A stretch of DNA of 64,000 nucleotides from Bacteroidota bacterium (lineage in GTDB: Bacteria > Bacteroidota > Bacteroidia > Chitinophagales > LD1), in contig JAFDYQ010000002.1 in assembly GCA_018267365.1 (NCBI GenBank), positions 1 through 64,000 of the forward strand. The letters are read 5' to 3'. Of the stretch, positions 1 to 64,000 are shown piece by piece. Within the stretch, counting starts at the first letter, position 1. Every line of letters starts with the position of its first letter. The notes under the pieces are model-generated. The model searched no databases. It was not told the DNA's origin and worked only from the letters and a program-made list of their open reading frames with translations. A program made the translations under genes and the position numbers.

Positions 1-233
1 CGGACATTATTTTTTTGGATAATAATCTGCCCGATGGTCAGGGAATTAATTTTATAACTGAGATCAAATCCATAGCCCCGCAGACTGCACTGGTCATGAT
101 CACGGCCATGGGGCATGCCCAGGATACGGCCTTGGGTTTTGGTGCAGATATATTCATAGAAAAACCACTGACCAGCGCCAATATCTACGAAACACTAAAT
201 AAGCTGGCCGCCAATCAGAACTCTAAAGCCTGA
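1..233 (+). CDS. Response regulator receiver domain (3' part of a gene cut by the window edge)
   Basis: The reading frame is open from the first bases, so the start lies outside the window; about 77 C-terminal residues are visible. The stretch FLDNNLPDGQG fits the phosphoacceptor-Asp loop of a CheY-like receiver. MITAMG fits the Thr/Ser switch region, and IEKPLT carries the conserved Lys-Pro near the end of the fold. The protein ends just after the receiver, so this is either a single-domain regulator or a protein whose receiver is C-terminal. It ends 9 bases before the convergent histidine kinase gene. With that kinase and the NtrC-type regulator it makes three receiver domains in 3.2 kb, suggesting a phosphorelay. 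Its output partner is unknown. Confidence 0.8.
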   Translation, partial: DIIFLDNNLPDGQGINFITEIKSIAPQTALVMITAMGHAQDTALGFGADIFIEKPLTSANIYETLNKLAANQNSKA

Positions 234-242
234 TACATCATT

Positions 243-1685
243 TTATTTCTCAGAAAGTATCGGCAGTTTCACCACAAATGTAGTGCCCTCCCCATATGTA
301 GAGAGTACCTCTATGTTTCCTCTGTGCGCCTTGATCACTGAGTGTGTGGTAGCCAGGCCGAGGCCCATGCCATTCTTTTTGCCGGTAAAATAAGGCTGAA
401 ACAGGTGAGGCAAACTCTCGGCTGGTATGCCATCGCCATTGTCCGTGATATGAATGGTGGCACTATCGTCGTCCGTGAGAGTAGTGATCTGCAGCAGACC
501 CTCCTTTTTATCCATTGCCTCCACAGCATTTATGATGATATTGAGTAGTGCCATGTGAAGCTTTCCCTTATCTCCCAGTATCAGTTTTTCCTGATCAGCA
601 TGGGTTTCCTGTACGCGTATGCCCTTGAGCGTGATACGGTCCATGGCATCGTCCAGTGCCGACGATATGACAGCCCGCAGATTGACTGGTTTGTACTCCT
701 GATCCATGGGGTTAGATAGCTTCATCAGCTCGCCTATCAGATCGTTGATCCGCTTACTGTTTCTTCTGATGATCTCTATGTATGTCTGGCCCTCCTCCTT
801 TACCTCCTCCTCCAGCTGATGGAGTGACAAATGGATATTGGTGAGAGGATTGCGTATCTCATGGGCCATACTCCGCACCATTTTGCCTATAGCCTCTATA
901 CGCTCATCCAGTGATCGCTGCTCCAGGGATTTCTTTAGATTGGTATAGTCATATAGTATGCCCTGATACTGTAGGCGGCCATCCAGAGAGGTGATCTGCG
1001 AGGTAGACGCCAGAAATGTCTTTCGCGCTTTGTCACGTGTGAGCAGCGTGATCTCTATATCACTATTAGTACCTACATCCACTGTGTGGCGTATAAATTC
1101 CTGTGCAGCAGCCTCCGTATCAAAAAATGTACTGAGGGGCTGTCCTGTCATTTCAGCCTCTTCATAGCCGAGCAACTTGCTCATCATCGGGTTAAAGTTT
1201 ACCAGACGGAAATCCTCCCCTACTACAAAAATTATATCAGTGGATTTATTGAAGATCTCCCTAAAGCGATACTCGCTCTCCGCTACGGCTATGTAGGAGA
1301 AATAGCGTTCCATGGAGTACCGTATACTGCGCTCCAGCATCTCGGCATTCAGTTCCGCCTTGGTGAGGTAGTCATATACTCCCGTCTTAGCGGCCTCCAG
1401 ATCTATATCTCTGTCTCCCTTGCCGGTGAGCAATATAAATGGCTTGGTCACTCCCTCCCTGGAGCACTCCCGTACCAGCTCAAGGCCAGTCTCCGGCCCC
1501 AGCAGGTAGTCTATGATGTAGAGATCGTGCTCATTGGCCAGTATTTTGTCACGGGCCTTGCTGTAATTTATCTCACTGTCTATGCTGAGGTCAAATGTCT
1601 CTATACGGCGCAAATGATGTGAGGTGATAAATATATCATCCTCACTATCGTCTATGAGCAGTACCTTAAGCTTAGTTCTATTCAT
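243..1685 (-). CDS. Soluble hybrid sensor histidine kinase (receiver-PAS-HisKA-HATPase)
   Basis: 480 residues with no membrane segment or signal peptide, so a cytoplasmic kinase. An N-terminal receiver (about 5-125) has Asp59 as likely phosphoacceptor, Thr87 and Lys109. A PAS domain follows (about 137-250). The HisKA H-box AHEIRNP has His275, and the ATPase domain has an N-box around Asn387, the DNGDG G1 box at 415-419 and a GLGL box at 441-444. A receiver at the N-terminus suggests it is itself controlled by an upstream kinase. Its ATG lies 2 bases after the stop of the NtrC-type regulator gene, so the two are probably translationally coupled and act as a pair. The signal sensed by the PAS domain cannot be read from sequence. 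Confidence 0.93.
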   Translation of the reverse strand: MNRTKLKVLLIDDSEDDIFITSHHLRRIETFDLSIDSEINYSKARDKILANEHDLYIIDYLLGPETGLELVRECSREGVTKPFILLTGKGDRDIDLEAAKTGVYDYLTKAELNAEMLERSIRYSMERYFSYIAVAESEYRFREIFNKSTDIIFVVGEDFRLVNFNPMMSKLLGYEEAEMTGQPLSTFFDTEAAAQEFIRHTVDVGTNSDIEITLLTRDKARKTFLASTSQITSLDGRLQYQGILYDYTNLKKSLEQRSLDERIEAIGKMVRSMAHEIRNPLTNIHLSLHQLEEEVKEEGQTYIEIIRRNSKRINDLIGELMKLSNPMDQEYKPVNLRAVISSALDDAMDRITLKGIRVQETHADQEKLILGDKGKLHMALLNIIINAVEAMDKKEGLLQITTLTDDDSATIHITDNGDGIPAESLPHLFQPYFTGKKNGMGLGLATTHSVIKAHRGNIEVLSTYGEGTTFVVKLPILSEK

Positions 1686-1687
1686 AT

Positions 1688-3160
1688 TTACTCGCCGGCC
1701 ATTTTCATCTGCTTCATCTTATTGTACAGTGTTTTCCTATCTATACCGAGGAGCACTGCCGCCTTTGACCGGTTGAAGTTTGACTTGGTCAAAGCATTCA
1801 TGATCATTTCGTATTCCGCCTCCAGGGCTGCCTTTTTCATGGCCGACTTAGAGAGATCCTTTGGAGCCTCTGCCTGCATGGGCTCCTGGTAGGCCGGAGC
1901 GGGATCCGGGGTATATGATTGCACAGGCTGGTAGTGCACCACAGGCTCTCTCTCCTCCTGACCGAAGTCCATGCGTGCGTGATTGAGTATCTCGAATGGG
2001 ATGGCCTTTATATCCACTGTACCACGCGTACTGAGTAGCGCAGCACGTTTGATGACGTTCTTCAGCTCGCGCACATTTCCCGGCCAGGGATAGTTTACAA
2101 ATACATCTACTACATCCGGATCAAAACCAGTGATGGTCCTGCCCAGCTCAGAAGCTGTATCCCTGAGAAAGTGCTCAGCAAAGAACATAATATCATCCCG
2201 GCGCTGGCGCAGTGGCAGCACATCTATGTGGAATTCGTTCAGACGGTGATAGAGATCCTCGCGGAATCTTCCATTTCTTGAGCCATCGAGCAACTTTTCA
2301 TTGCTGGCCACTATGATACGCACATCTACCTTCATCTCTTTAGTGCCACCTATTCTGCGCATTACTTTTTCCTGCAATACGCGTAGAAGCAGCAATTGTA
2401 CTTCATACGGCAGGTTGCCTATCTCATCTAGGAATAATGTACCACCTTCAGCCATTTCAAAGTGACCGGTCTTCTGATTGAGTGCTCCGGTGAACGAACC
2501 CTTCTCATGGCCGAATAGTTCACTGCCGGCCAGTTCCTTTGATATAGCACCGCAGTCCATTGCTACAAATGGTTTGTGCGCACGATTGCTGCGGTCATGG
2601 ATAGCTTTTGCGACGCCCTCCTTGCCCGCACCACTCTCTCCGTATATGATCACGGAGTAGTCTGTCGGAGCTACCAGATTGATCTGCTGCTCTAAGTGGC
2701 GAGACTGCATTGAGTTACTGAAAAGATAAGAAGTATTTCCTGTCTTAGACTTGCCGGACCGGGCAGCGGATCCTGAGGCTACCGGAGTTGCTGGTGCTCC
2801 CTCTATGGTCAGAGCCTGCATTACCACCAATAGTATTTCATCAGGAATGAGTGGCTTGGTCACATAATCAAATGCACCCAGACGTACTACCTTGACCGCT
2901 GTACGCAGATCAGAGTAGCCGGTGATAATAATAACTGGAAGATCGGGTTTGCGCTCCTTGATCTTAGATAGCAGCGTGGCACCATCCATATCATCCAGCC
3001 TGTAATCACACATGACCAGATCTGGCTCAAAGGAATCAAGGAGTTTTTCCCCGTTAGCCCCATTATGCGTCGTTTCTACTTCATAGCCGTTTTTGGTCAG
3101 AAACCTTTTAAGAAGGGCAAGTATGTCCTGGTCGTCGTCTATTATTAGTATTTTACTCAT
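1688..3160 (-). CDS. Sigma-54-dependent NtrC-family response regulator
   Basis: 490 residues from the chosen ATG at 3160. An upstream in-frame start at 3265 would add 35 residues before the receiver that do not look like protein, so it was not used. The receiver (about 1-118) has Asp52, the GYSD switch and Lys102. The AAA+ domain has Walker A GESGAGKE (174-181), the sigma-54 contact loop GSFTGA (221-226, a variant of GAFTGA) and Walker B LFLDE (about 242-246). A Pro-rich linker (about 400-435) leads to a Fis-type helix-turn-helix (about 450-485). On phosphorylation it should drive open-complex formation by RNA polymerase-sigma-54. The cognate kinase is probably the gene immediately downstream. 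Target promoters were not found in the window. Confidence 0.94.
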   Translation of the reverse strand: MSKILIIDDDQDILALLKRFLTKNGYEVETTHNGANGEKLLDSFEPDLVMCDYRLDDMDGATLLSKIKERKPDLPVIIITGYSDLRTAVKVVRLGAFDYVTKPLIPDEILLVVMQALTIEGAPATPVASGSAARSGKSKTGNTSYLFSNSMQSRHLEQQINLVAPTDYSVIIYGESGAGKEGVAKAIHDRSNRAHKPFVAMDCGAISKELAGSELFGHEKGSFTGALNQKTGHFEMAEGGTLFLDEIGNLPYEVQLLLLRVLQEKVMRRIGGTKEMKVDVRIIVASNEKLLDGSRNGRFREDLYHRLNEFHIDVLPLRQRRDDIMFFAEHFLRDTASELGRTITGFDPDVVDVFVNYPWPGNVRELKNVIKRAALLSTRGTVDIKAIPFEILNHARMDFGQEEREPVVHYQPVQSYTPDPAPAYQEPMQAEAPKDLSKSAMKKAALEAEYEMIMNALTKSNFNRSKAAVLLGIDRKTLYNKMKQMKMAGE

Positions 3161-3414
3161 GCCATTCTTTATTACAGGATTATGCCAAAGTCCCAAATTG
3201 CGGTCACGTCTGGTCAGAAATACCCCATAATGCCAGTACGAGTGCAGCGATAGGGTCACATCCAAAACAGGTAAGTGATGAAGTTTTATGACTAAGAAAC
3301 TTAAATCATATGCCCAATTTGGGGAATTAATTGCACTAATTTAAGTTTTAAATGATTCTGAGAATGGACCGGCTTGGCATATTTATGGGAATGCATAAGA
3401 TATAAATCAAAAAT

Positions 3415-3636
3415 ATGAGAAAGATAAAGCATCCCGACGAAAAGACCCCACTCCTGCCAAAAGACAAGCCAGCTACCTATGAGAACTTAACCAGGCATTC
3501 CGCAAAGGTGGGCGACAGACAGAGCAAACACCAACCGGAAGATCGGGACGCCCCCAAGAATCCTCAAAAGACCAGAGAAGGTCTGGAACATGACCCCAAT
3601 AAAAGAGAACGAGATCCTGGTACATCTAAAAGATAA
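3415..3636 (+). CDS. Small, highly charged hypothetical protein
   Basis: 73 residues, almost entirely hydrophilic (Lys, Arg, Asp, Glu, Pro, Asn, Gln), with no membrane segment, so probably disordered and cytoplasmic. The ORF stops exactly where a perfect 13-bp hairpin begins, which supports it as a real transcribed unit. It reads away from the NtrC-family regulator (divergent, 254 bases apart) and converges on the small membrane gene at 3687-3869. I do not recognise the family. Similar short disordered proteins occur in Bacteroidota genomes, but no function is claimed. Confidence 0.6.
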   Translation: MRKIKHPDEKTPLLPKDKPATYENLTRHSAKVGDRQSKHQPEDRDAPKNPQKTREGLEHDPNKRERDPGTSKR

Positions 3637-3666
3637 CATAAGCCCCACCTTAGGGTGGGGCTTATG
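3637..3666. terminator. Perfect 13-bp hairpin shared by two convergent small genes
   Basis: CATAAGCCCCACC (3637-3649) and its exact complement (3654-3666) enclose a 4-base loop. It starts at the base after the stop codon of the 73-residue gene and lies 20 bases from the end of the opposing small gene, so it could terminate both. There is no long U-tract, so termination may be partial. Confidence 0.65.
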
Positions 3667-3686
3667 ATTTATACTGGCTAATGAAA

Positions 3687-3869
3687 TCAGGCGTACTTTA
3701 CCTTCTTACTGCCTACAGAAAATATAACCCCTGCAAAGGCAGCAAAAACGACAAGCAATAAACCTGACACAACAGAAAAAAGCACCTTTAAGACTTTATG
3801 GCTACTAAGCAGGAGCACTACTAAAACACCTATCAGGGCAAAAACGATCAACATAAGTACCTTATCCAT
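3687..3869 (-). CDS. Small two-helix membrane protein, hypothetical
   Basis: 60 residues with two strongly hydrophobic segments (about 4-22 and 30-51) separated by a short polar turn, and a Lys-rich C-terminus. It should sit in the inner membrane as a hairpin. It ends next to the shared hairpin and is preceded 13 bases upstream by a 55-residue ORF on the same strand, so the two may form one unit. I do not recognise the family. The hydrophobic pattern and fit to the terminator support it as a gene, but shortness keeps confidence moderate. Confidence 0.55.
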   Translation of the reverse strand: MDKVLMLIVFALIGVLVVLLLSSHKVLKVLFSVVSGLLLVVFAAFAGVIFSVGSKKVKYA

Positions 3870-3882
3870 ATCGAGGGGGGAT

Positions 3883-4050
3883 TTAAGAAATAAAAAATAT
3901 CTGTTTGGTCATATGCTGTTCACGAGCTACACGTTGCCTGATATGTAAGGTTACTATTTGCTCTGTGCGCTGCTGGCGGGCAGAGTTGTCATTGATCAGT
4001 TCGGCCACTTTCAGCTGAGTCTGGCGCAGCAGGAGTGTAAGGCGTATCAT
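3883..4050 (-). CDS. Possible 55-residue small protein upstream of the two-helix membrane protein
   Basis: An ATG at 4050 opens a frame ending in TAA at 3883-3885. The translation starts MIRLTLLLRQTQLKVAEL and continues as a polar, Gln/Arg/Glu-rich sequence with an amphipathic-helix look. It ends 13 bases before the membrane-protein ORF on the same strand. No homologue is recognised. It is listed because it fills most of an otherwise empty 420-base stretch and its composition looks protein-like. It could be chance. Confidence 0.35.
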   Translation of the reverse strand: MIRLTLLLRQTQLKVAELINDNSARQQRTEQIVTLHIRQRVAREQHMTKQIFFIS

Positions 4051-4288
4051 AATCTGTGTTTTAGTTATGACAGCTAAGGCAAAAGACGCGCCTTCTGTGA
4101 AACCGCGTTTTTATAGTCTGAGCGGCACTGTTTTGAGGAAAGTGATGCGCGTAGCTTATCTGACGACGACCCGTCTGGGGAATGGAGTGAGGCGGTTTTG
4201 CCCATATCAGGCATTTCTCCCTTTTTCTTACATTCGCAGTCCCGCCGCAGACCTCTGGCGTTTTATCACCGACTAAACTCTTTATCAT

Positions 4289-5977
4289 ATGGCAGAACCG
4301 GTTTCCAACAGGATCATTTTCTCAATGGTGGATGTCAGCAAGACAATACCCCCCAACAGGCAGATACTGCGCAACATATACCTAAGCTTTTTCTATGGTG
4401 CCAAGATAGGCATCATAGGCCTGAACGGCTCGGGTAAGTCTACGCTCATGAAGATCATAGCCGGGCTGGACCAAAACTATCAGGGCAAGATCGAAAGCAC
4501 AAAGGACTTCTCTGTAGGCTATCTGGAGCAGGAGCCAAAACTGGACGACAGCAAGACGGTGATCGAGGTGATCCGCGAGGGCAAGAAAGAGGTCTTTGAC
4601 CTGCTGGAGGAGTTTAATAAGATCAGCGAGCAGATGGGTGAGCCTGAAGTATATGAGAACGCCGACAAGATGGACAAGCTGCTGGAGCGGCAAGGGACGC
4701 TGCAGGATAAAATAGATGCTGCCGGTGCCTGGGAGATAGACACTGTGCTGGAGCGCGCCATGGATGCGCTGCAAGTACCGGATGGTGATGCGGAGATCAA
4801 GAACCTCTCCGGTGGTGAACGCCGCCGTGTGGCACTCTGCCGCCTACTGCTACAGGAGCCTGATGTACTGCTGCTCGATGAGCCTACCAATCACCTCGAC
4901 GCGGAGTCGATACTCTGGCTGGAGCACCACCTGGAGCAGTATAAAGGTACGGTGATCTGCATCACGCACGACCGCTACTTCCTCGATAACGTGGCCGGCT
5001 GGATACTCGAGCTGGACAATGGCAAGGGCATACCGTACAAGGGCAACTATACCAGCTGGCTGGAGCAGAAGGAGAAGCGCATGGCGCAAGAAGAGCGTGA
5101 AGAAAGCAAGCGCCAGAAGGTGATGCAGCGTGAGCTCGAGTGGGTGCGCGCCGGATCTAAGGGCCGCCAGGCCAAGGGTAAGGCCCGTATAGCCAACTAC
5201 GAGAAGATGCTCGGCGAAGACCAGAAGGCATACGATGAGAAACTGGAGCTCTATATCCCGCCAGGCCCACGCCTCGGCTCTAAGGTGATAGAGGCACATG
5301 ATATAGCCAAGGGCTTCGGTGACAGGCTGCTGTATGAGCACGTGAACTTCAAGCTGCCTCAAGGTGGTATAGTAGGGATCATCGGGCCAAACGGTGCGGG
5401 TAAGACGACGCTCTTCCGCATGATCATGGAGCAGATGCAGCCGGATGCGGGCACCTTTGAGGTGGGCGATACGGTGAAGATCAGCTACGTGGATCAGGCG
5501 CATGAGAATATCGATCCTGAGAAAACAGTGTTTGAAGCGATCACCAATGGTGATGAATGGATAGAGACCGGCAAGCTGAAACTGAATAGCCGTGGCTATG
5601 TGTCGCGCTTCAACTTTCAGGGAGCGGACCAGCAGAAGAAGGTGAAAGCCCTCTCTGGTGGTGAGCGCAACCGCCTCCACCTCGCACTGACCCTGCGCCG
5701 CGAGGCCAACGTACTGCTGCTCGATGAGCCGACGAATGACCTCGACATCAATACCATCCGCGCGCTGGAGGAAGCACTAGAGAACTTTGCAGGCTGCGCT
5801 GTGATCATCTCTCACGATCGCTGGTTCCTGGACCGCGTGTGTACGCACATCCTGGCCTTTGAGGGTGAGGGTACGGCGTACTACTTTGAGGGAGGCTTCT
5901 CTGAATATGAGGAGAACCGCAAGCAGCGTCTAGGTGAGCAGGTGAAGAAGTTTAAGTATAAGAAGCTCGTGAAATGA
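4289..5977 (+). CDS. ettA: Energy-dependent translational throttle protein EttA (ABC-F ATPase)
   Basis: 562 residues with two ABC ATPase domains and no membrane part. ABC1 has Walker A GLNGSGKST (44-52), signature LSGGERRRV (173-181) and Walker B/D-loop LLLDEPTNHLD (194-204). The ABC-F linker with an extended Lys/Arg-rich helix spans about 255-325. ABC2 has Walker A GPNGAGKTT (366-374), signature LSGGERNRL (455-463) and LLLDEPTNDLD. In E. coli EttA binds the ribosomal E site and gates the first peptide bond according to the ADP/ATP ratio. Length and near-constant motifs fit the EttA subfamily rather than an antibiotic-resistance ABC-F. It appears monocistronic; a small hypothetical gene follows after 43 bases. 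Confidence 0.95.
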   Translation: MAEPVSNRIIFSMVDVSKTIPPNRQILRNIYLSFFYGAKIGIIGLNGSGKSTLMKIIAGLDQNYQGKIESTKDFSVGYLEQEPKLDDSKTVIEVIREGKKEVFDLLEEFNKISEQMGEPEVYENADKMDKLLERQGTLQDKIDAAGAWEIDTVLERAMDALQVPDGDAEIKNLSGGERRRVALCRLLLQEPDVLLLDEPTNHLDAESILWLEHHLEQYKGTVICITHDRYFLDNVAGWILELDNGKGIPYKGNYTSWLEQKEKRMAQEEREESKRQKVMQRELEWVRAGSKGRQAKGKARIANYEKMLGEDQKAYDEKLELYIPPGPRLGSKVIEAHDIAKGFGDRLLYEHVNFKLPQGGIVGIIGPNGAGKTTLFRMIMEQMQPDAGTFEVGDTVKISYVDQAHENIDPEKTVFEAITNGDEWIETGKLKLNSRGYVSRFNFQGADQQKKVKALSGGERNRLHLALTLRREANVLLLDEPTNDLDINTIRALEEALENFAGCAVIISHDRWFLDRVCTHILAFEGEGTAYYFEGGFSEYEENRKQRLGEQVKKFKYKKLVK

Positions 5978-6020
5978 TTTGAAGATGTGCTGATTTGAAA
6001 TTTGAAAATGAATCATATTC

Positions 6021-6299
6021 ATGAGTAAGAAGATGACTGTTGCACATAAGGCGCTCTATAAGTCTATTGATGAGATTCTATGGAATGATTGGGATCCGAT
6101 AGGCGTAAACGATATAGAAGAAGTAAGGAACGAATATCAGAGTTACACAGATGCGATTTTCAGCCTTAAAATCCGCGGATCAGATCGAAAAACCATCTCA
6201 GACGAACTATATAAGATAGAAGCTTATACAATAGGAGTACTGGGCAATCGCAAACGCTGCAATCAGATAGCAGACAAAATTATTGATTTAAAGTTTTAA
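6021..6299 (+). CDS. Hypothetical protein (small, possibly DUF1871-like)
   Basis: 92 residues, soluble, mixed alpha pattern. The segment ILWNDWDPIGVND followed by a helix ending in YQSYTDAIFSL resembles small bacterial proteins with a 'WDPiGv' signature such as DUF1871-like families. That is recognition by eye and unverified. It lies 43 bases after ettA and just before the Bcr-type transporter, all on the plus strand. There is no sign of catalysis or secretion. Confidence 0.65.
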   Translation: MSKKMTVAHKALYKSIDEILWNDWDPIGVNDIEEVRNEYQSYTDAIFSLKIRGSDRKTISDELYKIEAYTIGVLGNRKRCNQIADKIIDLKF

Positions 6300-6326
6300 T
6301 AACTCACCACAGCTTAGTAAAGTCTT

Positions 6327-7571
6327 TTGGATGTAACACCGTCACAGCAGGATAGCTCTCACCGAACCTATCCTAAGCGCAGCACAGCTCAGGAGTTTTT
6401 CTTGATTCTGATGATCGGCGCGCTGAATACCATTACGCCTTTCTCTATCGATATGTACCTGCCGGCATTTAAGCGGATAGCAGCAGACTTGCATACGGAT
6501 ATGGCGCAGGTCATGCTGACGGTTAGTATTTATTTTTTGGGTTTTGGTTTTGGGCAGATACTGTACGGGCCGCTGCTGGACCGTTTTGGCCGGAAGCGGC
6601 CGCTGTATATCGGTATGGTGCTGTACATATTGGCATCTATTGGTTGCGCGGCTGCTCCCAGTATAGAGATTCTGCTGGCTATGCGTTTTGTACAGGCGCT
6701 GAGTGGCTGTGTCGCCTCAGTAGCCGCTATGGCCATGGTACTTGATTTCTTTCCGCCGGAGCGGAGCTCGCGTATCTTTTCATCACTAATATTGATATTG
6801 GGCGCATCACCCATGCTGGCGCCATCTGTGGGTGGAGTGATAGTGGACATAGCGGGATGGCGGTATGTGTTTTACGTACTGGCGGCCATCACGGCACTGA
6901 TGCTTTTGATCGTTATCTTCTTTTTGCCCGAAGGACATGAGCCGGATAGTAGTGTATCGTTATTGCCAAAACATATCCTGTCGGGCTTTCGCGATATCCT
7001 CTCAGAGTCCCGCTTTAGCATCTATGCGCTGGCGGGTACGTTTTCATTCTCGGGTTTGTTTGTCTATGTGGCTGGATCGCCGGGTATTTTTCTGGGAGAA
7101 TATCATGTGAGTCCGCATACATATAGTCTGATATTCGCGGGGCTGTCTATTGGCTTCATAAGCAGTAGCCAAGCCAATTACTTGCTGGCAAAGCGCTATA
7201 GTACCGAAACCATTTTTCGCACTACGCTGATGGTACAGGTGGTGGCGAGCATCCTTTTCTTTATTACGGTACTAAGCGGTGCGGCTACGATGCCTATCGT
7301 ATTAGGCTTCTTGTTTGTAGTGCTATCATGTGCAGGACTTACTTCGCCTAATGCTTCGGCCACTGCCCTATCATCCTTCACACGCAATGCGGGCAGCGCC
7401 TCTGCCCTGCTCGGCTTTATACAGATAGGTATAGGTGGTATTATCTCAGCGGGTGTTGGTGCGATACAGATGCAGAGCACGCTGCTGGTGTCGCTGATCA
7501 TGGCGGTGAGTTCCGGTGTGGCGCTCCTGATGCTTCTGATAAGCCGTAGGCTACTGATCAAAGCATCCTGA
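6327..7571 (+). CDS. Bcr/CflA-family multidrug efflux MFS transporter
   Basis: 414 residues with about 12 membrane segments. TM1 ends in SIDMYLPAF, a Bcr/CflA hallmark. The loop after TM2 carries MFS motif A, GPLLDRFGRKR (81-91). The family exports drugs or metabolites by proton antiport. No in-frame ATG lies upstream of TM1: an in-frame stop is at 6318-6320, and the first ATG (6411) is inside TM1. I therefore take the TTG at 6327 as start. The end overlaps the convergent gene 7558-8022 by 14 bases. The substrate cannot be inferred. Confidence 0.88.
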   Translation: MDVTPSQQDSSHRTYPKRSTAQEFFLILMIGALNTITPFSIDMYLPAFKRIAADLHTDMAQVMLTVSIYFLGFGFGQILYGPLLDRFGRKRPLYIGMVLYILASIGCAAAPSIEILLAMRFVQALSGCVASVAAMAMVLDFFPPERSSRIFSSLILILGASPMLAPSVGGVIVDIAGWRYVFYVLAAITALMLLIVIFFLPEGHEPDSSVSLLPKHILSGFRDILSESRFSIYALAGTFSFSGLFVYVAGSPGIFLGEYHVSPHTYSLIFAGLSIGFISSSQANYLLAKRYSTETIFRTTLMVQVVASILFFITVLSGAATMPIVLGFLFVVLSCAGLTSPNASATALSSFTRNAGSASALLGFIQIGIGGIISAGVGAIQMQSTLLVSLIMAVSSGVALLMLLISRRLLIKAS

Positions 7572-8022
7572 ACCAAGGCCGTGACACCAGTGGCGAAAAA
7601 GGCCAGGGGATATTTGCCAGGATGACAAGCAGGCCGATGCTGTAGAAGATAGCCATTACTTTAAACTTATTTCGATCAATTGTTCTCCTCTTTGCCAGCA
7701 TGGAGCCGATAGTGACGATGATCACTGCTATCAGCATCATGAGGCTGTGCTCCATTCCAAAGAAGCGTATATCACGTTCATGCACGGCTTCGTGATAGTT
7801 GCTCCAGAAGTATCGTATCAGTGGGCTGAAGCTGTAGACCACCAGGCCTAATATCAGCTGAATATGCACTGCGGTCGCTGTCATGTGGCGAAGGGTATCG
7901 TCAGCTTTGGTAAATGGCTCATGTCGCAGCCAGCCTTTGAAGCCGCGGAAGATGGCTGCCATCAGGGCGACCAGAACAAACCAGCGCCAGATGGAGTGGA
8001 AGAAGAGGATATAAGAGTACAT
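7558..8022 (-). CDS. Four-helix membrane protein, hypothetical
   Basis: 154 residues with four predicted membrane helices (about 5-26, 50-70, 90-110, 121-140). His9, His53 and His92 lie within or at the ends of helices, an arrangement seen in b-type cytochrome-like membrane proteins, but no family is securely recognised and haem binding is only a possibility. It is the last of four co-directional genes (M1 peptidase, AraC regulator, DUF6010 protein, this one), 47 bases after the DUF6010 gene. Its 3' end overlaps the convergent MFS gene by 14 bases. Confidence 0.75.
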   Translation of the reverse strand: MYSYILFFHSIWRWFVLVALMAAIFRGFKGWLRHEPFTKADDTLRHMTATAVHIQLILGLVVYSFSPLIRYFWSNYHEAVHERDIRFFGMEHSLMMLIAVIIVTIGSMLAKRRTIDRNKFKVMAIFYSIGLLVILANIPWPFSPLVSRPWFRML

Positions 8023-8069
8023 TTCTATTTATGATCTGTGATTTCTGATTGATGATTGGAGAAAGGAAA

Positions 8070-8516
8070 CTACGCTGCCTTGAAGCGCCGAAAAGTAGTG
8101 AAGAATCCCGGTGCGCCGCAGAAAAAGTAGATGGCGAGTATGGTATCACACAAGGCGCAGCCTGCAGATGAGGCCGGATCAAATGGCACTATAGGGTGGC
8201 CGTAGAGGTGATGCATCACATCCCAGCCGGTATGTAGCACCCAGCCGATGCCCACGAAAGTATAACTATCCAAGGCGCGGAAAGCCACAGCGCTCATGAG
8301 TATACAAAACGCAAACTCCCAGCCACCCAGCCCACCGCTGAGGTAGGCCGCACCAGCGCCGGCTATGGTCAGGGCACTGATGCGGTGGCGGTGTGGCTCC
8401 GGTACCAGGGATGTGGCTGTGATCCATATCAGCGCTATGACCACAGCGCCTACCTTTTCTGTCAGGGGGAAATCAGGGACAATGAGAACTACCATATTTG
8501 CTGTTTTATGATGCAA
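8070..8516 (-). CDS. DUF6010-family membrane protein
   Basis: 148 residues with several hydrophobic segments. The central part (GGLGGWEFAF, then GIGWVLHTGWDVMHH, then PFDPASSAGCALCDTILA) matches the pattern I associate with DUF6010 proteins, with conserved His-x-Gly-Trp-Asp and Ser-Ser-x-Gly-Cys. Function is unknown. The start may be the ATG at 8516 or the one at 8495 (MVVLIV). It follows the AraC-type regulator by 46 bases on the same strand, so it is a candidate target of that regulator. Confidence 0.8.
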   Translation of the reverse strand: MHHKTANMVVLIVPDFPLTEKVGAVVIALIWITATSLVPEPHRHRISALTIAGAGAAYLSGGLGGWEFAFCILMSAVAFRALDSYTFVGIGWVLHTGWDVMHHLYGHPIVPFDPASSAGCALCDTILAIYFFCGAPGFFTTFRRFKAA

Positions 8517-8562
8517 AGTTGGCGGAGGCAGAGGCCAAGGGATAGGATGTTCTCAGCTTGTT

Positions 8563-9474
8563 TTAGGACTTTTCAATCCTACGGCGATAAGTGTTTGGTG
8601 TAATTCCTTCATACTTTTTGAAGAGCCGGCTGAAATAAGCAGCATCAGCGATACCTACAGTGGCAGCTATCTCTCCGATACTCTGCTCACTTTGATATAG
8701 CATGATCTTAGCCTCTGCCACTATCGCCTCATCTATCCACCTGGTGGGAGACTTGCCTGTAGCAGATTTTACTACTTTATTGAGATGATTGGGAGTAATG
8801 TGCAGCCTGCGTGCGTAGTCTGTGACCCGCTGCTCCGTGGTGATGTGGGCAGTCACCAATTCCCGAAACTTATTGGAAATACTGTACGCGGTACCGCTTG
8901 CCTGCTGCTGCCTAGATGCATAGCAGGCAGCAGCCTCGCTGAGTAGCGCTGTGAGGTAAGACTGCAAAATGGCAGGCCGCACCAGTGCGTGGGTACGATA
9001 CTCCATCAGCATGCGCTTGCACGCAGACAGGACAAAAGGATAAACCTGATCTGGCAGCTCTACCTTTGGCACGCCCCATACCTTTAGAAAATCATATTGA
9101 TGGCTATTACTCTTTTGCCCCGATGTATACAGCATATCCGGATGAAAGCCCATCAGAAATCCTGTATTGACATCTCCCGGACCAAAAGCGAAAACCTGAC
9201 CTGCCGGTACGAATAAGAGTTGCCCCTTCCTAATAGTATATTGCTGACTACCTATCTTCATGGTAGCAGTGCCGCTGGTCAGATAAATACAGGTGTGATG
9301 GATGGCGCGCGAGGCCGGTACTTGCCTTTGCACCAGACGGTACATTTCTTCCACCTTCACTATAAAAAACCAGTCAGCAGCTGGTCGCAGCATACGTGTG
9401 GCTGAGATGCCCGGCATAAACTTCTGTGCGAAAGTATCAGAGCTATCGTAGGTATATATCTTTTGCGAAGGCAT
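8563..9474 (-). CDS. AraC-family transcriptional regulator
   Basis: 303 residues. The N-terminal half (to about 190) looks like a cupin-type effector domain. The C-terminal about 100 residues hold the paired helix-turn-helix: YARRLHITPNHLNKVVK, then IGEIAATVGIADAAYFSRLF and the family-typical KKYEGITPNTYR end. It probably binds direct-repeat operators and responds to a small ligand. Its start lies 9 bases after the stop of the M1 peptidase gene, suggesting one transcript. The ligand is not evident. Confidence 0.9.
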   Translation of the reverse strand: MPSQKIYTYDSSDTFAQKFMPGISATRMLRPAADWFFIVKVEEMYRLVQRQVPASRAIHHTCIYLTSGTATMKIGSQQYTIRKGQLLFVPAGQVFAFGPGDVNTGFLMGFHPDMLYTSGQKSNSHQYDFLKVWGVPKVELPDQVYPFVLSACKRMLMEYRTHALVRPAILQSYLTALLSEAAACYASRQQQASGTAYSISNKFRELVTAHITTEQRVTDYARRLHITPNHLNKVVKSATGKSPTRWIDEAIVAEAKIMLYQSEQSIGEIAATVGIADAAYFSRLFKKYEGITPNTYRRRIEKS

Positions 9475-9483
9475 ACCGGTTTT

Positions 9484-11214
9484 TTATCGCCTCTCGATAT
9501 TAAAGTACCCGAGATTCTGATCCACTTTAAAGTCATTTTCGGAGTTCAGGTTTATGACCTTCGTTCCGATCATATTGCTGGCAGGAAGCCACTCCTGCGC
9601 ACCGCCGGCTGTAGTGATGCGTACCGGCATGGTAAAGTCTTTCACATCTGTGAGCCAGAAATATATCAATTCATACTTCTTGCCTTTTATCTTGCGCAGT
9701 GTATAGGCAAATCTAGGTATAGCTGGATACTTCAGGTACTGATCAAAAATGGGTGTGAGATTCATGCCGCTCTTCTTATTGAAATAAGATATGATCTCAT
9801 TTGCATCTGTTGTTTTGTATTTAAATGCAGTATCGCTGACGCCCTTGATGATCTGCCACCACAGGGCGTCGTTATTTACTACCGTTCGCAGCGTGTTAAG
9901 CATAAGCGAGCCCTTATTGTACATGTCCCCGCTACCTTCTTCATTTACGCCCAGGTATTGGCCCTGAATGGGGGCCTTATTCTCCACATGGCTCTTTTTT
10001 GCATTGATATACAATATAGCTGTGTCTTTCCCATATCTATCCTCTATAAACATAGACTCTGTATAGGTGCAAAAACCCTCATGTATCCACATGTCGGCTA
10101 TATCATTGGCACTGACACTATTGCCCCACCACTCGTGACCGGACTCATGCACGATGATATAGTCAAACCACAGCCCCATACGTGAGAAGTCTGTACCATC
10201 ATAGCCCATCTTATAGTGATTGCCATAGGCTATACAGCTCTGGTGCTCCATACCGAGGTAGTATGTCTCCACCAGGCGGTAGCCATCTCTCCAGAAAGGA
10301 TACTTGCCCAGATATTTCTCATACGTCTTCAGCATTGGCTTCACCACTTCAAACTGCTTCTTTGATTTCTCCAGGTTATACGACATCACATCATAGTTGA
10401 GCTTTAGCTTCTGGCCATCGGTCGCTACATATTCATCCTCCCAGTGCACATAGTCGCCTATATTGAGTGTGACGTTATAGGTATTGATCGGATAGGTGAC
10501 CAGCGAAGTGTGCGTGGTCCAGTTGCCCTCATCTATATCCCCCATATCCTGACCATTGGTCACACACTGCAGGCCACGGGGGAAAGTGACAATAATGCGA
10601 ATACCCTTGTCAGGCTCGTCGCTCAGGTGGTCTTTGCAAGGCCACCAACTGGAGGCACCCAGACCTTCGCAGGCTACGCCGAGCCAGAACTTCCCCTTCT
10701 GGTCATGTCGCCATACGAAGCCCCCGTCCCAAGGGGCACGTTTGGCTTTGACCGGTGTGCCATGATACCTGACCAGGACGCTCGTCTCGCTTCCCGCAGG
10801 TATAGCCTTGGGGAAAGCCAGGAAGACTGCATCATACTCACGGCTGTAGTAGACGCGTTTTCCTTTGTAGGTGATATCGTCTATCTCCATACTATCGCGG
10901 AGATCTATCTGCATAGTAGTGATGTCTGTGACGGCTTTGAAAAATATCTCACTGCTGCCACTGATAGACTGATGCACGGTATCTACCTTGACTCTCAGCT
11001 CGTAGAACTGTACATCGTAGCAGGTACGCTCCGGGCGCAGGCTACCTCTCAGCGTATCGGCCCGTGAAAAAGTCTTTTTCTGGTCCAGCAGCTGCGAAAA
11101 GACGGGCATGACAGCAGCCATCAGCATTGTGAGAAATAAAAGCCTAACGGGGAGGTTAAATAAAGTCAAGGATATCAATGAGCCGCCAAACCGCCGCCAT
11201 TTATTCAGATACAT
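9484..11214 (-). CDS. M1-family metallopeptidase (secreted aminopeptidase)
   Basis: 576 residues. A hydrophobic N-terminal segment ending in MPVFSQ looks like a signal peptide (cleavage near residue 40), so it acts in the periplasm or outside. The zinc site is HESGH at 356-360 with the third ligand Glu379 in WIHEG, exactly 18 residues after the second His as in M1 enzymes. The exopeptidase motif normally GxMEN is here GMEHQ (321-325), so the N-terminus-anchoring Asn is replaced. The product is short for the family and lacks the large C-terminal helical domain of PepN. It is the first gene of a four-gene minus-strand group. Confidence 0.92.
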   Translation of the reverse strand: MYLNKWRRFGGSLISLTLFNLPVRLLFLTMLMAAVMPVFSQLLDQKKTFSRADTLRGSLRPERTCYDVQFYELRVKVDTVHQSISGSSEIFFKAVTDITTMQIDLRDSMEIDDITYKGKRVYYSREYDAVFLAFPKAIPAGSETSVLVRYHGTPVKAKRAPWDGGFVWRHDQKGKFWLGVACEGLGASSWWPCKDHLSDEPDKGIRIIVTFPRGLQCVTNGQDMGDIDEGNWTTHTSLVTYPINTYNVTLNIGDYVHWEDEYVATDGQKLKLNYDVMSYNLEKSKKQFEVVKPMLKTYEKYLGKYPFWRDGYRLVETYYLGMEHQSCIAYGNHYKMGYDGTDFSRMGLWFDYIIVHESGHEWWGNSVSANDIADMWIHEGFCTYTESMFIEDRYGKDTAILYINAKKSHVENKAPIQGQYLGVNEEGSGDMYNKGSLMLNTLRTVVNNDALWWQIIKGVSDTAFKYKTTDANEIISYFNKKSGMNLTPIFDQYLKYPAIPRFAYTLRKIKGKKYELIYFWLTDVKDFTMPVRITTAGGAQEWLPASNMIGTKVINLNSENDFKVDQNLGYFNIERR

Positions 11215-11296
11215 CCGGTAATTTTGTTGCTAAAATAAATATATTGTCCGGACATACGTCTGGTAACTAACTCAGCTGTCTAACAGGTACACATAA

Positions 11297-12544
11297 ATGA
11301 AAAATCTACTCCCTATATTTTTTATTGCGCTGCTGGCCACCGGCGAATATTACATGCTGCAAGGCGTGAGAGTGGCCTTCCCGGCCAAAGGGGAAGCCAG
11401 ACTCAGCCCTATAGCTATCGGATACCTGACTCTCAATATCCTGGCATATGTATGCTTTTTTATAGTGCTCTTTATGGGCCGCAAGAATGCTCCTAAGCTA
11501 TTCGCCGAGGGTACTATAGCGGTCATGGCAGTGCTGCTGGTAGCCAAGCTGGTGGTGCTCATTTTTATGCTGATAGGTGACCTGGTCCGTATGATCGGTT
11601 ATCTGTACTATGCAGTCTTTGACTCACCTACCGTCACTTCGGGAGATCCGGGCATACCTCGTTCCAAGTTTCTGGCGCGCGTAGCGCTTGCCACCGCTGC
11701 TATTCCTGTATTTAGCCTGATATATGGAGTAGTAGTAAATGCCTACAACTATCAATACCGCAAGCTGACGCTGACCTTTCCAAATCTTCCCGAAGCTTTT
11801 GATGGATTTCGTTTTATTCAATTGTCAGACATTCACACCGGCAGCTTCAATCGCACCGAGCCCCTAATAAAAGCGGTGGAGCATATCAATAGTATGAATG
11901 CCGATATGATATTATTTACCGGTGACCTGGTGAATAATATTACTGATGAAGCATTGCCTTACAAATCTATCTTCTCAGAGCTTCGTGCCAGAGAGGGCGT
12001 GCTCTCCACCACAGGCAATCATGACTACGGTGACTATGTACAGTGGGATTCGCTCGCGGCTAAAAAAGAAAATTTCAAGCGCTTCATGCAGACGCATGCC
12101 GATATGGGCTGGAAACTTCTGATGAATGAAAATCACATTCTAGAGCGTAATGGACAAAAAATAGCCATCATAGGTATAGAAAACTGGGGAAATGCCTTGC
12201 ACTTTCCTAAATACGGGAGGTTGGATCTGGCCCATAAGGGTACAGAAGGCATTCCATTCAAAATACTGATGAGCCATGATCCATCTCACTGGGACGCTCA
12301 GGTCAGGCCTGAGTATCCTGATATAGATCTCACGCTGAGTGGCCATACTCATGGATTCCAGTTTGGTATAGAGAACCGGTATATCAAATTTTCGCCGTCT
12401 CAGTTTGTATACAAACAATGGGCAGGTCTCTACCAGGAAGGCAAGCAGTATATCTACGTCAACCGCGGATTCGGATTTCTCGGATATCCTGGTCGCGTAG
12501 GTATACTGCCTGAGATCACTGAGATCACCCTGCGGCGAGGATGA
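11297..12544 (+). CDS. Membrane-anchored metallophosphoesterase
   Basis: 415 residues. Four hydrophobic segments occupy about residues 1-150. A calcineurin-like phosphoesterase domain follows with all metal-binding motifs: SDIH (Asp178, His180), GD at 209-210, GNHD at 240-243, MSHDP, and GHTHG near the end. Proteins of this type (YaeI/YkuE-like) are attributed roles in phospholipid or lipid A precursor hydrolysis; the actual substrate is unknown here. It is divergent from the M1 peptidase gene with 82 bases between. Confidence 0.9.
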   Translation: MKNLLPIFFIALLATGEYYMLQGVRVAFPAKGEARLSPIAIGYLTLNILAYVCFFIVLFMGRKNAPKLFAEGTIAVMAVLLVAKLVVLIFMLIGDLVRMIGYLYYAVFDSPTVTSGDPGIPRSKFLARVALATAAIPVFSLIYGVVVNAYNYQYRKLTLTFPNLPEAFDGFRFIQLSDIHTGSFNRTEPLIKAVEHINSMNADMILFTGDLVNNITDEALPYKSIFSELRAREGVLSTTGNHDYGDYVQWDSLAAKKENFKRFMQTHADMGWKLLMNENHILERNGQKIAIIGIENWGNALHFPKYGRLDLAHKGTEGIPFKILMSHDPSHWDAQVRPEYPDIDLTLSGHTHGFQFGIENRYIKFSPSQFVYKQWAGLYQEGKQYIYVNRGFGFLGYPGRVGILPEITEITLRRG

Positions 12545-12631
12545 TCCTAAGTAAAGAATCCTATCACATTATTGTATCTGCATTTTTTGACTTCCTGCAG
12601 GAGACTCGACCGGCAGATACTACCTATATTT

Positions 12632-12841
12632 TTATTCTATAGAGCAGTTATTGTAAATGCTGCTGCTCACGTGTGATTCGTATCCGTTACATGTCTTCTT
12701 GGCATCGCTGATAGTGGCATTAGGTACTGTGTGGTAAGTATTATTACCGGATTGGTCAGTGCAAGAGCATGTCCAATCCTTTTTGCAGGAGCCTAGTGAA
12801 ACTGTGGCTATGATACCGAGGATGATTGCTATCTTTTTCAT
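12632..12841 (-). CDS. Small lipoprotein, hypothetical
   Basis: 69 residues. The Lys-rich N-terminus, hydrophobic core and lipobox LGSC (Cys19) mark a lipoprotein signal, followed by Lys-Lys. The mature part has five further cysteines (Cys26 to Cys66) and many Ser/Thr/Asn, so it is probably disulfide-stabilised on the periplasmic or outer face. It stands alone between the convergent phosphoesterase and the divergent permease gene. No family recognised; the signal sequence makes it convincing as a gene. Confidence 0.8.
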   Translation of the reverse strand: MKKIAIILGIIATVSLGSCKKDWTCSCTDQSGNNTYHTVPNATISDAKKTCNGYESHVSSSIYNNCSIE

Positions 12842-12988
12842 GTTAGTTAGTTTTCTATAAATTTTTCAAAGGTTATGCCACTACATTTTTCCTCTCTTTC
12901 GGCATTGCTTTATCCAAAGGGCGTGATTGTTTACATACTTTGAGGAAAAAAGGCCACCTACTCTCTTTCATTATTTTATATTTAAAAG

Positions 12989-14449
12989 ATGGAAGTAAAA
13001 AGAAAGCTCACACTGTCAGATGCTGTGCTAATCGTATCAGGGTCTATGATAGGCTCGGGTATATTCATAGTAAGTGCTGAGATGACCCGCACTATCAGCG
13101 GGCCGGGCTGGCTGCTGCTGCTGTGGGTGATATCAGGAGTGATCACGGTTTTTGCGGCGCTGAGCTATGGTGAGCTGGCGGGTATGTTTCCACACGCGGG
13201 CGGGCAATACGTTTACCTGAAGGAAGCTTTTAATCCCCTGGTCGGGTTTGTATATGGCTGGACACTTTTTCTGGTAGTACAGTCTGGTACTATAGCTGCC
13301 GTGGCAGTAGCTTTCGCAAAATTTGCAGGAGTACTGTATGAGCCATTCGGTGAAAAAAACATCCTGCTCGATCTGGGCTGGTATCAGCTATCTGCCGCTC
13401 AGGTAGTGGGAGTGATATCTATATTACTCCTCACTCTCATTAATATACGCGGTATACACTATGGCAAGTTAGTCGCTCGGATTTTTTCATCTACTAAACT
13501 CATCGCCCTGCTTGGGCTGATCTTATTGGGTCTTATCTGCTCTCGCAATGCTGAGGTGTGGCGAAATAACTGGTCAGACATGTGGAGCACCATAGCCTGG
13601 AGCAAAGATGGGAGTGGACAATGGAGCTGGAAGGAGCTATCGTCCATGGGTATTGTGACAGCTTTGGGAGCGGCCCTGGTGGGTTCGCTCTTTTCATCAG
13701 ATGCCTGGAATAATGTGACCTTTATCTCCGGAGACATAGAGAATCCAAAACGCAATATCCCACTGAGCCTTCTCTTTGGTACGCTGATCGTGACCATACT
13801 CTACGTACTGACCAATATGGCCTATCTGAGCGTGCTGCCCGTAGCCGGTGATCCAGATGGCACTACAGTGACGGCGCAGGGTATACAGTTTGCAGCCAAT
13901 GACCGGGTAGGCACTGCCGCCGCCACTATGATATTTGGCAGTACGGCCACGATCATCATGGCCGTGCTGATCATGATCTCTACCTTTAGCTGCAATAACG
14001 GCATCGTGCTCTCCAGCGTGCGTGTTTATCAGGCCATGGCCCGGGACGGGCTCTTCTTTCGCAATATGAAGGAGGACAATAAGAATGGTGTGCCAGGCTT
14101 TGCCCTCTGGATACAGTTTATCTGGGCCGCGCTACTGACCCTCTCAGGCAAATATGGGCCACTCCTAGACTATGTTATGTTTGGCGTGATGCTATTTTAT
14201 ATCCTTACTATTGCCGGTCTTTTTGTACTGCGACGCACACAGCCGGATGCAGAGCGACCATATAAGGCCTTTGGGTATCCCGTGATACCTATAGCTTATA
14301 TCCTTTTTGCTGCTTTGTTTTGTATCAACCTGTTGTGCACCAAACCCGAAAATTCAATACCCGGTCTTATCATTATTTTGGCCGGTATCCCGGTTTATTT
14401 CATCTGGCGCCGCGTAAACTCCACTATAGTCACCGGTAGGCAAGAATAG
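12989..14449 (+). CDS. APC-family amino acid permease
   Basis: 486 residues with about 12 membrane helices. The TM1 break motif GSMIGSGIF (18-26) is the substrate-binding glycine-rich loop of APC transporters, and FPHAGGQYVYL in TM2/loop is typical of the LAT/APA group. It probably imports an amino acid by proton symport or exchange. The start ATG is followed directly by a short charged N-terminus, as usual for this family. A hypothetical gene follows after 49 bases on the same strand. Confidence 0.92.
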   Translation: MEVKRKLTLSDAVLIVSGSMIGSGIFIVSAEMTRTISGPGWLLLLWVISGVITVFAALSYGELAGMFPHAGGQYVYLKEAFNPLVGFVYGWTLFLVVQSGTIAAVAVAFAKFAGVLYEPFGEKNILLDLGWYQLSAAQVVGVISILLLTLINIRGIHYGKLVARIFSSTKLIALLGLILLGLICSRNAEVWRNNWSDMWSTIAWSKDGSGQWSWKELSSMGIVTALGAALVGSLFSSDAWNNVTFISGDIENPKRNIPLSLLFGTLIVTILYVLTNMAYLSVLPVAGDPDGTTVTAQGIQFAANDRVGTAAATMIFGSTATIIMAVLIMISTFSCNNGIVLSSVRVYQAMARDGLFFRNMKEDNKNGVPGFALWIQFIWAALLTLSGKYGPLLDYVMFGVMLFYILTIAGLFVLRRTQPDAERPYKAFGYPVIPIAYILFAALFCINLLCTKPENSIPGLIIILAGIPVYFIWRRVNSTIVTGRQE

Positions 14450-14498
14450 GCTGCGTGAATATTTGATATGACCTTGACAAAACTCTCCAAAGCCGCTT

Positions 14499-14990
14499 AT
14501 GAGCTACAAAGATAAACTGGACAAATGCCTCATCTCTCTGGATATGGGGGAGCAAAATGCACTTTTCATAGTAATGGCCAGGGACGGTACTATCTGCCGA
14601 GGTGGCAATGGCAATCCTGAGGCGCAGCTGGAGCTACTCAAAGGATATAGCGATCTGGGGCATTACGAGGCTTTTATGATGACCGTAGATGAAAACTGGT
14701 TTATGTTTTCAGGTGCTTTTGAGCAGACTCCATATATAGGACGTCTGTGCAAACTGCTGGTTGTATTCAGCGGTCCGCACGGCGAGGAGGCTGGTTTTAA
14801 AGTAACCTATGGCGAAGACTCCGTAGGCCCACCCAAAGAGATCGTGCAAATGCTGATCAATGCAGTAAAGCTGACCGAAGACTGGTATCAGGACGAGCGG
14901 GCAAAACTAAAAGTGACTCCCGTAGCCTTTGGCGGGGGAGAGTCAGAGACACCTGCAGAGGAAAAGAAATGGTGGCAATTCTGGAAATGA
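14499..14990 (+). CDS. Hypothetical soluble protein
   Basis: 163 residues, no signal or membrane segment. An alpha/beta pattern is followed by a short Glu/Lys-rich tail ending in KKWWQFWK, an aromatic-basic C-terminus often seen on small proteins that contact membranes or complexes. No known family recognised. It lies between the permease and the iron permease genes on the same strand; the promoter found for the latter (15001-15030) suggests a separate transcript. Confidence 0.7.
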   Translation: MSYKDKLDKCLISLDMGEQNALFIVMARDGTICRGGNGNPEAQLELLKGYSDLGHYEAFMMTVDENWFMFSGAFEQTPYIGRLCKLLVVFSGPHGEEAGFKVTYGEDSVGPPKEIVQMLINAVKLTEDWYQDERAKLKVTPVAFGGGESETPAEEKKWWQFWK

Positions 14991-15000
14991 GTTAAATCAT

Positions 15001-15030
15001 TTTGATTCCTCCATATACCCATTATATTTG
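15001..15030 (+). promoter_or_regulatory. Bacteroidota-type promoter of the FTR1 gene
   Basis: TTTG (15001-15004), an 18-base spacer and TATATTTG (15023-15030) match the Bacteroidota consensus TTTG-N17-23-TANNTTTG. Transcription should start near 15037, leaving a leader of about 24 bases before the ATG at 15061. Confidence 0.6.
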
Positions 15031-15060
15031 CCTTGTTTATACTCAGTCTAAATAAGGTAA

Positions 15061-16980
15061 ATGAATTGGCCTCGCCTACATTTGAGATTTCTCCTACTCC
15101 TTGGGACGAGCATTTTTAGTATAACATATTCATTTGCAAGCGAAAACAGTGAAGCATCGCGTATCCTGGTCCATACCCTAAACTACATGAGCCGAGACTA
15201 CCCTAATGGGGTGTCTAATGGCAAAGTGATAAACGAGGATGAATATGAAGAAATGCTGGGCTTCTGTGCATCTGCGGAGAAGTACTATAAGCAATTTGCC
15301 CCAAACTGGCCCAATGATTCCGCTAAAATAGGAGCGATGGTCAGGCAGACAGATAGCCTGATACGGGCCAAGGCCCCTTTTGAACAAGTAGCAGCAAGTG
15401 CTAATACGGCAAAGGCTGAAGTCATAAAGGCCAGTGGCCTGACCATAGCTCCTACACAGTACCCGAGCATACTGAATGGAAAAGCTGTGTACATGGCCAA
15501 CTGCGCCAAATGCCATGGCGCTACCGGATATGGTGATGGCAAGGAGGGTGAAAAACTGGATCCTCGTCCCAGAAATTTCCATGATGAAGGCAAAATGGCA
15601 CTCATGTCACCTTTTTCTATCTATAATACGGTGCGCTGTGGTGTACAGGGCACAGGTATGAAAGCACACCCCGAACTGGGTGACGAGGAGGTGTGGGATG
15701 CAGCCTTCTTTATCATGACCCTGCGCTACCCAAAGACTCAGGAGGATAAAATAGCTGATGATGCATTTGTAAAAGATCGCTTTGCCACCCTCGGCCTGGC
15801 GCAGATAGCCGTACTGAGCGATCACGAGCTGGCACAGACTTTTCGAGCCAGCCGCAAGGACCTCGGCAGACTAAGGAACTATCAGCCCAATGAAAGCAAG
15901 GACAGATTTATAGATGCGGCACTGAAATATATAGACGAGTCTATGGCTGCATCGCGCGAGGGTAAATATGAAGAAGCTGAAAAGCTAGCTAATATGGCCT
16001 ATATGGAGGGCATAGAACCGATAGAAAAGCAACTACGCTCTACGGACCCGGGGCTGATGGAGCGCCTCGAAGACCAGATGAATAATACCCACCGCATCAT
16101 CACAGAGCACGGTAGCCTGATAGAGATCAGCGACTCTCTAAAAGCCAGCAAAGAACTGATATCTCAGGCAGGCAAAGTGCTCAGCAAGGGCGAAATGTCT
16201 TTCTGGATTGCCCTATTGATGTCTATATCCATCCTGCTCCGCGAAGGGTTGGAGGCATTTCTGGTGATCATGGTGATACTGGGCATCATCAATGCATCTG
16301 GTATGCGGTCCTCAAAGATATATGTACATGCCGGCTGGATGCTGGCCGCGGTATGTGGTGTGATACTATGGCTCATAGGGGGGCAACTGATACAGGCGCA
16401 TATGAGCCAGGTAGAACTGATGGAAGGTAGCATAGCGCTCATAGCCGTGGCCATGCTGCTCTATATCGGTTTTTGGCTGCATGGCAAATCTGAAGCCAGC
16501 AAATGGAAAGAATACGTCACTACTCAGATCAAGCGTTTCGCCGGTGGAGGTAGCCTTTTCAGTCTGTTCGCTTTTTCTTTTATTGTCGTATTCCGAGAAG
16601 TTTTTGAGTCTGTACTTTTTTTATCAGCTATCAACGTGGAGTCATCCGGCAGACAGGAACATGCCATAGTATTAGGTGTGCTTCTGGCCTTTGCGCTGGT
16701 CATAGCACTGGCCTATATGGTATTGAGATTTTCTGCCAGGTTACCTATTCCCAAATTATTCAAAGTCTCATCTATAGTCATGGGCATACTAGCCGTGATC
16801 CTGATGGGCAAAGGCCTGCACTCTCTGCAAGAAACGGGAATCATACCTATACATGGCATTACCTTTTTGCCGCACATAGAGCTTCTGGGCCTCTATCCGA
16901 CTATGGAAACCCTCTCTGCGCAGCTAGCTATAGGCGGGATTGTGATTTATATGATCAGTCACAGTACCAGGAGGAAGTGA
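15061..16980 (+). CDS. Cytochrome c/FTR1-family iron permease fusion
   Basis: 639 residues. A signal peptide (about 1-26) is followed by a periplasmic region with a haem c site CAKCH (148-152) and a downstream Met region, then a helical stretch, then seven membrane segments from about 380. The membrane part has the two iron-exchange motifs of Ftr1/EfeU permeases: REGLE (394-398) and REVFE (512-516). Fused cytochrome c suggests that iron oxidation or reduction is coupled to uptake without a separate EfeO/EfeB. It has its own promoter just upstream. Its stop is directly adjacent to the stop of the convergent gene, with no base between. Confidence 0.92.
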   Translation: MNWPRLHLRFLLLLGTSIFSITYSFASENSEASRILVHTLNYMSRDYPNGVSNGKVINEDEYEEMLGFCASAEKYYKQFAPNWPNDSAKIGAMVRQTDSLIRAKAPFEQVAASANTAKAEVIKASGLTIAPTQYPSILNGKAVYMANCAKCHGATGYGDGKEGEKLDPRPRNFHDEGKMALMSPFSIYNTVRCGVQGTGMKAHPELGDEEVWDAAFFIMTLRYPKTQEDKIADDAFVKDRFATLGLAQIAVLSDHELAQTFRASRKDLGRLRNYQPNESKDRFIDAALKYIDESMAASREGKYEEAEKLANMAYMEGIEPIEKQLRSTDPGLMERLEDQMNNTHRIITEHGSLIEISDSLKASKELISQAGKVLSKGEMSFWIALLMSISILLREGLEAFLVIMVILGIINASGMRSSKIYVHAGWMLAAVCGVILWLIGGQLIQAHMSQVELMEGSIALIAVAMLLYIGFWLHGKSEASKWKEYVTTQIKRFAGGGSLFSLFAFSFIVVFREVFESVLFLSAINVESSGRQEHAIVLGVLLAFALVIALAYMVLRFSARLPIPKLFKVSSIVMGILAVILMGKGLHSLQETGIIPIHGITFLPHIELLGLYPTMETLSAQLAIGGIVIYMISHSTRRK

Positions 16981-19398
16981 TCATTTCTGATCGTCCCCAT
17001 CTTTCTTTCTCTTGCCCTGAAAGAAATTCTTAATTTCTTTTAGTACTCCTCCATTTTCCCTACGGGCACGCTGATATGGCCTGCGGGGATTCTCACTATT
17101 GAGCTGCTCTATCTCATCATAGGCGTCTTGCAGTTTGTCAGGTATGTCTCCCTTGTATTCGATGCGATAGTAGGAAAATCCATTTTGAGGAATGATGGTC
17201 TGGGGCGTACCTATATCCAGCCTTTTGCGCACATCCTCGTCAAAGGCGCTAAGGAAGGTCTCTTTGCGCGCCTTCATCAACTCTACAAAACGAGCCTCCA
17301 CTACAGCATCACCTACATATCGCCTGCATTTTTCCTGAATAGTAAAGACAAGGGGATCATGCACGATACCATCCAGATAATGCACAAAGGTGGAATCCTT
17401 GATAGACATCCTGTCTATAGCCAGTGAATCCTCTTCAGACAGGGTACGCCTGGGGTCATTCCGCAGGGCATACTTCTTCTTTGCTTCAAAAAAGAGGATA
17501 TATTCTTTTTCTTTATCAGTATACACCTGCGGCGAGACGTTTAATATTGCTTCCTTATTGTCTTTCATAAAGTCGTTTATTTTATCCAGAAAGCGCTCCT
17601 GTCCATACTCCAGCTCGGTATAGCGTGTACGCCATTTTATCACCAGATACTTCTCCACTTTCTTCTCGACGTCTTTGACGTGAAAGATATACGGAGAGGT
17701 GACCGGCTTGACAAATATATTTCGTACTATATCCAGTATTACATATTTCAGCTTAAACTTAGGGTCGTTCAGATTGCCCTCTATAGGAATGGTGAAATCT
17801 ATCACCCCGCTCCTGTCCTTTACAAAAGATAAGATCAGCGGCACAGGGATCCATGTTGCATCTTTATGCTTTTTCAGCCGCTTGGAGGTGCGCGGATCCA
17901 GTATCAGAAGGTGGTTTACACTGTTGATATTGCTATCCACTACATTCAGTGCACCGGTAAACTGCAGGGTACCCCTGTCTAATGGGAAAGAGGTATAGGT
18001 CAACACGTAGGGATTAAACATAGGTAGTGGGATCTTTTCGATATTATAATGAACATTAAAGGTCCCATAGTTATTAGGATCAATGCTGATACCTACATCT
18101 ACATCACCATATGGCTTTACAGCCGTATTTAGATGCATATTCATACGTTTATGATTTTTATCTATCGAGTCAGCTATGAATGTAAGCGGATCTGCAGCCA
18201 CAGCAAATTTTTCCCTGAGCGCAAAATCGTTAAACTTGATGTCACCCCTATATATAGCGACTCTGTTGATCTTATAATAGCTCTGCAAAAAATTCTTGAT
18301 GATGTCATTCACATACTTCCCTATTTCTATGACCAGGTTAAACTTTGAAGAGTCTGCCTTTGCATCTTTTATATTCTGGAGATTTTTGCCAAAGAGCGCT
18401 GATACATTATCCGCGTTATCATAGCGCTCATACTTGAAGTAAGGCTTATCTACCATAATGGTATCTATATAGTAGCTAAACTGTCTCGGATTGACATCTA
18501 CCATCGCGATCTGAAGCTTTTGAAAGGAGACATAATCATCTGTCGGATGCTTTCCGAAGTGAAAGTCATTGACAGCTATCCAGCCGGTGGCTTCTACTGC
18601 CAGTTTGATGTTCAGATTGCCATGAGCTTTGATATCACCATCCAGGCTAGCGCGAAATGTACCATAATTACTGAAATCCCTTATGTAGTCCTGGATAAAT
18701 TTCAGATCATACTTATCGATCCTGGCCGCCACCCTATACTCCATACTTTTCAGGTTGATACCAAAGTCGCCGCTGATCTTGCCGGGTGCAGGCCCGGCCT
18801 CCATAGCATATTTGGCAGTTACGGTGTCTACATCCCACCGCATGCCGGGGGTAGAGACATTTACATTTTTGATAAAATAATTCACAGGTATAGATCGCTC
18901 TTCATAATGAAACTCCCCATCCTCTATAGAAGCATCCAGGAGGTTGAAGTGTACGGGAGGTTTATCCTCCTTTTTTGTGGTGTCCTTAGGAGCAAATTTG
19001 GCAACGATGTCATTGAAGTTAAACCATTGCCTGTTTTGTACGATGCGCGCATAGGGCTTTGATATGGTCAGATTTTCTATTTCATATGTTTTGGTCAGTG
19101 CCTTGAAGATGGCAAAGTTGATACTTACTCCCTTTGCAGAAAAGAATACGGTATCCATACCACCAGCCTCGTAGAGTTTCAGATTATGCAGATGAGCATA
19201 GCCAGTGAAAGGGTTTACATAAACCCAGCCCAGCGTCACCTCTCTGCCGAGAAACTTTACGTCATACTTTTCTATCAGGTATTTAGTGATAGGTGAAATA
19301 AAAATGATGACCAGCGCTACAAAGGTTACTATACCGATCACGATACCCAAAAGAATCTTGCGCAGTTTTGGCGATATTTTTCTCATGTGGAGATGCAT
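16981..19398 (-). CDS. AsmA/DUF748-like envelope protein
   Basis: 805 residues. One N-terminal membrane anchor (about 13-35) precedes a long beta-rich periplasmic region; the C-terminus is Lys/Arg/Asp-rich. The pattern (anchor, then VTLGWVYVNPFTG...LHNLKLYE, repeated short strands) is that of DUF748/AsmA-like proteins, which form long grooves linked to lipid or outer-membrane biogenesis. The start may be 19398 or the ATG four codons later (MRKIS). The end abuts the FTR1 gene. A terminator at 19460-19487 separates it from the upstream T9SS gene, so it has its own promoter. A shorter similar protein lies at 24343-25398. Confidence 0.82.
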   Translation of the reverse strand: MHLHMRKISPKLRKILLGIVIGIVTFVALVIIFISPITKYLIEKYDVKFLGREVTLGWVYVNPFTGYAHLHNLKLYEAGGMDTVFFSAKGVSINFAIFKALTKTYEIENLTISKPYARIVQNRQWFNFNDIVAKFAPKDTTKKEDKPPVHFNLLDASIEDGEFHYEERSIPVNYFIKNVNVSTPGMRWDVDTVTAKYAMEAGPAPGKISGDFGINLKSMEYRVAARIDKYDLKFIQDYIRDFSNYGTFRASLDGDIKAHGNLNIKLAVEATGWIAVNDFHFGKHPTDDYVSFQKLQIAMVDVNPRQFSYYIDTIMVDKPYFKYERYDNADNVSALFGKNLQNIKDAKADSSKFNLVIEIGKYVNDIIKNFLQSYYKINRVAIYRGDIKFNDFALREKFAVAADPLTFIADSIDKNHKRMNMHLNTAVKPYGDVDVGISIDPNNYGTFNVHYNIEKIPLPMFNPYVLTYTSFPLDRGTLQFTGALNVVDSNINSVNHLLILDPRTSKRLKKHKDATWIPVPLILSFVKDRSGVIDFTIPIEGNLNDPKFKLKYVILDIVRNIFVKPVTSPYIFHVKDVEKKVEKYLVIKWRTRYTELEYGQERFLDKINDFMKDNKEAILNVSPQVYTDKEKEYILFFEAKKKYALRNDPRRTLSEEDSLAIDRMSIKDSTFVHYLDGIVHDPLVFTIQEKCRRYVGDAVVEARFVELMKARKETFLSAFDEDVRKRLDIGTPQTIIPQNGFSYYRIEYKGDIPDKLQDAYDEIEQLNSENPRRPYQRARRENGGVLKEIKNFFQGKRKKDGDDQK

Positions 19399-19459
19399 TT
19401 AATATGACGCATGCCAATAATTATTCCATTCCCCACACGAAACACATTAATTGATATAT

Positions 19460-19487
19460 AAAAAAAGCCCCCGGATAACCGGAGGCT
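19460..19487 (-). terminator. Intrinsic terminator of the large T9SS repeat-protein gene
   Basis: On the minus strand AGCCTCCGG (19487-19479), a 4-base loop and CCGGGGGCT form a 9-bp stem with one U-G pair, followed by seven or more U. It lies about 55 bases after the stop of the 1078-residue gene. Confidence 0.85.
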
Positions 19488-19540
19488 CTGACCAGCTACT
19501 CGCCGGGACCCACGACCCTTTGAGCGGCGTAGTTATAAAC

Positions 19541-22500
19541 TTATATTTTGGTGAATTTCTTCACAGCTGTACCGTGATCGGTCATCATTTTTATAATATA
19601 ATTGCCGGATACCAGATGGCCTACACCTATGGTATTATTGCCAGCTGCTATAGCATACCTGCCTACCACCTGACCACTTATGTCAGTGATCTCTACTTGT
19701 GTTTCTTTGTCAGAGGTGATGGTGATCTTGCTGGTCGTTGGATTAGGATAAAGCTGTATTGCGTTATCTGCATTTACAGATTCTATCCCTGTAGTTGTAT
19801 TCTTGTCAAATACGGCAAACGGGCTGAAGCTGCTGATATTGGCCCTGGTCATAGTGTATACGCTACCATTGAGAGTGGCCGCTGACATTGCACTGTGGTC
19901 CCATGTACCATTGGTATAGTGTGAGATATATGCCTGTGTATTGTCAAAGCCATTTACCTGTGCTGCAGCTGTCCAGCCCAGGCCCAGATTGATGTTGGTA
20001 TTAGCAGTATTATCAGGCTCTATGTGATATGTATTTCCTACCAGAGAGTGAGAGGCGGCCATATCCGACCCTGTAGTCCCCTGGCTCCATACACCTGATG
20101 CGACACCTACATTTATACCACCGCTGGCAGAGCCGCTATTCAGCTGGATACCTACCGGTGCATATCCTGCAGATGTACCTACATGAAATGTAGTGGCCGT
20201 AGCCGCGCCGGCGGTGACCTGCATATTCACATGACCAGTATCACTGGTGATGATATAAGAATTAGTACCCGCTCCGGTCACAGAGGCCGATGCACCCATG
20301 GTGAGTGTGTGGCTACCTATGTTTATGCTGCCCTGTGTGAAGCTCAGTGTACCATTGACCATGAGGTCAGATCCGATATTGAGCGCCGCAGATGATCCGG
20401 ATGCTACATTTACTGAGAGGTTATTTACGGTATTTCCCGCAGAAGAAAAGCTCAGTGTACCATTAGTAGAACCAGTAGTGGTCACACTGACATCCGAGCT
20501 ACCTGTAGAGGATATGGTACCGCTACCTGAGGCTGCTATTGAGCCTGTCACAGAGAGATTATTGCCATTGAGTACGAGTGTCCCATTCTGTAGTGACAGA
20601 GTACCGGCTACAGTCAGATTAGAGCCGGATGCTATCGTCACACTGCCGTTGCTGCCGGTATTGATAGTCAGGTTGCCTATTGTAGTATTGCTGCCGGAGA
20701 AGTGAAGATCCGAAGTCAGACCAGCCATAGATGTGATCATGATATTAGAGCTGCTGCCGGTAGTCAGAGAGCCGGATCCAGCTACATTGCCTGCTATAGT
20801 CAATGTATGTGCACCGACACCGTATTGGCTGCCACCAGTGAGGGTCAGGGTGCCATTCACGGTCAGATCAGAATTGAAGTTTACATTATTACCTGAACCG
20901 ATATTTATAGTCAGGTTATTTACATTTTGTCCGCCGCCGGCAAACGTCAGTCCGCCTGCCAGTGATCCGCTACCATTGATAGTCAGGTTGGAAGAGGAGT
21001 TGCCGCTCAGAGAGCCTGTGCCTGTCACAGCCCCGCCTATCGTCAGGCTGCCGTTACCAAATGACAGAGTACCGCTTGTCAGATCCAGTGATCCTGTCAC
21101 TGTCAGGTCACCGCTGATATGCGCCTGACTGCTACCTCCTACATTCACCGTGAGTGAATTAGCAGTACTGCCTGAGCTGAAAGACAATGTACCGTTGGTT
21201 CCTGCAGTGCCACTCAGCGTAATGCTCGAACCTGAGCCGGATGTCACCGAGCCGGTACCTGTAGCGGCCACTGTACCGCTTACAGTGAGATTATGACCAC
21301 TTAGATTCAGGTTACCGCTTTGCATGGTCAGCATACCACTCACTATCAGATTGCCTCCGAGGCTGGCAGAGCTGCCGTTGCCGGAGTTGACATTCAGATT
21401 GCCTATCACACCGCCAGATATAGAGAGCGCCGCATTGGAGTTGCCTGTAGAGTTATAGTTCAGGGTACTTGAGGCGTTCGCCATCAGTGAGCCGGTGCCT
21501 GACGTAGAGCTACCGGAGCTGAGTGTCAGCGACTGACCGCTGATATCCAGCATGCTGCCACCGGTCAGCGCGAGTGTACCGTTTACAGTCAGTGCTGATC
21601 CGAGGGCCACAGAGTTTCCTGATCCCACATTGATGGTCAGATTATTGACGGTTTGGCCGCCTGCAGCGAACTGCAACGCAGTAGACAAACCACCGCTGGC
21701 ACTTACGGTCAGGTTAGAGCTGCTATTACCGCTCAGACTACCGGTACCGGCGAGTGAACCATTTATCGTAAGATCAGAATTGTTAAAGTTGAGCGTACCG
21801 GAAGTCAGCGTGAGCGTACCTGTCACATTAAGGCTACCGGAGATCATAGCCTGGCTGGAAGACCCTACATTTATGGTCAGATTCTGCGCCGAGCTACCGG
21901 TAGAAAAATTAAGAGCACCTGACGTACCACCGCTTGTATTGATCACTATGCTGGATGCCGAGGTAGACGACACGCTACCTGAGCCGGATGTGACGCCGCC
22001 GCTGATGGTGAGGTTATTGCCATTCAAAATGAGTGTACCTGAGGTAAGGTTGAGCGTACCGGTAGTATGCAGGTTAGATGAGAGCGTCACACTACCCGAG
22101 TTACCGCTGCTTATTGTTACATTGTTGAGACCTGAGCCGCTCAGCTCGATACCTGCAGCTGTGGTGCCACTACCACTATATACTACATTATAGCTATTAG
22201 ATAGAGAGGCTGTACCACTGCCACTCAGGGAGAGACCTCCGCCACTGACGTTTATAGTGCCGCCATTGCTCACCGACAGGCTGCCTCCGGAGCCTATAGT
22301 GAGCATGCCTGCTCCCAGATTTAGATTTTGACCTACGGTCGTCTGTGATCCTAGCGTGAGTGCGAGAGCTGAGTTGCTAAATGTCTGCGCAGTGAGAGAC
22401 CCTGTGAAAGATACTACTGCTCCCGCATTGAATGTCACTGTATTCAGATTGATGTCACCACTGCCACTCACTGTACTGAGAGTACCCACAGTGAGGGAGT

Positions 22501-22777
22501 GGCTAGAGGAGGTGAGCGTACCCTGCACATCCAGAGTAGCCAGTACCCCACTCATGCTATAATCGTTATCGAGATTGACCGTCACACCAGATGCTATGGT
22601 GATCTGATCGCTGGTATTGGTGGCCGCAGGTGCTACCCCGCCAGCCCACGTGCTAGAGCTACTGAAATTACCTGAGGTAGTAGCCGTAAATGCGGTGGCA
22701 AATACCGCACTCGCTGATAGAACTGTCAGCAAGGCTGACAACACTATCCTTTTTGTAAAGAGTACAAAGCTATTCAT
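19541..22777 (-). CDS. Large secreted repeat protein with T9SS C-terminal sorting domain
   Basis: 1078 residues, very rich in Ser, Gly, Thr and Asn. A signal peptide (about 1-28, ending AVFA) is followed by a start motif GNFSSSSTWAGG common in Bacteroidota surface proteins. From about residue 238 to 805 there are seven copies of an 80-residue unit (each with TGTLxLTSG, then GTGS, then NLTINVGSG) and a partial eighth, most likely a right-handed beta-helix. A unique domain follows, then a type A sorting domain (about 1000-1078: LYPNPTTSKITI ... SGNYIIKM ... KFTKI). It should be exported by T9SS and surface-anchored or released. Ligand unknown; adhesin or matrix roles are typical. Long open frames on the opposite strand are artefacts of its composition. 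Confidence 0.9.
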   Translation of the reverse strand: MNSFVLFTKRIVLSALLTVLSASAVFATAFTATTSGNFSSSSTWAGGVAPAATNTSDQITIASGVTVNLDNDYSMSGVLATLDVQGTLTSSSHSLTVGTLSTVSGSGDINLNTVTFNAGAVVSFTGSLTAQTFSNSALALTLGSQTTVGQNLNLGAGMLTIGSGGSLSVSNGGTINVSGGGLSLSGSGTASLSNSYNVVYSGSGTTAAGIELSGSGLNNVTISSGNSGSVTLSSNLHTTGTLNLTSGTLILNGNNLTISGGVTSGSGSVSSTSASSIVINTSGGTSGALNFSTGSSAQNLTINVGSSSQAMISGSLNVTGTLTLTSGTLNFNNSDLTINGSLAGTGSLSGNSSSNLTVSASGGLSTALQFAAGGQTVNNLTINVGSGNSVALGSALTVNGTLALTGGSMLDISGQSLTLSSGSSTSGTGSLMANASSTLNYNSTGNSNAALSISGGVIGNLNVNSGNGSSASLGGNLIVSGMLTMQSGNLNLSGHNLTVSGTVAATGTGSVTSGSGSSITLSGTAGTNGTLSFSSGSTANSLTVNVGGSSQAHISGDLTVTGSLDLTSGTLSFGNGSLTIGGAVTGTGSLSGNSSSNLTINGSGSLAGGLTFAGGGQNVNNLTINIGSGNNVNFNSDLTVNGTLTLTGGSQYGVGAHTLTIAGNVAGSGSLTTGSSSNIMITSMAGLTSDLHFSGSNTTIGNLTINTGSNGSVTIASGSNLTVAGTLSLQNGTLVLNGNNLSVTGSIAASGSGTISSTGSSDVSVTTTGSTNGTLSFSSAGNTVNNLSVNVASGSSAALNIGSDLMVNGTLSFTQGSINIGSHTLTMGASASVTGAGTNSYIITSDTGHVNMQVTAGAATATTFHVGTSAGYAPVGIQLNSGSASGGINVGVASGVWSQGTTGSDMAASHSLVGNTYHIEPDNTANTNINLGLGWTAAAQVNGFDNTQAYISHYTNGTWDHSAMSAATLNGSVYTMTRANISSFSPFAVFDKNTTTGIESVNADNAIQLYPNPTTSKITITSDKETQVEITDISGQVVGRYAIAAGNNTIGVGHLVSGNYIIKMMTDHGTAVKKFTKI

Positions 22778-23059
22778 GATTGTATTGCTAAATAATTAGT
22801 AAGGACAAGATTATCCCTACACATCGTTTGCAGCAATTATGCCAATAAGGATTTGTTGGTTGCTGCCTCTTTTTGGTATCTTTTTACTCAATGTCCATTC
22901 CGATTTTTGTCTAAATCAACAACGGTATAGCGGAATCGCTTCCCCACTGTATGCCCAAAAGAATGCTTCATGCCCCAGTATGTACCGGATAGTCGTTCAA
23001 AAAATGATGGTATAATTTTTTTGACACTCTCGGCATTTAAAATTTAAAAACTCATAAAA

Positions 23060-23245
23060 ATGGATAAGCTGGAAATCAAAGGAAAATGGAACGAAGTGAA
23101 GGGGAAAATAAAGCAAGCATATGCTGACCTCAGCGAAGATGACCTGAAATATGAAGAAGGACAGGATGAAATGCTGATAGGAAAACTGCAGCAAAAGACC
23201 GGTAAAAAGCGAGAAGAACTGATAAAATGGATCAATAGCCTCTAA
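23060..23245 (+). CDS. CsbD-family stress protein
   Basis: 61 residues, charged and alpha-helical, with the CsbD signature: [18 protein letters not shown] at the N-terminus, then [13 protein letters not shown] and [14 protein letters not shown]. CsbD-like proteins are small general-stress proteins of unknown biochemistry. It is followed by a strong intrinsic terminator 7 bases after the stop, so it is monocistronic. It opens a region rich in stress-type genes. Confidence 0.92.
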
Positions 23246-23252
23246 CCTCCTG

Positions 23253-23282
23253 CGGCGCCTCAATGTGAGGCGCCGATTTTTT
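23253..23282 (+). terminator. Strong intrinsic terminator after the CsbD gene
   Basis: CGGCGCCTCA (23253-23262), a 3-base loop, the exact complement (23266-23275), then A and six T. It ends only about 8 bases before the ATG of the topoisomerase gene, so that gene either has a promoter within this stretch or is read through. Confidence 0.9.
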
Positions 23283-23290
23283 CAGAAAAC

Positions 23291-24346
23291 ATGAAAACTG
23301 AAGATATATCAGAGCTAAAGAAAGAAGCGCGGGCTCTGAGGCTGAGCTATACCACTGACGCTGCAGCGGGACATACGCGCTGCAGAGCAAAGGGTGGTTT
23401 CACCTATCATGACCCGAATGGTAATGAGATCACAGATGAAGGAGAGCTGACGCGTATCAGATCCTTAGTCATACCTCCGGCATGGGAGAATGTATGGATA
23501 TGTGCCAAAGCTAATGGCCATCTGCAGGCTACAGGCTTAGATGCTGCCGGACGAAAACAATATAAATATCACCCGCAGTGGTCCAGCTTTCGCAATGAAC
23601 GAAAGCATAGCCGCATGGCCGAGTTTGCAGAGGTCTTGCCTTTGATCCGCAGGCAGGTGGAGAAAGATCTGCAGGCAAAAGAGTTTTCTAAAAATAAAGT
23701 AGTAGCCCTGGCCGTAAGCGTAATGGACAAAACGCATATACGCGTAGGCAATGCTATATATGCCAGGCTATATGGATCCTTTGGCCTGACCAGCCTGCGC
23801 AATAAGCACCTGAAACTCGCAGGCAGTAAAATGATAATATCCTTCAGAGGAAAGAAAGGTGTACAGCAGGAGGTAATACTGACCCAAAGAAGGCTGGTGA
23901 ATATGCTCAAAAAGCTAAAAGATATCCCGGGTCAGGAGTTATTTCAGTTTTATGATACGGACGGGAGCAAAAAAACATTGGACTCAGGTGCCATAAATGA
24001 GTACATAGAGATGTGTACGGGCAAAGATTTCACTGCAAAAGATTTTCGTACATGGTGGGGCACGGTGACAGCCGCCGCCTATCTGGCTACACTGCCTCCA
24101 TGTTCACTCAAATCAGATATACATAAAAACGTCGTGGCCACGCTGGACGCGGTAGCGGACAAGCTGGGTAATACAAGAGCAGTGTGCAAAAAATACTATG
24201 TACATCCTCGTCTGCTGCTGCACTATGAGGAGGGAAAACTGGGAAACTACCTGGAAAAACTGCAGGCCGCAGGCGATAAGGATGATGAACTCCTCAGTGC
24301 TGAGGAGAAGGTCATACTTCAGTTCATGCGAAATGAGTGCTGCTAA
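23291..24346 (+). CDS. DNA topoisomerase IB (poxvirus-like)
   Basis: 351 residues, the usual length for bacterial TopIB. The N-terminal domain (about 15-105, LRLSYTTDAAAGHTRCRAKGG ... IPPAW ... YKYHPQWSSFRNERK) and catalytic domain are both present. Likely catalytic residues are Arg151 (HIRVGN), Arg253 (DFRTWWGT) and Tyr303 (KKYYVHPRL), the nucleophile that forms a 3'-phosphotyrosine. The enzyme relaxes positive and negative supercoils without ATP. It starts 8 bases after the CsbD terminator and overlaps the convergent AsmA-like gene by 4 bases. Confidence 0.94.
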   Translation: MKTEDISELKKEARALRLSYTTDAAAGHTRCRAKGGFTYHDPNGNEITDEGELTRIRSLVIPPAWENVWICAKANGHLQATGLDAAGRKQYKYHPQWSSFRNERKHSRMAEFAEVLPLIRRQVEKDLQAKEFSKNKVVALAVSVMDKTHIRVGNAIYARLYGSFGLTSLRNKHLKLAGSKMIISFRGKKGVQQEVILTQRRLVNMLKKLKDIPGQELFQFYDTDGSKKTLDSGAINEYIEMCTGKDFTAKDFRTWWGTVTAAAYLATLPPCSLKSDIHKNVVATLDAVADKLGNTRAVCKKYYVHPRLLLHYEEGKLGNYLEKLQAAGDKDDELLSAEEKVILQFMRNECC

Positions 24347-25398
24347 AGATTAATTTTGACCTCATTGCGCAAGTATGGCGTGAGCCCATGGAGAAATGCA
24401 TTTGCCAGCGCCTCTCCCACTGCCTTGCCCACCTGTACCTCCGGATCTTTAAATGGCCTTTCAAACTCGATCCGGGTCTTTAGCTCGTCTGTGCGGTGAT
24501 CCTTCATGATATCCAAAACCAGTCCGACCAATCCCTCCCATAAATACCTGAGGATATTATCATTTTTATCCTCCGGACCAAGTACATGCAGGTCTTCGAT
24601 GACCGACTCCACATACCCGCCAAATTTTCCGGCTACGGCCTTGATCTCACTATGCATGGCCATGCTGCCGCTGCTGACATCAAAGCGGCCATAACGCTGG
24701 AAAAAATCATTCAATAAAACCATGTTGATACCACTCAGATCTGTATCGAGTATAAAGTCCGGCGTATGAGACAAAAGATCCACTGTCATGGCAGCCTGAA
24801 AGATACCATCATATACACGGGCCCGGACATTCAGCGCAGCATTGGACTGGCGCTCAGGTACAGTAGAGATATCTCGGGCACGAATATCTATATGGTCTAC
24901 CACTATAGACAACGGTGGTATGCTCGTAGCATCACTGTAATGCACCTTCCCATCTCTGATGTCGAGCGCATTGATGGTGATATCCATTCCGATGTTTAGC
25001 CTCAGCAGGGGGTTGCCGGGCTGCACATTAAGATCAGAAAAGATCTCTTTGATCACAGCTACGGATGGACCGGCGCAGAATATATCAGCACTTATCTCTC
25101 CAGACCAGAGCTTAGTGGCCATTATGTCTATCTGCAGGTGGCGGATAGACAGATAGATTTTGGGGTCGCTGAGACCGCTCTGCTCTGTTAGAAGCAAATC
25201 TTCGACTCGTATTTTAAAGCTAAATGGTATCAGCCGGATCTTGCCGGCTGATACTGACATACGCTTGACATGGCGCAGACTGCGACGCAGAATATAACCC
25301 GGTAAAAACGGGAAAAAGAAACAGATCAGGCTGGCTATCGGATAAAGCAATACTACTATCCTGAGCCATTTTCTATTATATCTGCCTGATTTTTTCAT
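24343..25398 (-). CDS. AsmA/DUF748-like membrane-anchored protein
   Basis: 351 residues from ATG 25398 (MKKSG). A longer frame would run inside the OmpA gene and looks non-coding, so the internal start is chosen; it lies 10 bases after the OmpA stop. An N-terminal membrane segment (about 12-35) is followed by a beta-rich periplasmic part with segments such as LDIRDGKVHYSDA and ARVYDGIFQAAMTV, the style of AsmA/DUF748 proteins. It forms a probable two-gene operon with the OmpA lipoprotein, implying work on the envelope. It resembles the larger protein at 16981-19398 in layout. Confidence 0.75.
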   Translation of the reverse strand: MKKSGRYNRKWLRIVVLLYPIASLICFFFPFLPGYILRRSLRHVKRMSVSAGKIRLIPFSFKIRVEDLLLTEQSGLSDPKIYLSIRHLQIDIMATKLWSGEISADIFCAGPSVAVIKEIFSDLNVQPGNPLLRLNIGMDITINALDIRDGKVHYSDATSIPPLSIVVDHIDIRARDISTVPERQSNAALNVRARVYDGIFQAAMTVDLLSHTPDFILDTDLSGINMVLLNDFFQRYGRFDVSSGSMAMHSEIKAVAGKFGGYVESVIEDLHVLGPEDKNDNILRYLWEGLVGLVLDIMKDHRTDELKTRIEFERPFKDPEVQVGKAVGEALANAFLHGLTPYLRNEVKINL

Positions 25399-25408
25399 CC
25401 GCACAAAT

Positions 25409-26227
25409 TTATTGCAGCAGTTTATACAACTCGGTGAGGTTAGGCGATAGGATGATCTCTGTGCGGCGGTTAGCGGCCCTGCCCTCCGGTGTATCATTGT
25501 TTGCCACCGGGTGAAACTCACCGCGACCCGATGCTGTGATCCTGTGTGTATCCACACCATAGTCTTTGGTCAGGATGCGCACTATGGATACAGCACGTGC
25601 AGTACTCAGTGCCCAGTTATCCGGAAAAAGCTCCTTGCGGATAGGCACAGTATCTGTGTGGCCCTCTATATCTACATTGATATCCGGAGTATTATTTAGT
25701 ACCTGTGCCAGTTTACCCAGCGCCTCCTTGCCTTTCGGATCTACAGTAGCACTACCGGATTTGAACAGTAACTTCTCCTGCAGCGAGACATATACGTTTC
25801 CATCTTTGATATTCACACTCAGCTCATCTGGTTTAAAGTTTACCAGGGCATCAGCTATGGATTTACGCAGCTTATTCATCACATCTTTTTGTGACTGGAT
25901 CAGGTCTTGCAGATCCTTCAGTCGCTTTGCCTGCTCTGCTATAGTCATCCTGGACTGTGCTATAGCCTGGCTCGATTTGGACGATACATCTTTCAAATTG
26001 CCCTCTACATCTGATATCTGCTTCTGAAGGGTGTTTTTTTGATCTGTGAGGCTGCGCACCTGCTCATTGCAGCCTTCCAGCTGCTTGTGGGTCATTGAGC
26101 TATCCTTTTGCAGTTTCCCCAGCCAATCCTGAGAGGCGTTATATTTCTTTTTGGTCACGCAGGAAGACAGCAAAAACATGCAAAGCATCATAGCTGTACA
26201 TATTGTAGGGAGGATGATCTTTTTCAT
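25409..26227 (-). CDS. OmpA-family lipoprotein
   Basis: 272 residues. The lipobox LSSC (Cys23) ends the signal. A coiled coil rich in Gln, Lys and Ser (about 30-125) follows. The C-terminal OmpA-like peptidoglycan-binding domain contains IEGHTDTVPIRKE, WALSTARAVSIV, ITASGRGE and NRRTEI. The lipid anchor with a peptidoglycan-binding end suggests tethering of the outer membrane to the wall, as Pal does, though the long coiled coil is unlike Pal. It is followed by the AsmA-like gene after 10 bases. Confidence 0.93.
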   Translation of the reverse strand: MKKIILPTICTAMMLCMFLLSSCVTKKKYNASQDWLGKLQKDSSMTHKQLEGCNEQVRSLTDQKNTLQKQISDVEGNLKDVSSKSSQAIAQSRMTIAEQAKRLKDLQDLIQSQKDVMNKLRKSIADALVNFKPDELSVNIKDGNVYVSLQEKLLFKSGSATVDPKGKEALGKLAQVLNNTPDINVDIEGHTDTVPIRKELFPDNWALSTARAVSIVRILTKDYGVDTHRITASGRGEFHPVANNDTPEGRAANRRTEIILSPNLTELYKLLQ

Positions 26228-26318
26228 GCAAGATGATTTTTATGAATGATAGATTGATTTCAATAAATTATGTCAGGAGCTAGTGTGCTCCTGACATATA
26301 TTAGCCGGCTGGACCGGA

Positions 26319-26480
26319 TCAAACTGTACTTTTGCTACCGCCGATGAAACTGATGATAATAGAAATGATCGCCAGCACCAATAGGATATGTATAATGCTT
26401 CCGACATTGTACACAAAAAGTCCCAAGGCCCAGCCTATCACCAGGATCACAGCTATGACATAGAGAATTGAACGTAACAT
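26319..26480 (-). CDS. lmo0937-family small membrane protein
   Basis: 53 residues from ATG 26480 (MLRSILYVIAVILVIGWALG). The longer reading frame upstream contains two perfect hairpins and is not protein-like. There are two hydrophobic helices and a short tail IGGSKSTV. This matches the small 'lmo0937 family' membrane peptides common in Bacteroidota and often linked to envelope stress. It ends 91 bases before the OmpA gene on the same strand. Confidence 0.85.
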   Translation of the reverse strand: MLRSILYVIAVILVIGWALGLFVYNVGSIIHILLVLAIISIIISFIGGSKSTV

Positions 26481-26902
26481 GATATTGCATTTTATAGTGA
26501 CCTGCCGGAGGCAGAATTTGATTCCATAATTGCGGGACTGACGAATCAATCCCGCAATGCGGAGAGGTATTGCTACCTCTCCCTTCATCCATCTCACTTT
26601 CTTGTCGCTACGTGGGAAACGGATAGAATTTCTGGTCCATGGGATTAGAATCAATATCTATTCCACGTCAAGGGAGGCATAAATGGGGTCAAATGCGGTC
26701 ATAAAAGGAAATAGAAAAGTCGCAGCAGGAAAACGAATGAGGTTTGCCTTCCTCAATGCCAGAGAAACCCCTTAAAGTTTGCCGCCAATCATATGATTGA
26801 GGAAAATATTCTGCAAAAGTACCGCTAGCCTCATCATATATAATGGGTATAACATTTGAAGAAAGGAAAGGGCAAATAATTCATATCACAAAAATCAACA
26901 TC
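26481..26902. other. 422-base stretch without a convincing gene: leader hairpins and a bidirectional promoter region
   Basis: Between the divergent lmo0937 and coiled-coil lipoprotein genes. Near the first gene lie two adjacent perfect hairpins (26529-26582). A 30-codon frame (26683-26775) preceded by AAGGGAGG was seen but has no other support. The rest is AT-rich and presumably carries promoters for both genes. Confidence 0.5.
26529..26582 (-). promoter_or_regulatory. Two adjacent perfect hairpins in the leader of the lmo0937-family gene
   Basis: ATTGCGGGA (26529-26537) pairs with 26550-26558 across 12 bases. GGAGAGGTA (26561-26569) pairs with 26574-26582 across 4 bases. Both stems are 9 bp and perfect. 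They sit 49 bases upstream of the ATG at 26480 and are not followed by a U-tract, so a structured 5' leader is more likely than a terminator. Confidence 0.45.
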
Positions 26903-27559
26903 ATGAATCCAAAGCACATGACCCAAAACCTATCCGGAGTTTCACTCCTTTGCCTCATGGCCCTTGTATTATCTTTTGCCTCCTGCGATAACGGCGCAAA
27001 AGCCAAACGGCAAAAAGATATGGATGACCTGAAGGCATATATCCAAAATCAAAAAGACTCCATAGATCAATACGCAGATCGAAACTGGGATGAACTGCAG
27101 GCATCCTATGAAGCTAAGAAGGCTCAACTGGAGCAGGACACTGCCAAAATGGATGCCGAAATGCGCGCGCAGTACTATCAGACCGTGAGCGACTGGGATG
27201 CCTACAAGGCAAACTTTGAGCGCAAGGCGGAAGAAAAGAAGGCTCTCGCGGGCATGGATGCCATCCGAAACCAACTGGCCATGGACGGTATGAGGTCAGA
27301 CTTTACAGATCTGACTGCGGCCAATATTCTGCCTGCCTATGATCATTTCGTAGCGGTGGTAGATAGCAATCGGGACAACTATACGAAAGAACAATGGACA
27401 GTAGTGAATGTGAGCTGGAAAGCGCTAAAAGGCCGCAAACGTGAGATCTCAAAAGATATAAACGCGGACCTGATGGGCAAGATCACTAAAAAAGAACTGG
27501 AATATGTAGGCATCAAGGCTGTCAACAGGCCCTTTGCAGATAACGAAGAAGACAAATAA
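26903..27559 (+). CDS. Coiled-coil lipoprotein, hypothetical
   Basis: 218 residues from ATG 26903 (MNPKHMTQ). A start at 26843 is in frame but would put 20 polar residues before the signal peptide. The lipobox FASC (Cys28) ends the signal. Most of the mature part is a long charged helix (about 35-130, rich in Lys, Asp, Gln, Ala), probably a coiled coil, then a helical C-terminal part. It is convergent with the pgl gene. A hairpin just past its stop (27605-27629) lies inside the opposing pgl coding sequence. Family not recognised. Confidence 0.8.
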   Translation: MNPKHMTQNLSGVSLLCLMALVLSFASCDNGAKAKRQKDMDDLKAYIQNQKDSIDQYADRNWDELQASYEAKKAQLEQDTAKMDAEMRAQYYQTVSDWDAYKANFERKAEEKKALAGMDAIRNQLAMDGMRSDFTDLTAANILPAYDHFVAVVDSNRDNYTKEQWTVVNVSWKALKGRKREISKDINADLMGKITKKELEYVGIKAVNRPFADNEEDK

Positions 27560-27563
27560 AAAA

Positions 27564-28298
27564 TCATAATAGCCGAGCTGCGGCAGCCCTATCTATAAAC
27601 CAATATAAACCCCCGCTACGGGGGTTTATCATTTTGGCAGGATAGGTATCATGGGCCGGAGCATCCTGTATCACGTGCTGCAGTATAGTGGCTTTAGCTT
27701 TGCCCGCCACCAGAAACAAAACTTTGTGAGCCTCATTGATGAGCGTTATGGTCATAGTGATTCGTTCCATATTTTGCGCAGGAATAAAGCCTGCTGTCAC
27801 TATAGCATCTTTCTCTTCCAACAGGGGACTATGAGGAAAGAGAGAGGCCGTATGCCCGTCGGGTCCCAGACCTAGCAATACCAGATCAAATGCAATTTCA
27901 CCTCCGGCAAAATATCGTTTGATAGTTTGCTCATATTCCCGCGCTGCCTCTTGTGCTGGCATATCTGATGGTATGCGATGTATATTACCGGGAGGGATCG
28001 AGATCTGCCTTAGCCACAGTGAAATAGCTACATGGGCATTATTACGCTCATCATCCAGCGGTACGGCACGCTCATCTCCCCAGAATATATGCACCCTGCT
28101 CCAGTCCAATGCTGTAGCATAGGGGGGGGCTGCCAGCATTCTGAAGAGACTCTCAGGAGTATTGCCACCTGATAGTACCAGGCTATACTGCCCATGCCCG
28201 GCTATCGCAGCCTGGGCATCACTGATGATAAAGTCTGCCACTCCTGTAGCAAGCGCATTATCTGACTCAAAGACTTTTATCGAACCCTTTGTAGGCAT
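27564..28298 (-). CDS. pgl: 6-Phosphogluconolactonase
   Basis: 244 residues, the normal length for the NagB-like lactonase. Motifs visible: LVLSGGNTPESLFRML near the start, HIFWGDERAVPLDDERNN in the middle, and LLGLGPDGHTASLFPHSP. It hydrolyses 6-phosphoglucono-delta-lactone, the step after glucose-6-phosphate dehydrogenase. It is the last gene of the tkt-rpiB-pgi-HAD-gnd-zwf-pgl operon and starts 10 bases after the zwf stop. The last codons (…INPRSGGLY…) form a hairpin that may end transcription of the opposing lipoprotein gene. Confidence 0.95.
   Translation of the reverse strand: MPTKGSIKVFESDNALATGVADFIISDAQAAIAGHGQYSLVLSGGNTPESLFRMLAAPPYATALDWSRVHIFWGDERAVPLDDERNNAHVAISLWLRQISIPPGNIHRIPSDMPAQEAAREYEQTIKRYFAGGEIAFDLVLLGLGPDGHTASLFPHSPLLEEKDAIVTAGFIPAQNMERITMTITLINEAHKVLFLVAGKAKATILQHVIQDAPAHDTYPAKMINPRSGGLYWFIDRAAAARLL
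27605..27629 (+). terminator. Hairpin acting as probable terminator for the lipoprotein gene, inside pgl
   Basis: ATAAACCCCCG (27605-27615), loop CTA, exact complement 27619-27629, then CATTTTGG. It lies 46 bases after the stop of the plus-strand lipoprotein gene yet within the final codons of minus-strand pgl. Confidence 0.5.
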
Positions 28299-28308
28299 AC
28301 GCTAAATA

Positions 28309-29799
28309 TTATAACCAATTGTGACCATCGCGTGCTATGAGCGCTTCTGCATCTTCCGGCCCCTGTGTACCGGCCGTATAGTTTGGAAAATTGACCGGGG
28401 GATTATTTTCCCAGACTTTGATGATCGGCATCATGACTGCCCATGCCGCCTCTACCTGATCCGCACGCATAAACAAAGTAGAATCCCCCTGCATCGTATC
28501 GAGCAGCAATGTCTCATAGGCCTCGGGCGTACCTGATGTATAGGTTTCCTTGTAGTCAAACTCCATATCTACCGGATCCAGTACCATCTCCAGTCCCGGC
28601 CTCTTGGCCTGAAAACTCAGCGTGATACCCATGTGAGGCTGTATACTCATTATCAGCCTGTTTGGCGGCCAGCTGCCGGACGCTTTGGATGGGAATAGTC
28701 TGTGAGGCACATCTTTAAACTGGATAGTGATGACAGACGTAGTCTCCTTCATACGCTTGCCTGTACGGAGATAAAACGGTACATCATGCCAGCGCCAGTT
28801 TTCGATAAAAAGTTTCACCGCTGCAAAAGTTTCTACTCTGGAGTTAGGCTTTACGTCGGCTTCCTGTCTATAACCCTTTACTTTTTTGCCTTCTATCCAG
28901 CCTTCTTTATATTGACCTCTTACTGCTACATTATGCACCTCACCTTCTGCTATCTTGCGCATCGCATTTATCACATCTACCTTCCTGTTGCGCACTTCGT
29001 TTGCCTCAAACGATACGGGTGGCTCCATAGCTATCAGACACATGAGCTGCAGGATGTGATTTTGTATCATATCCCGCAGCGCACCTGCTGTCTCATAGTA
29101 GTTGCCACGATTCTCTATACCCAGCCGCTCAGAGACCGTGATCTGCACATGGTCTATGAAATTGCGGTTCCATAGCGGCTCGAATAGCAGATTACCAAAG
29201 CGGAAGGCCAGGATATTTTGCACAGTCTCCTTGCCCAGGTAGTGATCTATACGGTATATCTGGCACTCATCATACATGGAGTGCAGTAGTTTATTGAGTT
29301 TGCGTGCGGTATCCAGGTCACGGCCAAAGGGCTTTTCGATCACTATCTTGTCGCGTTGTTTATCTCGCCCCAGTCCGGCCTGGTGGAGTTTGCGAGCTAT
29401 GATCTCAAAGAAATCCGGGGTCACGGCCATATAGAAAACATGATCCGCCTCTACCTTCCAGGCCTTTTCTATCTGGGCTATTTTTTTACTCACAGCATCA
29501 TACGTCCCTTTCTCATGTACCTCGCCCTTCTGGTATGTGATATTTTTGGCAAAACTAGCCCACTGCTTTTTATCCGCCGCGCCGCTTCGCGAAAATTGAT
29601 TGACTCCATCCAGGAGTGTTTTGCGAAATTGCAGTTCACTGATATCTCTTCTGCCCAGGCCGAGTATGGTAAACTTCTCCGGCATCCAGTTGTCCAGATA
29701 CAGGTTATATAGTGCCGGTATCAGTTTGCGCCAGGTCAGATCACCTGTAGCGCCAAAGATCACGATGATACACGGATTGACTTTTTCTTTTTCGTCCAT
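28309..29799 (-). CDS. zwf: Glucose-6-phosphate 1-dehydrogenase
   Basis: 496 residues from ATG 29799 (MDEKEK). A GTG at 29820 would overlap the gnd stop and add seven residues, so the ATG two bases after the gnd stop is preferred. The NADP-binding start FGATGDLTWRKLIPALYNLY and the active-site RIDHYLGKE are intact, followed by the usual substrate-binding part (FRFGN, FYLRTGKRM). It oxidises glucose-6-phosphate and makes NADPH. It lies in the seven-gene pentose phosphate operon between gnd and pgl. Confidence 0.96.
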   Translation of the reverse strand: MDEKEKVNPCIIVIFGATGDLTWRKLIPALYNLYLDNWMPEKFTILGLGRRDISELQFRKTLLDGVNQFSRSGAADKKQWASFAKNITYQKGEVHEKGTYDAVSKKIAQIEKAWKVEADHVFYMAVTPDFFEIIARKLHQAGLGRDKQRDKIVIEKPFGRDLDTARKLNKLLHSMYDECQIYRIDHYLGKETVQNILAFRFGNLLFEPLWNRNFIDHVQITVSERLGIENRGNYYETAGALRDMIQNHILQLMCLIAMEPPVSFEANEVRNRKVDVINAMRKIAEGEVHNVAVRGQYKEGWIEGKKVKGYRQEADVKPNSRVETFAAVKLFIENWRWHDVPFYLRTGKRMKETTSVITIQFKDVPHRLFPSKASGSWPPNRLIMSIQPHMGITLSFQAKRPGLEMVLDPVDMEFDYKETYTSGTPEAYETLLLDTMQGDSTLFMRADQVEAAWAVMMPIIKVWENNPPVNFPNYTAGTQGPEDAEALIARDGHNWL

Positions 29800-29801
29800 A
29801 G

Positions 29802-31220
29802 TTATTGTTTTTGCTCCCACTCAGTATGAAATATACCCTCGCGATCTGTACGGTGGTAGGTGTGCGCTCCAAAGAAGTCTCTCTGTGCCTGTATGAGGTT
29901 AGAAGGCATCCATCCCCGGCGATAGCTGTCATAGTATGCCAGACATGACATCATAGCCGGCATCGGTATGCCTGCCTCTACCGCCACAGACAGCACCCGG
30001 CGCATACCCTTCTGGTGCGTGTAGACCTCATGCGCCAGCTTCTCATCCAGCAGTATGCTCACCAGGTCTTTGTCCTGCGCATATGCCGCCCTGATATGCT
30101 CCAGCAGCCCTGAGCGGATAATACAGCCACCCCTCCATATTTTGGCTACTTCTTCGAGTTTCAGATCATAGCCATAGTGTTTTGAGGCCTGGTTGAGCAG
30201 AGTCATGCCCTGGGCATAGGAGATGATCATGCTAAAATAGATGGCATCTTCCAGGGCTGTGACCAGTTCCGGCCTGTCTATCTTTGCCTGCGTCTGAGGT
30301 CCTTTGAGCATCTTCTCCCCCTCGGTGCGCTGCTGCTTATCAGCCGATAGGTACCTGGCACTGAGCGCGGCATCTATGGTAGGTATAGGTACTACCAGAT
30401 CCATGGCATCCTGTGAGGTCCATTTGCCGGTACCCTTCTGCTGCGCACTATCCAGGATCATATCTATCAGCATTCCATTAGTCTTATCATCCCGCCGAGC
30501 AAATATCTCTCCTGTGATCTCTATCAGAAATGACCTGAGCTTGCCCTCATTCCATGTAGTGAATGTGGTATGCAGCTCTTGATTGCTCATACCGCCCATC
30601 TCCTTTAGAATGTGATAGGCCTCAGCTATGATCTGCATGATAGCATACTCTATACCGTTGTGCACCATCTTGACATAGTGGCCGCAAGCACCGGGTCCGA
30701 GGTAGGTCACGCAGGGTTCGTCATCCACCGTGGCAGAGACAGCCTCCAGCATCGCACCTATGCGCTCATAGGCATCCTGAGATCCGCCAGGCATGATGCT
30801 CGGACCATACCGCGCACCCATTTCTCCTCCGGAAACACCGACCCCCATAAAGTGAATATTGTCTTTAGCCAGCGCGGTGACACGCCTGTCCGTATCCGTA
30901 TAGTGGGAGTTGCCACAATCCATGATCAGGTCCTCTGCAGACAGGAGAGGTTTGAGACCCAATATGACTTTGTCCACAGCATCTCCCGCGGGCACCAGGA
31001 GCAGGATAGTACGTGGCACCTTGAGCGCATCTACAAACTCCTGCAGGCTCTCAGCTCCAAATATCTTGCGTCCTTTTCCTTCCTTTTTGAGAGAAGACAC
31101 CTTTTCAGCGTCGAGATCAAAACCGGCAACAGCATACGAATGGTCGCTCATATTCAATAACAAATTTCGCCCCATGGTGCCCAGGCCTATCATCCCATAG
31201 TCGTATTTAGCTTCTGACAT
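29802..31220 (-). CDS. gnd: 6-Phosphogluconate dehydrogenase, decarboxylating
   Basis: 472 residues, the long (dimeric) form. The N-terminus has the Rossmann loop GLGTMGRNLL. GVSGGEMGARYGPSIMPGG and KMVHNGIEYAIMQ carry the substrate-binding and catalytic residues (Lys, His, Asn). It converts 6-phosphogluconate to ribulose-5-phosphate and CO2 with NADPH formation. It starts 2 bases after the HAD phosphatase stop and ends 2 bases before zwf, a tightly packed operon that implies equimolar expression. Confidence 0.96.
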   Translation of the reverse strand: MSEAKYDYGMIGLGTMGRNLLLNMSDHSYAVAGFDLDAEKVSSLKKEGKGRKIFGAESLQEFVDALKVPRTILLLVPAGDAVDKVILGLKPLLSAEDLIMDCGNSHYTDTDRRVTALAKDNIHFMGVGVSGGEMGARYGPSIMPGGSQDAYERIGAMLEAVSATVDDEPCVTYLGPGACGHYVKMVHNGIEYAIMQIIAEAYHILKEMGGMSNQELHTTFTTWNEGKLRSFLIEITGEIFARRDDKTNGMLIDMILDSAQQKGTGKWTSQDAMDLVVPIPTIDAALSARYLSADKQQRTEGEKMLKGPQTQAKIDRPELVTALEDAIYFSMIISYAQGMTLLNQASKHYGYDLKLEEVAKIWRGGCIIRSGLLEHIRAAYAQDKDLVSILLDEKLAHEVYTHQKGMRRVLSVAVEAGIPMPAMMSCLAYYDSYRRGWMPSNLIQAQRDFFGAHTYHRTDREGIFHTEWEQKQ

Positions 31221-31222
31221 AT

Positions 31223-31840
31223 CTATATCTTAAAACCATATTTAATTAATTCTCCCCGAGTAGCGTCCAGGCTAGTGTGATGCAGGCAGCGCAGACCTAC
31301 CCTGCCTGCAGTGGGCATATAGTATGCTCTGTCGTCTATATACAGGGCACATGCAGGCTCAGTGCCTGCTATATCACAGGCCATGCGGTACATCTTTTCT
31401 TCCGGCTTGCGCATGTCTATATAGCAAGACGAAATAAAGCTATCAAACAATGAATCCAGTGCAAATTTTTCTATCCTGTACGTATTTAGCTCGCGGGGTT
31501 CATTATTGAGCGCTACGATCGGGATATTGTTCCTGGCCTTGAGATCATGAAAAAATTCAAGCGCACCGGCCAGTGCCTGCGACTGGCCAAACATAAATTC
31601 CTTAAACTGCTGTTTGGAAAAAGACCGCACCTCAAAAAAAACCAGGTAATCCAGATATTCATCTAATGTAATGCGCCCGCGCTCATAGATGTCAAATGCC
31701 ATAGCATGCCGCTTTTCCGTGTCATTTTCGTCCAGATGAAAACTCTGTATAGCCCTGCTACGCGCAGCAGTATCCCAGCCATTGGTCAATAGCACCCCCC
31801 CTACATCCAGGAAGATAGTCCGTATCTTATCTTGCCCCAT
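31223..31840 (-). CDS. HAD-family sugar-phosphatase-like protein (YihX type)
   Basis: 205 residues. Motif I is FLDVGGVL with Asp12 as nucleophile and Gly at +2 in place of the usual Asp, as in YihX-like alpha-glucose-1-phosphatases. Motif II is VALNNEPREL, motif III contains MRKPEEKMY, motif IV is YIDDR. The start overlaps the end of pgi by 14 bases. It sits inside an otherwise purely pentose phosphate operon, so its substrate is probably a hexose or pentose phosphate, perhaps glucose-1-phosphate, but this is an inference. Confidence 0.85.
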   Translation of the reverse strand: MGQDKIRTIFLDVGGVLLTNGWDTAARSRAIQSFHLDENDTEKRHAMAFDIYERGRITLDEYLDYLVFFEVRSFSKQQFKEFMFGQSQALAGALEFFHDLKARNNIPIVALNNEPRELNTYRIEKFALDSLFDSFISSCYIDMRKPEEKMYRMACDIAGTEPACALYIDDRAYYMPTAGRVGLRCLHHTSLDATRGELIKYGFKI

Positions 31841-33593
31841 TTGTCCTGCGCTTTTGCCTGATCTGTTTCATTAGCTCAGAGAGGCCATAGTCTACATCTG
31901 CACCGAGATGGATGCGTATCACTCTGCGGCCTTTATCACTGAGTGAGCGAAAATCTCCCATAGCCTGGGCATGGTGGAGTACCTCAAACCCATATGCCTC
32001 TCCCGGTATCGGCAGACTTGTCTTTTCATCTGCTGTGAGAATGATGTACAAACCGCAGTCAGGTCCACCCTTGTGCAGCTGGCCAGTGGAGTGCAGATAG
32101 CGTGGACCGTGTAGCAGCGTAGTCGCTACCTGATACTCATCCCTGATAGCCATTCGCCATGATTGCAGCATGTCTGCCCGCGTCTCGGTATGGTGAAAGT
32201 AGGGAAGCATCGCTACATAATCCCCGGGCTTGATCTCCCCGAGGAATGACTTTATAAAATCTGCTACGGAGGTTGCCGCACCATTGAGCGCTGTAGCTGC
32301 GCCACCTGTATAGATACTGATATCCTCTGCCTTGGTCACCGGGGAGGTAGTTTCTTTAAACTTCTTTGCGCTTTTCCATTCTTCCAGCAGGTTTTCTGTA
32401 TTCTTCTTGCTCTCTGCCACATTTGGCTCATCGAATGGATTGATCCCGATGATCAGGCCAGCCACGGCTGTAGCCACCTCCCAGCAGTAGTACTCCCCGC
32501 CCAGCGCTATAGGGTCCGGTATCTTTACTCTTATGACCGGGTGGCCGGCACTTTCCAGTGCATTCAGTTTTCTCATTTGTACAGCGTCCTTATCACCTGC
32601 CACGCTGATATGTATGAATATCCTGTCATTGCCGTAGACAGAAGGCGAGCCAAGCGTTTCTCCATTCACCGGTATGATCCCTTTGCCCTCCTTTCCTGTG
32701 CTCTCTGCTATGAGCTGCTCTACCCAGTAGCCAAATGCAGCGATAGACGGAGAGAGTACAAAAGTAAGTTTATCTCTGCCCATAGTCTGAGATATGCCGA
32801 TCTCAGCACCGAGGTCCAGGCCCGGGTTGGTTTCTGCGCTGCTATCACGGCAGAGTGTCTCCATCTCCGCCGCACTATGCATCATGGCAGCGATATCTAC
32901 GCCCATCAGGGCCATAGGTATGAGGCCAAAATCTGATAAGACAGAATACCTGCCGCCTATATCGGAAGGATTGATAAATACTCTCCGGAATTTATACCGC
33001 TCACCGAGCTCTGCCAGTGGTGTCCCATTGTCAGTGATGGCTATGAAATGCCCGCCTGCATTGCGCCCTGCATGGGGCCTGACTCGATCATAGAAATAAT
33101 GAAAGAAGCTCAGAGACTCTTTGGTAGTACCTGATTTACTCGCTACGATAAAAAGAGTTTTCTCCAGTTTTATCTTTTTCTCCAGCGCCTGGATCGATGC
33201 AGGATCCGTATCATCCAGCACAAATAATCTGAGGTAGCCGCGCCGCGTCACAAATGTCTCACGTGCTACCTCAGAGCACAGGCTGCTCCCGCCCATGCCC
33301 AGTAGCACCGCATATCGGAAACCCTCTTTTTGCACCTCTGTGGCAAAGGCCGTAATGTTTTCTATCCTGGTATCGGCCTGCTGTGGCAGATCCAGCCAGC
33401 CCAGGCGGTCAGCTATTTTGGCCTGAGATGCTTTATCTGACTTCCAGAGAGAAGCATCCTTCTCATAGATGCGCTCACGGATATGTTGTGTATCCAGCTG
33501 CGCGAGCGCTGTGGTTAGTTCATTTTTAAATCCGGCTACGAGATCCTGCGGACTATCTGGTATGACTGAAAAAACTTTTTTAGTGACTGGCAT
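31827..33593 (-). CDS. pgi: Glucose-6-phosphate isomerase (Tal-PGI type, without transaldolase domain)
   Basis: 588 residues. The SIS-type signatures GMGGSSLCSEV (about 99-109) and ASKSGTTKE (151-159), the later GGRYSVLSDFGL and the C-terminal LPYFHHTETR region match the isomerase half of bifunctional transaldolase/phosphoglucose isomerases (about 950 residues) better than E. coli Pgi. The N-terminal transaldolase half is absent, and no separate transaldolase gene is in the window. It interconverts fructose- and glucose-6-phosphate, feeding zwf. It is 24 bases downstream of rpiB. Confidence 0.88.
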   Translation of the reverse strand: MPVTKKVFSVIPDSPQDLVAGFKNELTTALAQLDTQHIRERIYEKDASLWKSDKASQAKIADRLGWLDLPQQADTRIENITAFATEVQKEGFRYAVLLGMGGSSLCSEVARETFVTRRGYLRLFVLDDTDPASIQALEKKIKLEKTLFIVASKSGTTKESLSFFHYFYDRVRPHAGRNAGGHFIAITDNGTPLAELGERYKFRRVFINPSDIGGRYSVLSDFGLIPMALMGVDIAAMMHSAAEMETLCRDSSAETNPGLDLGAEIGISQTMGRDKLTFVLSPSIAAFGYWVEQLIAESTGKEGKGIIPVNGETLGSPSVYGNDRIFIHISVAGDKDAVQMRKLNALESAGHPVIRVKIPDPIALGGEYYCWEVATAVAGLIIGINPFDEPNVAESKKNTENLLEEWKSAKKFKETTSPVTKAEDISIYTGGAATALNGAATSVADFIKSFLGEIKPGDYVAMLPYFHHTETRADMLQSWRMAIRDEYQVATTLLHGPRYLHSTGQLHKGGPDCGLYIILTADEKTSLPIPGEAYGFEVLHHAQAMGDFRSLSDKGRRVIRIHLGADVDYGLSELMKQIRQKRRTNGAR

Positions 33594-33617
33594 TTTATTC
33601 CTGTTTACTATACATTA

Positions 33618-34070
33618 TCATTTCATATTCTCATTCTCTATGCGTGTTATCTTGCCTACACGCCGCATGTGCCGCTCTGCACCACTAAATTTTGCCCCCA
33701 GGAAAGCCTCTGTCACCTCAAACATCAGCTCCACTCCTATCACCCTCTGTCCCAGGCACAGCACATTGGCATCATCATGCTCTACGCACTGATGAGCAGA
33801 GTAAGTGTCATGGCAAACGCCGGCGCGTATACCTTTAAATTTATTAGCAGCTATACTCACGCCTACTCCGCTACCACATATCAGTATACCCCGCTCACAC
33901 TGCCCCGCCATTATGGCCTCGGCCATATGTGCCGCATGGTCAGGATAATCTGATGGCTGTGTATCATAGGCCCCTAGGTCATTGACCTCATGGCCGGCCT
34001 TTAGGAGGACGGGGATCAGAAGCTTCTTGTAGTCAAAGCCCGCATGATCAGATGCGATAGCAACTTTCAT
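33618..34070 (-). CDS. rpiB: Ribose-5-phosphate isomerase B
   Basis: 150 residues from ATG 34070. A longer in-frame region upstream lies inside tkt and is not used. Motifs: ASDHAGFDYK at the start (Asp8, His9), CGSGVGVSIAANK with the active-site Cys65, and CLGQRVIG. It interconverts ribose- and ribulose-5-phosphate. Its ATG overlaps the tkt TGA as ATGA, so translation is coupled to tkt. Confidence 0.95.
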   Translation of the reverse strand: MKVAIASDHAGFDYKKLLIPVLLKAGHEVNDLGAYDTQPSDYPDHAAHMAEAIMAGQCERGILICGSGVGVSIAANKFKGIRAGVCHDTYSAHQCVEHDDANVLCLGQRVIGVELMFEVTEAFLGAKFSGAERHMRRVGKITRIENENMK

Positions 34071-36115
34071 TTCACCATCATTTTTTTCGCAATGCTTACG
34101 ATATGCTCTGGCGTCAGTCCATAGTGCCGGAAGAGCTCTTCCGCCGGCGCACTGGCTCCAAATTTTGAAATACCTACTACACGTCCTCTCTCTCCCACCC
34201 ACTCTTCCCAGCCCTGTGGCGAACCGGCCTCTATGGCTATACGCGCCGTGACAGATGGCGGCAGGACCGAATGGCGGTACTCCTCCGGCTGCTGCCGGAA
34301 TATCTCCCAACTGGGCATACTGACCACACGGGCATTGATCTCACTCTTCAGCAGCTGCTGCTGTGCCTCCATCGCGATCTGCACCTCAGACCCTGTGGCT
34401 ATGAGTATCACATCCGGTGGTGAGGGCTCTTCCTTTTCACCGGCTCGGTATAGCATCATCGTCTGCTCAGGTGATATGACATAAGCTCCCAGCAGCAGAC
34501 CGCTGGCTGCACCGGTTTTGCTACGGTCAAAAATCGGTAGCTTTTGACGCGATAGCACCAGCATAGTGGGACCCGCTTTGCGCTCTATAGCCGCCTGCCA
34601 GGCATACATCGCCTCATTGGCATCTGCCGGGCGTATCAGGCACATATGCGGCATAGCGCGAAAGGATGCCAGGTGCTCTATAGGCTGGTGTGTGGTGCCA
34701 TCCTCACCGAGGCCTATGGAGTCATGCGTCATGACGTAGACTACCGGTAGCTCCATGATACAGGCCAGTCGGATAGCAGGGCGTGCATAGTCTGTGAAGA
34801 TGAAGAAGGTAGAGGCATAGGACCGCACTCCTCCATGCAGTGCCAGGCCGGAGCTGGCGGCGCACATCACATGCTCCCTCACCCCCCAGGCTATATTTCT
34901 ATTCTCGTACTGTCCGGCGGCAAAATAGCCGGAGGTCTTGATCATAGTATCCGTAGATGGCTCCAGATCCCCACTGCCTCCTATCACCCATGGTAGCTTG
35001 CCGGCTATAGCCTTGATCACATCTGCTGTCACCGAGCGTGTAGCCTTGGGACCATCTCCCGGCTGGTAGGTGGGCATGGCAGCACTCCAGTCATCGGGTA
35101 GTGTCTGATCCATATACTGACGGTATAGTTTTGCCTCAGCCGGATATTTCTCCTGATAGTCAGCCAGCATTTTTTCCCATTGCGCCTGATCGGCTTTGCC
35201 CTTATCTACCGCCTGCCGCATATGAGCGGCTACATCATCCGGCACCAGAAATTTCGCATCTTCGGGCCATCCGTAAAATTGCTTGGTCAGCCTTACTTCT
35301 TCTTCACCCAGCGGTGAGCCGTGTGCAGATGCCTTATCTTGCTTATGCGGAGACCCATATCCTATATGTGTGCGCAGGATGATCATGGTGGGCCTGTCAG
35401 TAGTTTTCTTGGCCTCGTCATAGGCAGCTGATATCGCTGCTATATCATTTCCTTTATCTCCCAGGTCTATCACGTGCCAGTGATAGGCTACGAAGCGTTT
35501 TGCTACGTCATCAGAATAGGTGAGGGCTGTATCACCCTCTATTGAGATATGATTATCGTCATAGAGGCAGATCAGCTTGCCCAATCTGAGGTGGCCGGCC
35601 AGAGATCCGGCCTCGTGAGATGCCCCCTCCATCAGATCTCCATCGCTACAAAAGACATAGGTATAGTGATCGATGATATTGTAGCCATCTCTATTGAATA
35701 TAGCTGCGAGATGAGCCTCGGCCATAGCCATGCCCACAGCAGTCATGATACCCTGGCCCAGCGGGCCTGTAGTGGTCTCGATACCGGGAGTGAGGCGATA
35801 CTCGGGGTGCCCTGGGGTGATACTTCCCCATTGCCGGAAGTTCTTGATGTCCTCCAGAGTGACAGCATAGCCTGTCAGGTGTAGCATAGCATACTGTAGC
35901 ATGGAGGCGTGACCGTTAGATAGTATGAAGCGGTCCCTATTGGCCCAGTGAGGATCTGTAGGATTGAAGCGCATATGATGCATCCAGAGCGCATATGCGG
36001 CGGGAGCCAGAGCCATAGGAGTACCGGGATGCCCCGAGTTTGCCTTTTGCACAGCATCTATAGCGAGGCATCTGATGGTATTAATGCTCTTATTGTCTAG
36101 TGGGGTTTCATTCAT
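34067..36115 (-). CDS. tkt: Transketolase
   Basis: 682 residues, full length. The thiamine-pyrophosphate binding region CSDGDLMEGASHEAGSLAGH ... YDDNHISIEG is present, preceded by HPEYRLTPGIETTTGPLGQG. The pyrimidine-domain GVREHVM and DSIGLGEDGTTHQPIEH follow. It transfers two-carbon units between pentose, triose and hexose phosphates. It is the first gene of the seven-gene minus-strand operon, and the region 36116-36292 divides it from the divergently transcribed glucan synthase. Confidence 0.96.
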   Translation of the reverse strand: MNETPLDNKSINTIRCLAIDAVQKANSGHPGTPMALAPAAYALWMHHMRFNPTDPHWANRDRFILSNGHASMLQYAMLHLTGYAVTLEDIKNFRQWGSITPGHPEYRLTPGIETTTGPLGQGIMTAVGMAMAEAHLAAIFNRDGYNIIDHYTYVFCSDGDLMEGASHEAGSLAGHLRLGKLICLYDDNHISIEGDTALTYSDDVAKRFVAYHWHVIDLGDKGNDIAAISAAYDEAKKTTDRPTMIILRTHIGYGSPHKQDKASAHGSPLGEEEVRLTKQFYGWPEDAKFLVPDDVAAHMRQAVDKGKADQAQWEKMLADYQEKYPAEAKLYRQYMDQTLPDDWSAAMPTYQPGDGPKATRSVTADVIKAIAGKLPWVIGGSGDLEPSTDTMIKTSGYFAAGQYENRNIAWGVREHVMCAASSGLALHGGVRSYASTFFIFTDYARPAIRLACIMELPVVYVMTHDSIGLGEDGTTHQPIEHLASFRAMPHMCLIRPADANEAMYAWQAAIERKAGPTMLVLSRQKLPIFDRSKTGAASGLLLGAYVISPEQTMMLYRAGEKEEPSPPDVILIATGSEVQIAMEAQQQLLKSEINARVVSMPSWEIFRQQPEEYRHSVLPPSVTARIAIEAGSPQGWEEWVGERGRVVGISKFGASAPAEELFRHYGLTPEHIVSIAKKMMVK

Positions 36116-36269
36116 GGCAGGACGTTTAGCGCTCTGAAAAGATAGTGGAGTTATTCCTTTTCATCAAATCCCATTCCAAGCGCAGCACTTTAACACATCT
36201 TCCGGCTTTGATATCATTCTCATTAGATTGGCATGACTTTTTAAAAATAATAATGATTCACCTTCTCAT

Positions 36270-36277
36270 TAATTTTG
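36270..36277 (+). promoter_or_regulatory. Possible -7 box of the glucan synthase gene
   Basis: TAATTTTG matches TANNTTTG. A -33 TTTG is not evident; only a T-rich run is present upstream. Transcription would start near 36284, about 9 bases before the ATG at 36293. Confidence 0.35.
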
Positions 36278-36292
36278 TTCTACCCACGTCTG

Positions 36293-39200
36293 ATGAAACT
36301 TACTTTTGCAGGAAATATTTTCGAGCAGCAGACTGTCACCGAGGAACCGCTGCGCAGAGAGCTTTATAGCTCGGAGCAGATGGAGCAGCACGCCAAATCA
36401 CTGGCAGCCTCGCACCAGATCAGCCCAAAGGGCAGCGAAGACCGCCTGCTGGGGCGGCTGGCAGATAATGAACATCTGCTGCTGGAGGTACACGCCCTCC
36501 TCACCCAAACCGTCAAAAAGCAATATCAGATCACGCCTGCAGGCGAATGGCTACTGGACAATTTCTACCTCATAGAGGAGCAGATACAAATAGCCAAAAA
36601 GCATCTGCCTAAGCTCTATAGCGAGGGCTTGCCACAACTTTCTAAAGGCCCCTCCGCCGGATTGCCGCGAGTGTATGATATAGCGCTGGAGATAGTATCT
36701 CATAGCGACGGCAGGCTCGATATGGAGACTGTATATAGCTTTCTGCGGGCTTATCAGACCGTCACGCACCTGCGTATAGGAGAGCTGTGGGGAGTACCGA
36801 TCATGCTACGCCTCGCGCTGCTGGAGAATCTGCGCCGTGTCTCTGCCTCTATAGCAGCCGAGCGCATACATCGCAATGAGGCAGACTACTGGTCTAAACT
36901 CATGCTCGATACTATAGAAAGCAAACCTCGCGACCTGATACTGGTGATAGCGGATATGGCACGCTCCAATCCACCACTCCAGAGGTCGTTTGTAGCTGAG
37001 ATCACGCGCCAGCTCAGAGGCAAGGGGCCGAGCGTAGCGCAGGCCCTCACATGGCTGGAGGACCGCCTCTCGGAGAGCGGGTATACCAGTGATGAGCTGG
37101 TACAAGAGGAAAACCAGAAACAAGCTGCAGACCAGCTGTCCGTGAGCAATGCCATCAATAGCCTCCGCTCTCTCGGTACAATGGACTGGCGGGAATTTGT
37201 AGAGTCCAATAGTATCGTAGAGCAGACACTGCGTGCAGATCCAGTCTATGTACAGATGGATTTCTTTACGAGAGATAAATATCGCCACGTGGTGGAAGCT
37301 ATTGCCGAGCAATCTGACAAGTCTGAGCTAGAAGTAGCTAAGATCGCCTTGTCACTGGCTGCCAATGAGGGTACCGGCGGCAGGACCTCTCATGTAGGCT
37401 ACTATCTGATAGACAAAGGACTGCATAGGACTGAGAAACTAGCCGCCCGGAAAATAAGTATAGCAGAGCAGGTAAGGCGCCTGCTGGCGCGGCATCCGCT
37501 CTCAGCTTATCTCACTCCCATCTTTCTGATCACTGCGGGGGTCACTGCTGCCATCACTTATGAGGTGTGGAGACTCCAGCCGGAGAAACTCACACAGATC
37601 ATCGTATTTGGCATCGTAGCTTTCATCTCCGCCAGTCAGCTGGCCGTAGCTCTGGTCAATTTTATCTGTACACTGACCGTAAGACCCGACGCACTGCCCC
37701 GTATGGACTATGAGGAGCGTATACCTGATACTGCCGCTACACTGGTGGCTGTGCCATGCATGATCACCAGCATGGCAGAGATAGAGCGGCTGGCAGAGGC
37801 TCTCGAAGTCAGATACCTGGCCAATCAGGATCACAATCTCTATTATGCATTGCTATCAGACCTCAAGGATGCTGATAAGGAACACCTGAGTGAAGATGAC
37901 GAACTGATCAGCCACGCAGTAGAATGTATAGAAAAGCTGAATAAGAAATACCATCACACCAAGCACGATATATTCTTTCTTCTCCATCGGCCCCGACTGT
38001 GGAATCCAGTAGAGAAAAAGTGGATGGGGTATGAACGGAAGAGAGGTAAGCTCTCTGACCTGAATCATCTGCTGCGTGGTCAGGGTCGTGACAGGTTTTC
38101 TACTATCGCCGGAGACATGGAGGCCCTGCAGCAAATAGCCTATGTACTCACACTGGATGCAGACACGCAGCTACCACGGGATAGCGCCTGGAAGATCATC
38201 GCTACCATGGCCCACCCGCTCAATAAAGCCGTGTATGACCCTGATCAGAAGCGCGTGACCGAGGGGTATGGTATACTCCAGCCCAGGGTATCTACCAGTA
38301 TGCCGCGCGAGGATAGCTCGCGCTACGCGCATATGAATGGTAATGAGCCCGGCATAGACCCATATACGCGCCTGACCTCAGACGTGTATCAGGATCTGTT
38401 TCACCAGGGTTCGTTTATAGGCAAGGGGCTTTATGATATAGATATATTTGAGAAGACACTGGACAATCGGTTTCCGGAAAACCGCATCCTGAGCCATGAC
38501 CTGCTGGAGGGCTGCTATACGAGGTCCGGACTGCTCACTGATGTGCAGCTCTACGAGAAATACCCCGCACTCTACAGCACGGATATGAAACGGCGCCACC
38601 GCTGGATACGCGGAGACTGGCAGATAGCCGCCTGGTGCCTGCCCTGGGTACCCGATGCCAGGCACAAATGGCATAAAAATCCGTTGGATGCATTGTCTCG
38701 CTGGAAGATATTTGACAATCTCCGCAGGAGCCTTTTCCCTCCTGCTGTCACGGCCCTCATCATACTCAGCTGGCTGCTGCTGCCGGATGCCGGCTGGTGG
38801 ACACTCATTGTGACAGGCATCATCATCCTGCCCGGATTGCTCAGCAATTTCTGGAGTCTGCTGCACAAACCAAAGGATGTCATCCTACTGCACCATGTCA
38901 TCGTGTCCGGGCGCTCTGCCGGCAATGCCGCCGTGAGCGCTATGTTTGGCGCGATATGCCTGCCCTATGAGGCATTTATGAATCTCGATGCCATCCTGCG
39001 CTCCTGCTGGCGCATGCTCATATCGCGGCGCCACCTGCTCGAGTGGAATCCCTCAGGCTTCGCAGAGCTATCAGCTACCAATAGCCTTGCCGGTTCTTAC
39101 CTCTCCATGATGCTCGAGCCACTGACAGCGATAGCTGTCACGGTATACCTGAGTATCAGAGCTTCACACGCACTCTATATAGCAGGACCGATCATCGCAC

Positions 39201-42200
39201 TATGGCTCACAGCCCCTCTTATTACCTGGTTTGTGAGCCAGCCCGTAGCACGCAAACTGGCAGAGCTGACGTATGAGCAAACCATCTTTCTCCAGAAGCT
39301 CACCCGCAAGACCTGGGCCTTCTTTGATGAACTCGTCAATGCTGATGATAATTGGCTACCACCTGACAACTTTCAGGAACAACCCGTGTCTGCCATAGCT
39401 CACCGGACGTCGCCCACCAATATCGGCCTGTCGCTCCTGGCGTCCCTCACTGCGTTTGATTTCAGCTATATCACCCTGAGTGAAATGCTGGATAGGACAG
39501 GTGGTACTTTCAGCTCACTACAGAAAATGGAACGCTTTCACGGGCATCTGTACAACTGGTACGATACGCAAACGCTCACCCCCCTCCGGCCAAGGTATAT
39601 ATCCTCAGTAGATAGCGGCAACTTTGGAGGCCACCTGCTCACACTCCGGCAGGGCCTGCTGGCTATACCCGACCAGCAGGTCATAGGCGAAAACCTGTTT
39701 GAAGGCCTGCGCAATACCCTACGTATACTGGCAGATACGGTACACAAAAGAGACTTTGCAGTGCTGAAAGAATTTAAAACAGAGCTGGAGACCATATGCA
39801 GTGCTCAGCCGGCTACGCTCTATGATACGCGCATAGCGCTGGAGCGCCTGCTGGCAAAATACGCCAACGTATCCAGGTATCTGCAGACTGATGATGCCAG
39901 CAAAACGCACTACTGGAAGAAGGCACTCGAAACTCAGATCACAGCCCCGCTGGAAGAGATGAAAAAGCTCACGCCGTGGGTATTTCTCTCACTCCCGGCA
40001 GATGTCATGGCTACTATACCTATACCAGCCATACCTACACTCAGAGAGATCGCCAGGCTATCCCTGTCTACTGCGCATCATAGTGAGCAGCCCTGGTTTG
40101 ACTCCTACAATACAGCTGTCGCAACTGGCAGCGATCAGGCCAAGGCCTTCATAGCTGCTACGGAGTACCTGGCAGGCCAGTGCTCTGAGTTTGCTGATAT
40201 GGAGTGGGACTTCCTCTATGATAAAAATAAGCGGCTGCTCACTATAGGGTACAATGCTGATGAGCATCGTATGGACAGCAGCTTCTATGATCTCCTGGCC
40301 TCAGAGGCCCGCCTCACTGTTTTTCTGGCTATAGCACAGGGCAAGATACCTCAGGAGAGCTGGTTTGCACTGGGCCGGCTGATCGTAAATGTAAATGGCA
40401 ACCCTATATTGCTCTCATGGAGTGGATCCATGTTTGAGTATCTGATGCCCATGCTGGTCATGCCGAGTTTTGACAAAACACTCATCAACCAGACCGATAA
40501 AACCAGCGTGCAACGCCAGATACAGTATGGCAAAGAGCGGGGAGTGCCATGGGGCATATCAGAGAGCGGCTACAATATGATAGACGCTGCCCAGAATTAT
40601 CAATATAAAGCATTTGGAGTGCCCGGGCTCGGGCTGAAGCGCGGGCTCGGAGAAGATCTGGTCATAGCGCCATATGCATCTGTCATGGCCCTCATGGTCT
40701 CCCCGGAGCGGGCATGCACCAATCTACAGCAGATGGCTACCATGGGATTTGAGGGTAAGTACGGCATGTATGAAGCTGTAGATTATACCCCATCGCGATT
40801 GCCGCGCGGCCAGTCGTTTGCCCTGGTGCAGTCATACATGGCCCACCATCAGGGTATGAGCCTGCTCTCCCTGTCCTATCTGCTGCTAGGCCAGCCTATG
40901 CAGAGGCGCTTTGAGGCGGAGCCACAGTTTCAGGCCACCATGCTGCTGCTGGAGGAGCGCATACCAAAGGCTACCTCCTACTACGCTCATACTACCGATA
41001 CCGCAGATGCCCACTCTATAGTGAGCGGCTCTGAGGTGAGGATCATACGCAATCCGAATACCGCTGTGCCGGAGGTACAGCTCCTCTCCAATGGCAACTA
41101 TCATGTAATGGTAACCAACGCCGGAGGCGGCTATAGCAAGTGGAAGAATCTGGCTGTGACCAGGTGGCGCGAAGACAGTACGTCTGACAACTGGGGCACT
41201 TTCTGCTACGTACGTGACCTCGAGACAGGTACCTACTGGTCTACGGCTCATCAGCCCACACTGCGCAAAAGCAAGTACTATGAGGCTGCCTTCTCTCAAG
41301 GCCGCGCAGACCTGCGCGACAGGCAGCAAGATATAGAGATGCACACTGAGATAGTAGTTTCTCCGGAGGATGATATCGAGATGCGTCGGCTATATCTGAT
41401 CAATAGATCTGGCCGCAGGAAAGTACTGGACATCACCAGTTATGCTGAGGTGGTCATAGCACCTCCGGCTGCTGATGCGTCACACCCGGCCTTCAGCAAT
41501 CTATTTGTACAGACCGAGATCCTGAAAGGGCAAAACGCGATCATCTGTACACGCCGTCCACGCGGAGCGAATGACAAAGAACCGTGGATGTTTCACATGA
41601 TGAAGGTGCACGGCACAAAGCCTGCTGAGACTTCTTATGAGACAGACAGGATGCAGTTTCTGGGTCGTGGCAATACAGTGGCCAATCCCAGAGCGATGAC
41701 CTCTGCAGATCCGCTGTCGGGTAGTCAGGGGCCGGTGCTGGACCCTATAGTTTCCATCCGATATCAGATAGTACTCGAGGAAGATGAGACTGTGACTGTA
41801 GATATGCTGCTCGGTATAGCAGATACACGTGAGGGCTGTCAAGGCCTGATAGATAAATATCAGGACAAGCATCACAAAGACCGTGTGTTTGAGCTGGCCT
41901 GGACACATAATCAGGTAGTGCTGCGCCAGATCAATGCCTCAGAAGCAGAGGCGCAGCTATACAGCCGCCTGGCTGGATCTGTACTGTATATGAATCCCGC
42001 ACTGCGTGCAGAGCCAGCTACACTGATCAAGAACCGCAAGGGGCAGTCAGGGCTCTGGCCGTACTCTATATCGGGCGATCTGCCCATAGTGCTCCTGCGT
42101 GTAGGTGAGAATGCCAACATAGACCTGATCCGGCAGCTGATACAGGCGCATACCTTCTGGCGGATGAAAGGACTGCTTGTAGACCTTGTGATCTGGAATG

Positions 42201-44872
42201 AAAGCCACGGCGGCTACCGCCAGTCACTGCAAAACCAGATCACCAGCCTGATAGCTGGCAAAACTACCGAGCAGTCCGGTGGCATCTTTGTGCGCGGCGC
42301 AGATCAGGTACCCGCGGAGGATACAGTGCTGATGCAGACAGTAGCACGGATCTGCATCTCCAGTGCGGACAACTCGCTACTGGAGTTTATCAATCGCAAG
42401 GTACCGGGCAAGGCGACTATCCCCTACCTGATACCTACCTATGCACACCAGCCTGCAGATGAGCCGGGCCTGACAGCAGAGCCACTGATATTTGACAATG
42501 GCTATGGTGGCTTCTCATCTGATGCGAGGGAGTATATCATAGACATTGCACCAGGCAAAATCACTCCCGCACCATGGGTGAATGTATTGGCCAATCCGGA
42601 CTTTGGCACACTGATATCTGAGAGTGGTCAATGCTACACATGGAGCGAAAACGCCCATGAGTACCGCCTGACTCCATGGGCCAATGACGCCGTGAGCGAT
42701 CAGGGGGGAGAGGCATTTTACATCCGTGATGAAGAAACCGGATACTATTGGTCGCCTCTGCCTATACTGTCAGACATCAAAGCTCCGTACAGAGTGAGAC
42801 ATGGCTTTGGCTATAGCGTGTTTGAGCATACTGAGGCAGGCATACAGTCTGAGGTATGGGTATATGTAGATCTGGCTGCTACGATCAAGTTTACCGTGAT
42901 CAAGGTGAAAAACATCTCAGGCCGTATGAGAAAACTATCAGTGACAGGCTATACAGAGTGGGTACTGGGGGAGCTGCGCCCCAAGACCTCGATGTACATT
43001 TCTACAGAGGTCGATACTGATACCGGCGCCATCCTGGCGAGAAACCCATACAGTATGGAGTTTTCTGACCGGGTGGCCTTCTTTGATACAGATGAAGTCA
43101 ACAGAAGCTATACCGGTAGCCGCACCGAGTTTCTGGGTAGAAACTCTACCATACAGCAGCCTGACGCCATGTCCAGACTGCGCCTCTCCGGCAAAACAGG
43201 GGTGGGCATTGATCCATGTGCGGCTATCCAGGTCACCTTTGACCTGAGCGAATACCAGAGCAAAGATGTGGCGTTTCGCCTCGGCGCTGGCAAGCACCAT
43301 GCAGATGCAGTCAATACTATCAGACAGTTCAAAGGCAAAGATATGGCTGCCGAGGCACTGGAGAAGGTGCGCGACTATTGGGCGCACGCTATCTCTGCTG
43401 TGCAGCTGCAGACCCCTGATCAGTCTATCAACACGATGGCCAATGGATGGCTGGTGTATCAGGTACTCTCCAGCCGCGTGTGGGCGCGCAGTGGCTTCTA
43501 TCAGTCGGGTGGTGCGTTTGGATTTCGCGATCAGCTGCAGGATATCATGGCCCTGCTCTACACAGAGCCCTCACTGGCCAGAAAGCAGATCTTGCTCCAT
43601 GCATCGAAGCAATTCAAAGAGGGGGATGTGCTGCACTGGTGGCATCCGCCTGTAGGGCGCGGTGTGCGCACACGCTGCTCTGATGACTACCTGTGGCTGC
43701 CCTTTGTGACGGAGAGGTATGTACGCTGTACAGGGGATACATCCATACTCGATGAGACGGTCGCCTTTATAGAGGGACGCGCGCTGAACACAGGTGAAGA
43801 GTCTAACTATGACCTCCCGGTGGTATCTGGCGAGTCTGCCTCACTCTATGAGCACTGCCTGCGTGCTATACACCATGGCATGCGCTATGGTCAGCATGGA
43901 TTGACACTGATGGGTACCGGCGACTGGAACGATGGTATGGATCAGGTGGGCAAAGAGGGCAAAGGTGAGAGCGTCTGGTTGAGCTTCTTCCTCTTTGATG
44001 TATTGAGCAGATTCACAGCCGTGGCTCGCATGCGCGGAGATGACGAGTTTGCCGCAGTATGTGACAAGGAAGCAGCGCTACTGCGAGAGAACATAGATAA
44101 GAACGCCTGGGATGGAGAGTGGTACAGGCGGGCCTACTTTGATGACGGGTCGCCGCTGGGCTCTGCTACTAACCCAGAGTGCAAGATAGACTCTATAGCC
44201 CAGAGCTGGTCAGTGATCTCCGGCGCTGCTGAGGGAGAGCGCCGGGAGAGGGCCCTTGACGCGGCCTATCAGTACCTGGTGAGCCGGCACGAGGGCCTGA
44301 TCAAGCTGCTCGATCCACCCTTTGACCAGTCAGGGCTGGAGCCGGGGTACATCAAAGGATACCTGCCGGGCATACGCGAGAATGGCGGCCAGTACACCCA
44401 TGCAGCACTGTGGCTGATCATAGCCTTTGCCGAGCTGGGCAGGAATGACCGCGTGGCAGAGCTGCTGGCCATGATCACCCCACTGAACCATGGCAAGGAT
44501 GCTACCCATATAGCCACATACAAGGTGGAGCCCTACGTGATAGCGGGCGATGTCTATGCCGGTGCGCACCTGGGGCGTGGCGGCTGGACCTGGTACAGCG
44601 GCTCTGCGGGATGGTTCTACAGGCTGATCATAGAGTACGTAGTGGGCCTGCGCAAGGAAGGCGACCAGCTGCGCTTCCGCCCATGTGTGCCGGACGACTG
44701 GCAGTCCTTCCATCTGCAGTACCGCTATGGCGCGACCACGTACACCATCGCCTTTACCAACAAGGGTAAGACTGTGAAGGCAATCTCTCTGGATGGTACT
44801 GATCAGCCGGAGCAAGTCATCACCCTGACGGACGATGGCCGGGAGCACCGCGTAGAGGTAGCGCTCGGTTGA
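36293..44872 (+). CDS. Cyclic beta-1,2-glucan synthase-like protein (NdvB/ChvB family)
   Basis: 2859 residues from ATG 36293 (MKLTFAGN); an earlier TTG adds only six residues. Membrane segments are at about 400-462, 812-855 and 930-982. A GT84-type glycosyltransferase domain carries LDADTQLPRD (DxD at Asp622-Asp624) and a GDW motif further on. A glucoamylase-like domain follows (about 1300-1540), then two GH94-type carbohydrate-binding modules. The C-terminal GH94-like phosphorylase domain has MGTGDWNDGMDQVG with the likely acid Asp2544. In rhizobia such enzymes make and size cyclic beta-1,2-glucans for osmotic adaptation and host interaction. It is divergent from tkt; glucose units could come from UDP-glucose tied to the same hexose pool. 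Confidence 0.9.
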   Translation: MKLTFAGNIFEQQTVTEEPLRRELYSSEQMEQHAKSLAASHQISPKGSEDRLLGRLADNEHLLLEVHALLTQTVKKQYQITPAGEWLLDNFYLIEEQIQIAKKHLPKLYSEGLPQLSKGPSAGLPRVYDIALEIVSHSDGRLDMETVYSFLRAYQTVTHLRIGELWGVPIMLRLALLENLRRVSASIAAERIHRNEADYWSKLMLDTIESKPRDLILVIADMARSNPPLQRSFVAEITRQLRGKGPSVAQALTWLEDRLSESGYTSDELVQEENQKQAADQLSVSNAINSLRSLGTMDWREFVESNSIVEQTLRADPVYVQMDFFTRDKYRHVVEAIAEQSDKSELEVAKIALSLAANEGTGGRTSHVGYYLIDKGLHRTEKLAARKISIAEQVRRLLARHPLSAYLTPIFLITAGVTAAITYEVWRLQPEKLTQIIVFGIVAFISASQLAVALVNFICTLTVRPDALPRMDYEERIPDTAATLVAVPCMITSMAEIERLAEALEVRYLANQDHNLYYALLSDLKDADKEHLSEDDELISHAVECIEKLNKKYHHTKHDIFFLLHRPRLWNPVEKKWMGYERKRGKLSDLNHLLRGQGRDRFSTIAGDMEALQQIAYVLTLDADTQLPRDSAWKIIATMAHPLNKAVYDPDQKRVTEGYGILQPRVSTSMPREDSSRYAHMNGNEPGIDPYTRLTSDVYQDLFHQGSFIGKGLYDIDIFEKTLDNRFPENRILSHDLLEGCYTRSGLLTDVQLYEKYPALYSTDMKRRHRWIRGDWQIAAWCLPWVPDARHKWHKNPLDALSRWKIFDNLRRSLFPPAVTALIILSWLLLPDAGWWTLIVTGIIILPGLLSNFWSLLHKPKDVILLHHVIVSGRSAGNAAVSAMFGAICLPYEAFMNLDAILRSCWRMLISRRHLLEWNPSGFAELSATNSLAGSYLSMMLEPLTAIAVTVYLSIRASHALYIAGPIIALWLTAPLITWFVSQPVARKLAELTYEQTIFLQKLTRKTWAFFDELVNADDNWLPPDNFQEQPVSAIAHRTSPTNIGLSLLASLTAFDFSYITLSEMLDRTGGTFSSLQKMERFHGHLYNWYDTQTLTPLRPRYISSVDSGNFGGHLLTLRQGLLAIPDQQVIGENLFEGLRNTLRILADTVHKRDFAVLKEFKTELETICSAQPATLYDTRIALERLLAKYANVSRYLQTDDASKTHYWKKALETQITAPLEEMKKLTPWVFLSLPADVMATIPIPAIPTLREIARLSLSTAHHSEQPWFDSYNTAVATGSDQAKAFIAATEYLAGQCSEFADMEWDFLYDKNKRLLTIGYNADEHRMDSSFYDLLASEARLTVFLAIAQGKIPQESWFALGRLIVNVNGNPILLSWSGSMFEYLMPMLVMPSFDKTLINQTDKTSVQRQIQYGKERGVPWGISESGYNMIDAAQNYQYKAFGVPGLGLKRGLGEDLVIAPYASVMALMVSPERACTNLQQMATMGFEGKYGMYEAVDYTPSRLPRGQSFALVQSYMAHHQGMSLLSLSYLLLGQPMQRRFEAEPQFQATMLLLEERIPKATSYYAHTTDTADAHSIVSGSEVRIIRNPNTAVPEVQLLSNGNYHVMVTNAGGGYSKWKNLAVTRWREDSTSDNWGTFCYVRDLETGTYWSTAHQPTLRKSKYYEAAFSQGRADLRDRQQDIEMHTEIVVSPEDDIEMRRLYLINRSGRRKVLDITSYAEVVIAPPAADASHPAFSNLFVQTEILKGQNAIICTRRPRGANDKEPWMFHMMKVHGTKPAETSYETDRMQFLGRGNTVANPRAMTSADPLSGSQGPVLDPIVSIRYQIVLEEDETVTVDMLLGIADTREGCQGLIDKYQDKHHKDRVFELAWTHNQVVLRQINASEAEAQLYSRLAGSVLYMNPALRAEPATLIKNRKGQSGLWPYSISGDLPIVLLRVGENANIDLIRQLIQAHTFWRMKGLLVDLVIWNESHGGYRQSLQNQITSLIAGKTTEQSGGIFVRGADQVPAEDTVLMQTVARICISSADNSLLEFINRKVPGKATIPYLIPTYAHQPADEPGLTAEPLIFDNGYGGFSSDAREYIIDIAPGKITPAPWVNVLANPDFGTLISESGQCYTWSENAHEYRLTPWANDAVSDQGGEAFYIRDEETGYYWSPLPILSDIKAPYRVRHGFGYSVFEHTEAGIQSEVWVYVDLAATIKFTVIKVKNISGRMRKLSVTGYTEWVLGELRPKTSMYISTEVDTDTGAILARNPYSMEFSDRVAFFDTDEVNRSYTGSRTEFLGRNSTIQQPDAMSRLRLSGKTGVGIDPCAAIQVTFDLSEYQSKDVAFRLGAGKHHADAVNTIRQFKGKDMAAEALEKVRDYWAHAISAVQLQTPDQSINTMANGWLVYQVLSSRVWARSGFYQSGGAFGFRDQLQDIMALLYTEPSLARKQILLHASKQFKEGDVLHWWHPPVGRGVRTRCSDDYLWLPFVTERYVRCTGDTSILDETVAFIEGRALNTGEESNYDLPVVSGESASLYEHCLRAIHHGMRYGQHGLTLMGTGDWNDGMDQVGKEGKGESVWLSFFLFDVLSRFTAVARMRGDDEFAAVCDKEAALLRENIDKNAWDGEWYRRAYFDDGSPLGSATNPECKIDSIAQSWSVISGAAEGERRERALDAAYQYLVSRHEGLIKLLDPPFDQSGLEPGYIKGYLPGIRENGGQYTHAALWLIIAFAELGRNDRVAELLAMITPLNHGKDATHIATYKVEPYVIAGDVYAGAHLGRGGWTWYSGSAGWFYRLIIEYVVGLRKEGDQLRFRPCVPDDWQSFHLQYRYGATTYTIAFTNKGKTVKAISLDGTDQPEQVITLTDDGREHRVEVALG

Positions 44873-44976
44873 AGTTTTCCGACTGAACAGGCCATCCTAT
44901 CGGGGGCCGGCTGATGATCAGGAGAGTGCCCGCAGCACAGGTCCCCAGCCATCTGACAAGGCAAGTTTTCCGACTG
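44872..44976 (+). repeat. Short direct repeat after the glucan synthase gene
   Basis: AAGTTTTCCGACTG occurs at 44872-44885 and again at 44963-44976, 91 bases apart. The following bases (A/GAGGCYAT) are similar in both copies. It begins at the stop codon of the glucan synthase gene. Confidence 0.5.
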
Positions 44977-45175
44977 GAGAGGCTATTGGTTATCAGGGAG
45001 TTTCGGAGACAGAGAACGCAGAAGGTGGTGCGGCTAATTTTTCGATCTTGACACCGAAATGCCATTGCAATTCAAGGCGTTTCATAAGGGTGGTGTGACC
45101 ACCGCTATGGATGTGACTGAAACTCAATGTGAATGATAAAATATCATTACATTACATCAACTAAACCTGACTGCT
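44873..45175. other. 303-base stretch without a gene
   Basis: Holds the direct repeat noted at 44872-44976 and a GGCCGGC palindrome. No intrinsic terminator with a U-tract was found for the glucan synthase gene. Open frames here look random. The end is AT-rich and probably carries the promoter of the following membrane protein. Confidence 0.4.
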
Positions 45176-45571
45176 ATGCCACGCAAACTTCTACTAGCCG
45201 TACTCCTTCTCTCTCTGATCATAGAGGTGGGCCTGAGCCTGGGTATTTTCTTTGCCAAGGACCTGGTGTCGAAGCAATTTGGTGTGGTGCTCACACCCGA
45301 CACGGACTTTCTCAGCTATATAGTGGGGTGGCTGTGCTGCTTTCTCTCACTGATCCTCTGTCTGGCCATCTATGAGCTGTGGCACCACGACCGGCACTAT
45401 ATCATGCTGTGCTACCTGCTGGGCTACTTCTGGATGGCTATAGGGATAGCGATCTATGTGGGCTACCAGCGCACGGACAATCTCTTCATAGATACGCTGA
45501 AGGGGCTGGTGATAGTGGGGCTGACGCGCTGGGCCTCGCAGCGGATACCACCGGTGGCAGAGATAGGGTAG
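45176..45571 (+). CDS. Four-helix membrane protein, hypothetical
   Basis: 131 residues with membrane segments at about 5-25, 45-65, 75-96 and 105-120, and two His in the loop between helices 2 and 3 (ELWHHDRHY). No signal peptide or known motif. Stands alone between the glucan synthase gene and the convergent ZIP gene. Family not recognised. Confidence 0.65.
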   Translation: MPRKLLLAVLLLSLIIEVGLSLGIFFAKDLVSKQFGVVLTPDTDFLSYIVGWLCCFLSLILCLAIYELWHHDRHYIMLCYLLGYFWMAIGIAIYVGYQRTDNLFIDTLKGLVIVGLTRWASQRIPPVAEIG

Positions 45572-45752
45572 GTGAGTGCGAACTCAACCGAGTATCTGTA
45601 AACCTGCCGAATATATACGGCACAGCAATTGGGCGTAATTGCCACTTACGTAGTACAACTCCTGAAGCTATTTTTATATGAAATTGCAGTCTGGTATGAG
45701 AGGTAGTACTTCTATCTATTAAGCTAATCAAGTGGTAAGTCTTTTCCTTTTT

Positions 45753-46520
45753 TCAGCTTAGTTTAGACAAAACAAATGCTGACAAAAATCCGAGTACTGT
45801 AATAAGTCCGATCAGGCCGTGGCCCTCTTCAAAAGCTTCGGGCATCATAGTATCACTAAGCATGGAGAGTATAGCCCCGGCAGCCACGGCGACGGTAGCG
45901 GCTATGACGTCCGGGGAAAAGTTTTTGAAAATCGTATACCCGCAAAACGAAGCCAGGCCGGATACCAAGGCGATACCGATCCAGATACCAAAAATATATT
46001 TTGCTGATCGTCCGGACTTCTTCATACCTGCAGTGCTGGAGAGAGCCTCGGGTACATTGGAGAGGAAGATAGCTATGACGGTGGCTATGCTGACTATACC
46101 ACCCTCTATCATACTGACTCCAACGGCTATAGACTCCGGTATGCCATCCAGCAAGGAACCTAACGCAATAGAGAGGCCGCTATTTTTATTGGCAGATTCC
46201 TTTTTCTGCTGATCACCTGACCTTTTGCGATGCTTAGCTCCATTTTTGCTGAGAAAGTAATTGACAATGGAATAGATAACAGCACCACTCAGAAAACCTA
46301 TAGATGTAGAATCAAAACCGCCACGATGGTAGGCCTCGTCCATCAGATCAAATGCCAGAGCGGATATCAATACCCCGCTGCCAAAGGCCATCACGAATGC
46401 AATAAGCCTGGTGGGAACCTGAGTGAAAAAAGAGATTAATGCGCCAACGATCAAGGCAGAACCTGAAACCAGGCCCCAAAATGTGGCCTTGAGCCATAAG
46501 GGAATGGTGAGTAGTAGCAT
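45753..46520 (-). CDS. ZIP-family metal transporter
   Basis: 255 residues from ATG 46520 (MLLLTIPLWL); a TTG seven codons earlier is less likely. About eight hydrophobic helices. The GSGVLISALAFDLMDEAY region and the helix-4-like segment GSLLDGIPESIAVGVS and the later IFLSNVPEALSS contain the polar and Glu residues typical of ZIP metal sites. It probably imports zinc or another divalent metal. It lies downstream of an Hsp20 gene but is separated from it by a strong terminator (46670-46707). Confidence 0.85.
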   Translation of the reverse strand: MLLLTIPLWLKATFWGLVSGSALIVGALISFFTQVPTRLIAFVMAFGSGVLISALAFDLMDEAYHRGGFDSTSIGFLSGAVIYSIVNYFLSKNGAKHRKRSGDQQKKESANKNSGLSIALGSLLDGIPESIAVGVSMIEGGIVSIATVIAIFLSNVPEALSSTAGMKKSGRSAKYIFGIWIGIALVSGLASFCGYTIFKNFSPDVIAATVAVAAGAILSMLSDTMMPEAFEEGHGLIGLITVLGFLSAFVLSKLS

Positions 46521-46669
46521 ATGTAGAGGTACGATGACCAATAAATGCTACCCCAACTACAATGCCATATTTATCCAATGAAACTGCGAGGACTGTGCTA
46601 AGTACCAATGCGGCATGGAAACATGACTATAGCAGTAGCTAATCCCGAACTACCTCTCAGGACGGGACA

Positions 46670-46707
46670 ATTAAAATAAAAATGGCTGCTACAGGGTAGC
46701 AGCCATT
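46670..46707 (-). terminator. Strong intrinsic terminator of the Hsp20 gene
   Basis: AATGGCTGCTAC (46681-46692) pairs perfectly over 12 bp with 46696-46707 across a 3-base loop. On the minus strand it is followed by TTTTATTTTA. It lies 21 bases after the Hsp20 stop. Confidence 0.9.
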
Positions 46708-46727
46708 TCCGCAAGTAGTAATCCACA

Positions 46728-47162
46728 TTAGCCTATAGCGATTTCCTTACCTTTTGAGATACCCTTGCCATCGCGACCGAGTACAAGTTTCAAAACTCCG
46801 TCGGTATAAGTAGCCTTGATATCATCTTCCTTCACATCTTCCGGCAGAGAGAAAGAGCGGCTGAAAGAATGATAGTTATACTCCTGGCGAGTATAGTTCT
46901 TCTTTTTTTCTTCTTTTTCCTCTTTCTTTTCCGAAGATATTACCAGCATACCGTTTTTGGTAGTAACCTTGAAGTCATCCTTCTTCATACCCGGCACAGC
47001 TACATCAATTTCGTAGTGTTTCTCATTTTCCGAAACATTGACTGCCGGTAGCCAGCTGCGGTTGCCAAAACCATCTTCAAAGAAGTCATTGGTTTTGAAA
47101 AAATCTGAGAGCATGGAGCGGAATGGGGCCAAAGTGCCTTGGTCTTTCTTTAAGAGTGTCAT
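46728..47162 (-). CDS. Hsp20/alpha-crystallin-family small heat shock protein
   Basis: 144 residues. The alpha-crystallin domain spans about 38-130: PAVNVSENEKHYEIDVAVPGM, KNGMLVISSEKK, and the strand-9 region GVLKLVLG. A Lys/Glu-rich insert (about 78-90) lies in the middle, and the C-terminus carries a short anchor-like tail. It is an ATP-independent chaperone that holds unfolding proteins. It has its own promoter-like box upstream and a strong terminator downstream, so it is monocistronic. Confidence 0.94.
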   Translation of the reverse strand: MTLLKKDQGTLAPFRSMLSDFFKTNDFFEDGFGNRSWLPAVNVSENEKHYEIDVAVPGMKKDDFKVTTKNGMLVISSEKKEEKEEKKKNYTRQEYNYHSFSRSFSLPEDVKEDDIKATYTDGVLKLVLGRDGKGISKGKEIAIG

Positions 47163-47193
47163 AATAGAATTTTTAGTAGTTAATAATATACCA

Positions 47194-47201
47194 CAAACAT
47201 A
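47194..47201 (-). promoter_or_regulatory. -7 box upstream of the Hsp20 gene
   Basis: Minus-strand TATGTTTG matches TANNTTTG. No clear -33 TTTG lies 17-23 bases further upstream, so an additional activator or alternative factor could be used. The same octamer precedes ppsA. Start of transcription would be near 47187. Confidence 0.4.
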
Positions 47202-47236
47202 CTACCGCTACTGTCAGGGACTAATGAGGACCATCA

Positions 47237-47686
47237 CTATCGACCATGATCCCTATTATTATCCGAACTAAAATGCGCCTTCACTTCGGCTACCATCTGC
47301 GGCTCTGTCAGATGTCCTGCAGGTTTGACGACTACCGCCTTAGTATCAAAATGCTTATCTCCCAACAATCTGTTATGCAATTCATACTTAGCATTGGAAG
47401 GACCAAATATCAGTATGCTATCATACTGTTTAAGGAGATCTATGATCATATCATAGTACTGATTCATACTGTTTTCCTCACGGTTATGCATATGGTGCTC
47501 ATTATTGGTAGATCGATGATTTCCTAGCGAGGTACCCATACCATGCTCACCTTTGCATCGAGTATGAGATTCCTGATCGGAAAATGCTGTCTCGACTATA
47601 GCTAGCCTTTTGCTAATGTCTATAAAATGTGCCTGCCTGTGATCCAGCCACACTCCTATCTGCTTATTTACATTAATATGCTTCAT
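47237..47686 (-). CDS. Possible release-factor-like (baeRF/eRF1-type) small protein
   Basis: 149 residues, soluble. The first strand IGVWLDHRQAHFI and the C-terminal YDSILIFGPSNAKYELHNRLLG resemble the outer parts of bacterial proteins related to eukaryotic/archaeal release factor eRF1 ('translational machinery' or host-attachment type proteins), but the middle is a His/Asn-rich low-complexity stretch and the family call is not secure. It starts 11 bases after the PNPOx-family gene and ends 35 bases before the Hsp20 promoter-like box. If correct it suggests ribosome rescue or translation control under stress. Confidence 0.55.
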   Translation of the reverse strand: MKHINVNKQIGVWLDHRQAHFIDISKRLAIVETAFSDQESHTRCKGEHGMGTSLGNHRSTNNEHHMHNREENSMNQYYDMIIDLLKQYDSILIFGPSNAKYELHNRLLGDKHFDTKAVVVKPAGHLTEPQMVAEVKAHFSSDNNRDHGR

Positions 47687-47697
47687 AATAGTATCAT

Positions 47698-48150
47698 TTA
47701 TTGTCGTTTTTCAAATCGTCCTGACTTGTTGATGAATCTGATCTTATAAATGATGGCTTTCTTGCCGGATGTGTCATGTCTATGCACCTGCTCTAATCCA
47801 TGGCTAGGCTGACTGGTTTGACTGGTCATCATTGGCATCAGCCTTTGCACCAGCTTTTGCATACCTATAGCTGCAGCATCTCCATGCAATTCCTCAAAAA
47901 TACCCCAGGCTATCACACTCTTCCAGTTAGCCAGGTTTTCATATTGATCTACCTCAAAGCAGCAACTCGGATTTTCGCGGAGCATATGGATCTTCAATCC
48001 TTCGGAGGTATGGCCTATAGCACATCCGTCATCATAGATATAGGTGACTGGTACCACATATACCCTGCCATCAGCATAGCAGCCGATACGTCCTATCACA
48101 TTGTCCGAAAGAAGTTGTTCTATCTCTTTAGTCGTTAATTCACCGAGCAT
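47698..48150 (-). CDS. Pyridoxamine 5'-phosphate oxidase-family protein
   Basis: 150 residues with the split-barrel flavin-binding pattern: RIGCYADGRVYVVPVTYIYDDGCAIGHTSEG and CCFEVDQYENLANWKSVIAWG. Proteins of this small family often bind FMN or F420-like cofactors and act as reductases or oxidoreductases rather than true PNPOx. It follows the SDR gene by 28 bases and precedes the release-factor-like gene by 11 bases. Confidence 0.88.
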   Translation of the reverse strand: MLGELTTKEIEQLLSDNVIGRIGCYADGRVYVVPVTYIYDDGCAIGHTSEGLKIHMLRENPSCCFEVDQYENLANWKSVIAWGIFEELHGDAAAIGMQKLVQRLMPMMTSQTSQPSHGLEQVHRHDTSGKKAIIYKIRFINKSGRFEKRQ

Positions 48151-48178
48151 ATCCTGACTTTTTTTTTATAATAAAAAA

Positions 48179-48934
48179 TTAATGCACAGTCCATCCACCA
48201 TCTGCCACCATCACCATACCTGTAATATAAGATGCAGATGGCGAGCAGAGATATACGATGGTATCCGCTATTTCTTCCGGCAGCCCCATTCGGCCCATAG
48301 GGATCAGACTTGTATATGCATTTACAGATTGCGGATCGCTGCCCATCCCCCGCTCGGCCATGGGTGTACGGATGGCCCCCGGACAGATCGCATTGACTCT
48401 GAGGTCTGTCTTTGCAAGCTCCAGGGCTGCTACTTTGGTCAAGCCTGCTATGCCATGTTTAGAAGCTACATAGGCGGCCATATTGGGAAATCCTACCATG
48501 GCTGCTATAGAAGCGGTATTTACGATAGCTCCCTTAGACTGCTGCAGGATATATGGTATCTCGTGCTTCATACAGAGCCAGACTCCTTTCAGATTTATAT
48601 CTACGGTTTTATCCCATTCTGCCTCCGTCAGGTCTCTCAGCGATTTATTTGCACCTTCGACCCCCGCATTATTGATCCCAAAATCAAGGCGACCATATTC
48701 CTCTATTGTTTTGCCGACCAGGGCCTTTACATCGGCCTCCTTTGAGACATCGCATTTCACATAAATCCCATCGCCACCCGGTTGCCTTACGTGATGTAAT
48801 GTATCGCCCGCATCCTGCACATCAGCCAGCACGACCTTAGCACCCAGCCGTGCAAATGCAATAGCCGTGGCCTGACCTATGCCTGATGCCCCACCTGTGA
48901 TAATAGCCACCTTAGATTCAAACATTCTTTTCAT
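48179..48934 (-). CDS. SDR-family NAD(P)-dependent oxidoreductase (1)
   Basis: 251 residues, classical short-chain dehydrogenase length. Cofactor motif TGGASGIGQA near residue 15, NNAGVEG, and the active-site Tyr-x3-Lys in YVASKHGIAGL. Its start lies 3 bases after the ppsA stop, so it is translationally linked to ppsA. Substrate unknown. The start could also be ATG 48925 three codons later. Confidence 0.92.
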   Translation of the reverse strand: MKRMFESKVAIITGGASGIGQATAIAFARLGAKVVLADVQDAGDTLHHVRQPGGDGIYVKCDVSKEADVKALVGKTIEEYGRLDFGINNAGVEGANKSLRDLTEAEWDKTVDINLKGVWLCMKHEIPYILQQSKGAIVNTASIAAMVGFPNMAAYVASKHGIAGLTKVAALELAKTDLRVNAICPGAIRTPMAERGMGSDPQSVNAYTSLIPMGRMGLPEEIADTIVYLCSPSASYITGMVMVADGGWTVH

Positions 48935-48937
48935 ATT

Positions 48938-51331
48938 TTATATGGTTGTCTGGTGAAAAATATTTTGCTCTGCTAAATGGATATTTTCGATCCCCTTTAT
49001 AAGGGCATCCGGATTAAATGAAATGCTATCTATACCCTGCTCGACCAGAAAACGGGCGAACTCTGGGTAGTCACTAGGTGCCTGGCCGCATAACCCTATT
49101 TTGACTTTTGCATTTTTTGCCTTGCTGATCGCAGTAGCTATCATCCACATGGCAGCCGCATTGCGCTCATCAAAGAGTGCATTTACGATAGTGGAGTCAC
49201 GATCTATCCCCAGCGTCAGTTGTGTCAGATCATTAGATCCTATCGAAAAGCCATCAAATATCCGGGCAAATTCGGCTGCTAAAATGACGTTGCTAGGCAC
49301 CTCGCACATGACAAATATCTCTAGCCCTTTATATCCTCTTTTCAGCCCAAAAACATCCATCAGTTGCACCACCTTTTTGCCCTCCTCTACAGTACGGCAA
49401 AACGGAATCATCAACTTTACATTTGTCAATCCCATTTGCTCCCGTACTCTTTTCATAGCTTCACACTCTAGCCGGAAACCATCCTGATAGCGAGGGCTGT
49501 AATAGCGTGAAGCACCGCGAAATCCGAGCATAGGGTTCTCCTCAGCTGGTTCAAAATATTTGCCACCCAAAAGCGCGGCATATTCATTGGTCTTGAAGTC
49601 GCTCATGCGTACGATTACATCTTTAGGATAGAATGCAGCTGCCACCTGTGATACCGACCGTGCCAGTTTATCTATGAAATATTCCTCCTTGTCACTATAT
49701 CCATTGGTGAGGTCTGCTATTTTCTTTTTATCGAGGCCTTCCGGCAATTCTTCAAACCGCGCCAATGCCATGGGATGTACGAGGATGGAATTGCTGATTA
49801 TAAATTCCATTCTCAAAAGACCAACCCCATTATTCGGATAAAAGGAAAGCTCGAACGCACGATCGGGGTGTGCTAGTATGAGCATAGGCTGAGTACGCGT
49901 GGCTGGTACAGCCGTAAAGTCTACTTCCTTTTCTTCCCACTCCAGCCTGCCGGGATAGACACTGCCGCCCTCGACATCCACACAGCTGACTGTGATAAGG
50001 TCATCATCCTTTATCTTATCTGTGGCATCTATGGTGCCTACCAGGGCGGGTATGCCGAGTTCGCGGGCTATGATGGAAGCATGGCTGGTTCTGCCCCCCT
50101 TATTGGTCACTATGCAAACAGCCTTCTTTAGAAGTGCGTTCCAGTCCGGATTGGTAACATCAGCTATAATAATATCACCTGGCCTGAGCCTGGAGGCATC
50201 CTCTAATGAATGAATGATACGCGCCCTGCCACTCACTATACCGCGGCCTACTGATATCCCTCTGCAGATCTCCTTTGCTTTACTTTTCAAATGGTAGGAT
50301 CTGATGGCACTCCCTTTCTTATGGCTATGTACAGTCTCGGGGCGAGCCTGCAATATGTAGAGCCTGCCATCAAGCCCATCCCTGGCCCACTCTATATCCA
50401 TCGGCTGGCCATAGTGTGTCTCTATCACCGCACACCAGTGGGCCAGCTGTACCACCTCGGCGTCATTCAAGGTCAGTTGCCTTCGTTTATCTGGAGCCGT
50501 ATCGGTATTGATAGTATACCTGCCGTCTACCTGGGTCGGACTGAGCAGCATTGTCTTTTCCTTGCTGCCTATCTTCTTCTTTAGGATAGCATCAAATCCC
50601 TGAGCCAACGTAGGCTTAAAGACCAGAAATTCATCCGGCTCTACTGCTCCCTGCACGATATTCTCTCCCAGCCCCCATATACCCGTGATATAAATCGTAT
50701 TTCTAAAACCACTCTCCGGCTCCAGTGTAAATGCCACACCCGAGGCACCTATGTCAGCACGCACCATTTTCTGCACACCGGCAGATAAGAATACCTGCAT
50801 CTGATCAAATCCATGATCGAGGCGATATTTGATAGCACGATCATAAAATAATGACACATAGCACTGCTGGCAGGCCTTTATCACGGCTTCGGCATTTGTT
50901 ACATTGAGGTAGGACTCATGCTGTCCTGCAAAACTAGCTTTAGGCAGGTCCTCAGCTGTAGCACTGCTACGTACAGCTACAGGACATTGGCCGCTCTCAT
51001 CTTTACTCATCTGTCTGTATGCATCAGAAATAGCATCAGCCAAATCATGCGGCATAGCAGCCGTTGCAATCAGGTCGCGGCAGGCGCGGCCGACTTCAGA
51101 CAGATTTGAAAGGGCCTTTTTATCAAGACTATCAAGTATTCTCCTTAAAGGTTCCTCCAGCTTATTTGCGCGGAGGAAGTATTTGTAGGCTGAAGCAGAT
51201 ATTGCAAATCCGTCAGGAACTTGAATACCACGTGAGGATAATTGATTGAACATCTCCCCCAGAGATGCATTCTTGCCTCCTACCTCAGATATATCCTTTA
51301 ATGAAATACTTGAAAATGGAATGATATACAT
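48938..51331 (-). CDS. ppsA: Phosphoenolpyruvate synthase
   Basis: 797 residues from ATG 51331 (MYIIPFSS), close to E. coli PpsA (792). An upstream frame to 51478 is not used because the added 49 residues do not look like protein. The ATP-grasp half carries SEVGGKNASLGEM and VRSSATAEDLP. The phosphohistidine domain has GGRTSHASII with His417. The C-terminal PEP-binding part has GSNDLTQLTLG and CGQAPSDYP. It makes PEP from pyruvate and ATP for gluconeogenesis. It is first in a ppsA-SDR-PNPOx-release-factor-like unit. Confidence 0.96.
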   Translation of the reverse strand: MYIIPFSSISLKDISEVGGKNASLGEMFNQLSSRGIQVPDGFAISASAYKYFLRANKLEEPLRRILDSLDKKALSNLSEVGRACRDLIATAAMPHDLADAISDAYRQMSKDESGQCPVAVRSSATAEDLPKASFAGQHESYLNVTNAEAVIKACQQCYVSLFYDRAIKYRLDHGFDQMQVFLSAGVQKMVRADIGASGVAFTLEPESGFRNTIYITGIWGLGENIVQGAVEPDEFLVFKPTLAQGFDAILKKKIGSKEKTMLLSPTQVDGRYTINTDTAPDKRRQLTLNDAEVVQLAHWCAVIETHYGQPMDIEWARDGLDGRLYILQARPETVHSHKKGSAIRSYHLKSKAKEICRGISVGRGIVSGRARIIHSLEDASRLRPGDIIIADVTNPDWNALLKKAVCIVTNKGGRTSHASIIARELGIPALVGTIDATDKIKDDDLITVSCVDVEGGSVYPGRLEWEEKEVDFTAVPATRTQPMLILAHPDRAFELSFYPNNGVGLLRMEFIISNSILVHPMALARFEELPEGLDKKKIADLTNGYSDKEEYFIDKLARSVSQVAAAFYPKDVIVRMSDFKTNEYAALLGGKYFEPAEENPMLGFRGASRYYSPRYQDGFRLECEAMKRVREQMGLTNVKLMIPFCRTVEEGKKVVQLMDVFGLKRGYKGLEIFVMCEVPSNVILAAEFARIFDGFSIGSNDLTQLTLGIDRDSTIVNALFDERNAAAMWMIATAISKAKNAKVKIGLCGQAPSDYPEFARFLVEQGIDSISFNPDALIKGIENIHLAEQNIFHQTTI

Positions 51332-51368
51332 AGCAGAACTTTTTATGTCAAAAACATCGTGAATGATG

Positions 51369-51376
51369 CAAACATA
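51369..51376 (-). promoter_or_regulatory. -7 box upstream of ppsA
   Basis: Minus-strand TATGTTTG matches TANNTTTG, identical to the octamer before the Hsp20 gene. Transcription would start near 51362, about 30 bases before the ATG. No clear -33 box. Confidence 0.4.
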
Positions 51377-51536
51377 ATAGTGGCGGGATGCAGGATATAT
51401 GACGGAAGTCACTATAATGATAAACTCAGAAAAGGTCATGGTGCGATTCGTAGCGGCCAAGCATTTGAGCGAAATCACTAACGCATATAATAATGATCAT
51501 AAAGGTGGAGCGCTGCACCATATACTTTTGCAAGTG

Positions 51537-51675
51537 CATGGGGATCCGGTGTCTATCTGGTGCAGATATATACTGATATGGGTACAACCACTAAGAGGCT
51601 TGCTTGGCATAAATAAATAGCAACAAGCAAATCCAACTGCCGATAACCCCCCGCACTCCTGCGGGGCGTTTTTAT
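51537..51675 (+). ncRNA. Candidate small RNA with intrinsic terminator
   Basis: A TACTTTTG box (51523-51530, matching TANNTTTG) is followed by about 140 bases with a 7-bp stem TTGCTTG (51600-51606) with 51624-51630, and then a terminator hairpin. The terminator is CCCCGCA (51649-51655), 4-base loop, exact complement (51660-51666), CG and five T. No protein fits this span. Similar terminators follow RNA genes in Bacteroidota. The start is inferred and could be earlier. Confidence 0.35.
51649..51675 (+). terminator. Intrinsic terminator in the ppsA-transpeptidase gap
   Basis: 7-bp G/C-rich perfect stem, 4-base loop, then CGTTTTTATTTA. It is oriented with the plus strand and lies 170 bases before the transpeptidase start, so it ends an upstream plus-strand transcript rather than that gene. 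Confidence 0.8.
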
Positions 51676-51845
51676 TTATGCTTTTATATAAAATCACATG
51701 CAACTATGAGGTATCTCATCTATAAAAGAGTGTTGCCTATGGATATTTGCAAAAATGATAGTCTCCTCATGGCGCGAACGCTTCTGCCTGTAGCAATGAC
51801 AGCATCAAAGACAACATATGTAAGTACAAGAATGAATGAATAAGA

Positions 51846-53195
51846 ATGAGATCAATCAAAATAAAGGCATACTTTCTTACCACATTTCTCTTGTGTCAAG
51901 GATACATTGCAATGGCAGATCAGGGGGGACTTTGTTTTGCTGAAAAAACTACACGCGCAATAGCTTATGCCGAAAGCATCGGTCTGGACGCAAACCAACA
52001 TTTGCTCCAATATGTACAGGCACTCCAGCACGGAAGCATGGATAGCAATGAAGCATGCTATCAACTCACCTACTCTATACTATTAGCTGCTACCTATGGT
52101 GAAAGCCCTGTATTTGAGTATAACGGTATTAAGACCAAGATAGATTCCAGTAGAATATCTCAGGCCACGCAAAAAACCATATCAGATCAAGACTGGCGCT
52201 ATGTGGCTCAGCTTCTGGAGCCGGACCTCCCGATATATAAATCTCTCAAAATTTCACTCCAACAGTATGCGGAGCTGGATCGCAAAGAACAATCTCATAA
52301 TCGCAAAGACATTGTAGCCAGACTACAGGCCTATGGCATAGGGACAGGTGATACGGCATCAGCTATTAAAAATTTTCAAAAATTGGTGGATCTCGATACC
52401 ACCGGAGTAGCTGATATTATCACTATTAAAGAACTGGCAGTACCGATTAGTTCCCGTATTTATGCTATCAAAAAAAGCTTAAACACCCTGCGATGGATCT
52501 ACCAGATACCGGAGAGTCAGGTAGTATGGGTGAATATTCCTGCGGCACAGCTCCGTGTAATAAGCAAAACCTCGGACAGTGTCATCGGTATGAAGGTTAT
52601 ATTGGGAAAGGTGAGCTGGCAGACACCTACGTTCGCCTCCTATATAGATGGGATAACGACCTACCCCTACTGGATAGTCCCTAAGCGTATAGCTGTGAAG
52701 GAGATTTTACCCAAGGTCAAATACAATCCGGGTTTACTGGATGCAAATAATATACAAGTACTAGATCGCTATGGTCGTATCGTCCCATCAGGCAAAATAG
52801 CCTGGCACAGATTGTCATCCGGCTATTTCCCTTATACTCTGAGGCAATCTACCGGCTGTGATAATTCGTTAGGTGTAATGATGTTCAATATCAATTCACC
52901 TTATAGCATTTTCCTGCATGATACTAATACAAAAGATCTTTTCAATAATAAAAGCCGCTACCTTAGTCACGGCTGCATCAGGGTAGAGAGTGCTCTAGCA
53001 CTGGCACAGGCGATCACTAATGATGAAATTTCGAAGATTACCATAAACAAACTGAATAGCTGTCTGAAAGATCAGGTACCAGTTAAAATAGAACTATCCA
53101 ATAAAGTACCAGTCATAGTTACGTACTTGCTGGCCGGAACAGACGAGAATAATACATTGCACTTTTACCAGGATGTATATGGCAAAATGAAATAA
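51846..53195 (+). CDS. L,D-transpeptidase (YcbB/LdtD-like)
   Basis: 449 residues. A signal peptide (about 1-24, ending AMA) targets the periplasm. The middle has a peptidoglycan-binding-like segment (VARLQAYGIGTGDTASAIKNFQKLVDLDTTG), then the YkuD catalytic domain ending in SHGCIRV with His375 and Cys377. Such enzymes make 3-3 cross-links in the cell wall or attach lipoproteins. It is monocistronic; an AT-rich hairpin (53283-53303) follows the gene at 88 bases but has only a weak U-tract. Confidence 0.92.
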   Translation: MRSIKIKAYFLTTFLLCQGYIAMADQGGLCFAEKTTRAIAYAESIGLDANQHLLQYVQALQHGSMDSNEACYQLTYSILLAATYGESPVFEYNGIKTKIDSSRISQATQKTISDQDWRYVAQLLEPDLPIYKSLKISLQQYAELDRKEQSHNRKDIVARLQAYGIGTGDTASAIKNFQKLVDLDTTGVADIITIKELAVPISSRIYAIKKSLNTLRWIYQIPESQVVWVNIPAAQLRVISKTSDSVIGMKVILGKVSWQTPTFASYIDGITTYPYWIVPKRIAVKEILPKVKYNPGLLDANNIQVLDRYGRIVPSGKIAWHRLSSGYFPYTLRQSTGCDNSLGVMMFNINSPYSIFLHDTNTKDLFNNKSRYLSHGCIRVESALALAQAITNDEISKITINKLNSCLKDQVPVKIELSNKVPVIVTYLLAGTDENNTLHFYQDVYGKMK

Positions 53196-53379
53196 ATCCA
53201 TGTACCATACATCAGAATGCTGCTTAGTCCTTGTATTGGTTGACCGATCAAATTATCTCAGTGCTTTTTAGCGAGGCCACTCGATTATATTCATTATATA
53301 ATCTAACTTTTCTGTCAACTTAATTTCAGGACGGGGTACTATCACGATACAACAACAGGCATTTTTGCCGGCCATTTCT

Positions 53380-53775
53380 TTAGTTATGACTGAAGATGAC
53401 CAGATTGGCCATAGAGAAGTTCCATATCATGGCGATACTCACAGAGAGTAGCTTGGAGAAATAGAAGTTGAGCTTCATTTTGTCAGAGAAGACATAAAGC
53501 GCTCCCATAGCGATCAGAAAGCCGATCGTCATAGATACAGCAAACTTCATAGCCTGTGTACCCACATTCGGGTCATGATTGTCAAAAGACCAAGCCCGGT
53601 TCAGGCAGAAATTGACAGTAGCGGACAGGATAAAAGAGATCGTATTGGAGATGTATTTGTTGATCTTAAACTTTTCCTTGCACACGTAGAGCGTACCAAA
53701 GTCTACACCGAATGAGGTAGCCCCCACTACGGCAAACTTAGCACCCTTCATTATGAGCTCGTGACTGATCTCCAT
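53380..53775 (-). CDS. GtrA-family membrane protein
   Basis: 131 residues with four membrane helices. The N-terminal FAVVGATSFGVDFGTLYVC and the helix-2 end FILSATVNFCLNRAWSF are the GtrA hallmark (polar residues followed by Asn-x-x-x-x-Arg-x-Trp-x-Phe). GtrA-like proteins are associated with flipping or transfer of lipid-linked sugars. It starts 27 bases after the DUF423 gene stop on the same strand, so they may share a transcript. Confidence 0.9.
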   Translation of the reverse strand: MEISHELIMKGAKFAVVGATSFGVDFGTLYVCKEKFKINKYISNTISFILSATVNFCLNRAWSFDNHDPNVGTQAMKFAVSMTIGFLIAMGALYVFSDKMKLNFYFSKLLSVSIAMIWNFSMANLVIFSHN

Positions 53776-53802
53776 GCGTGAATCAAAGCGCGCAAAGATG
53801 CT

Positions 53803-54207
53803 TTATTTCTCCGATAGTTTGGAGTATTTTATGACTGCAAAGATCATCGTGCCCCAGCCCATCAGAAAGAATAAGCCACCAAAAGGTGTGACCGGGCCAA
53901 AGACCTCTTTGGGCAATCCGGTGATATCTGTGGTAGCCAGCGCATATAGCGATCCCGAAAAGAGTACCACACCTACCAGAAAGAAGTAGGCAGCTGTGAG
54001 CAGGTAGCGTACACCCTTCACATCATATAGCACAAAGGCGATCATCGCAGCGAGAACATGATAAAATTGATATGCCACGCCCTTCTCCCAGATGCGGGCC
54101 TGATAATCGTTCATATAGGGCTTCAGTCCATGCGCACCAAAGGCTCCGAGCGCTACAGCCAGAAAGCCAAGAATGCAGATCGCGACGAGGATGTTTTTAT
54201 TGGTCAT
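53803..54207 (-). CDS. DUF423-family membrane protein
   Basis: 134 residues with four hydrophobic helices and the DUF423 motifs ALGAFGAHGLK in helix 1 and PFGGLFFLMGWGTM near the end. Function unknown; E. coli YgdD belongs here. It starts 2 bases after the MarC gene stop. Confidence 0.92.
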   Translation of the reverse strand: MTNKNILVAICILGFLAVALGAFGAHGLKPYMNDYQARIWEKGVAYQFYHVLAAMIAFVLYDVKGVRYLLTAAYFFLVGVVLFSGSLYALATTDITGLPKEVFGPVTPFGGLFFLMGWGTMIFAVIKYSKLSEK

Positions 54208-54209
54208 GA

Positions 54210-54794
54210 CTAGTGGTGAGGTTTGAATTGATAAATAGCCGCAGCAAAGATCTTGACAGCTATCGCTATGAGGATCACACCAAAGAATTTCTTCAGAGCG
54301 CCGAGGGTAGACTTGCCTATTTTGCGCTCCAGCCAGTCTACAGATAGCAGTACGATGTAGATCACTACCAGATTCAACAAGATACCCACCACTATATTCT
54401 GCCAGGTGTAGACAGAGTGCAGCGACATGATAGTAGTGAGCGTACCTGATCCTGCCAGCAGGGGGAAGCCCAGCGGCACGATACTGCCTGAGCGGCCCAG
54501 GTCAGGGTCTGAGCGGAAGAGGTTGATGCCCAGCACCAGCTCCAGACCGAGAATAAAGATCACGATAGAGCCCGCCACGGCAAAAGACTGTACGTCCACA
54601 CCCATCAGCTTTAGCAGCTGCTCACCTACAAAGAGGAAGAGGATCATCAGAAAGCCCGCAAACAGCGTGGAGATGCCGGGATGAAACTCTACCTGCCGGT
54701 TTTTAAGGCTGATAATGACAGGCAGACTGCCGATCACATCTATCACCGCAAAGAGTGTAAATGTGATGGTCAGTATATCTGCTAAAGAGAACAT
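54210..54794 (-). CDS. MarC-family integral membrane protein
   Basis: 194 residues from ATG 54794 (MFSLADILTITF); the longer frame to 54824 would add ten residues ahead of helix 1. Six membrane segments. The helix-1 text DVIGSLPVII and the segment PLGFPLLAGSGTLTTIMSL are typical of MarC/YchE. The name recalls multiple antibiotic resistance but a role in it was not upheld; function is unknown. First gene of a probable MarC-DUF423-GtrA unit. Confidence 0.9.
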   Translation of the reverse strand: MFSLADILTITFTLFAVIDVIGSLPVIISLKNRQVEFHPGISTLFAGFLMILFLFVGEQLLKLMGVDVQSFAVAGSIVIFILGLELVLGINLFRSDPDLGRSGSIVPLGFPLLAGSGTLTTIMSLHSVYTWQNIVVGILLNLVVIYIVLLSVDWLERKIGKSTLGALKKFFGVILIAIAVKIFAAAIYQFKPHH

Positions 54795-54943
54795 AACGCA
54801 AAAATAGCAAATGCGTGCTAACATTCTGTACAGTTTTTATATGTAACATTGTTACATTTATGCAAGGGCGGAATGTAAGTACCGTACTGCCCAAGATATT
54901 TGCCTAACTACTTAATACTAACTACTAAATACTCCAGGTAAGC

Positions 54944-55660
54944 ATGAAGAAAGTCATCATCATAGGTGCCTCATCAGGCATAGGCAGTGACCTCGCTATA
55001 GAAATGTCAAAAAGAGGCTATGAAGTAGGTATAGCGGCCCGCAGACTGGAGATGCTGCAGCAGGTGGCCGGCCAGTGCACCGGGAAAACATATATCAAGT
55101 CAATAGATATGGCCCGGCATGATGAGGCTCGCACGAAACTCGGCGAACTGATAGAGGAAATGGGCGGTGCCGATATCATAGTCTACAATGCCGGGATAGG
55201 TGAGAGCAGCGGCAAGTGGGAGAAGGAGCACCAGATGCACGAGATCAACGCGGTAGGTTTTGCTGCTATCGCCAACTATGCGTTTAAATATTTCCGCGAC
55301 AGCGGCAGAGAGGGGCAGATAGTCGGCGTCTCTTCTGTAGCCGGTACGCGCGGCTCGCGCTATGCCATAGGGTATGGCGCGACCAAGGCCTTTATGTGGA
55401 ACTATATGGAGGGCCAGCGCCACAAGGCCATAGCAGAAAAGAAAAACATCACGATCACTGATATCCGTCCCGGTTTCATAGATACGCCCATGACCAAAGG
55501 ACAGAAAGGGATGTTTTGGGTGGTAGACTCTGCCTATGCTGCGCGCCTCATAGCGAATGCCATAGAGGCAAAAAAGAAAGTAGCCTATATACCCGGCAAG
55601 TGGGCCTTTGCTTCCTTTGTCATGCGCCTCTTGCCGGATTTTATTTGGAACAGATCTTGA
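54944..55660 (+). CDS. SDR-family NAD(P)-dependent oxidoreductase (2)
   Basis: 238 residues. Cofactor motif GASSGIGSD at the N-terminus, VYNAGIGES (variant of NNAG), and the active-site motif YGATKAF (Tyr-x3-Lys). Substrate unknown. It precedes the AtpZ-like gene by 12 bases, so the two probably share a transcript. Confidence 0.9.
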   Translation: MKKVIIIGASSGIGSDLAIEMSKRGYEVGIAARRLEMLQQVAGQCTGKTYIKSIDMARHDEARTKLGELIEEMGGADIIVYNAGIGESSGKWEKEHQMHEINAVGFAAIANYAFKYFRDSGREGQIVGVSSVAGTRGSRYAIGYGATKAFMWNYMEGQRHKAIAEKKNITITDIRPGFIDTPMTKGQKGMFWVVDSAYAARLIANAIEAKKKVAYIPGKWAFASFVMRLLPDFIWNRS

Positions 55661-55672
55661 TCTACACTGCAC

Positions 55673-55885
55673 ATGGAAGACAAGAAATCAATGAATGTTT
55701 ACCTGAAGTATTCCTCGATGGCATTTCAGATGGCGGCTACCATCGGCATCTTTGCTTTTGCAGGATATGAAATAGACAAGCACTATCACATAGAGCGCCA
55801 GTGGTGGACTATAGGCCTCTCGGTGGTCGGCGTAGGTATCGCGCTCTTCACTGTGATCAAAGATTTCATAAAGCCTGCGAAATAG
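55673..55885 (+). CDS. AtpZ/AtpI-like small membrane protein
   Basis: 70 residues, two hydrophobic helices with the pattern of the AtpZ family: SSMAFQMAATIGIFAFAGYEIDKHY, then WWTIGLSVVGVGIALFTVIKDF. In other Bacteroidota such genes precede the F-type ATP synthase operon and help assembly or magnesium supply. Here the next gene is another small membrane protein and no atp subunit gene is seen. It lies 12 bases after the SDR gene. Confidence 0.88.
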   Translation: MEDKKSMNVYLKYSSMAFQMAATIGIFAFAGYEIDKHYHIERQWWTIGLSVVGVGIALFTVIKDFIKPAK

Positions 55886-55902
55886 GCTTACCTTTGCCGT
55901 AT

Positions 55903-56289
55903 ATGATGAAAGGTTTTTTTCTGAAGCTGGGCGTACTCACGCTCTTATCGGGATTGGTGCTATTTGCTATAGAGTCGCAGGGATTTTTTGCAGACTATCA
56001 GAGCTTCGTATGGATCAGTCTGGGCTTTATGTTTGGTGTCACTGCGCTGGTATACCTGATCTTCCTGCGCGCGCTGGCTATCAAAGATCATAGCAGCTTT
56101 ATGATGGCCTTTGGCTCCGCCTTCGCTATCAAGTCTTTCGCCTCGCTGGCTTTCGTCTCTTACTTCATTTTCTTCCGGCCTATAGAGAATAAATATTTCA
56201 TCCTGCCATTCTTCGGCCTTTATTTTGCCTATACCGGCCTGCTTGTTTTCCACCTGTGGCAGATCACCAAGAGGAAGCCGCTGCCGTAG
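55903..56289 (+). CDS. AtpI-neighbour-type hypothetical membrane protein
   Basis: 128 residues from ATG 55903 (MMKGFF); the longer frame overlaps the AtpZ gene and is not protein-like. Four hydrophobic helices (about 5-20, 33-55, 65-90, 100-118). It is the kind of small membrane protein that sits between AtpZ and atpB in Bacteroidota, 17 bases after the AtpZ stop. No motif gives a function. Converges on the T9SS gene 5 bases further on. Confidence 0.75.
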   Translation: MMKGFFLKLGVLTLLSGLVLFAIESQGFFADYQSFVWISLGFMFGVTALVYLIFLRALAIKDHSSFMMAFGSAFAIKSFASLAFVSYFIFFRPIENKYFILPFFGLYFAYTGLLVFHLWQITKRKPLP

Positions 56290-56294
56290 ACAGT

Positions 56295-57251
56295 CTATTG
56301 TGTTTTCACAAACCTTTTAAAGGTATATCCGCCAGATGTTTTTATCCGCGCAATGTATAAGCCCGGTGAAAGCTCTCCAATGTCAAGCGAAGGGGTGTAG
56401 TACTGTTTTATCTCCTTGCCTTCAGTATTGTAGAGCGTAGCTGAAAGAAATTGCGCCTGATCTGATTGGATAAAAACTGTTTTGACGGCAGGGTCAGGGA
56501 ATAGAGAAATATATTCACCGGCGTGTATGTCGGTGATGCCTGTAGGCGTGCATGTAGACCAGCAGGAGCTGTTTTTGCAATAGCCTGACAGCTGGCCCGC
56601 TATACCGGTACCATCTGCAAAAACATAGTCAAGGAAAAATCCATAAGAAAATCCGCGCCCTTCGTAAAGCATGATGCTAGGTTCGTATAATGTTGTCACT
56701 TTCGGGTTGGTGAAGTACCAGGTTTTGACTGTATCGCCTTGAAAGTTGCTCCATGCTATGCTATCTACGTAGATGTATCCGGAGTCATGATTCGGGTAAT
56801 GATCACCTTGACCATAACTGACGTAAAAGGAGTCTCCTACATTTAGAGAATAATCTATCGTAAGATTATCCCTGTGTCTCTGCATATCATAGTAGTAAAC
56901 CTTTCGGGCAAGAGTATCTTCGCGATAGTAACCCGGCCTACCATATCCCTCGCAATAAGGAAATGCCAAAGGTCCACTGGAGTGTGGGGGGCATGCCGGA
57001 CACGCGGCATAAACACTTGAATACATGAGGCTGTATTTTACAGAGTCTATCAGGGTATCGCCTTCCAGTTTGTAATAGTAGGTAAAGAAATAGGTCAAGG
57101 GAGGACCTTGAAAGCCATTGCAATCTGAACAGTAGGTAGCATCTGTTTTCCATTCCGCACTGTCTACTATCATCTTACGATAGCCGGTTTGTGCAAAGGC
57201 AGTAGCAACTAGCAATACTAAAATTGCGAGAGATAGTAACCGTTTTCTCAT
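56295..57251 (-). CDS. T9SS type A sorting domain-containing secreted protein
   Basis: 318 residues. Signal peptide (about 1-20, ending AFA). The middle is Tyr/Asp/Ser-rich with several Cys (CSDCNG, ACPACPPHSS, CKNSSCWSTC) and has no recognised fold. The C-terminal about 75 residues are a type A sorting domain: LFPDPAVKTVFIQ ... LYNTEGKEI ... LSPGLYIARIKT ... KRFVKTQ. It should be secreted by the T9SS. It stands alone, convergent with the AtpZ pair. Confidence 0.88.
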   Translation of the reverse strand: MRKRLLSLAILVLLVATAFAQTGYRKMIVDSAEWKTDATYCSDCNGFQGPPLTYFFTYYYKLEGDTLIDSVKYSLMYSSVYAACPACPPHSSGPLAFPYCEGYGRPGYYREDTLARKVYYYDMQRHRDNLTIDYSLNVGDSFYVSYGQGDHYPNHDSGYIYVDSIAWSNFQGDTVKTWYFTNPKVTTLYEPSIMLYEGRGFSYGFFLDYVFADGTGIAGQLSGYCKNSSCWSTCTPTGITDIHAGEYISLFPDPAVKTVFIQSDQAQFLSATLYNTEGKEIKQYYTPSLDIGELSPGLYIARIKTSGGYTFKRFVKTQ

Positions 57252-57323
57252 ACAGGTAGTTTCTGACAGAAAGATAACCTATTCCAGCCTGTTATATCTA
57301 TAAAATTCGGTGAACGCAATATG

Positions 57324-57354
57324 TTTTGCGCTCTAGCCGCAAATTGTATTTTTG
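57324..57354 (+). promoter_or_regulatory. Consensus Bacteroidota promoter of the DHS-like gene
   Basis: TTTTG (57324-57328), an 18-base spacer and TATTTTTG (57347-57354, matching TANNTTTG). Transcription should start near 57361, giving a leader of about 12 bases before the ATG at 57373. Confidence 0.65.
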
Positions 57355-57372
57355 CGGTTCAAATTTAAAGAC

Positions 57373-58347
57373 ATGAGCACTACCCCTATCCGTGACTTTG
57401 TCACCAAGCACTACCTCCACTTCAATGCCGCTGCCCTCGTAGACGCAGCCAAGGGCTATGAGACGCACCTGGCAGAAGGAGGCAAAATGATGATCACGCT
57501 GGCTGGTGCCATGAGTACCGCAGAGCTGGGCCTCTCTCTGGCAGAAATGATCCGCCAGGACAAGGTACAGATCATCTCCTGCACGGGTGCCAACCTGGAG
57601 GAGGATATCATGAATCTGGTAGCCCACTCTCACTACAAGCGCGTACCAAACTATCGTGATCTCTCTCCTCAAGAGGAGTGGGACCTGCTCGAGAACCACT
57701 ACAACCGCGTGACTGATACTTGCATACCTGAAGAGGAGGCATTCCGCCGCCTGCAGAAGCATATACACAAAGTATGGAAGGATGCAGATGACAAGGGTGA
57801 GCGCTACTTCCCGCACGAGTATATGTACAAGATGCTGCTCTCAGGTGAGCTACAGCAGTACTATGAGATAGATCCAAAGAATAGCTGGATGCTGGCCGCT
57901 GCCGAGAAGAACCTGCCTATCGTAGTGCCGGGCTGGGAAGACTCTACTATGGGCAATATCTTTGCCTCTTATGTGATCAAAAATGAAATGAAAGCTACTA
58001 CTATGAAGTCCGGTATCGAGTACATGGTATGGCTCGCGGACTGGTACCGCAATAACTCTGCGGGCAAGGGTGTAGGTTTCTTCCAGATAGGTGGTGGTAT
58101 AGCGGGAGATTTCCCTATCTGCGTAGTGCCTATGATGTATCAGGATCTGGAGTGGCATGATGTGCCGTTCTGGTCATACTTCTGCCAGATCAGTGACTCT
58201 ACTACATCATACGGCTCCTACTCAGGTGCCGTGCCTAATGAGAAGATCACCTGGGGTAAGCTCGACATCACTACGCCTAAGTTTATAGTAGAGTCAGACG
58301 CCACGATCGTAGCGCCGCTGATCTTTGCCTATCTGCTGAAGTGGTAA
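57373..58347 (+). CDS. Deoxyhypusine synthase-like protein
   Basis: 324 residues from ATG 57373 (MSTTPIRDFV); the TTG seven codons earlier overlaps the promoter box. The text follows deoxyhypusine synthase closely: ITLAGAMSTAELGLSLAEM (NAD site), CTGANLEEDIMN, and at the C-terminus GAVPNEKITWGKL with Lys296 in the WGK position of the catalytic lysine of human DHS. Eukaryotic DHS modifies eIF5A, which bacteria lack; bacterial relatives may make homospermidine or act on other polyamine substrates. The actual reaction here is unknown. It has a consensus promoter and is monocistronic. Confidence 0.92.
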   Translation: MSTTPIRDFVTKHYLHFNAAALVDAAKGYETHLAEGGKMMITLAGAMSTAELGLSLAEMIRQDKVQIISCTGANLEEDIMNLVAHSHYKRVPNYRDLSPQEEWDLLENHYNRVTDTCIPEEEAFRRLQKHIHKVWKDADDKGERYFPHEYMYKMLLSGELQQYYEIDPKNSWMLAAAEKNLPIVVPGWEDSTMGNIFASYVIKNEMKATTMKSGIEYMVWLADWYRNNSAGKGVGFFQIGGGIAGDFPICVVPMMYQDLEWHDVPFWSYFCQISDSTTSYGSYSGAVPNEKITWGKLDITTPKFIVESDATIVAPLIFAYLLKW

Positions 58348-58388
58348 TAACCTCAGCTTAAGGACTTATTCATTCTACTGGACAACAT

Positions 58389-58949
58389 CTAGATGTGGTC
58401 ATTTTGCCTGCCCGATAGCTGAAAGTGCGGAGCATAGGCTGACTTTATCTCTCTGCCATCCAGTAGCCATAGTAGTGGCATCCTGGAGGGTACGGTCACT
58501 TTCTCTACCCGCATAAATGTGCCAAATACGCGATCCCAGAAACGTGTAGTCACTCCATGATTTTTTTGCGGGCTATGAAAGTGGTGGTAGAAGTGGTGCT
58601 TTCGCAAAATGATAAAAGGCCGCGCTATGGGATCTTTAGCGTGAAACCTGTAGTGCGTAAGCTCATAAACTCCATACATCCCTGCGAACCCCAGCACAAA
58701 GGCCAGTGCATACGGCACAGGCATCATGATACTCAGCAGTCCCGTCAGTACTCCTGATACTATAATCGCAGCCAACACCTTCTGGAGAGGTGGAGCAAAG
58801 TAATTTGCCTTGGCATGGTGCATCAGGTGCTCAGACTTAAAGAAGTTCTTGCCCTTGTGTACATGGCCCAGGAAGCGATGTAGTACATACTCTGTGAAAG
58901 TCCAGAATACGACACCAGTCAAAAAAGCTATTGTGATAAGCATAACCAT
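58389..58949 (-). CDS. Sterol desaturase/fatty acid hydroxylase-family protein
   Basis: 186 residues, membrane helices at the N-terminus and middle. The di-iron His motifs of the family are present: EYVLHRFLGH, HLMHHAK, THYRFH and HHFYHHFH. It probably hydroxylates a lipid, carotenoid or ceramide-like substrate; Bacteroidota use such enzymes on sphingolipid or carotenoid precursors. It converges on the DHS-like gene with 41 bases between. Confidence 0.88.
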   Translation of the reverse strand: MVMLITIAFLTGVVFWTFTEYVLHRFLGHVHKGKNFFKSEHLMHHAKANYFAPPLQKVLAAIIVSGVLTGLLSIMMPVPYALAFVLGFAGMYGVYELTHYRFHAKDPIARPFIILRKHHFYHHFHSPQKNHGVTTRFWDRVFGTFMRVEKVTVPSRMPLLWLLDGREIKSAYAPHFQLSGRQNDHI

Positions 58950-59040
58950 GATTTTAGTTTAAAGCTAAAACACATTATGCAGCAGTGATGCCCTATCATG
59001 TCGAAGCCGCGCTAAAGGCGTTTGAACCGTGATTCAGACA

Positions 59041-59070
59041 ATAAAAAAGCGGCCCCATTCAGGAACCGCT
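59041..59070 (-). terminator. Terminator of the rplM-rpsI-rpsB-tsf operon
   Basis: On the minus strand AGCGGTTCC (59070-59062), 5-base loop, GGGGCCGCT form a 9-bp stem with two U-G pairs, then six U. It is 46 bases after the tsf stop. Confidence 0.8.
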
Positions 59071-59115
59071 CTTCGTATTTTCCAGTCAACTGCCAACCGG
59101 CACCTGACACCAGAT

Positions 59116-59961
59116 TTACTTCAGACCCAGTGCTACACGCTTGAAAGCCTTCACTGCGAGCCCTTTCTCTACCTCGCCGAGGTGCTGAGCTACAGTCTTG
59201 CTGCCATCCTTTACGAATGGTTGTGTATTGAGGGTGTTCTCCTTCAGGTATGATTGAGCAGCGCTCTCAGCTATCTTCTGGAGGATGTTCTCAGGCTTGC
59301 CAGAGGCAGCTGCCTTTTCCTTTGCGATAGCTACTTCGCGGTCTATCACTTCCTGAGATACGCCAGAAGCGTCTACTGCCAGTGGGTTCATAGCTGCTAC
59401 CTGCATCGCTACGTCCTTGCCGGCTACTGCGTTCGCATCGCTCTTGGCATTGCTCAGAGATACCAGTACACCGATCTTATTGCCGGCGTGGTTGTATGCT
59501 ACGATGTTTTCACCCGCCAGTGTCTCATAGGCAGATACTGCGATCAGCTCACCGATAGCAGATACTTTTTCTTCTACTTTACCCTTGATGGTAGTGCCAT
59601 CCATAGGGAGTGCCAGTACCTCATCGAGGGTCTTGGCATCAGCCTCCAGGGCTGCCTTGGCTATCGCCTCGGCCAGGCCACGGAAGTCTTCATTCTTTGC
59701 CACGAAGTCAGTCTCGCAAGACAGGTATGATACGACACCGCGCTTGCCATCTGCTGTAGTGAGCGCTACGATGCAGCCTTCCAGAGAGTCACGGCCGGCA
59801 CGCTTCTCAGCTACCTTAGCGCCTTTCTTGCGCAGGTAGTCTACAGCGGCTTGTACGTCGCCGTTTGATTCAGTCAGTGCTTTTTTGCAGTCCATGAGGC
59901 CAGCTCCTGTCAGGTTGCGCAGCTCATTTACGAGACTTGCGGTGATAGTGATTGTTGACAT
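59116..59961 (-). CDS. tsf: Elongation factor Ts
   Basis: 281 residues, normal length. N-terminal UBA-like domain with LVNELRNLTGAGLMDCKKAL; the conserved TDFVAKN stretch follows, then the two-part core and C-terminal VKAFKRVALGLK. It exchanges GDP for GTP on EF-Tu. Last gene of the operon. The upstream gap from rpsB (152 bases) contains a hairpin with a U-tract, suggesting partial termination or a separate promoter for tsf. Confidence 0.96.
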   Translation of the reverse strand: MSTITITASLVNELRNLTGAGLMDCKKALTESNGDVQAAVDYLRKKGAKVAEKRAGRDSLEGCIVALTTADGKRGVVSYLSCETDFVAKNEDFRGLAEAIAKAALEADAKTLDEVLALPMDGTTIKGKVEEKVSAIGELIAVSAYETLAGENIVAYNHAGNKIGVLVSLSNAKSDANAVAGKDVAMQVAAMNPLAVDASGVSQEVIDREVAIAKEKAAASGKPENILQKIAESAAQSYLKENTLNTQPFVKDGSKTVAQHLGEVEKGLAVKAFKRVALGLK

Positions 59962-60051
59962 TTGATTATCCTTTTATTGTTGGTTTTAAAATTAGAGTCT
60001 TTCTTTCTGATTACTGTCTGCCGGATTTACAGATCACCGGCTGCTCCTTTA

Positions 60052-60087
60052 AAAAGACTTGCCAAGATGCAGGGCAACTTGGCAAGT
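60052..60087 (-). terminator. Hairpin with U-tract between rpsB and tsf
   Basis: Perfect 10-bp stem (60057-60066 with 60078-60087) and an 11-base loop. On the minus strand it is followed by CTTTTTAAAG. It is in the 152-base rpsB-tsf gap, 27 bases past the rpsB stop, and may be an attenuator. Confidence 0.55.
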
Positions 60088-60113
60088 AATATCAGGAGAC
60101 GATTAAATCGATA

Positions 60114-61001
60114 TTATCTTTTAGGTGCACCTGCGCCGCCCCTATTGCCAGTGCCGCCGCCGATCCTGCTCCGGCCGGATCCGCCGCCGCTACCAGACCT
60201 GCCGCGACCGCGACCGCCTTCCTTCTTGCCGTCGCCGCCGTCTTCCAGGCCAGCTACGCGCTCGAAGTTGTCAGCATTGGTATCCTCTTCTTCTTCAGCG
60301 TCCTTGCCATCTGTAGCGCGCTCTGCGAGGCCCTCAGCGATAGCATCAGCTATGAAGTTGGTCAGGATGTAGATAGACTTAGATGCGTCATCATTGCCCG
60401 GGATAGCAAAGTCTACTTTGGTAGGGTCAGAGTTTGTATCTACTATACCAAAGGTATTGATGTTCAGACGCTGAGCCTCCTTCAGAGCGATGTGCTCATG
60501 AGTGATGTCTACGAGAAATACAGCCGAAGGAGCCCTGTTCATAGCGGCGATACCACCCAGTACGCGCTCCATCTTTTCTTTCTCACGGCTCAGTACGAGC
60601 TTTTCTTTCTTGGTTACGCTCTCCAGAGTACCATCAGCGAGCATTTTCTCGATGCTTTGCATCTTCTTTACGCTCTTGCGGATAGTGGGGAAGTTGGTCA
60701 GCATACCACCCAGCCACCTGTCAGTGACATAGGGCATATTCACGCGTGTAGCAGCTTCTTTTACTACTTCCTTAGCTTGCTTCTTGGTAGCTACGAAGAG
60801 TATCTTCTTGCCGGCCTTTGCCATAGCCTTGACAGCTGCAGCAGCCTCGTCGAGCTTATCTATAGTACGATTCAGGTCTATGATGTGGATACCCTTCTTC
60901 TCTGCAAAGATGTATGGGAGCATCTTTGGATTCCACTTCCTGCGGAGGTGACCGAAGTGTACACCTGCGTCGAGCAGTTCCTGATGAGATATTTTAGCCA
61001 T
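60114..61001 (-). CDS. rpsB: 30S ribosomal protein S2 with a long RGG-like tail
   Basis: 295 residues. Residues about 1-228 are a standard S2 (GVHFGHLRRKWNPKM, FVATKKQA, RWLGGMLTNFPTIR, FGIVDTNSDPTKVDF). Residues 229-295 form an extra tail: first acidic (DAEEEED), then Gly/Arg-rich with RGRGR and GGG repeats ending in GGAGAPKR. E. coli S2 has 241 residues and no such tail. The tail is probably disordered and could bind RNA. The gene is third in rplM-rpsI-rpsB-tsf, 45 bases after rpsI. Confidence 0.95.
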   Translation of the reverse strand: MAKISHQELLDAGVHFGHLRRKWNPKMLPYIFAEKKGIHIIDLNRTIDKLDEAAAAVKAMAKAGKKILFVATKKQAKEVVKEAATRVNMPYVTDRWLGGMLTNFPTIRKSVKKMQSIEKMLADGTLESVTKKEKLVLSREKEKMERVLGGIAAMNRAPSAVFLVDITHEHIALKEAQRLNINTFGIVDTNSDPTKVDFAIPGNDDASKSIYILTNFIADAIAEGLAERATDGKDAEEEEDTNADNFERVAGLEDGGDGKKEGGRGRGRSGSGGGSGRSRIGGGTGNRGGAGAPKR

Positions 61002-61046
61002 TGTTTTATTTCGATTATAAGTTTTATTAAATCTTTCCCTGTTCGA

Positions 61047-61436
61047 TTAACGCTTAGAGAATTGCTCCTGACGGCGTGCTTTGCGGAGGCCGGTCTTCTT
61101 ACGCTCTACCTCACGTGCGTCACGACGCATGAATTTTTCTTTCTTCAGCGCCGGGCGTACCTCCGGGTTGTCATGCACGAGTGAGCGTGCGATACCCAGT
61201 ACGATAGCCTCTGCCTGACCTTTCACGCCACCGCCAAATACATTGACAGTCACGTCAAACTTGCCCCATGCATCAGCAGTCTTGAGAGGAGCCTCTACTT
61301 TTTGCTGGATGAAGTCCAGAGGGAAATATTCCTTATAGTCTTTGCCGTTTACGGTGATGGTGCCATTGCCGCCCTTCAGCACTACGCGTGCTACAGCTGC
61401 TTTACGCCTGCCTACGGTTACTTTGTCCTTGCTCAT
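61047..61436 (-). CDS. rpsI: 30S ribosomal protein S9
   Basis: 129 residues. GRRKAAVARVVLK at the N-terminus, then GGGVKGQAEAIVLGIARSL, and the basic C-terminal tail ending RRQEQFSKR that reaches the P-site tRNA in known ribosomes. It follows rplM by 2 bases and precedes rpsB by 45 bases. Confidence 0.97.
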   Translation of the reverse strand: MSKDKVTVGRRKAAVARVVLKGGNGTITVNGKDYKEYFPLDFIQQKVEAPLKTADAWGKFDVTVNVFGGGVKGQAEAIVLGIARSLVHDNPEVRPALKKEKFMRRDAREVERKKTGLRKARRQEQFSKR

Positions 61437-61438
61437 GA

Positions 61439-61876
61439 TTATAGATCTTTAGGTTTTTGGGCAGTGTGCGGGTGCGCAGCCTCTGCATACACAAATAGTT
61501 TCTTATACTGCTGACGTCCCAGGGAGTTCTTTGGCAGCATACCCTTCACGGCCAGCTCTATGAGCTCGTTAGGGTTTTTCTGGATGATCTCCTTTGGAGA
61601 GCGGTGGCGCTGGCCGCCTGGATGACCGGTGTAGTGGTCGCGGTCCCTGACATTCATCTTATTGCCGGTCAGCCTTACTTTGCCGCTATTGATCACGATC
61701 ACATAGTCACCGCAGTCAGCGTTTGGAGTGAAGGTTGCCTTATGCTTGCCCCTCAGTACAGAGGCGATCTTTGAGGCCATACGGCCGAGGGTCTTGCCCT
61801 CTGCATCTACTATATACCACTCGCGAGTCACGTCGCCGGCAGACAGAGATTTGGTTTTGTAACTTAATGCGTCCAC
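61439..61876 (-). CDS. rplM: 50S ribosomal protein L13
   Basis: 145 residues. Family motifs: WYIVDAEGKTLGRMAS, DCGDYVIVINSGKVRLTGNK, YTGHPGGQRHRSPKEI and MLPKNSLGRQQYKKLFVY. First gene of the operon, with a promoter match about 40 bases upstream and an about 32-base leader. Confidence 0.97.
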   Translation of the reverse strand: MDALSYKTKSLSAGDVTREWYIVDAEGKTLGRMASKIASVLRGKHKATFTPNADCGDYVIVINSGKVRLTGNKMNVRDRDHYTGHPGGQRHRSPKEIIQKNPNELIELAVKGMLPKNSLGRQQYKKLFVYAEAAHPHTAQKPKDL

Positions 61877-61914
61877 TTGTTATTGTGTTTTTTTGTCTTT
61901 TTCTAAAAGGACTG

Positions 61915-61944
61915 CAAAAGTAAGTTTAGCTGTGGATATTCCAA
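61915..61944 (-). promoter_or_regulatory. Promoter of the rplM operon
   Basis: On the minus strand TTG (61944-61942), a 19-base spacer and TACTTTTG (61922-61915) match the Bacteroidota promoter pattern. Transcription would start near 61908, about 32 bases before the rplM ATG. Confidence 0.55.
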
Positions 61945-62051
61945 TGAAATGTACAGATAAAGTATGTGTACACCTCTTAAATTATTGAAAATCAGTACTA
62001 AAAAAGTTTAATTTCTAAATTTAATAGGATTGATCAGTCACTCTTTTGCTG

Positions 62052-62588
62052 TTAGGCGCCCATGGGAACAAAAGTGAGTTTGACCAGCTTCCCATGTCGG
62101 AAATCAAATCTCCAAATGGGTGGATCCGACGAGCCATCCTGGCTATATACCACTAGCGTCTCGATATCAGACGCCGGATCTGGCAAAACGTAATTCTCGT
62201 ATGGCCAGATGAGAAAATGATTCCTGACATCAGCTATAGTTGTATTACACGTCAGGATATGACTACCAAAATCGACGAAAAAATCAGCTGTGGCGCGGGA
62301 AAAATTGAAATAATAAAACTCATACTTTCCGCCAACGTCTACAAAGGCTGCATTGGGATAGCATAGGATGCGATTGCCTTGAGAGTAGCCACCATCTGGT
62401 TCCTTTATCAGAGGCGTATAGATACTATCGGGGCTACCGAAAACAGAATCGATCTTATTGCGATCACTCAGAGACCAGCATGATATTGTTCCTCTTATTC
62501 TGACTGTAGCGTCGCTATCAATCAATTTTGGCTGTGCCCGGCAATAGATAGGTGTCAAACATAATAACACCAGTAATATGCGTATCAT
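62052..62588 (-). CDS. Secreted hypothetical protein
   Basis: 178 residues. The N-terminus (IRILLVLLCLTPIYCRA) is a signal peptide, with cleavage likely before Gln19. The mature part is a mixed beta protein with an acidic, aromatic C-terminus (DIETLVVYSQDGSS, then WRFDFRHGKLVKLTF). No family recognised. It ends 175 bases upstream of rplM on the same strand. Confidence 0.75.
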   Translation of the reverse strand: MIRILLVLLCLTPIYCRAQPKLIDSDATVRIRGTISCWSLSDRNKIDSVFGSPDSIYTPLIKEPDGGYSQGNRILCYPNAAFVDVGGKYEFYYFNFSRATADFFVDFGSHILTCNTTIADVRNHFLIWPYENYVLPDPASDIETLVVYSQDGSSDPPIWRFDFRHGKLVKLTFVPMGA

Positions 62589-62691
62589 GAGTGTTTAAAA
62601 TTACTAATCTTCTTTTGATCGTCTATTTCGGCTATGTAAACAACGACTTTGGCACGGATTTAACACTACCTCCGGTGTAAATACAAGTGCA

Positions 62692-63087
62692 ATGAACTAC
62701 TATATAGAAGACTACGAGTATGAGAAGCATGACCTGCTCGTAGAGGAAGGCGACAAGACACAAGTCTCGGGTAGCTGGCTGGATATGCCGGAGTTGATCT
62801 TTGCCGTAGATAATGAGGTAAAGATAGGATATGCGCTCTCGATTACGAATGGCGAACAGACGATCATCACTTTTTATAATGATCTGTTTCTAAAGGCTAA
62901 AGATGGCCATAAACTCAGTGCAGAGGAGATCATGATCTTTATGGTGCTGCTTATGAGCGAGACTACGATAGCGGCTTCAGCCTATCTGGATAAAAACTTT
63001 GAGAAAGGTGAATTTCCCGATCCTCCGGCAGTAGCACCGGCAGATATTCTCTACTTTGTGGTAGGCCAGATGAACAGGCGCAACTAA
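62692..63087 (+). CDS. Hypothetical acidic protein
   Basis: 131 residues, soluble, acidic (many Asp/Glu, e.g. YYIEDYEYEKHD near the start). A helical middle (SAEEIMIFMVLLMSETTIAASAYL) may be partly buried. No motif or family recognised. It is divergent from the secreted gene at 62052 and precedes the truncated membrane protein by 61 bases. Confidence 0.65.
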   Translation: MNYYIEDYEYEKHDLLVEEGDKTQVSGSWLDMPELIFAVDNEVKIGYALSITNGEQTIITFYNDLFLKAKDGHKLSAEEIMIFMVLLMSETTIAASAYLDKNFEKGEFPDPPAVAPADILYFVVGQMNRRN

Positions 63088-63148
63088 CATTCCCGCCAAT
63101 ATTGTAATATTGCCATGACCTGACCTGCCAAATGGGTCATTATAACCA

Positions 63149-64000
63149 TTGTTGAAGCGTATTCTCTCCATCAGCCTGTGCGTACTTATTCTAGTTTACG
63201 TCCTGATCAGGAACCTGTCAGTTGATTTTACCTTTGATGAGATATGGACGTTGTCAGCATTTGTACCACTTCCCTTGACCGCTATAGTATCTCTCACCCC
63301 ATGTGATGCCAATAATCATATATTGAATACGCTATTGGTAAAGTTTTTTACAAGCTTATTAGGCTCTAGCCCTTTCGTTTGCCGGCTTCCAAATTTTTTA
63401 GCCCTGATCCTGTATCTGCTGGTCATATACAGGATGCAGCGCATGTTTACCTGCTGGACGGCATATATACTCTTACTGCTTTTGCTCCTGGCCAATCCCT
63501 TCGTACTTGATTTTTTCAGTTTGGCCAGAGGGTATGGACTGGCTATGTCATTTGAACTGACTGCCATTTATTGCATGCTGATGTGGATGCGTGAGCATCA
63601 TATCAGATACGTGTCAGCAGGTGTCATCTCCTCTATGCTCGCTGTATTGAGCAATTTTTCATTTCTACCATTTTTACTCGTTTATTCTGCCATCTTGGTC
63701 CTTATGCTTAGCTACAGATGGTACCCATCCCGTAGACTCACAGTCACGGTGATAGCGGGTTATATGGTTTTCGGCCTTTCTATCCTGCCTCTGCTGCTAC
63801 GGCTCAAATCGTCTGGCAGCTTATACTACGGAGGGTATACAGGCTTTTATGCTGATACATTTACGTCATTGTTCATGTATTCATCTGGCCGGCGATTTGC
63901 ACTGAGCGTATTGGCGCTGCCTTTGGCTATGGTTGTGATCCTGCTCCTGGGCTTGACAGTTGCGGCTTTGATACAAAGTATCGTAGGTCATAGATTTAGA
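63149..64000 (+). CDS. Polytopic membrane protein, GT39-like (cut by the window end)
   Basis: An open frame from a TTG at 63149 (or the next TTG at 63152) runs in phase to the last base, about 283 residues. No in-frame ATG precedes the first helix and a stop lies at 63143. The translation has many membrane helices. The early FTFDEIWTLS and DANNHILNTLL pair places an acidic residue and an Asn-His in the first periplasmic loop, as in GT39-type transferases of lipid-linked sugars. The C-terminal part is outside the window, so the call is tentative. Confidence 0.7.
   Translation, partial: MLKRILSISLCVLILVYVLIRNLSVDFTFDEIWTLSAFVPLPLTAIVSLTPCDANNHILNTLLVKFFTSLLGSSPFVCRLPNFLALILYLLVIYRMQRMFTCWTAYILLLLLLLANPFVLDFFSLARGYGLAMSFELTAIYCMLMWMREHHIRYVSAGVISSMLAVLSNFSFLPFLLVYSAILVLMLSYRWYPSRRLTVTVIAGYMVFGLSILPLLLRLKSSGSLYYGGYTGFYADTFTSLFMYSSGRRFALSVLALPLAMVVILLLGLTVAALIQSIVGHRFR

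Follow-up and report, generated by a model that had tools for sequence, protein, structure and literature searches.

The window, by which we mean the whole 64,000-nucleotide stretch of Bacteroidota DNA analyzed here, raises two questions: what is made by the long frame at 36293-44872 (+), here called cgs, and does its position, divergent from a pentose phosphate operon, bear on its function? Characterized cyclic beta-1,2-glucan synthases (Cgs) come mostly from Proteobacteria. The frame is open over 2859 codons from an ATG (a longer mechanical ORF starts from a TTG at 36275) and is single copy in its own 4.6-Mb genome (one match at E ≤ 0.001; completeness 97%), which is Bacteroidota-like in that the T9SS sorting tail TIGR04183 is matched in all 150 candidates scored (of 263); in the 14 control genomes, matches occur in two, above the cut-off in one. 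The protein gives Pfam GH94 matches at 2e-166 and, for the catalytic domain PF17167, at 7.4e-127, with PF10091 also present, and an NCBIfam search of it returned no model naming the protein. The closest solved structures by sequence (phmmer) are Agrobacterium Cgs (8rf0 and 8rf9, E = 0, with 8rf0 matching residues 48-1120 and 1302-2835) and the cyclization domain of the Thermoanaerobacter italicus enzyme TiCGS (8wy1, E = 1e-127), in a list that also holds GH94 cellobiose and related phosphorylases. Because of its length, its GH94 matches, and its two-stretch match to Agrobacterium Cgs at E = 0, the frame is not a product of chance. An earlier note on this DNA had described a 2859-residue glucan synthase, which the open single-copy frame and the near full-length match to Agrobacterium Cgs bear out. 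Judged by its sequence, 36293-44872 very probably encodes a complete cyclic beta-1,2-glucan synthase of the well-known kind, with the enzyme class, the domains, and a beta-1,2-glucan as the predicted product all strongly supported.

The open gene, the order of its domains, six hydrophobic segments, the conservation of its residues, and its gene context are all directly established. A 19-residue Kyte-Doolittle scan, a simple predictor, gives six peaks above 1.6, corresponding to predicted membrane segments 1-2 (37499-37654, +; residues 403-454), 3-4 (38729-38845, +; residues 813-851), and 5-6 (39101-39226, +; residues 937-978). A GT84/GT2-like glycosyltransferase region lies at 37730-38692 (+; about residues 480-800, with approximate boundaries) and contains D523, D622/D624, D736, and R770-W771, as well as Y691 (38363-38365, +; motif GIDPY), the putative glucan-primer tyrosine. 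It is followed by the GH189 cyclization/transglycosylation domain at 39269-40969 (+; residues 993-1559), assigned from the 8wy1 match and from PF10091, which covers part of it, by the GH94 beta-supersandwich at 41066-41815 (+; residues 1592-1841, the better of two Pfam stretches), and by the cellobiose-phosphorylase-like GH94 phosphorylase half at 42506-44869 (+; residues 2072-2859, with the catalytic domain at 2362-2785). The DxD, membrane, and phosphorylase domains listed previously are likewise supported by the sequence.

Residues were mapped by counting published positions along alignments, with catalytic and supporting positions covered. In this way, D622, D624, D736, and Y691 correspond to D624, D626, D739, and Y694 of the Agrobacterium enzyme, D523 and R770 to its D527 and R773 (both invariant in seven sequences, the window's included), and D2413 and D2547 in the GH94 half to its D2393 and D2528, while E1338, E1382, E1424, H1518, and H1519 correspond to TiCGS E1356, E1400, E1442, H1536, and H1537. 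Agrobacterium Cgs has six transmembrane segments, and D2393 and D2528 are among its named mutants; Y694 is its glucan-primer tyrosine, and roles are assigned to the glycosyltransferase residues (PMC10901819), while in TiCGS E1356 is the acid/base and E1442 the nucleophile (PMC10834661). All 13 tallied positions, Y691 included, are invariant in 81 of the 81 full-length homologue rows aligned (at least 2700 aa; 17 of 98 rows were shorter and were left out), where we note that E1382 and D2547 fall within the two patterns (MFEYLMP and GDWNDGM) used to fetch 65 named rows, such that these two positions, but not the other 11, were partly selected for.

Since all mapped catalytic residues are present, a complete cycle of priming, elongation, trimming, and cyclization would be expected, its steps being modeled on those of the Agrobacterium and Thermoanaerobacter enzymes. 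The GT84 domain would glucosylate its own Y691 once and extend the Y691-bound primer from UDP-glucose via beta-1,2 bonds, the GH94 domain would trim the chain by phosphorolysis, giving back glucose-1-phosphate, and the GH189 domain would cut the chain (E1424 as nucleophile, E1338 as acid/base) and join the ends of the liberated fragment to give a ring of roughly 17-25 glucoses; ring size could vary between enzymes of identical domain makeup. By analogy with Agrobacterium, the soluble domains would lie on the cytoplasmic side, and a transporter would be needed to export the ring. The activity, product, topology, export, and osmotic role of this protein are inferred.

Whether the product is a ring or a linear chain had been left undecided in the earlier note, which allowed either form of beta-1,2-glucan; the linkage agrees with the sequence, but the choice was too cautious, as the protein has a GH189 domain, unmentioned in that note, whose nucleophile and acid/base are in place and which makes a ring the likelier product. 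Release of linear beta-1,2-glucan in place of the predicted rings is improbable: every GH189 catalytic and supporting residue that was mapped is in place and invariant in all 81 rows, and a PF10091 search of the genome yielded no protein apart from cgs and hence no second PF10091 match that could cut rings. We regard as very improbable an alternative in which the GT84-GH94 machine forms some other linkage or serves chiefly as a phosphorylase, releasing glucose-1-phosphate. GH94 members in the phmmer list do serve several linkages, and a Xanthomonas GH94 protein labeled NdvB has been listed as a cellobionic acid phosphorylase (PMC8950772), but the protein matches Agrobacterium Cgs over nearly its full length and keeps the primer tyrosine, the glycosyltransferase residues, and the GH189 domain, which argues against it. 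Finally, we give almost no credence to cgs being a decayed or non-expressed acquired gene, as might be read from its patchy presence in the family (11 of the 29 sampled f1 relatives) and from a match in one relative, G013, that is split over frames and two contigs, since relatives G004, G005, G006, G015, and G014 carry stop-free frames at 94, 86, 74, 63, and 60% identity with the 13 tallied residues retained, which implies selection.

Turning from the cyclic glucan synthase to its neighborhood, the earlier note had placed cgs divergent from a pentose phosphate operon and had given the two a common upstream region of 177 bases, and both statements hold. The operon runs entirely on the minus strand, with tkt (transketolase, 34067-36115; TIGR00232 at 853.5 bits, cut-off 682.25) as the divergent neighbor, followed by rpiB (ribose-5-phosphate isomerase B, 33618-34070, its domain beginning at residue 81 of a longer mechanical ORF), a phosphoglucose isomerase gene (PGI, 31827-33593; PF00342 at 72.7 bits, cut-off 22), a HAD-family hydrolase gene (31223-31840, no model at cut-off), gnd (6-phosphogluconate dehydrogenase, 29802-31220), zwf (glucose-6-phosphate dehydrogenase, 28309-29820), and pgl (6-phosphogluconolactonase, 27564-28298). 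The PGI resembles the C-terminal part of a bifunctional transaldolase/PGI, matching positions 389-947 of NF007080 at 669.7 bits, under the cut-off of 712. Relative G017 (L177:4330-7191) carries a fused, 953-aa form, whereas transaldolase is matched separately, on contig C66, in the window's genome; a fused gene may have come apart, or lost one half to a replacement, in the window's lineage. We also note that in G017, which has no cgs, a GH92 glycoside hydrolase gene (L177:1506-3722) occupies tkt's place upstream of rpiB, and that a 131-aa ORF downstream of cgs (45176-45571, +), with no Pfam match, is kept at 86-88% identity in G004 and G005.

The divergent intergenic region spans 36116-36292, that is, 177 bp between the tkt start at 36115 and the cgs start at 36293. 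Within it, TTGGCATGA (36228-36236) and TAATGATT (36251-36258), with 20 bp between TTG and TA, resemble the Bacteroidota -33/-7 promoter consensus and may constitute a cgs promoter. The GGCATGA heptamer is kept in five of five members of the window's genus (as TTGGCATGA in four and as CTGGCATGA in G006), and the TA...ATT element that follows it, TAATGATT in the window, varies in the other four. A sigma-54 reading of the conserved GGCATGA was dropped, as the -12 GC of that consensus was not seen, and an Rfam search of 35900-36500 gave no match at gathering score.

The divergent cgs-tkt pair occurs in the window's genus in the window itself and in G001, G004, G005, and G006, while both cgs and zwf are missing from a further member, G002 (96% complete). 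In G014 and G015, of genus g3, cgs precedes tkt on a shared strand, and rpiB, pgi, the HAD gene, gnd, zwf, and pgl come after, such that the adjacency is kept but the relative strand differs between genera. Sampling 29 relatives in the window's family (f1) gave nine with both cgs and zwf, two with cgs alone (G001, at 77% completeness, and G006, in which the contig ends inside gnd), two with zwf alone (G017 and G020), and 16 with neither, an association with a Fisher p of 2.5e-4, or 0.003 among the 21 genomes at least 90% complete, kinship being ignored in both cases. Counter-examples are G040, from another family, with cgs and no zwf, and G048 and G058, with zwf and no cgs. The operon's tkt was matched at E ≤ 1e-150 in six of 22 tested genomes (one being its own), each of which also carries a full-length cgs, and three genomes with cgs (G013, G025, and G040) lack such a match; the co-occurrence of tkt and cgs could come from physical linkage alone. 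The cgs and zwf genes of G013 and G025 come from separate contigs and may or may not be linked there. The G013 gene (L160:1362-7771) itself consists of ORFs of 1717 and 417 aa with its end on another contig, reflecting either decay or sequencing error. Overall, the distribution of cgs in the window's family is scattered and tends to follow that of the oxidative pentose phosphate operon. A general linkage in other phyla is unsupported: a search with the window's proteins (E ≤ 1e-8) of flanks of up to 10 kb, many ended by the contig, found such genes at three of the 80 named loci (the best 80 of 592 relatives), namely two Collimonas (tkt and a 6PGD-like gene) and a Rhodanobacter (zwf and pgi).

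A second recurring neighbor is alpha-phosphoglucomutase (pgm), which in G014 and G015 lies directly upstream of cgs in the same direction and heads the pentose phosphate run (L017:8530-10185 and L016:7752-9398). The g3 phosphoglucomutase is found within 10 kb of cgs at six of the same best 80 of 592 loci, those of two Collimonas, Dyella, Rhodanobacter, Burkholderia, and one Gemmatimonadota, in the last of which pgm (Pfam-checked) starts 5 bp past the end of the cgs match. At E ≤ 1e-100, there is at most one pgm per genome in the 23 searched, seven of these having none, and about 0.15-0.30 pgm would be expected in the 1.065 Mb of flanks of the 80 loci, compared to six observed. At 0.30 expected, the Poisson probability is 7e-7 for six, or 2.5e-4 for four separate families, for an association that was noted post hoc. 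The window's genome has its pgm on contig C26, and the arrangement is therefore absent at the window. Phosphoglucomutase (pscA/exoC) is described as taking part in beta-1,2-glucan synthesis in Agrobacterium relatives (PMC4051167), which makes precursor supply a natural reason for finding pgm near cgs. Clustering of flank ORFs over 99 loci (some f1 genomes counted twice), with each cluster annotated from one representative, ranks pgm fourth with seven loci, after a Crp-like regulator (11), transketolase (eight), and a GGDEF/EAL protein (eight). In proteobacterial cgs flanks (for example, L056:5839-6897 and L041:828-2915), the Crp-like HTH cluster is present at 11 and the GGDEF/EAL cluster at eight of the best 80 of 592 loci, hinting at regulatory control of cgs. 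Separately, four loci of family f44 (L165, L166, L169, and L170) share a flank cluster whose representative (L165:16787-17971) is a response regulator-CheB methylesterase.

We tentatively put forward, as a possibility that we ourselves consider doubtful, that in the window's family cyclic glucan synthesis is inherited and regulated together with the glucose-6-phosphate node (pgm and the oxidative pentose phosphate pathway) as a single module. Pgm would turn glucose-6-phosphate into glucose-1-phosphate for UDP-glucose, which Cgs would polymerize, and glucose-1-phosphate released by GH94 would return through pgm and zwf to NADPH. If true, this would tie the ring glucan to redox or stress metabolism, and not to osmolarity only. 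The recurring pgm and pentose phosphate neighborhood supplies a concrete hypothesis coupling precursor supply to glucan synthesis. The known understanding of the Cgs enzyme is unchanged, and the mild novelty lies in the gene context. A literature search of titles and abstract starts, the scope of which took in few subscription papers, found nothing on Cgs in Bacteroidota or on Cgs with pentose phosphate genes.

How far such enzymes extend can be judged from a scan of genome contigs that gave at least 596 stretches, 592 of them encoding a relative of some part of the query that need not be a complete Cgs. At 65 of the best 80 of 592 loci, the frame reaches 2700 aa or more, in over 10 phyla according to record titles (which, where metagenome bins are concerned, can give the wrong name): Pseudomonadota, Nitrospirota, Elusimicrobiota, Ignavibacteriota, Spirochaetota, Planctomycetota, Verrucomicrobiota, Chloroflexota, Bacillota, Myxococcota, Gemmatimonadota, and Bacteroidota. 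Of 392 Bacteroidota genomes sampled evenly, 25 (counting the window's own) have a match to the GT-GH189 part at E ≤ 1e-50, and 17 of these come from the single family f44. The wider GH189-containing clan is widely distributed in bacteria (PMC12102758). With homologues in more than 10 phyla and in 25 of 392 Bacteroidota genomes, a Cgs in this phylum is unsurprising, and the surprise that the earlier note had drawn from the association with rhizobia and other Proteobacteria is weak.

In an 81-row FastTree phylogeny of the GT-GH189 part, which leans toward sequences near the window because the best 80 of 592 relatives were kept, the window, its family f1, two of three f20 sequences, Terrimonas, and UBA1947 form a clade of 10 rows (local support 99), with rows of Myxococcota and Thermodesulfobacteriota as its neighbors. 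A second clade (support 100) is made up of six rows from f44, f74, and f12 and includes G040, of the window's own order, while f40 and the third f20 sequence are placed elsewhere. A supported branch again parts the two Bacteroidota groups in a 46-row tree (in whose group table clades A and B are each counted solely relative to the other), and an AU test, on a group named after the first tree was seen, rejects joining all 15 rows of both groups against the other 31 (p = 6.5e-5). This suggests that Bacteroidota Cgs are not one clade and arose by several acquisitions, with more than one transfer into or within the phylum as the simplest reading. A well-conserved Bacteroidota branch is added to the Cgs family, with separate lineages inside the phylum.

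Among known systems and close relatives, the Cgs of Terrimonas pollutisoli (L037) and Bacteroidetes UBA1947 (L049) belong to the window's clade at 55 and 58% identity but, unlike the window, show no pentose phosphate genes in the flanks fetched. The rhizobial ndvA-ndvB (chvA-chvB) system has a dedicated ChvA/NdvA ABC exporter, for which TIGR01192 gives 36 matches in the window's genome, none above the cut-off (best 290.3 bits, compared to 585.4); as all 14 control genomes likewise give matches below it, we claim no ChvA-type exporter, and the periplasmic location proposed earlier takes an exporter for granted. The MdoG/OpgG protein of the OpgGH-type periplasmic glucan pathway of E. coli is without a counterpart, PF04349 having no matches in the window's genome and, among the 14 controls, matching E. 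coli alone. Compared to Agrobacterium tumefaciens Cgs/ChvB (8rf0, 8rf9), the window's enzyme differs in phylum, in length (2859 versus 2818 aa), in its divergent position from a pentose phosphate operon, and in having no clear ChvA exporter, but the two share the order NTD-GT84-CY(GH189)-GH94, six transmembrane segments (predicted in the window), the primer tyrosine, and the glycosyltransferase and phosphorylase catalytic residues. Thermoanaerobacter italicus is a thermophile from a phylum other than the window's, and its enzyme, the founder of GH189, is deposited in 8wy1 as the cyclization domain alone (596 aa); nevertheless, its nucleophile, its acid/base, and the supporting glutamate and two histidines are all found in the window.
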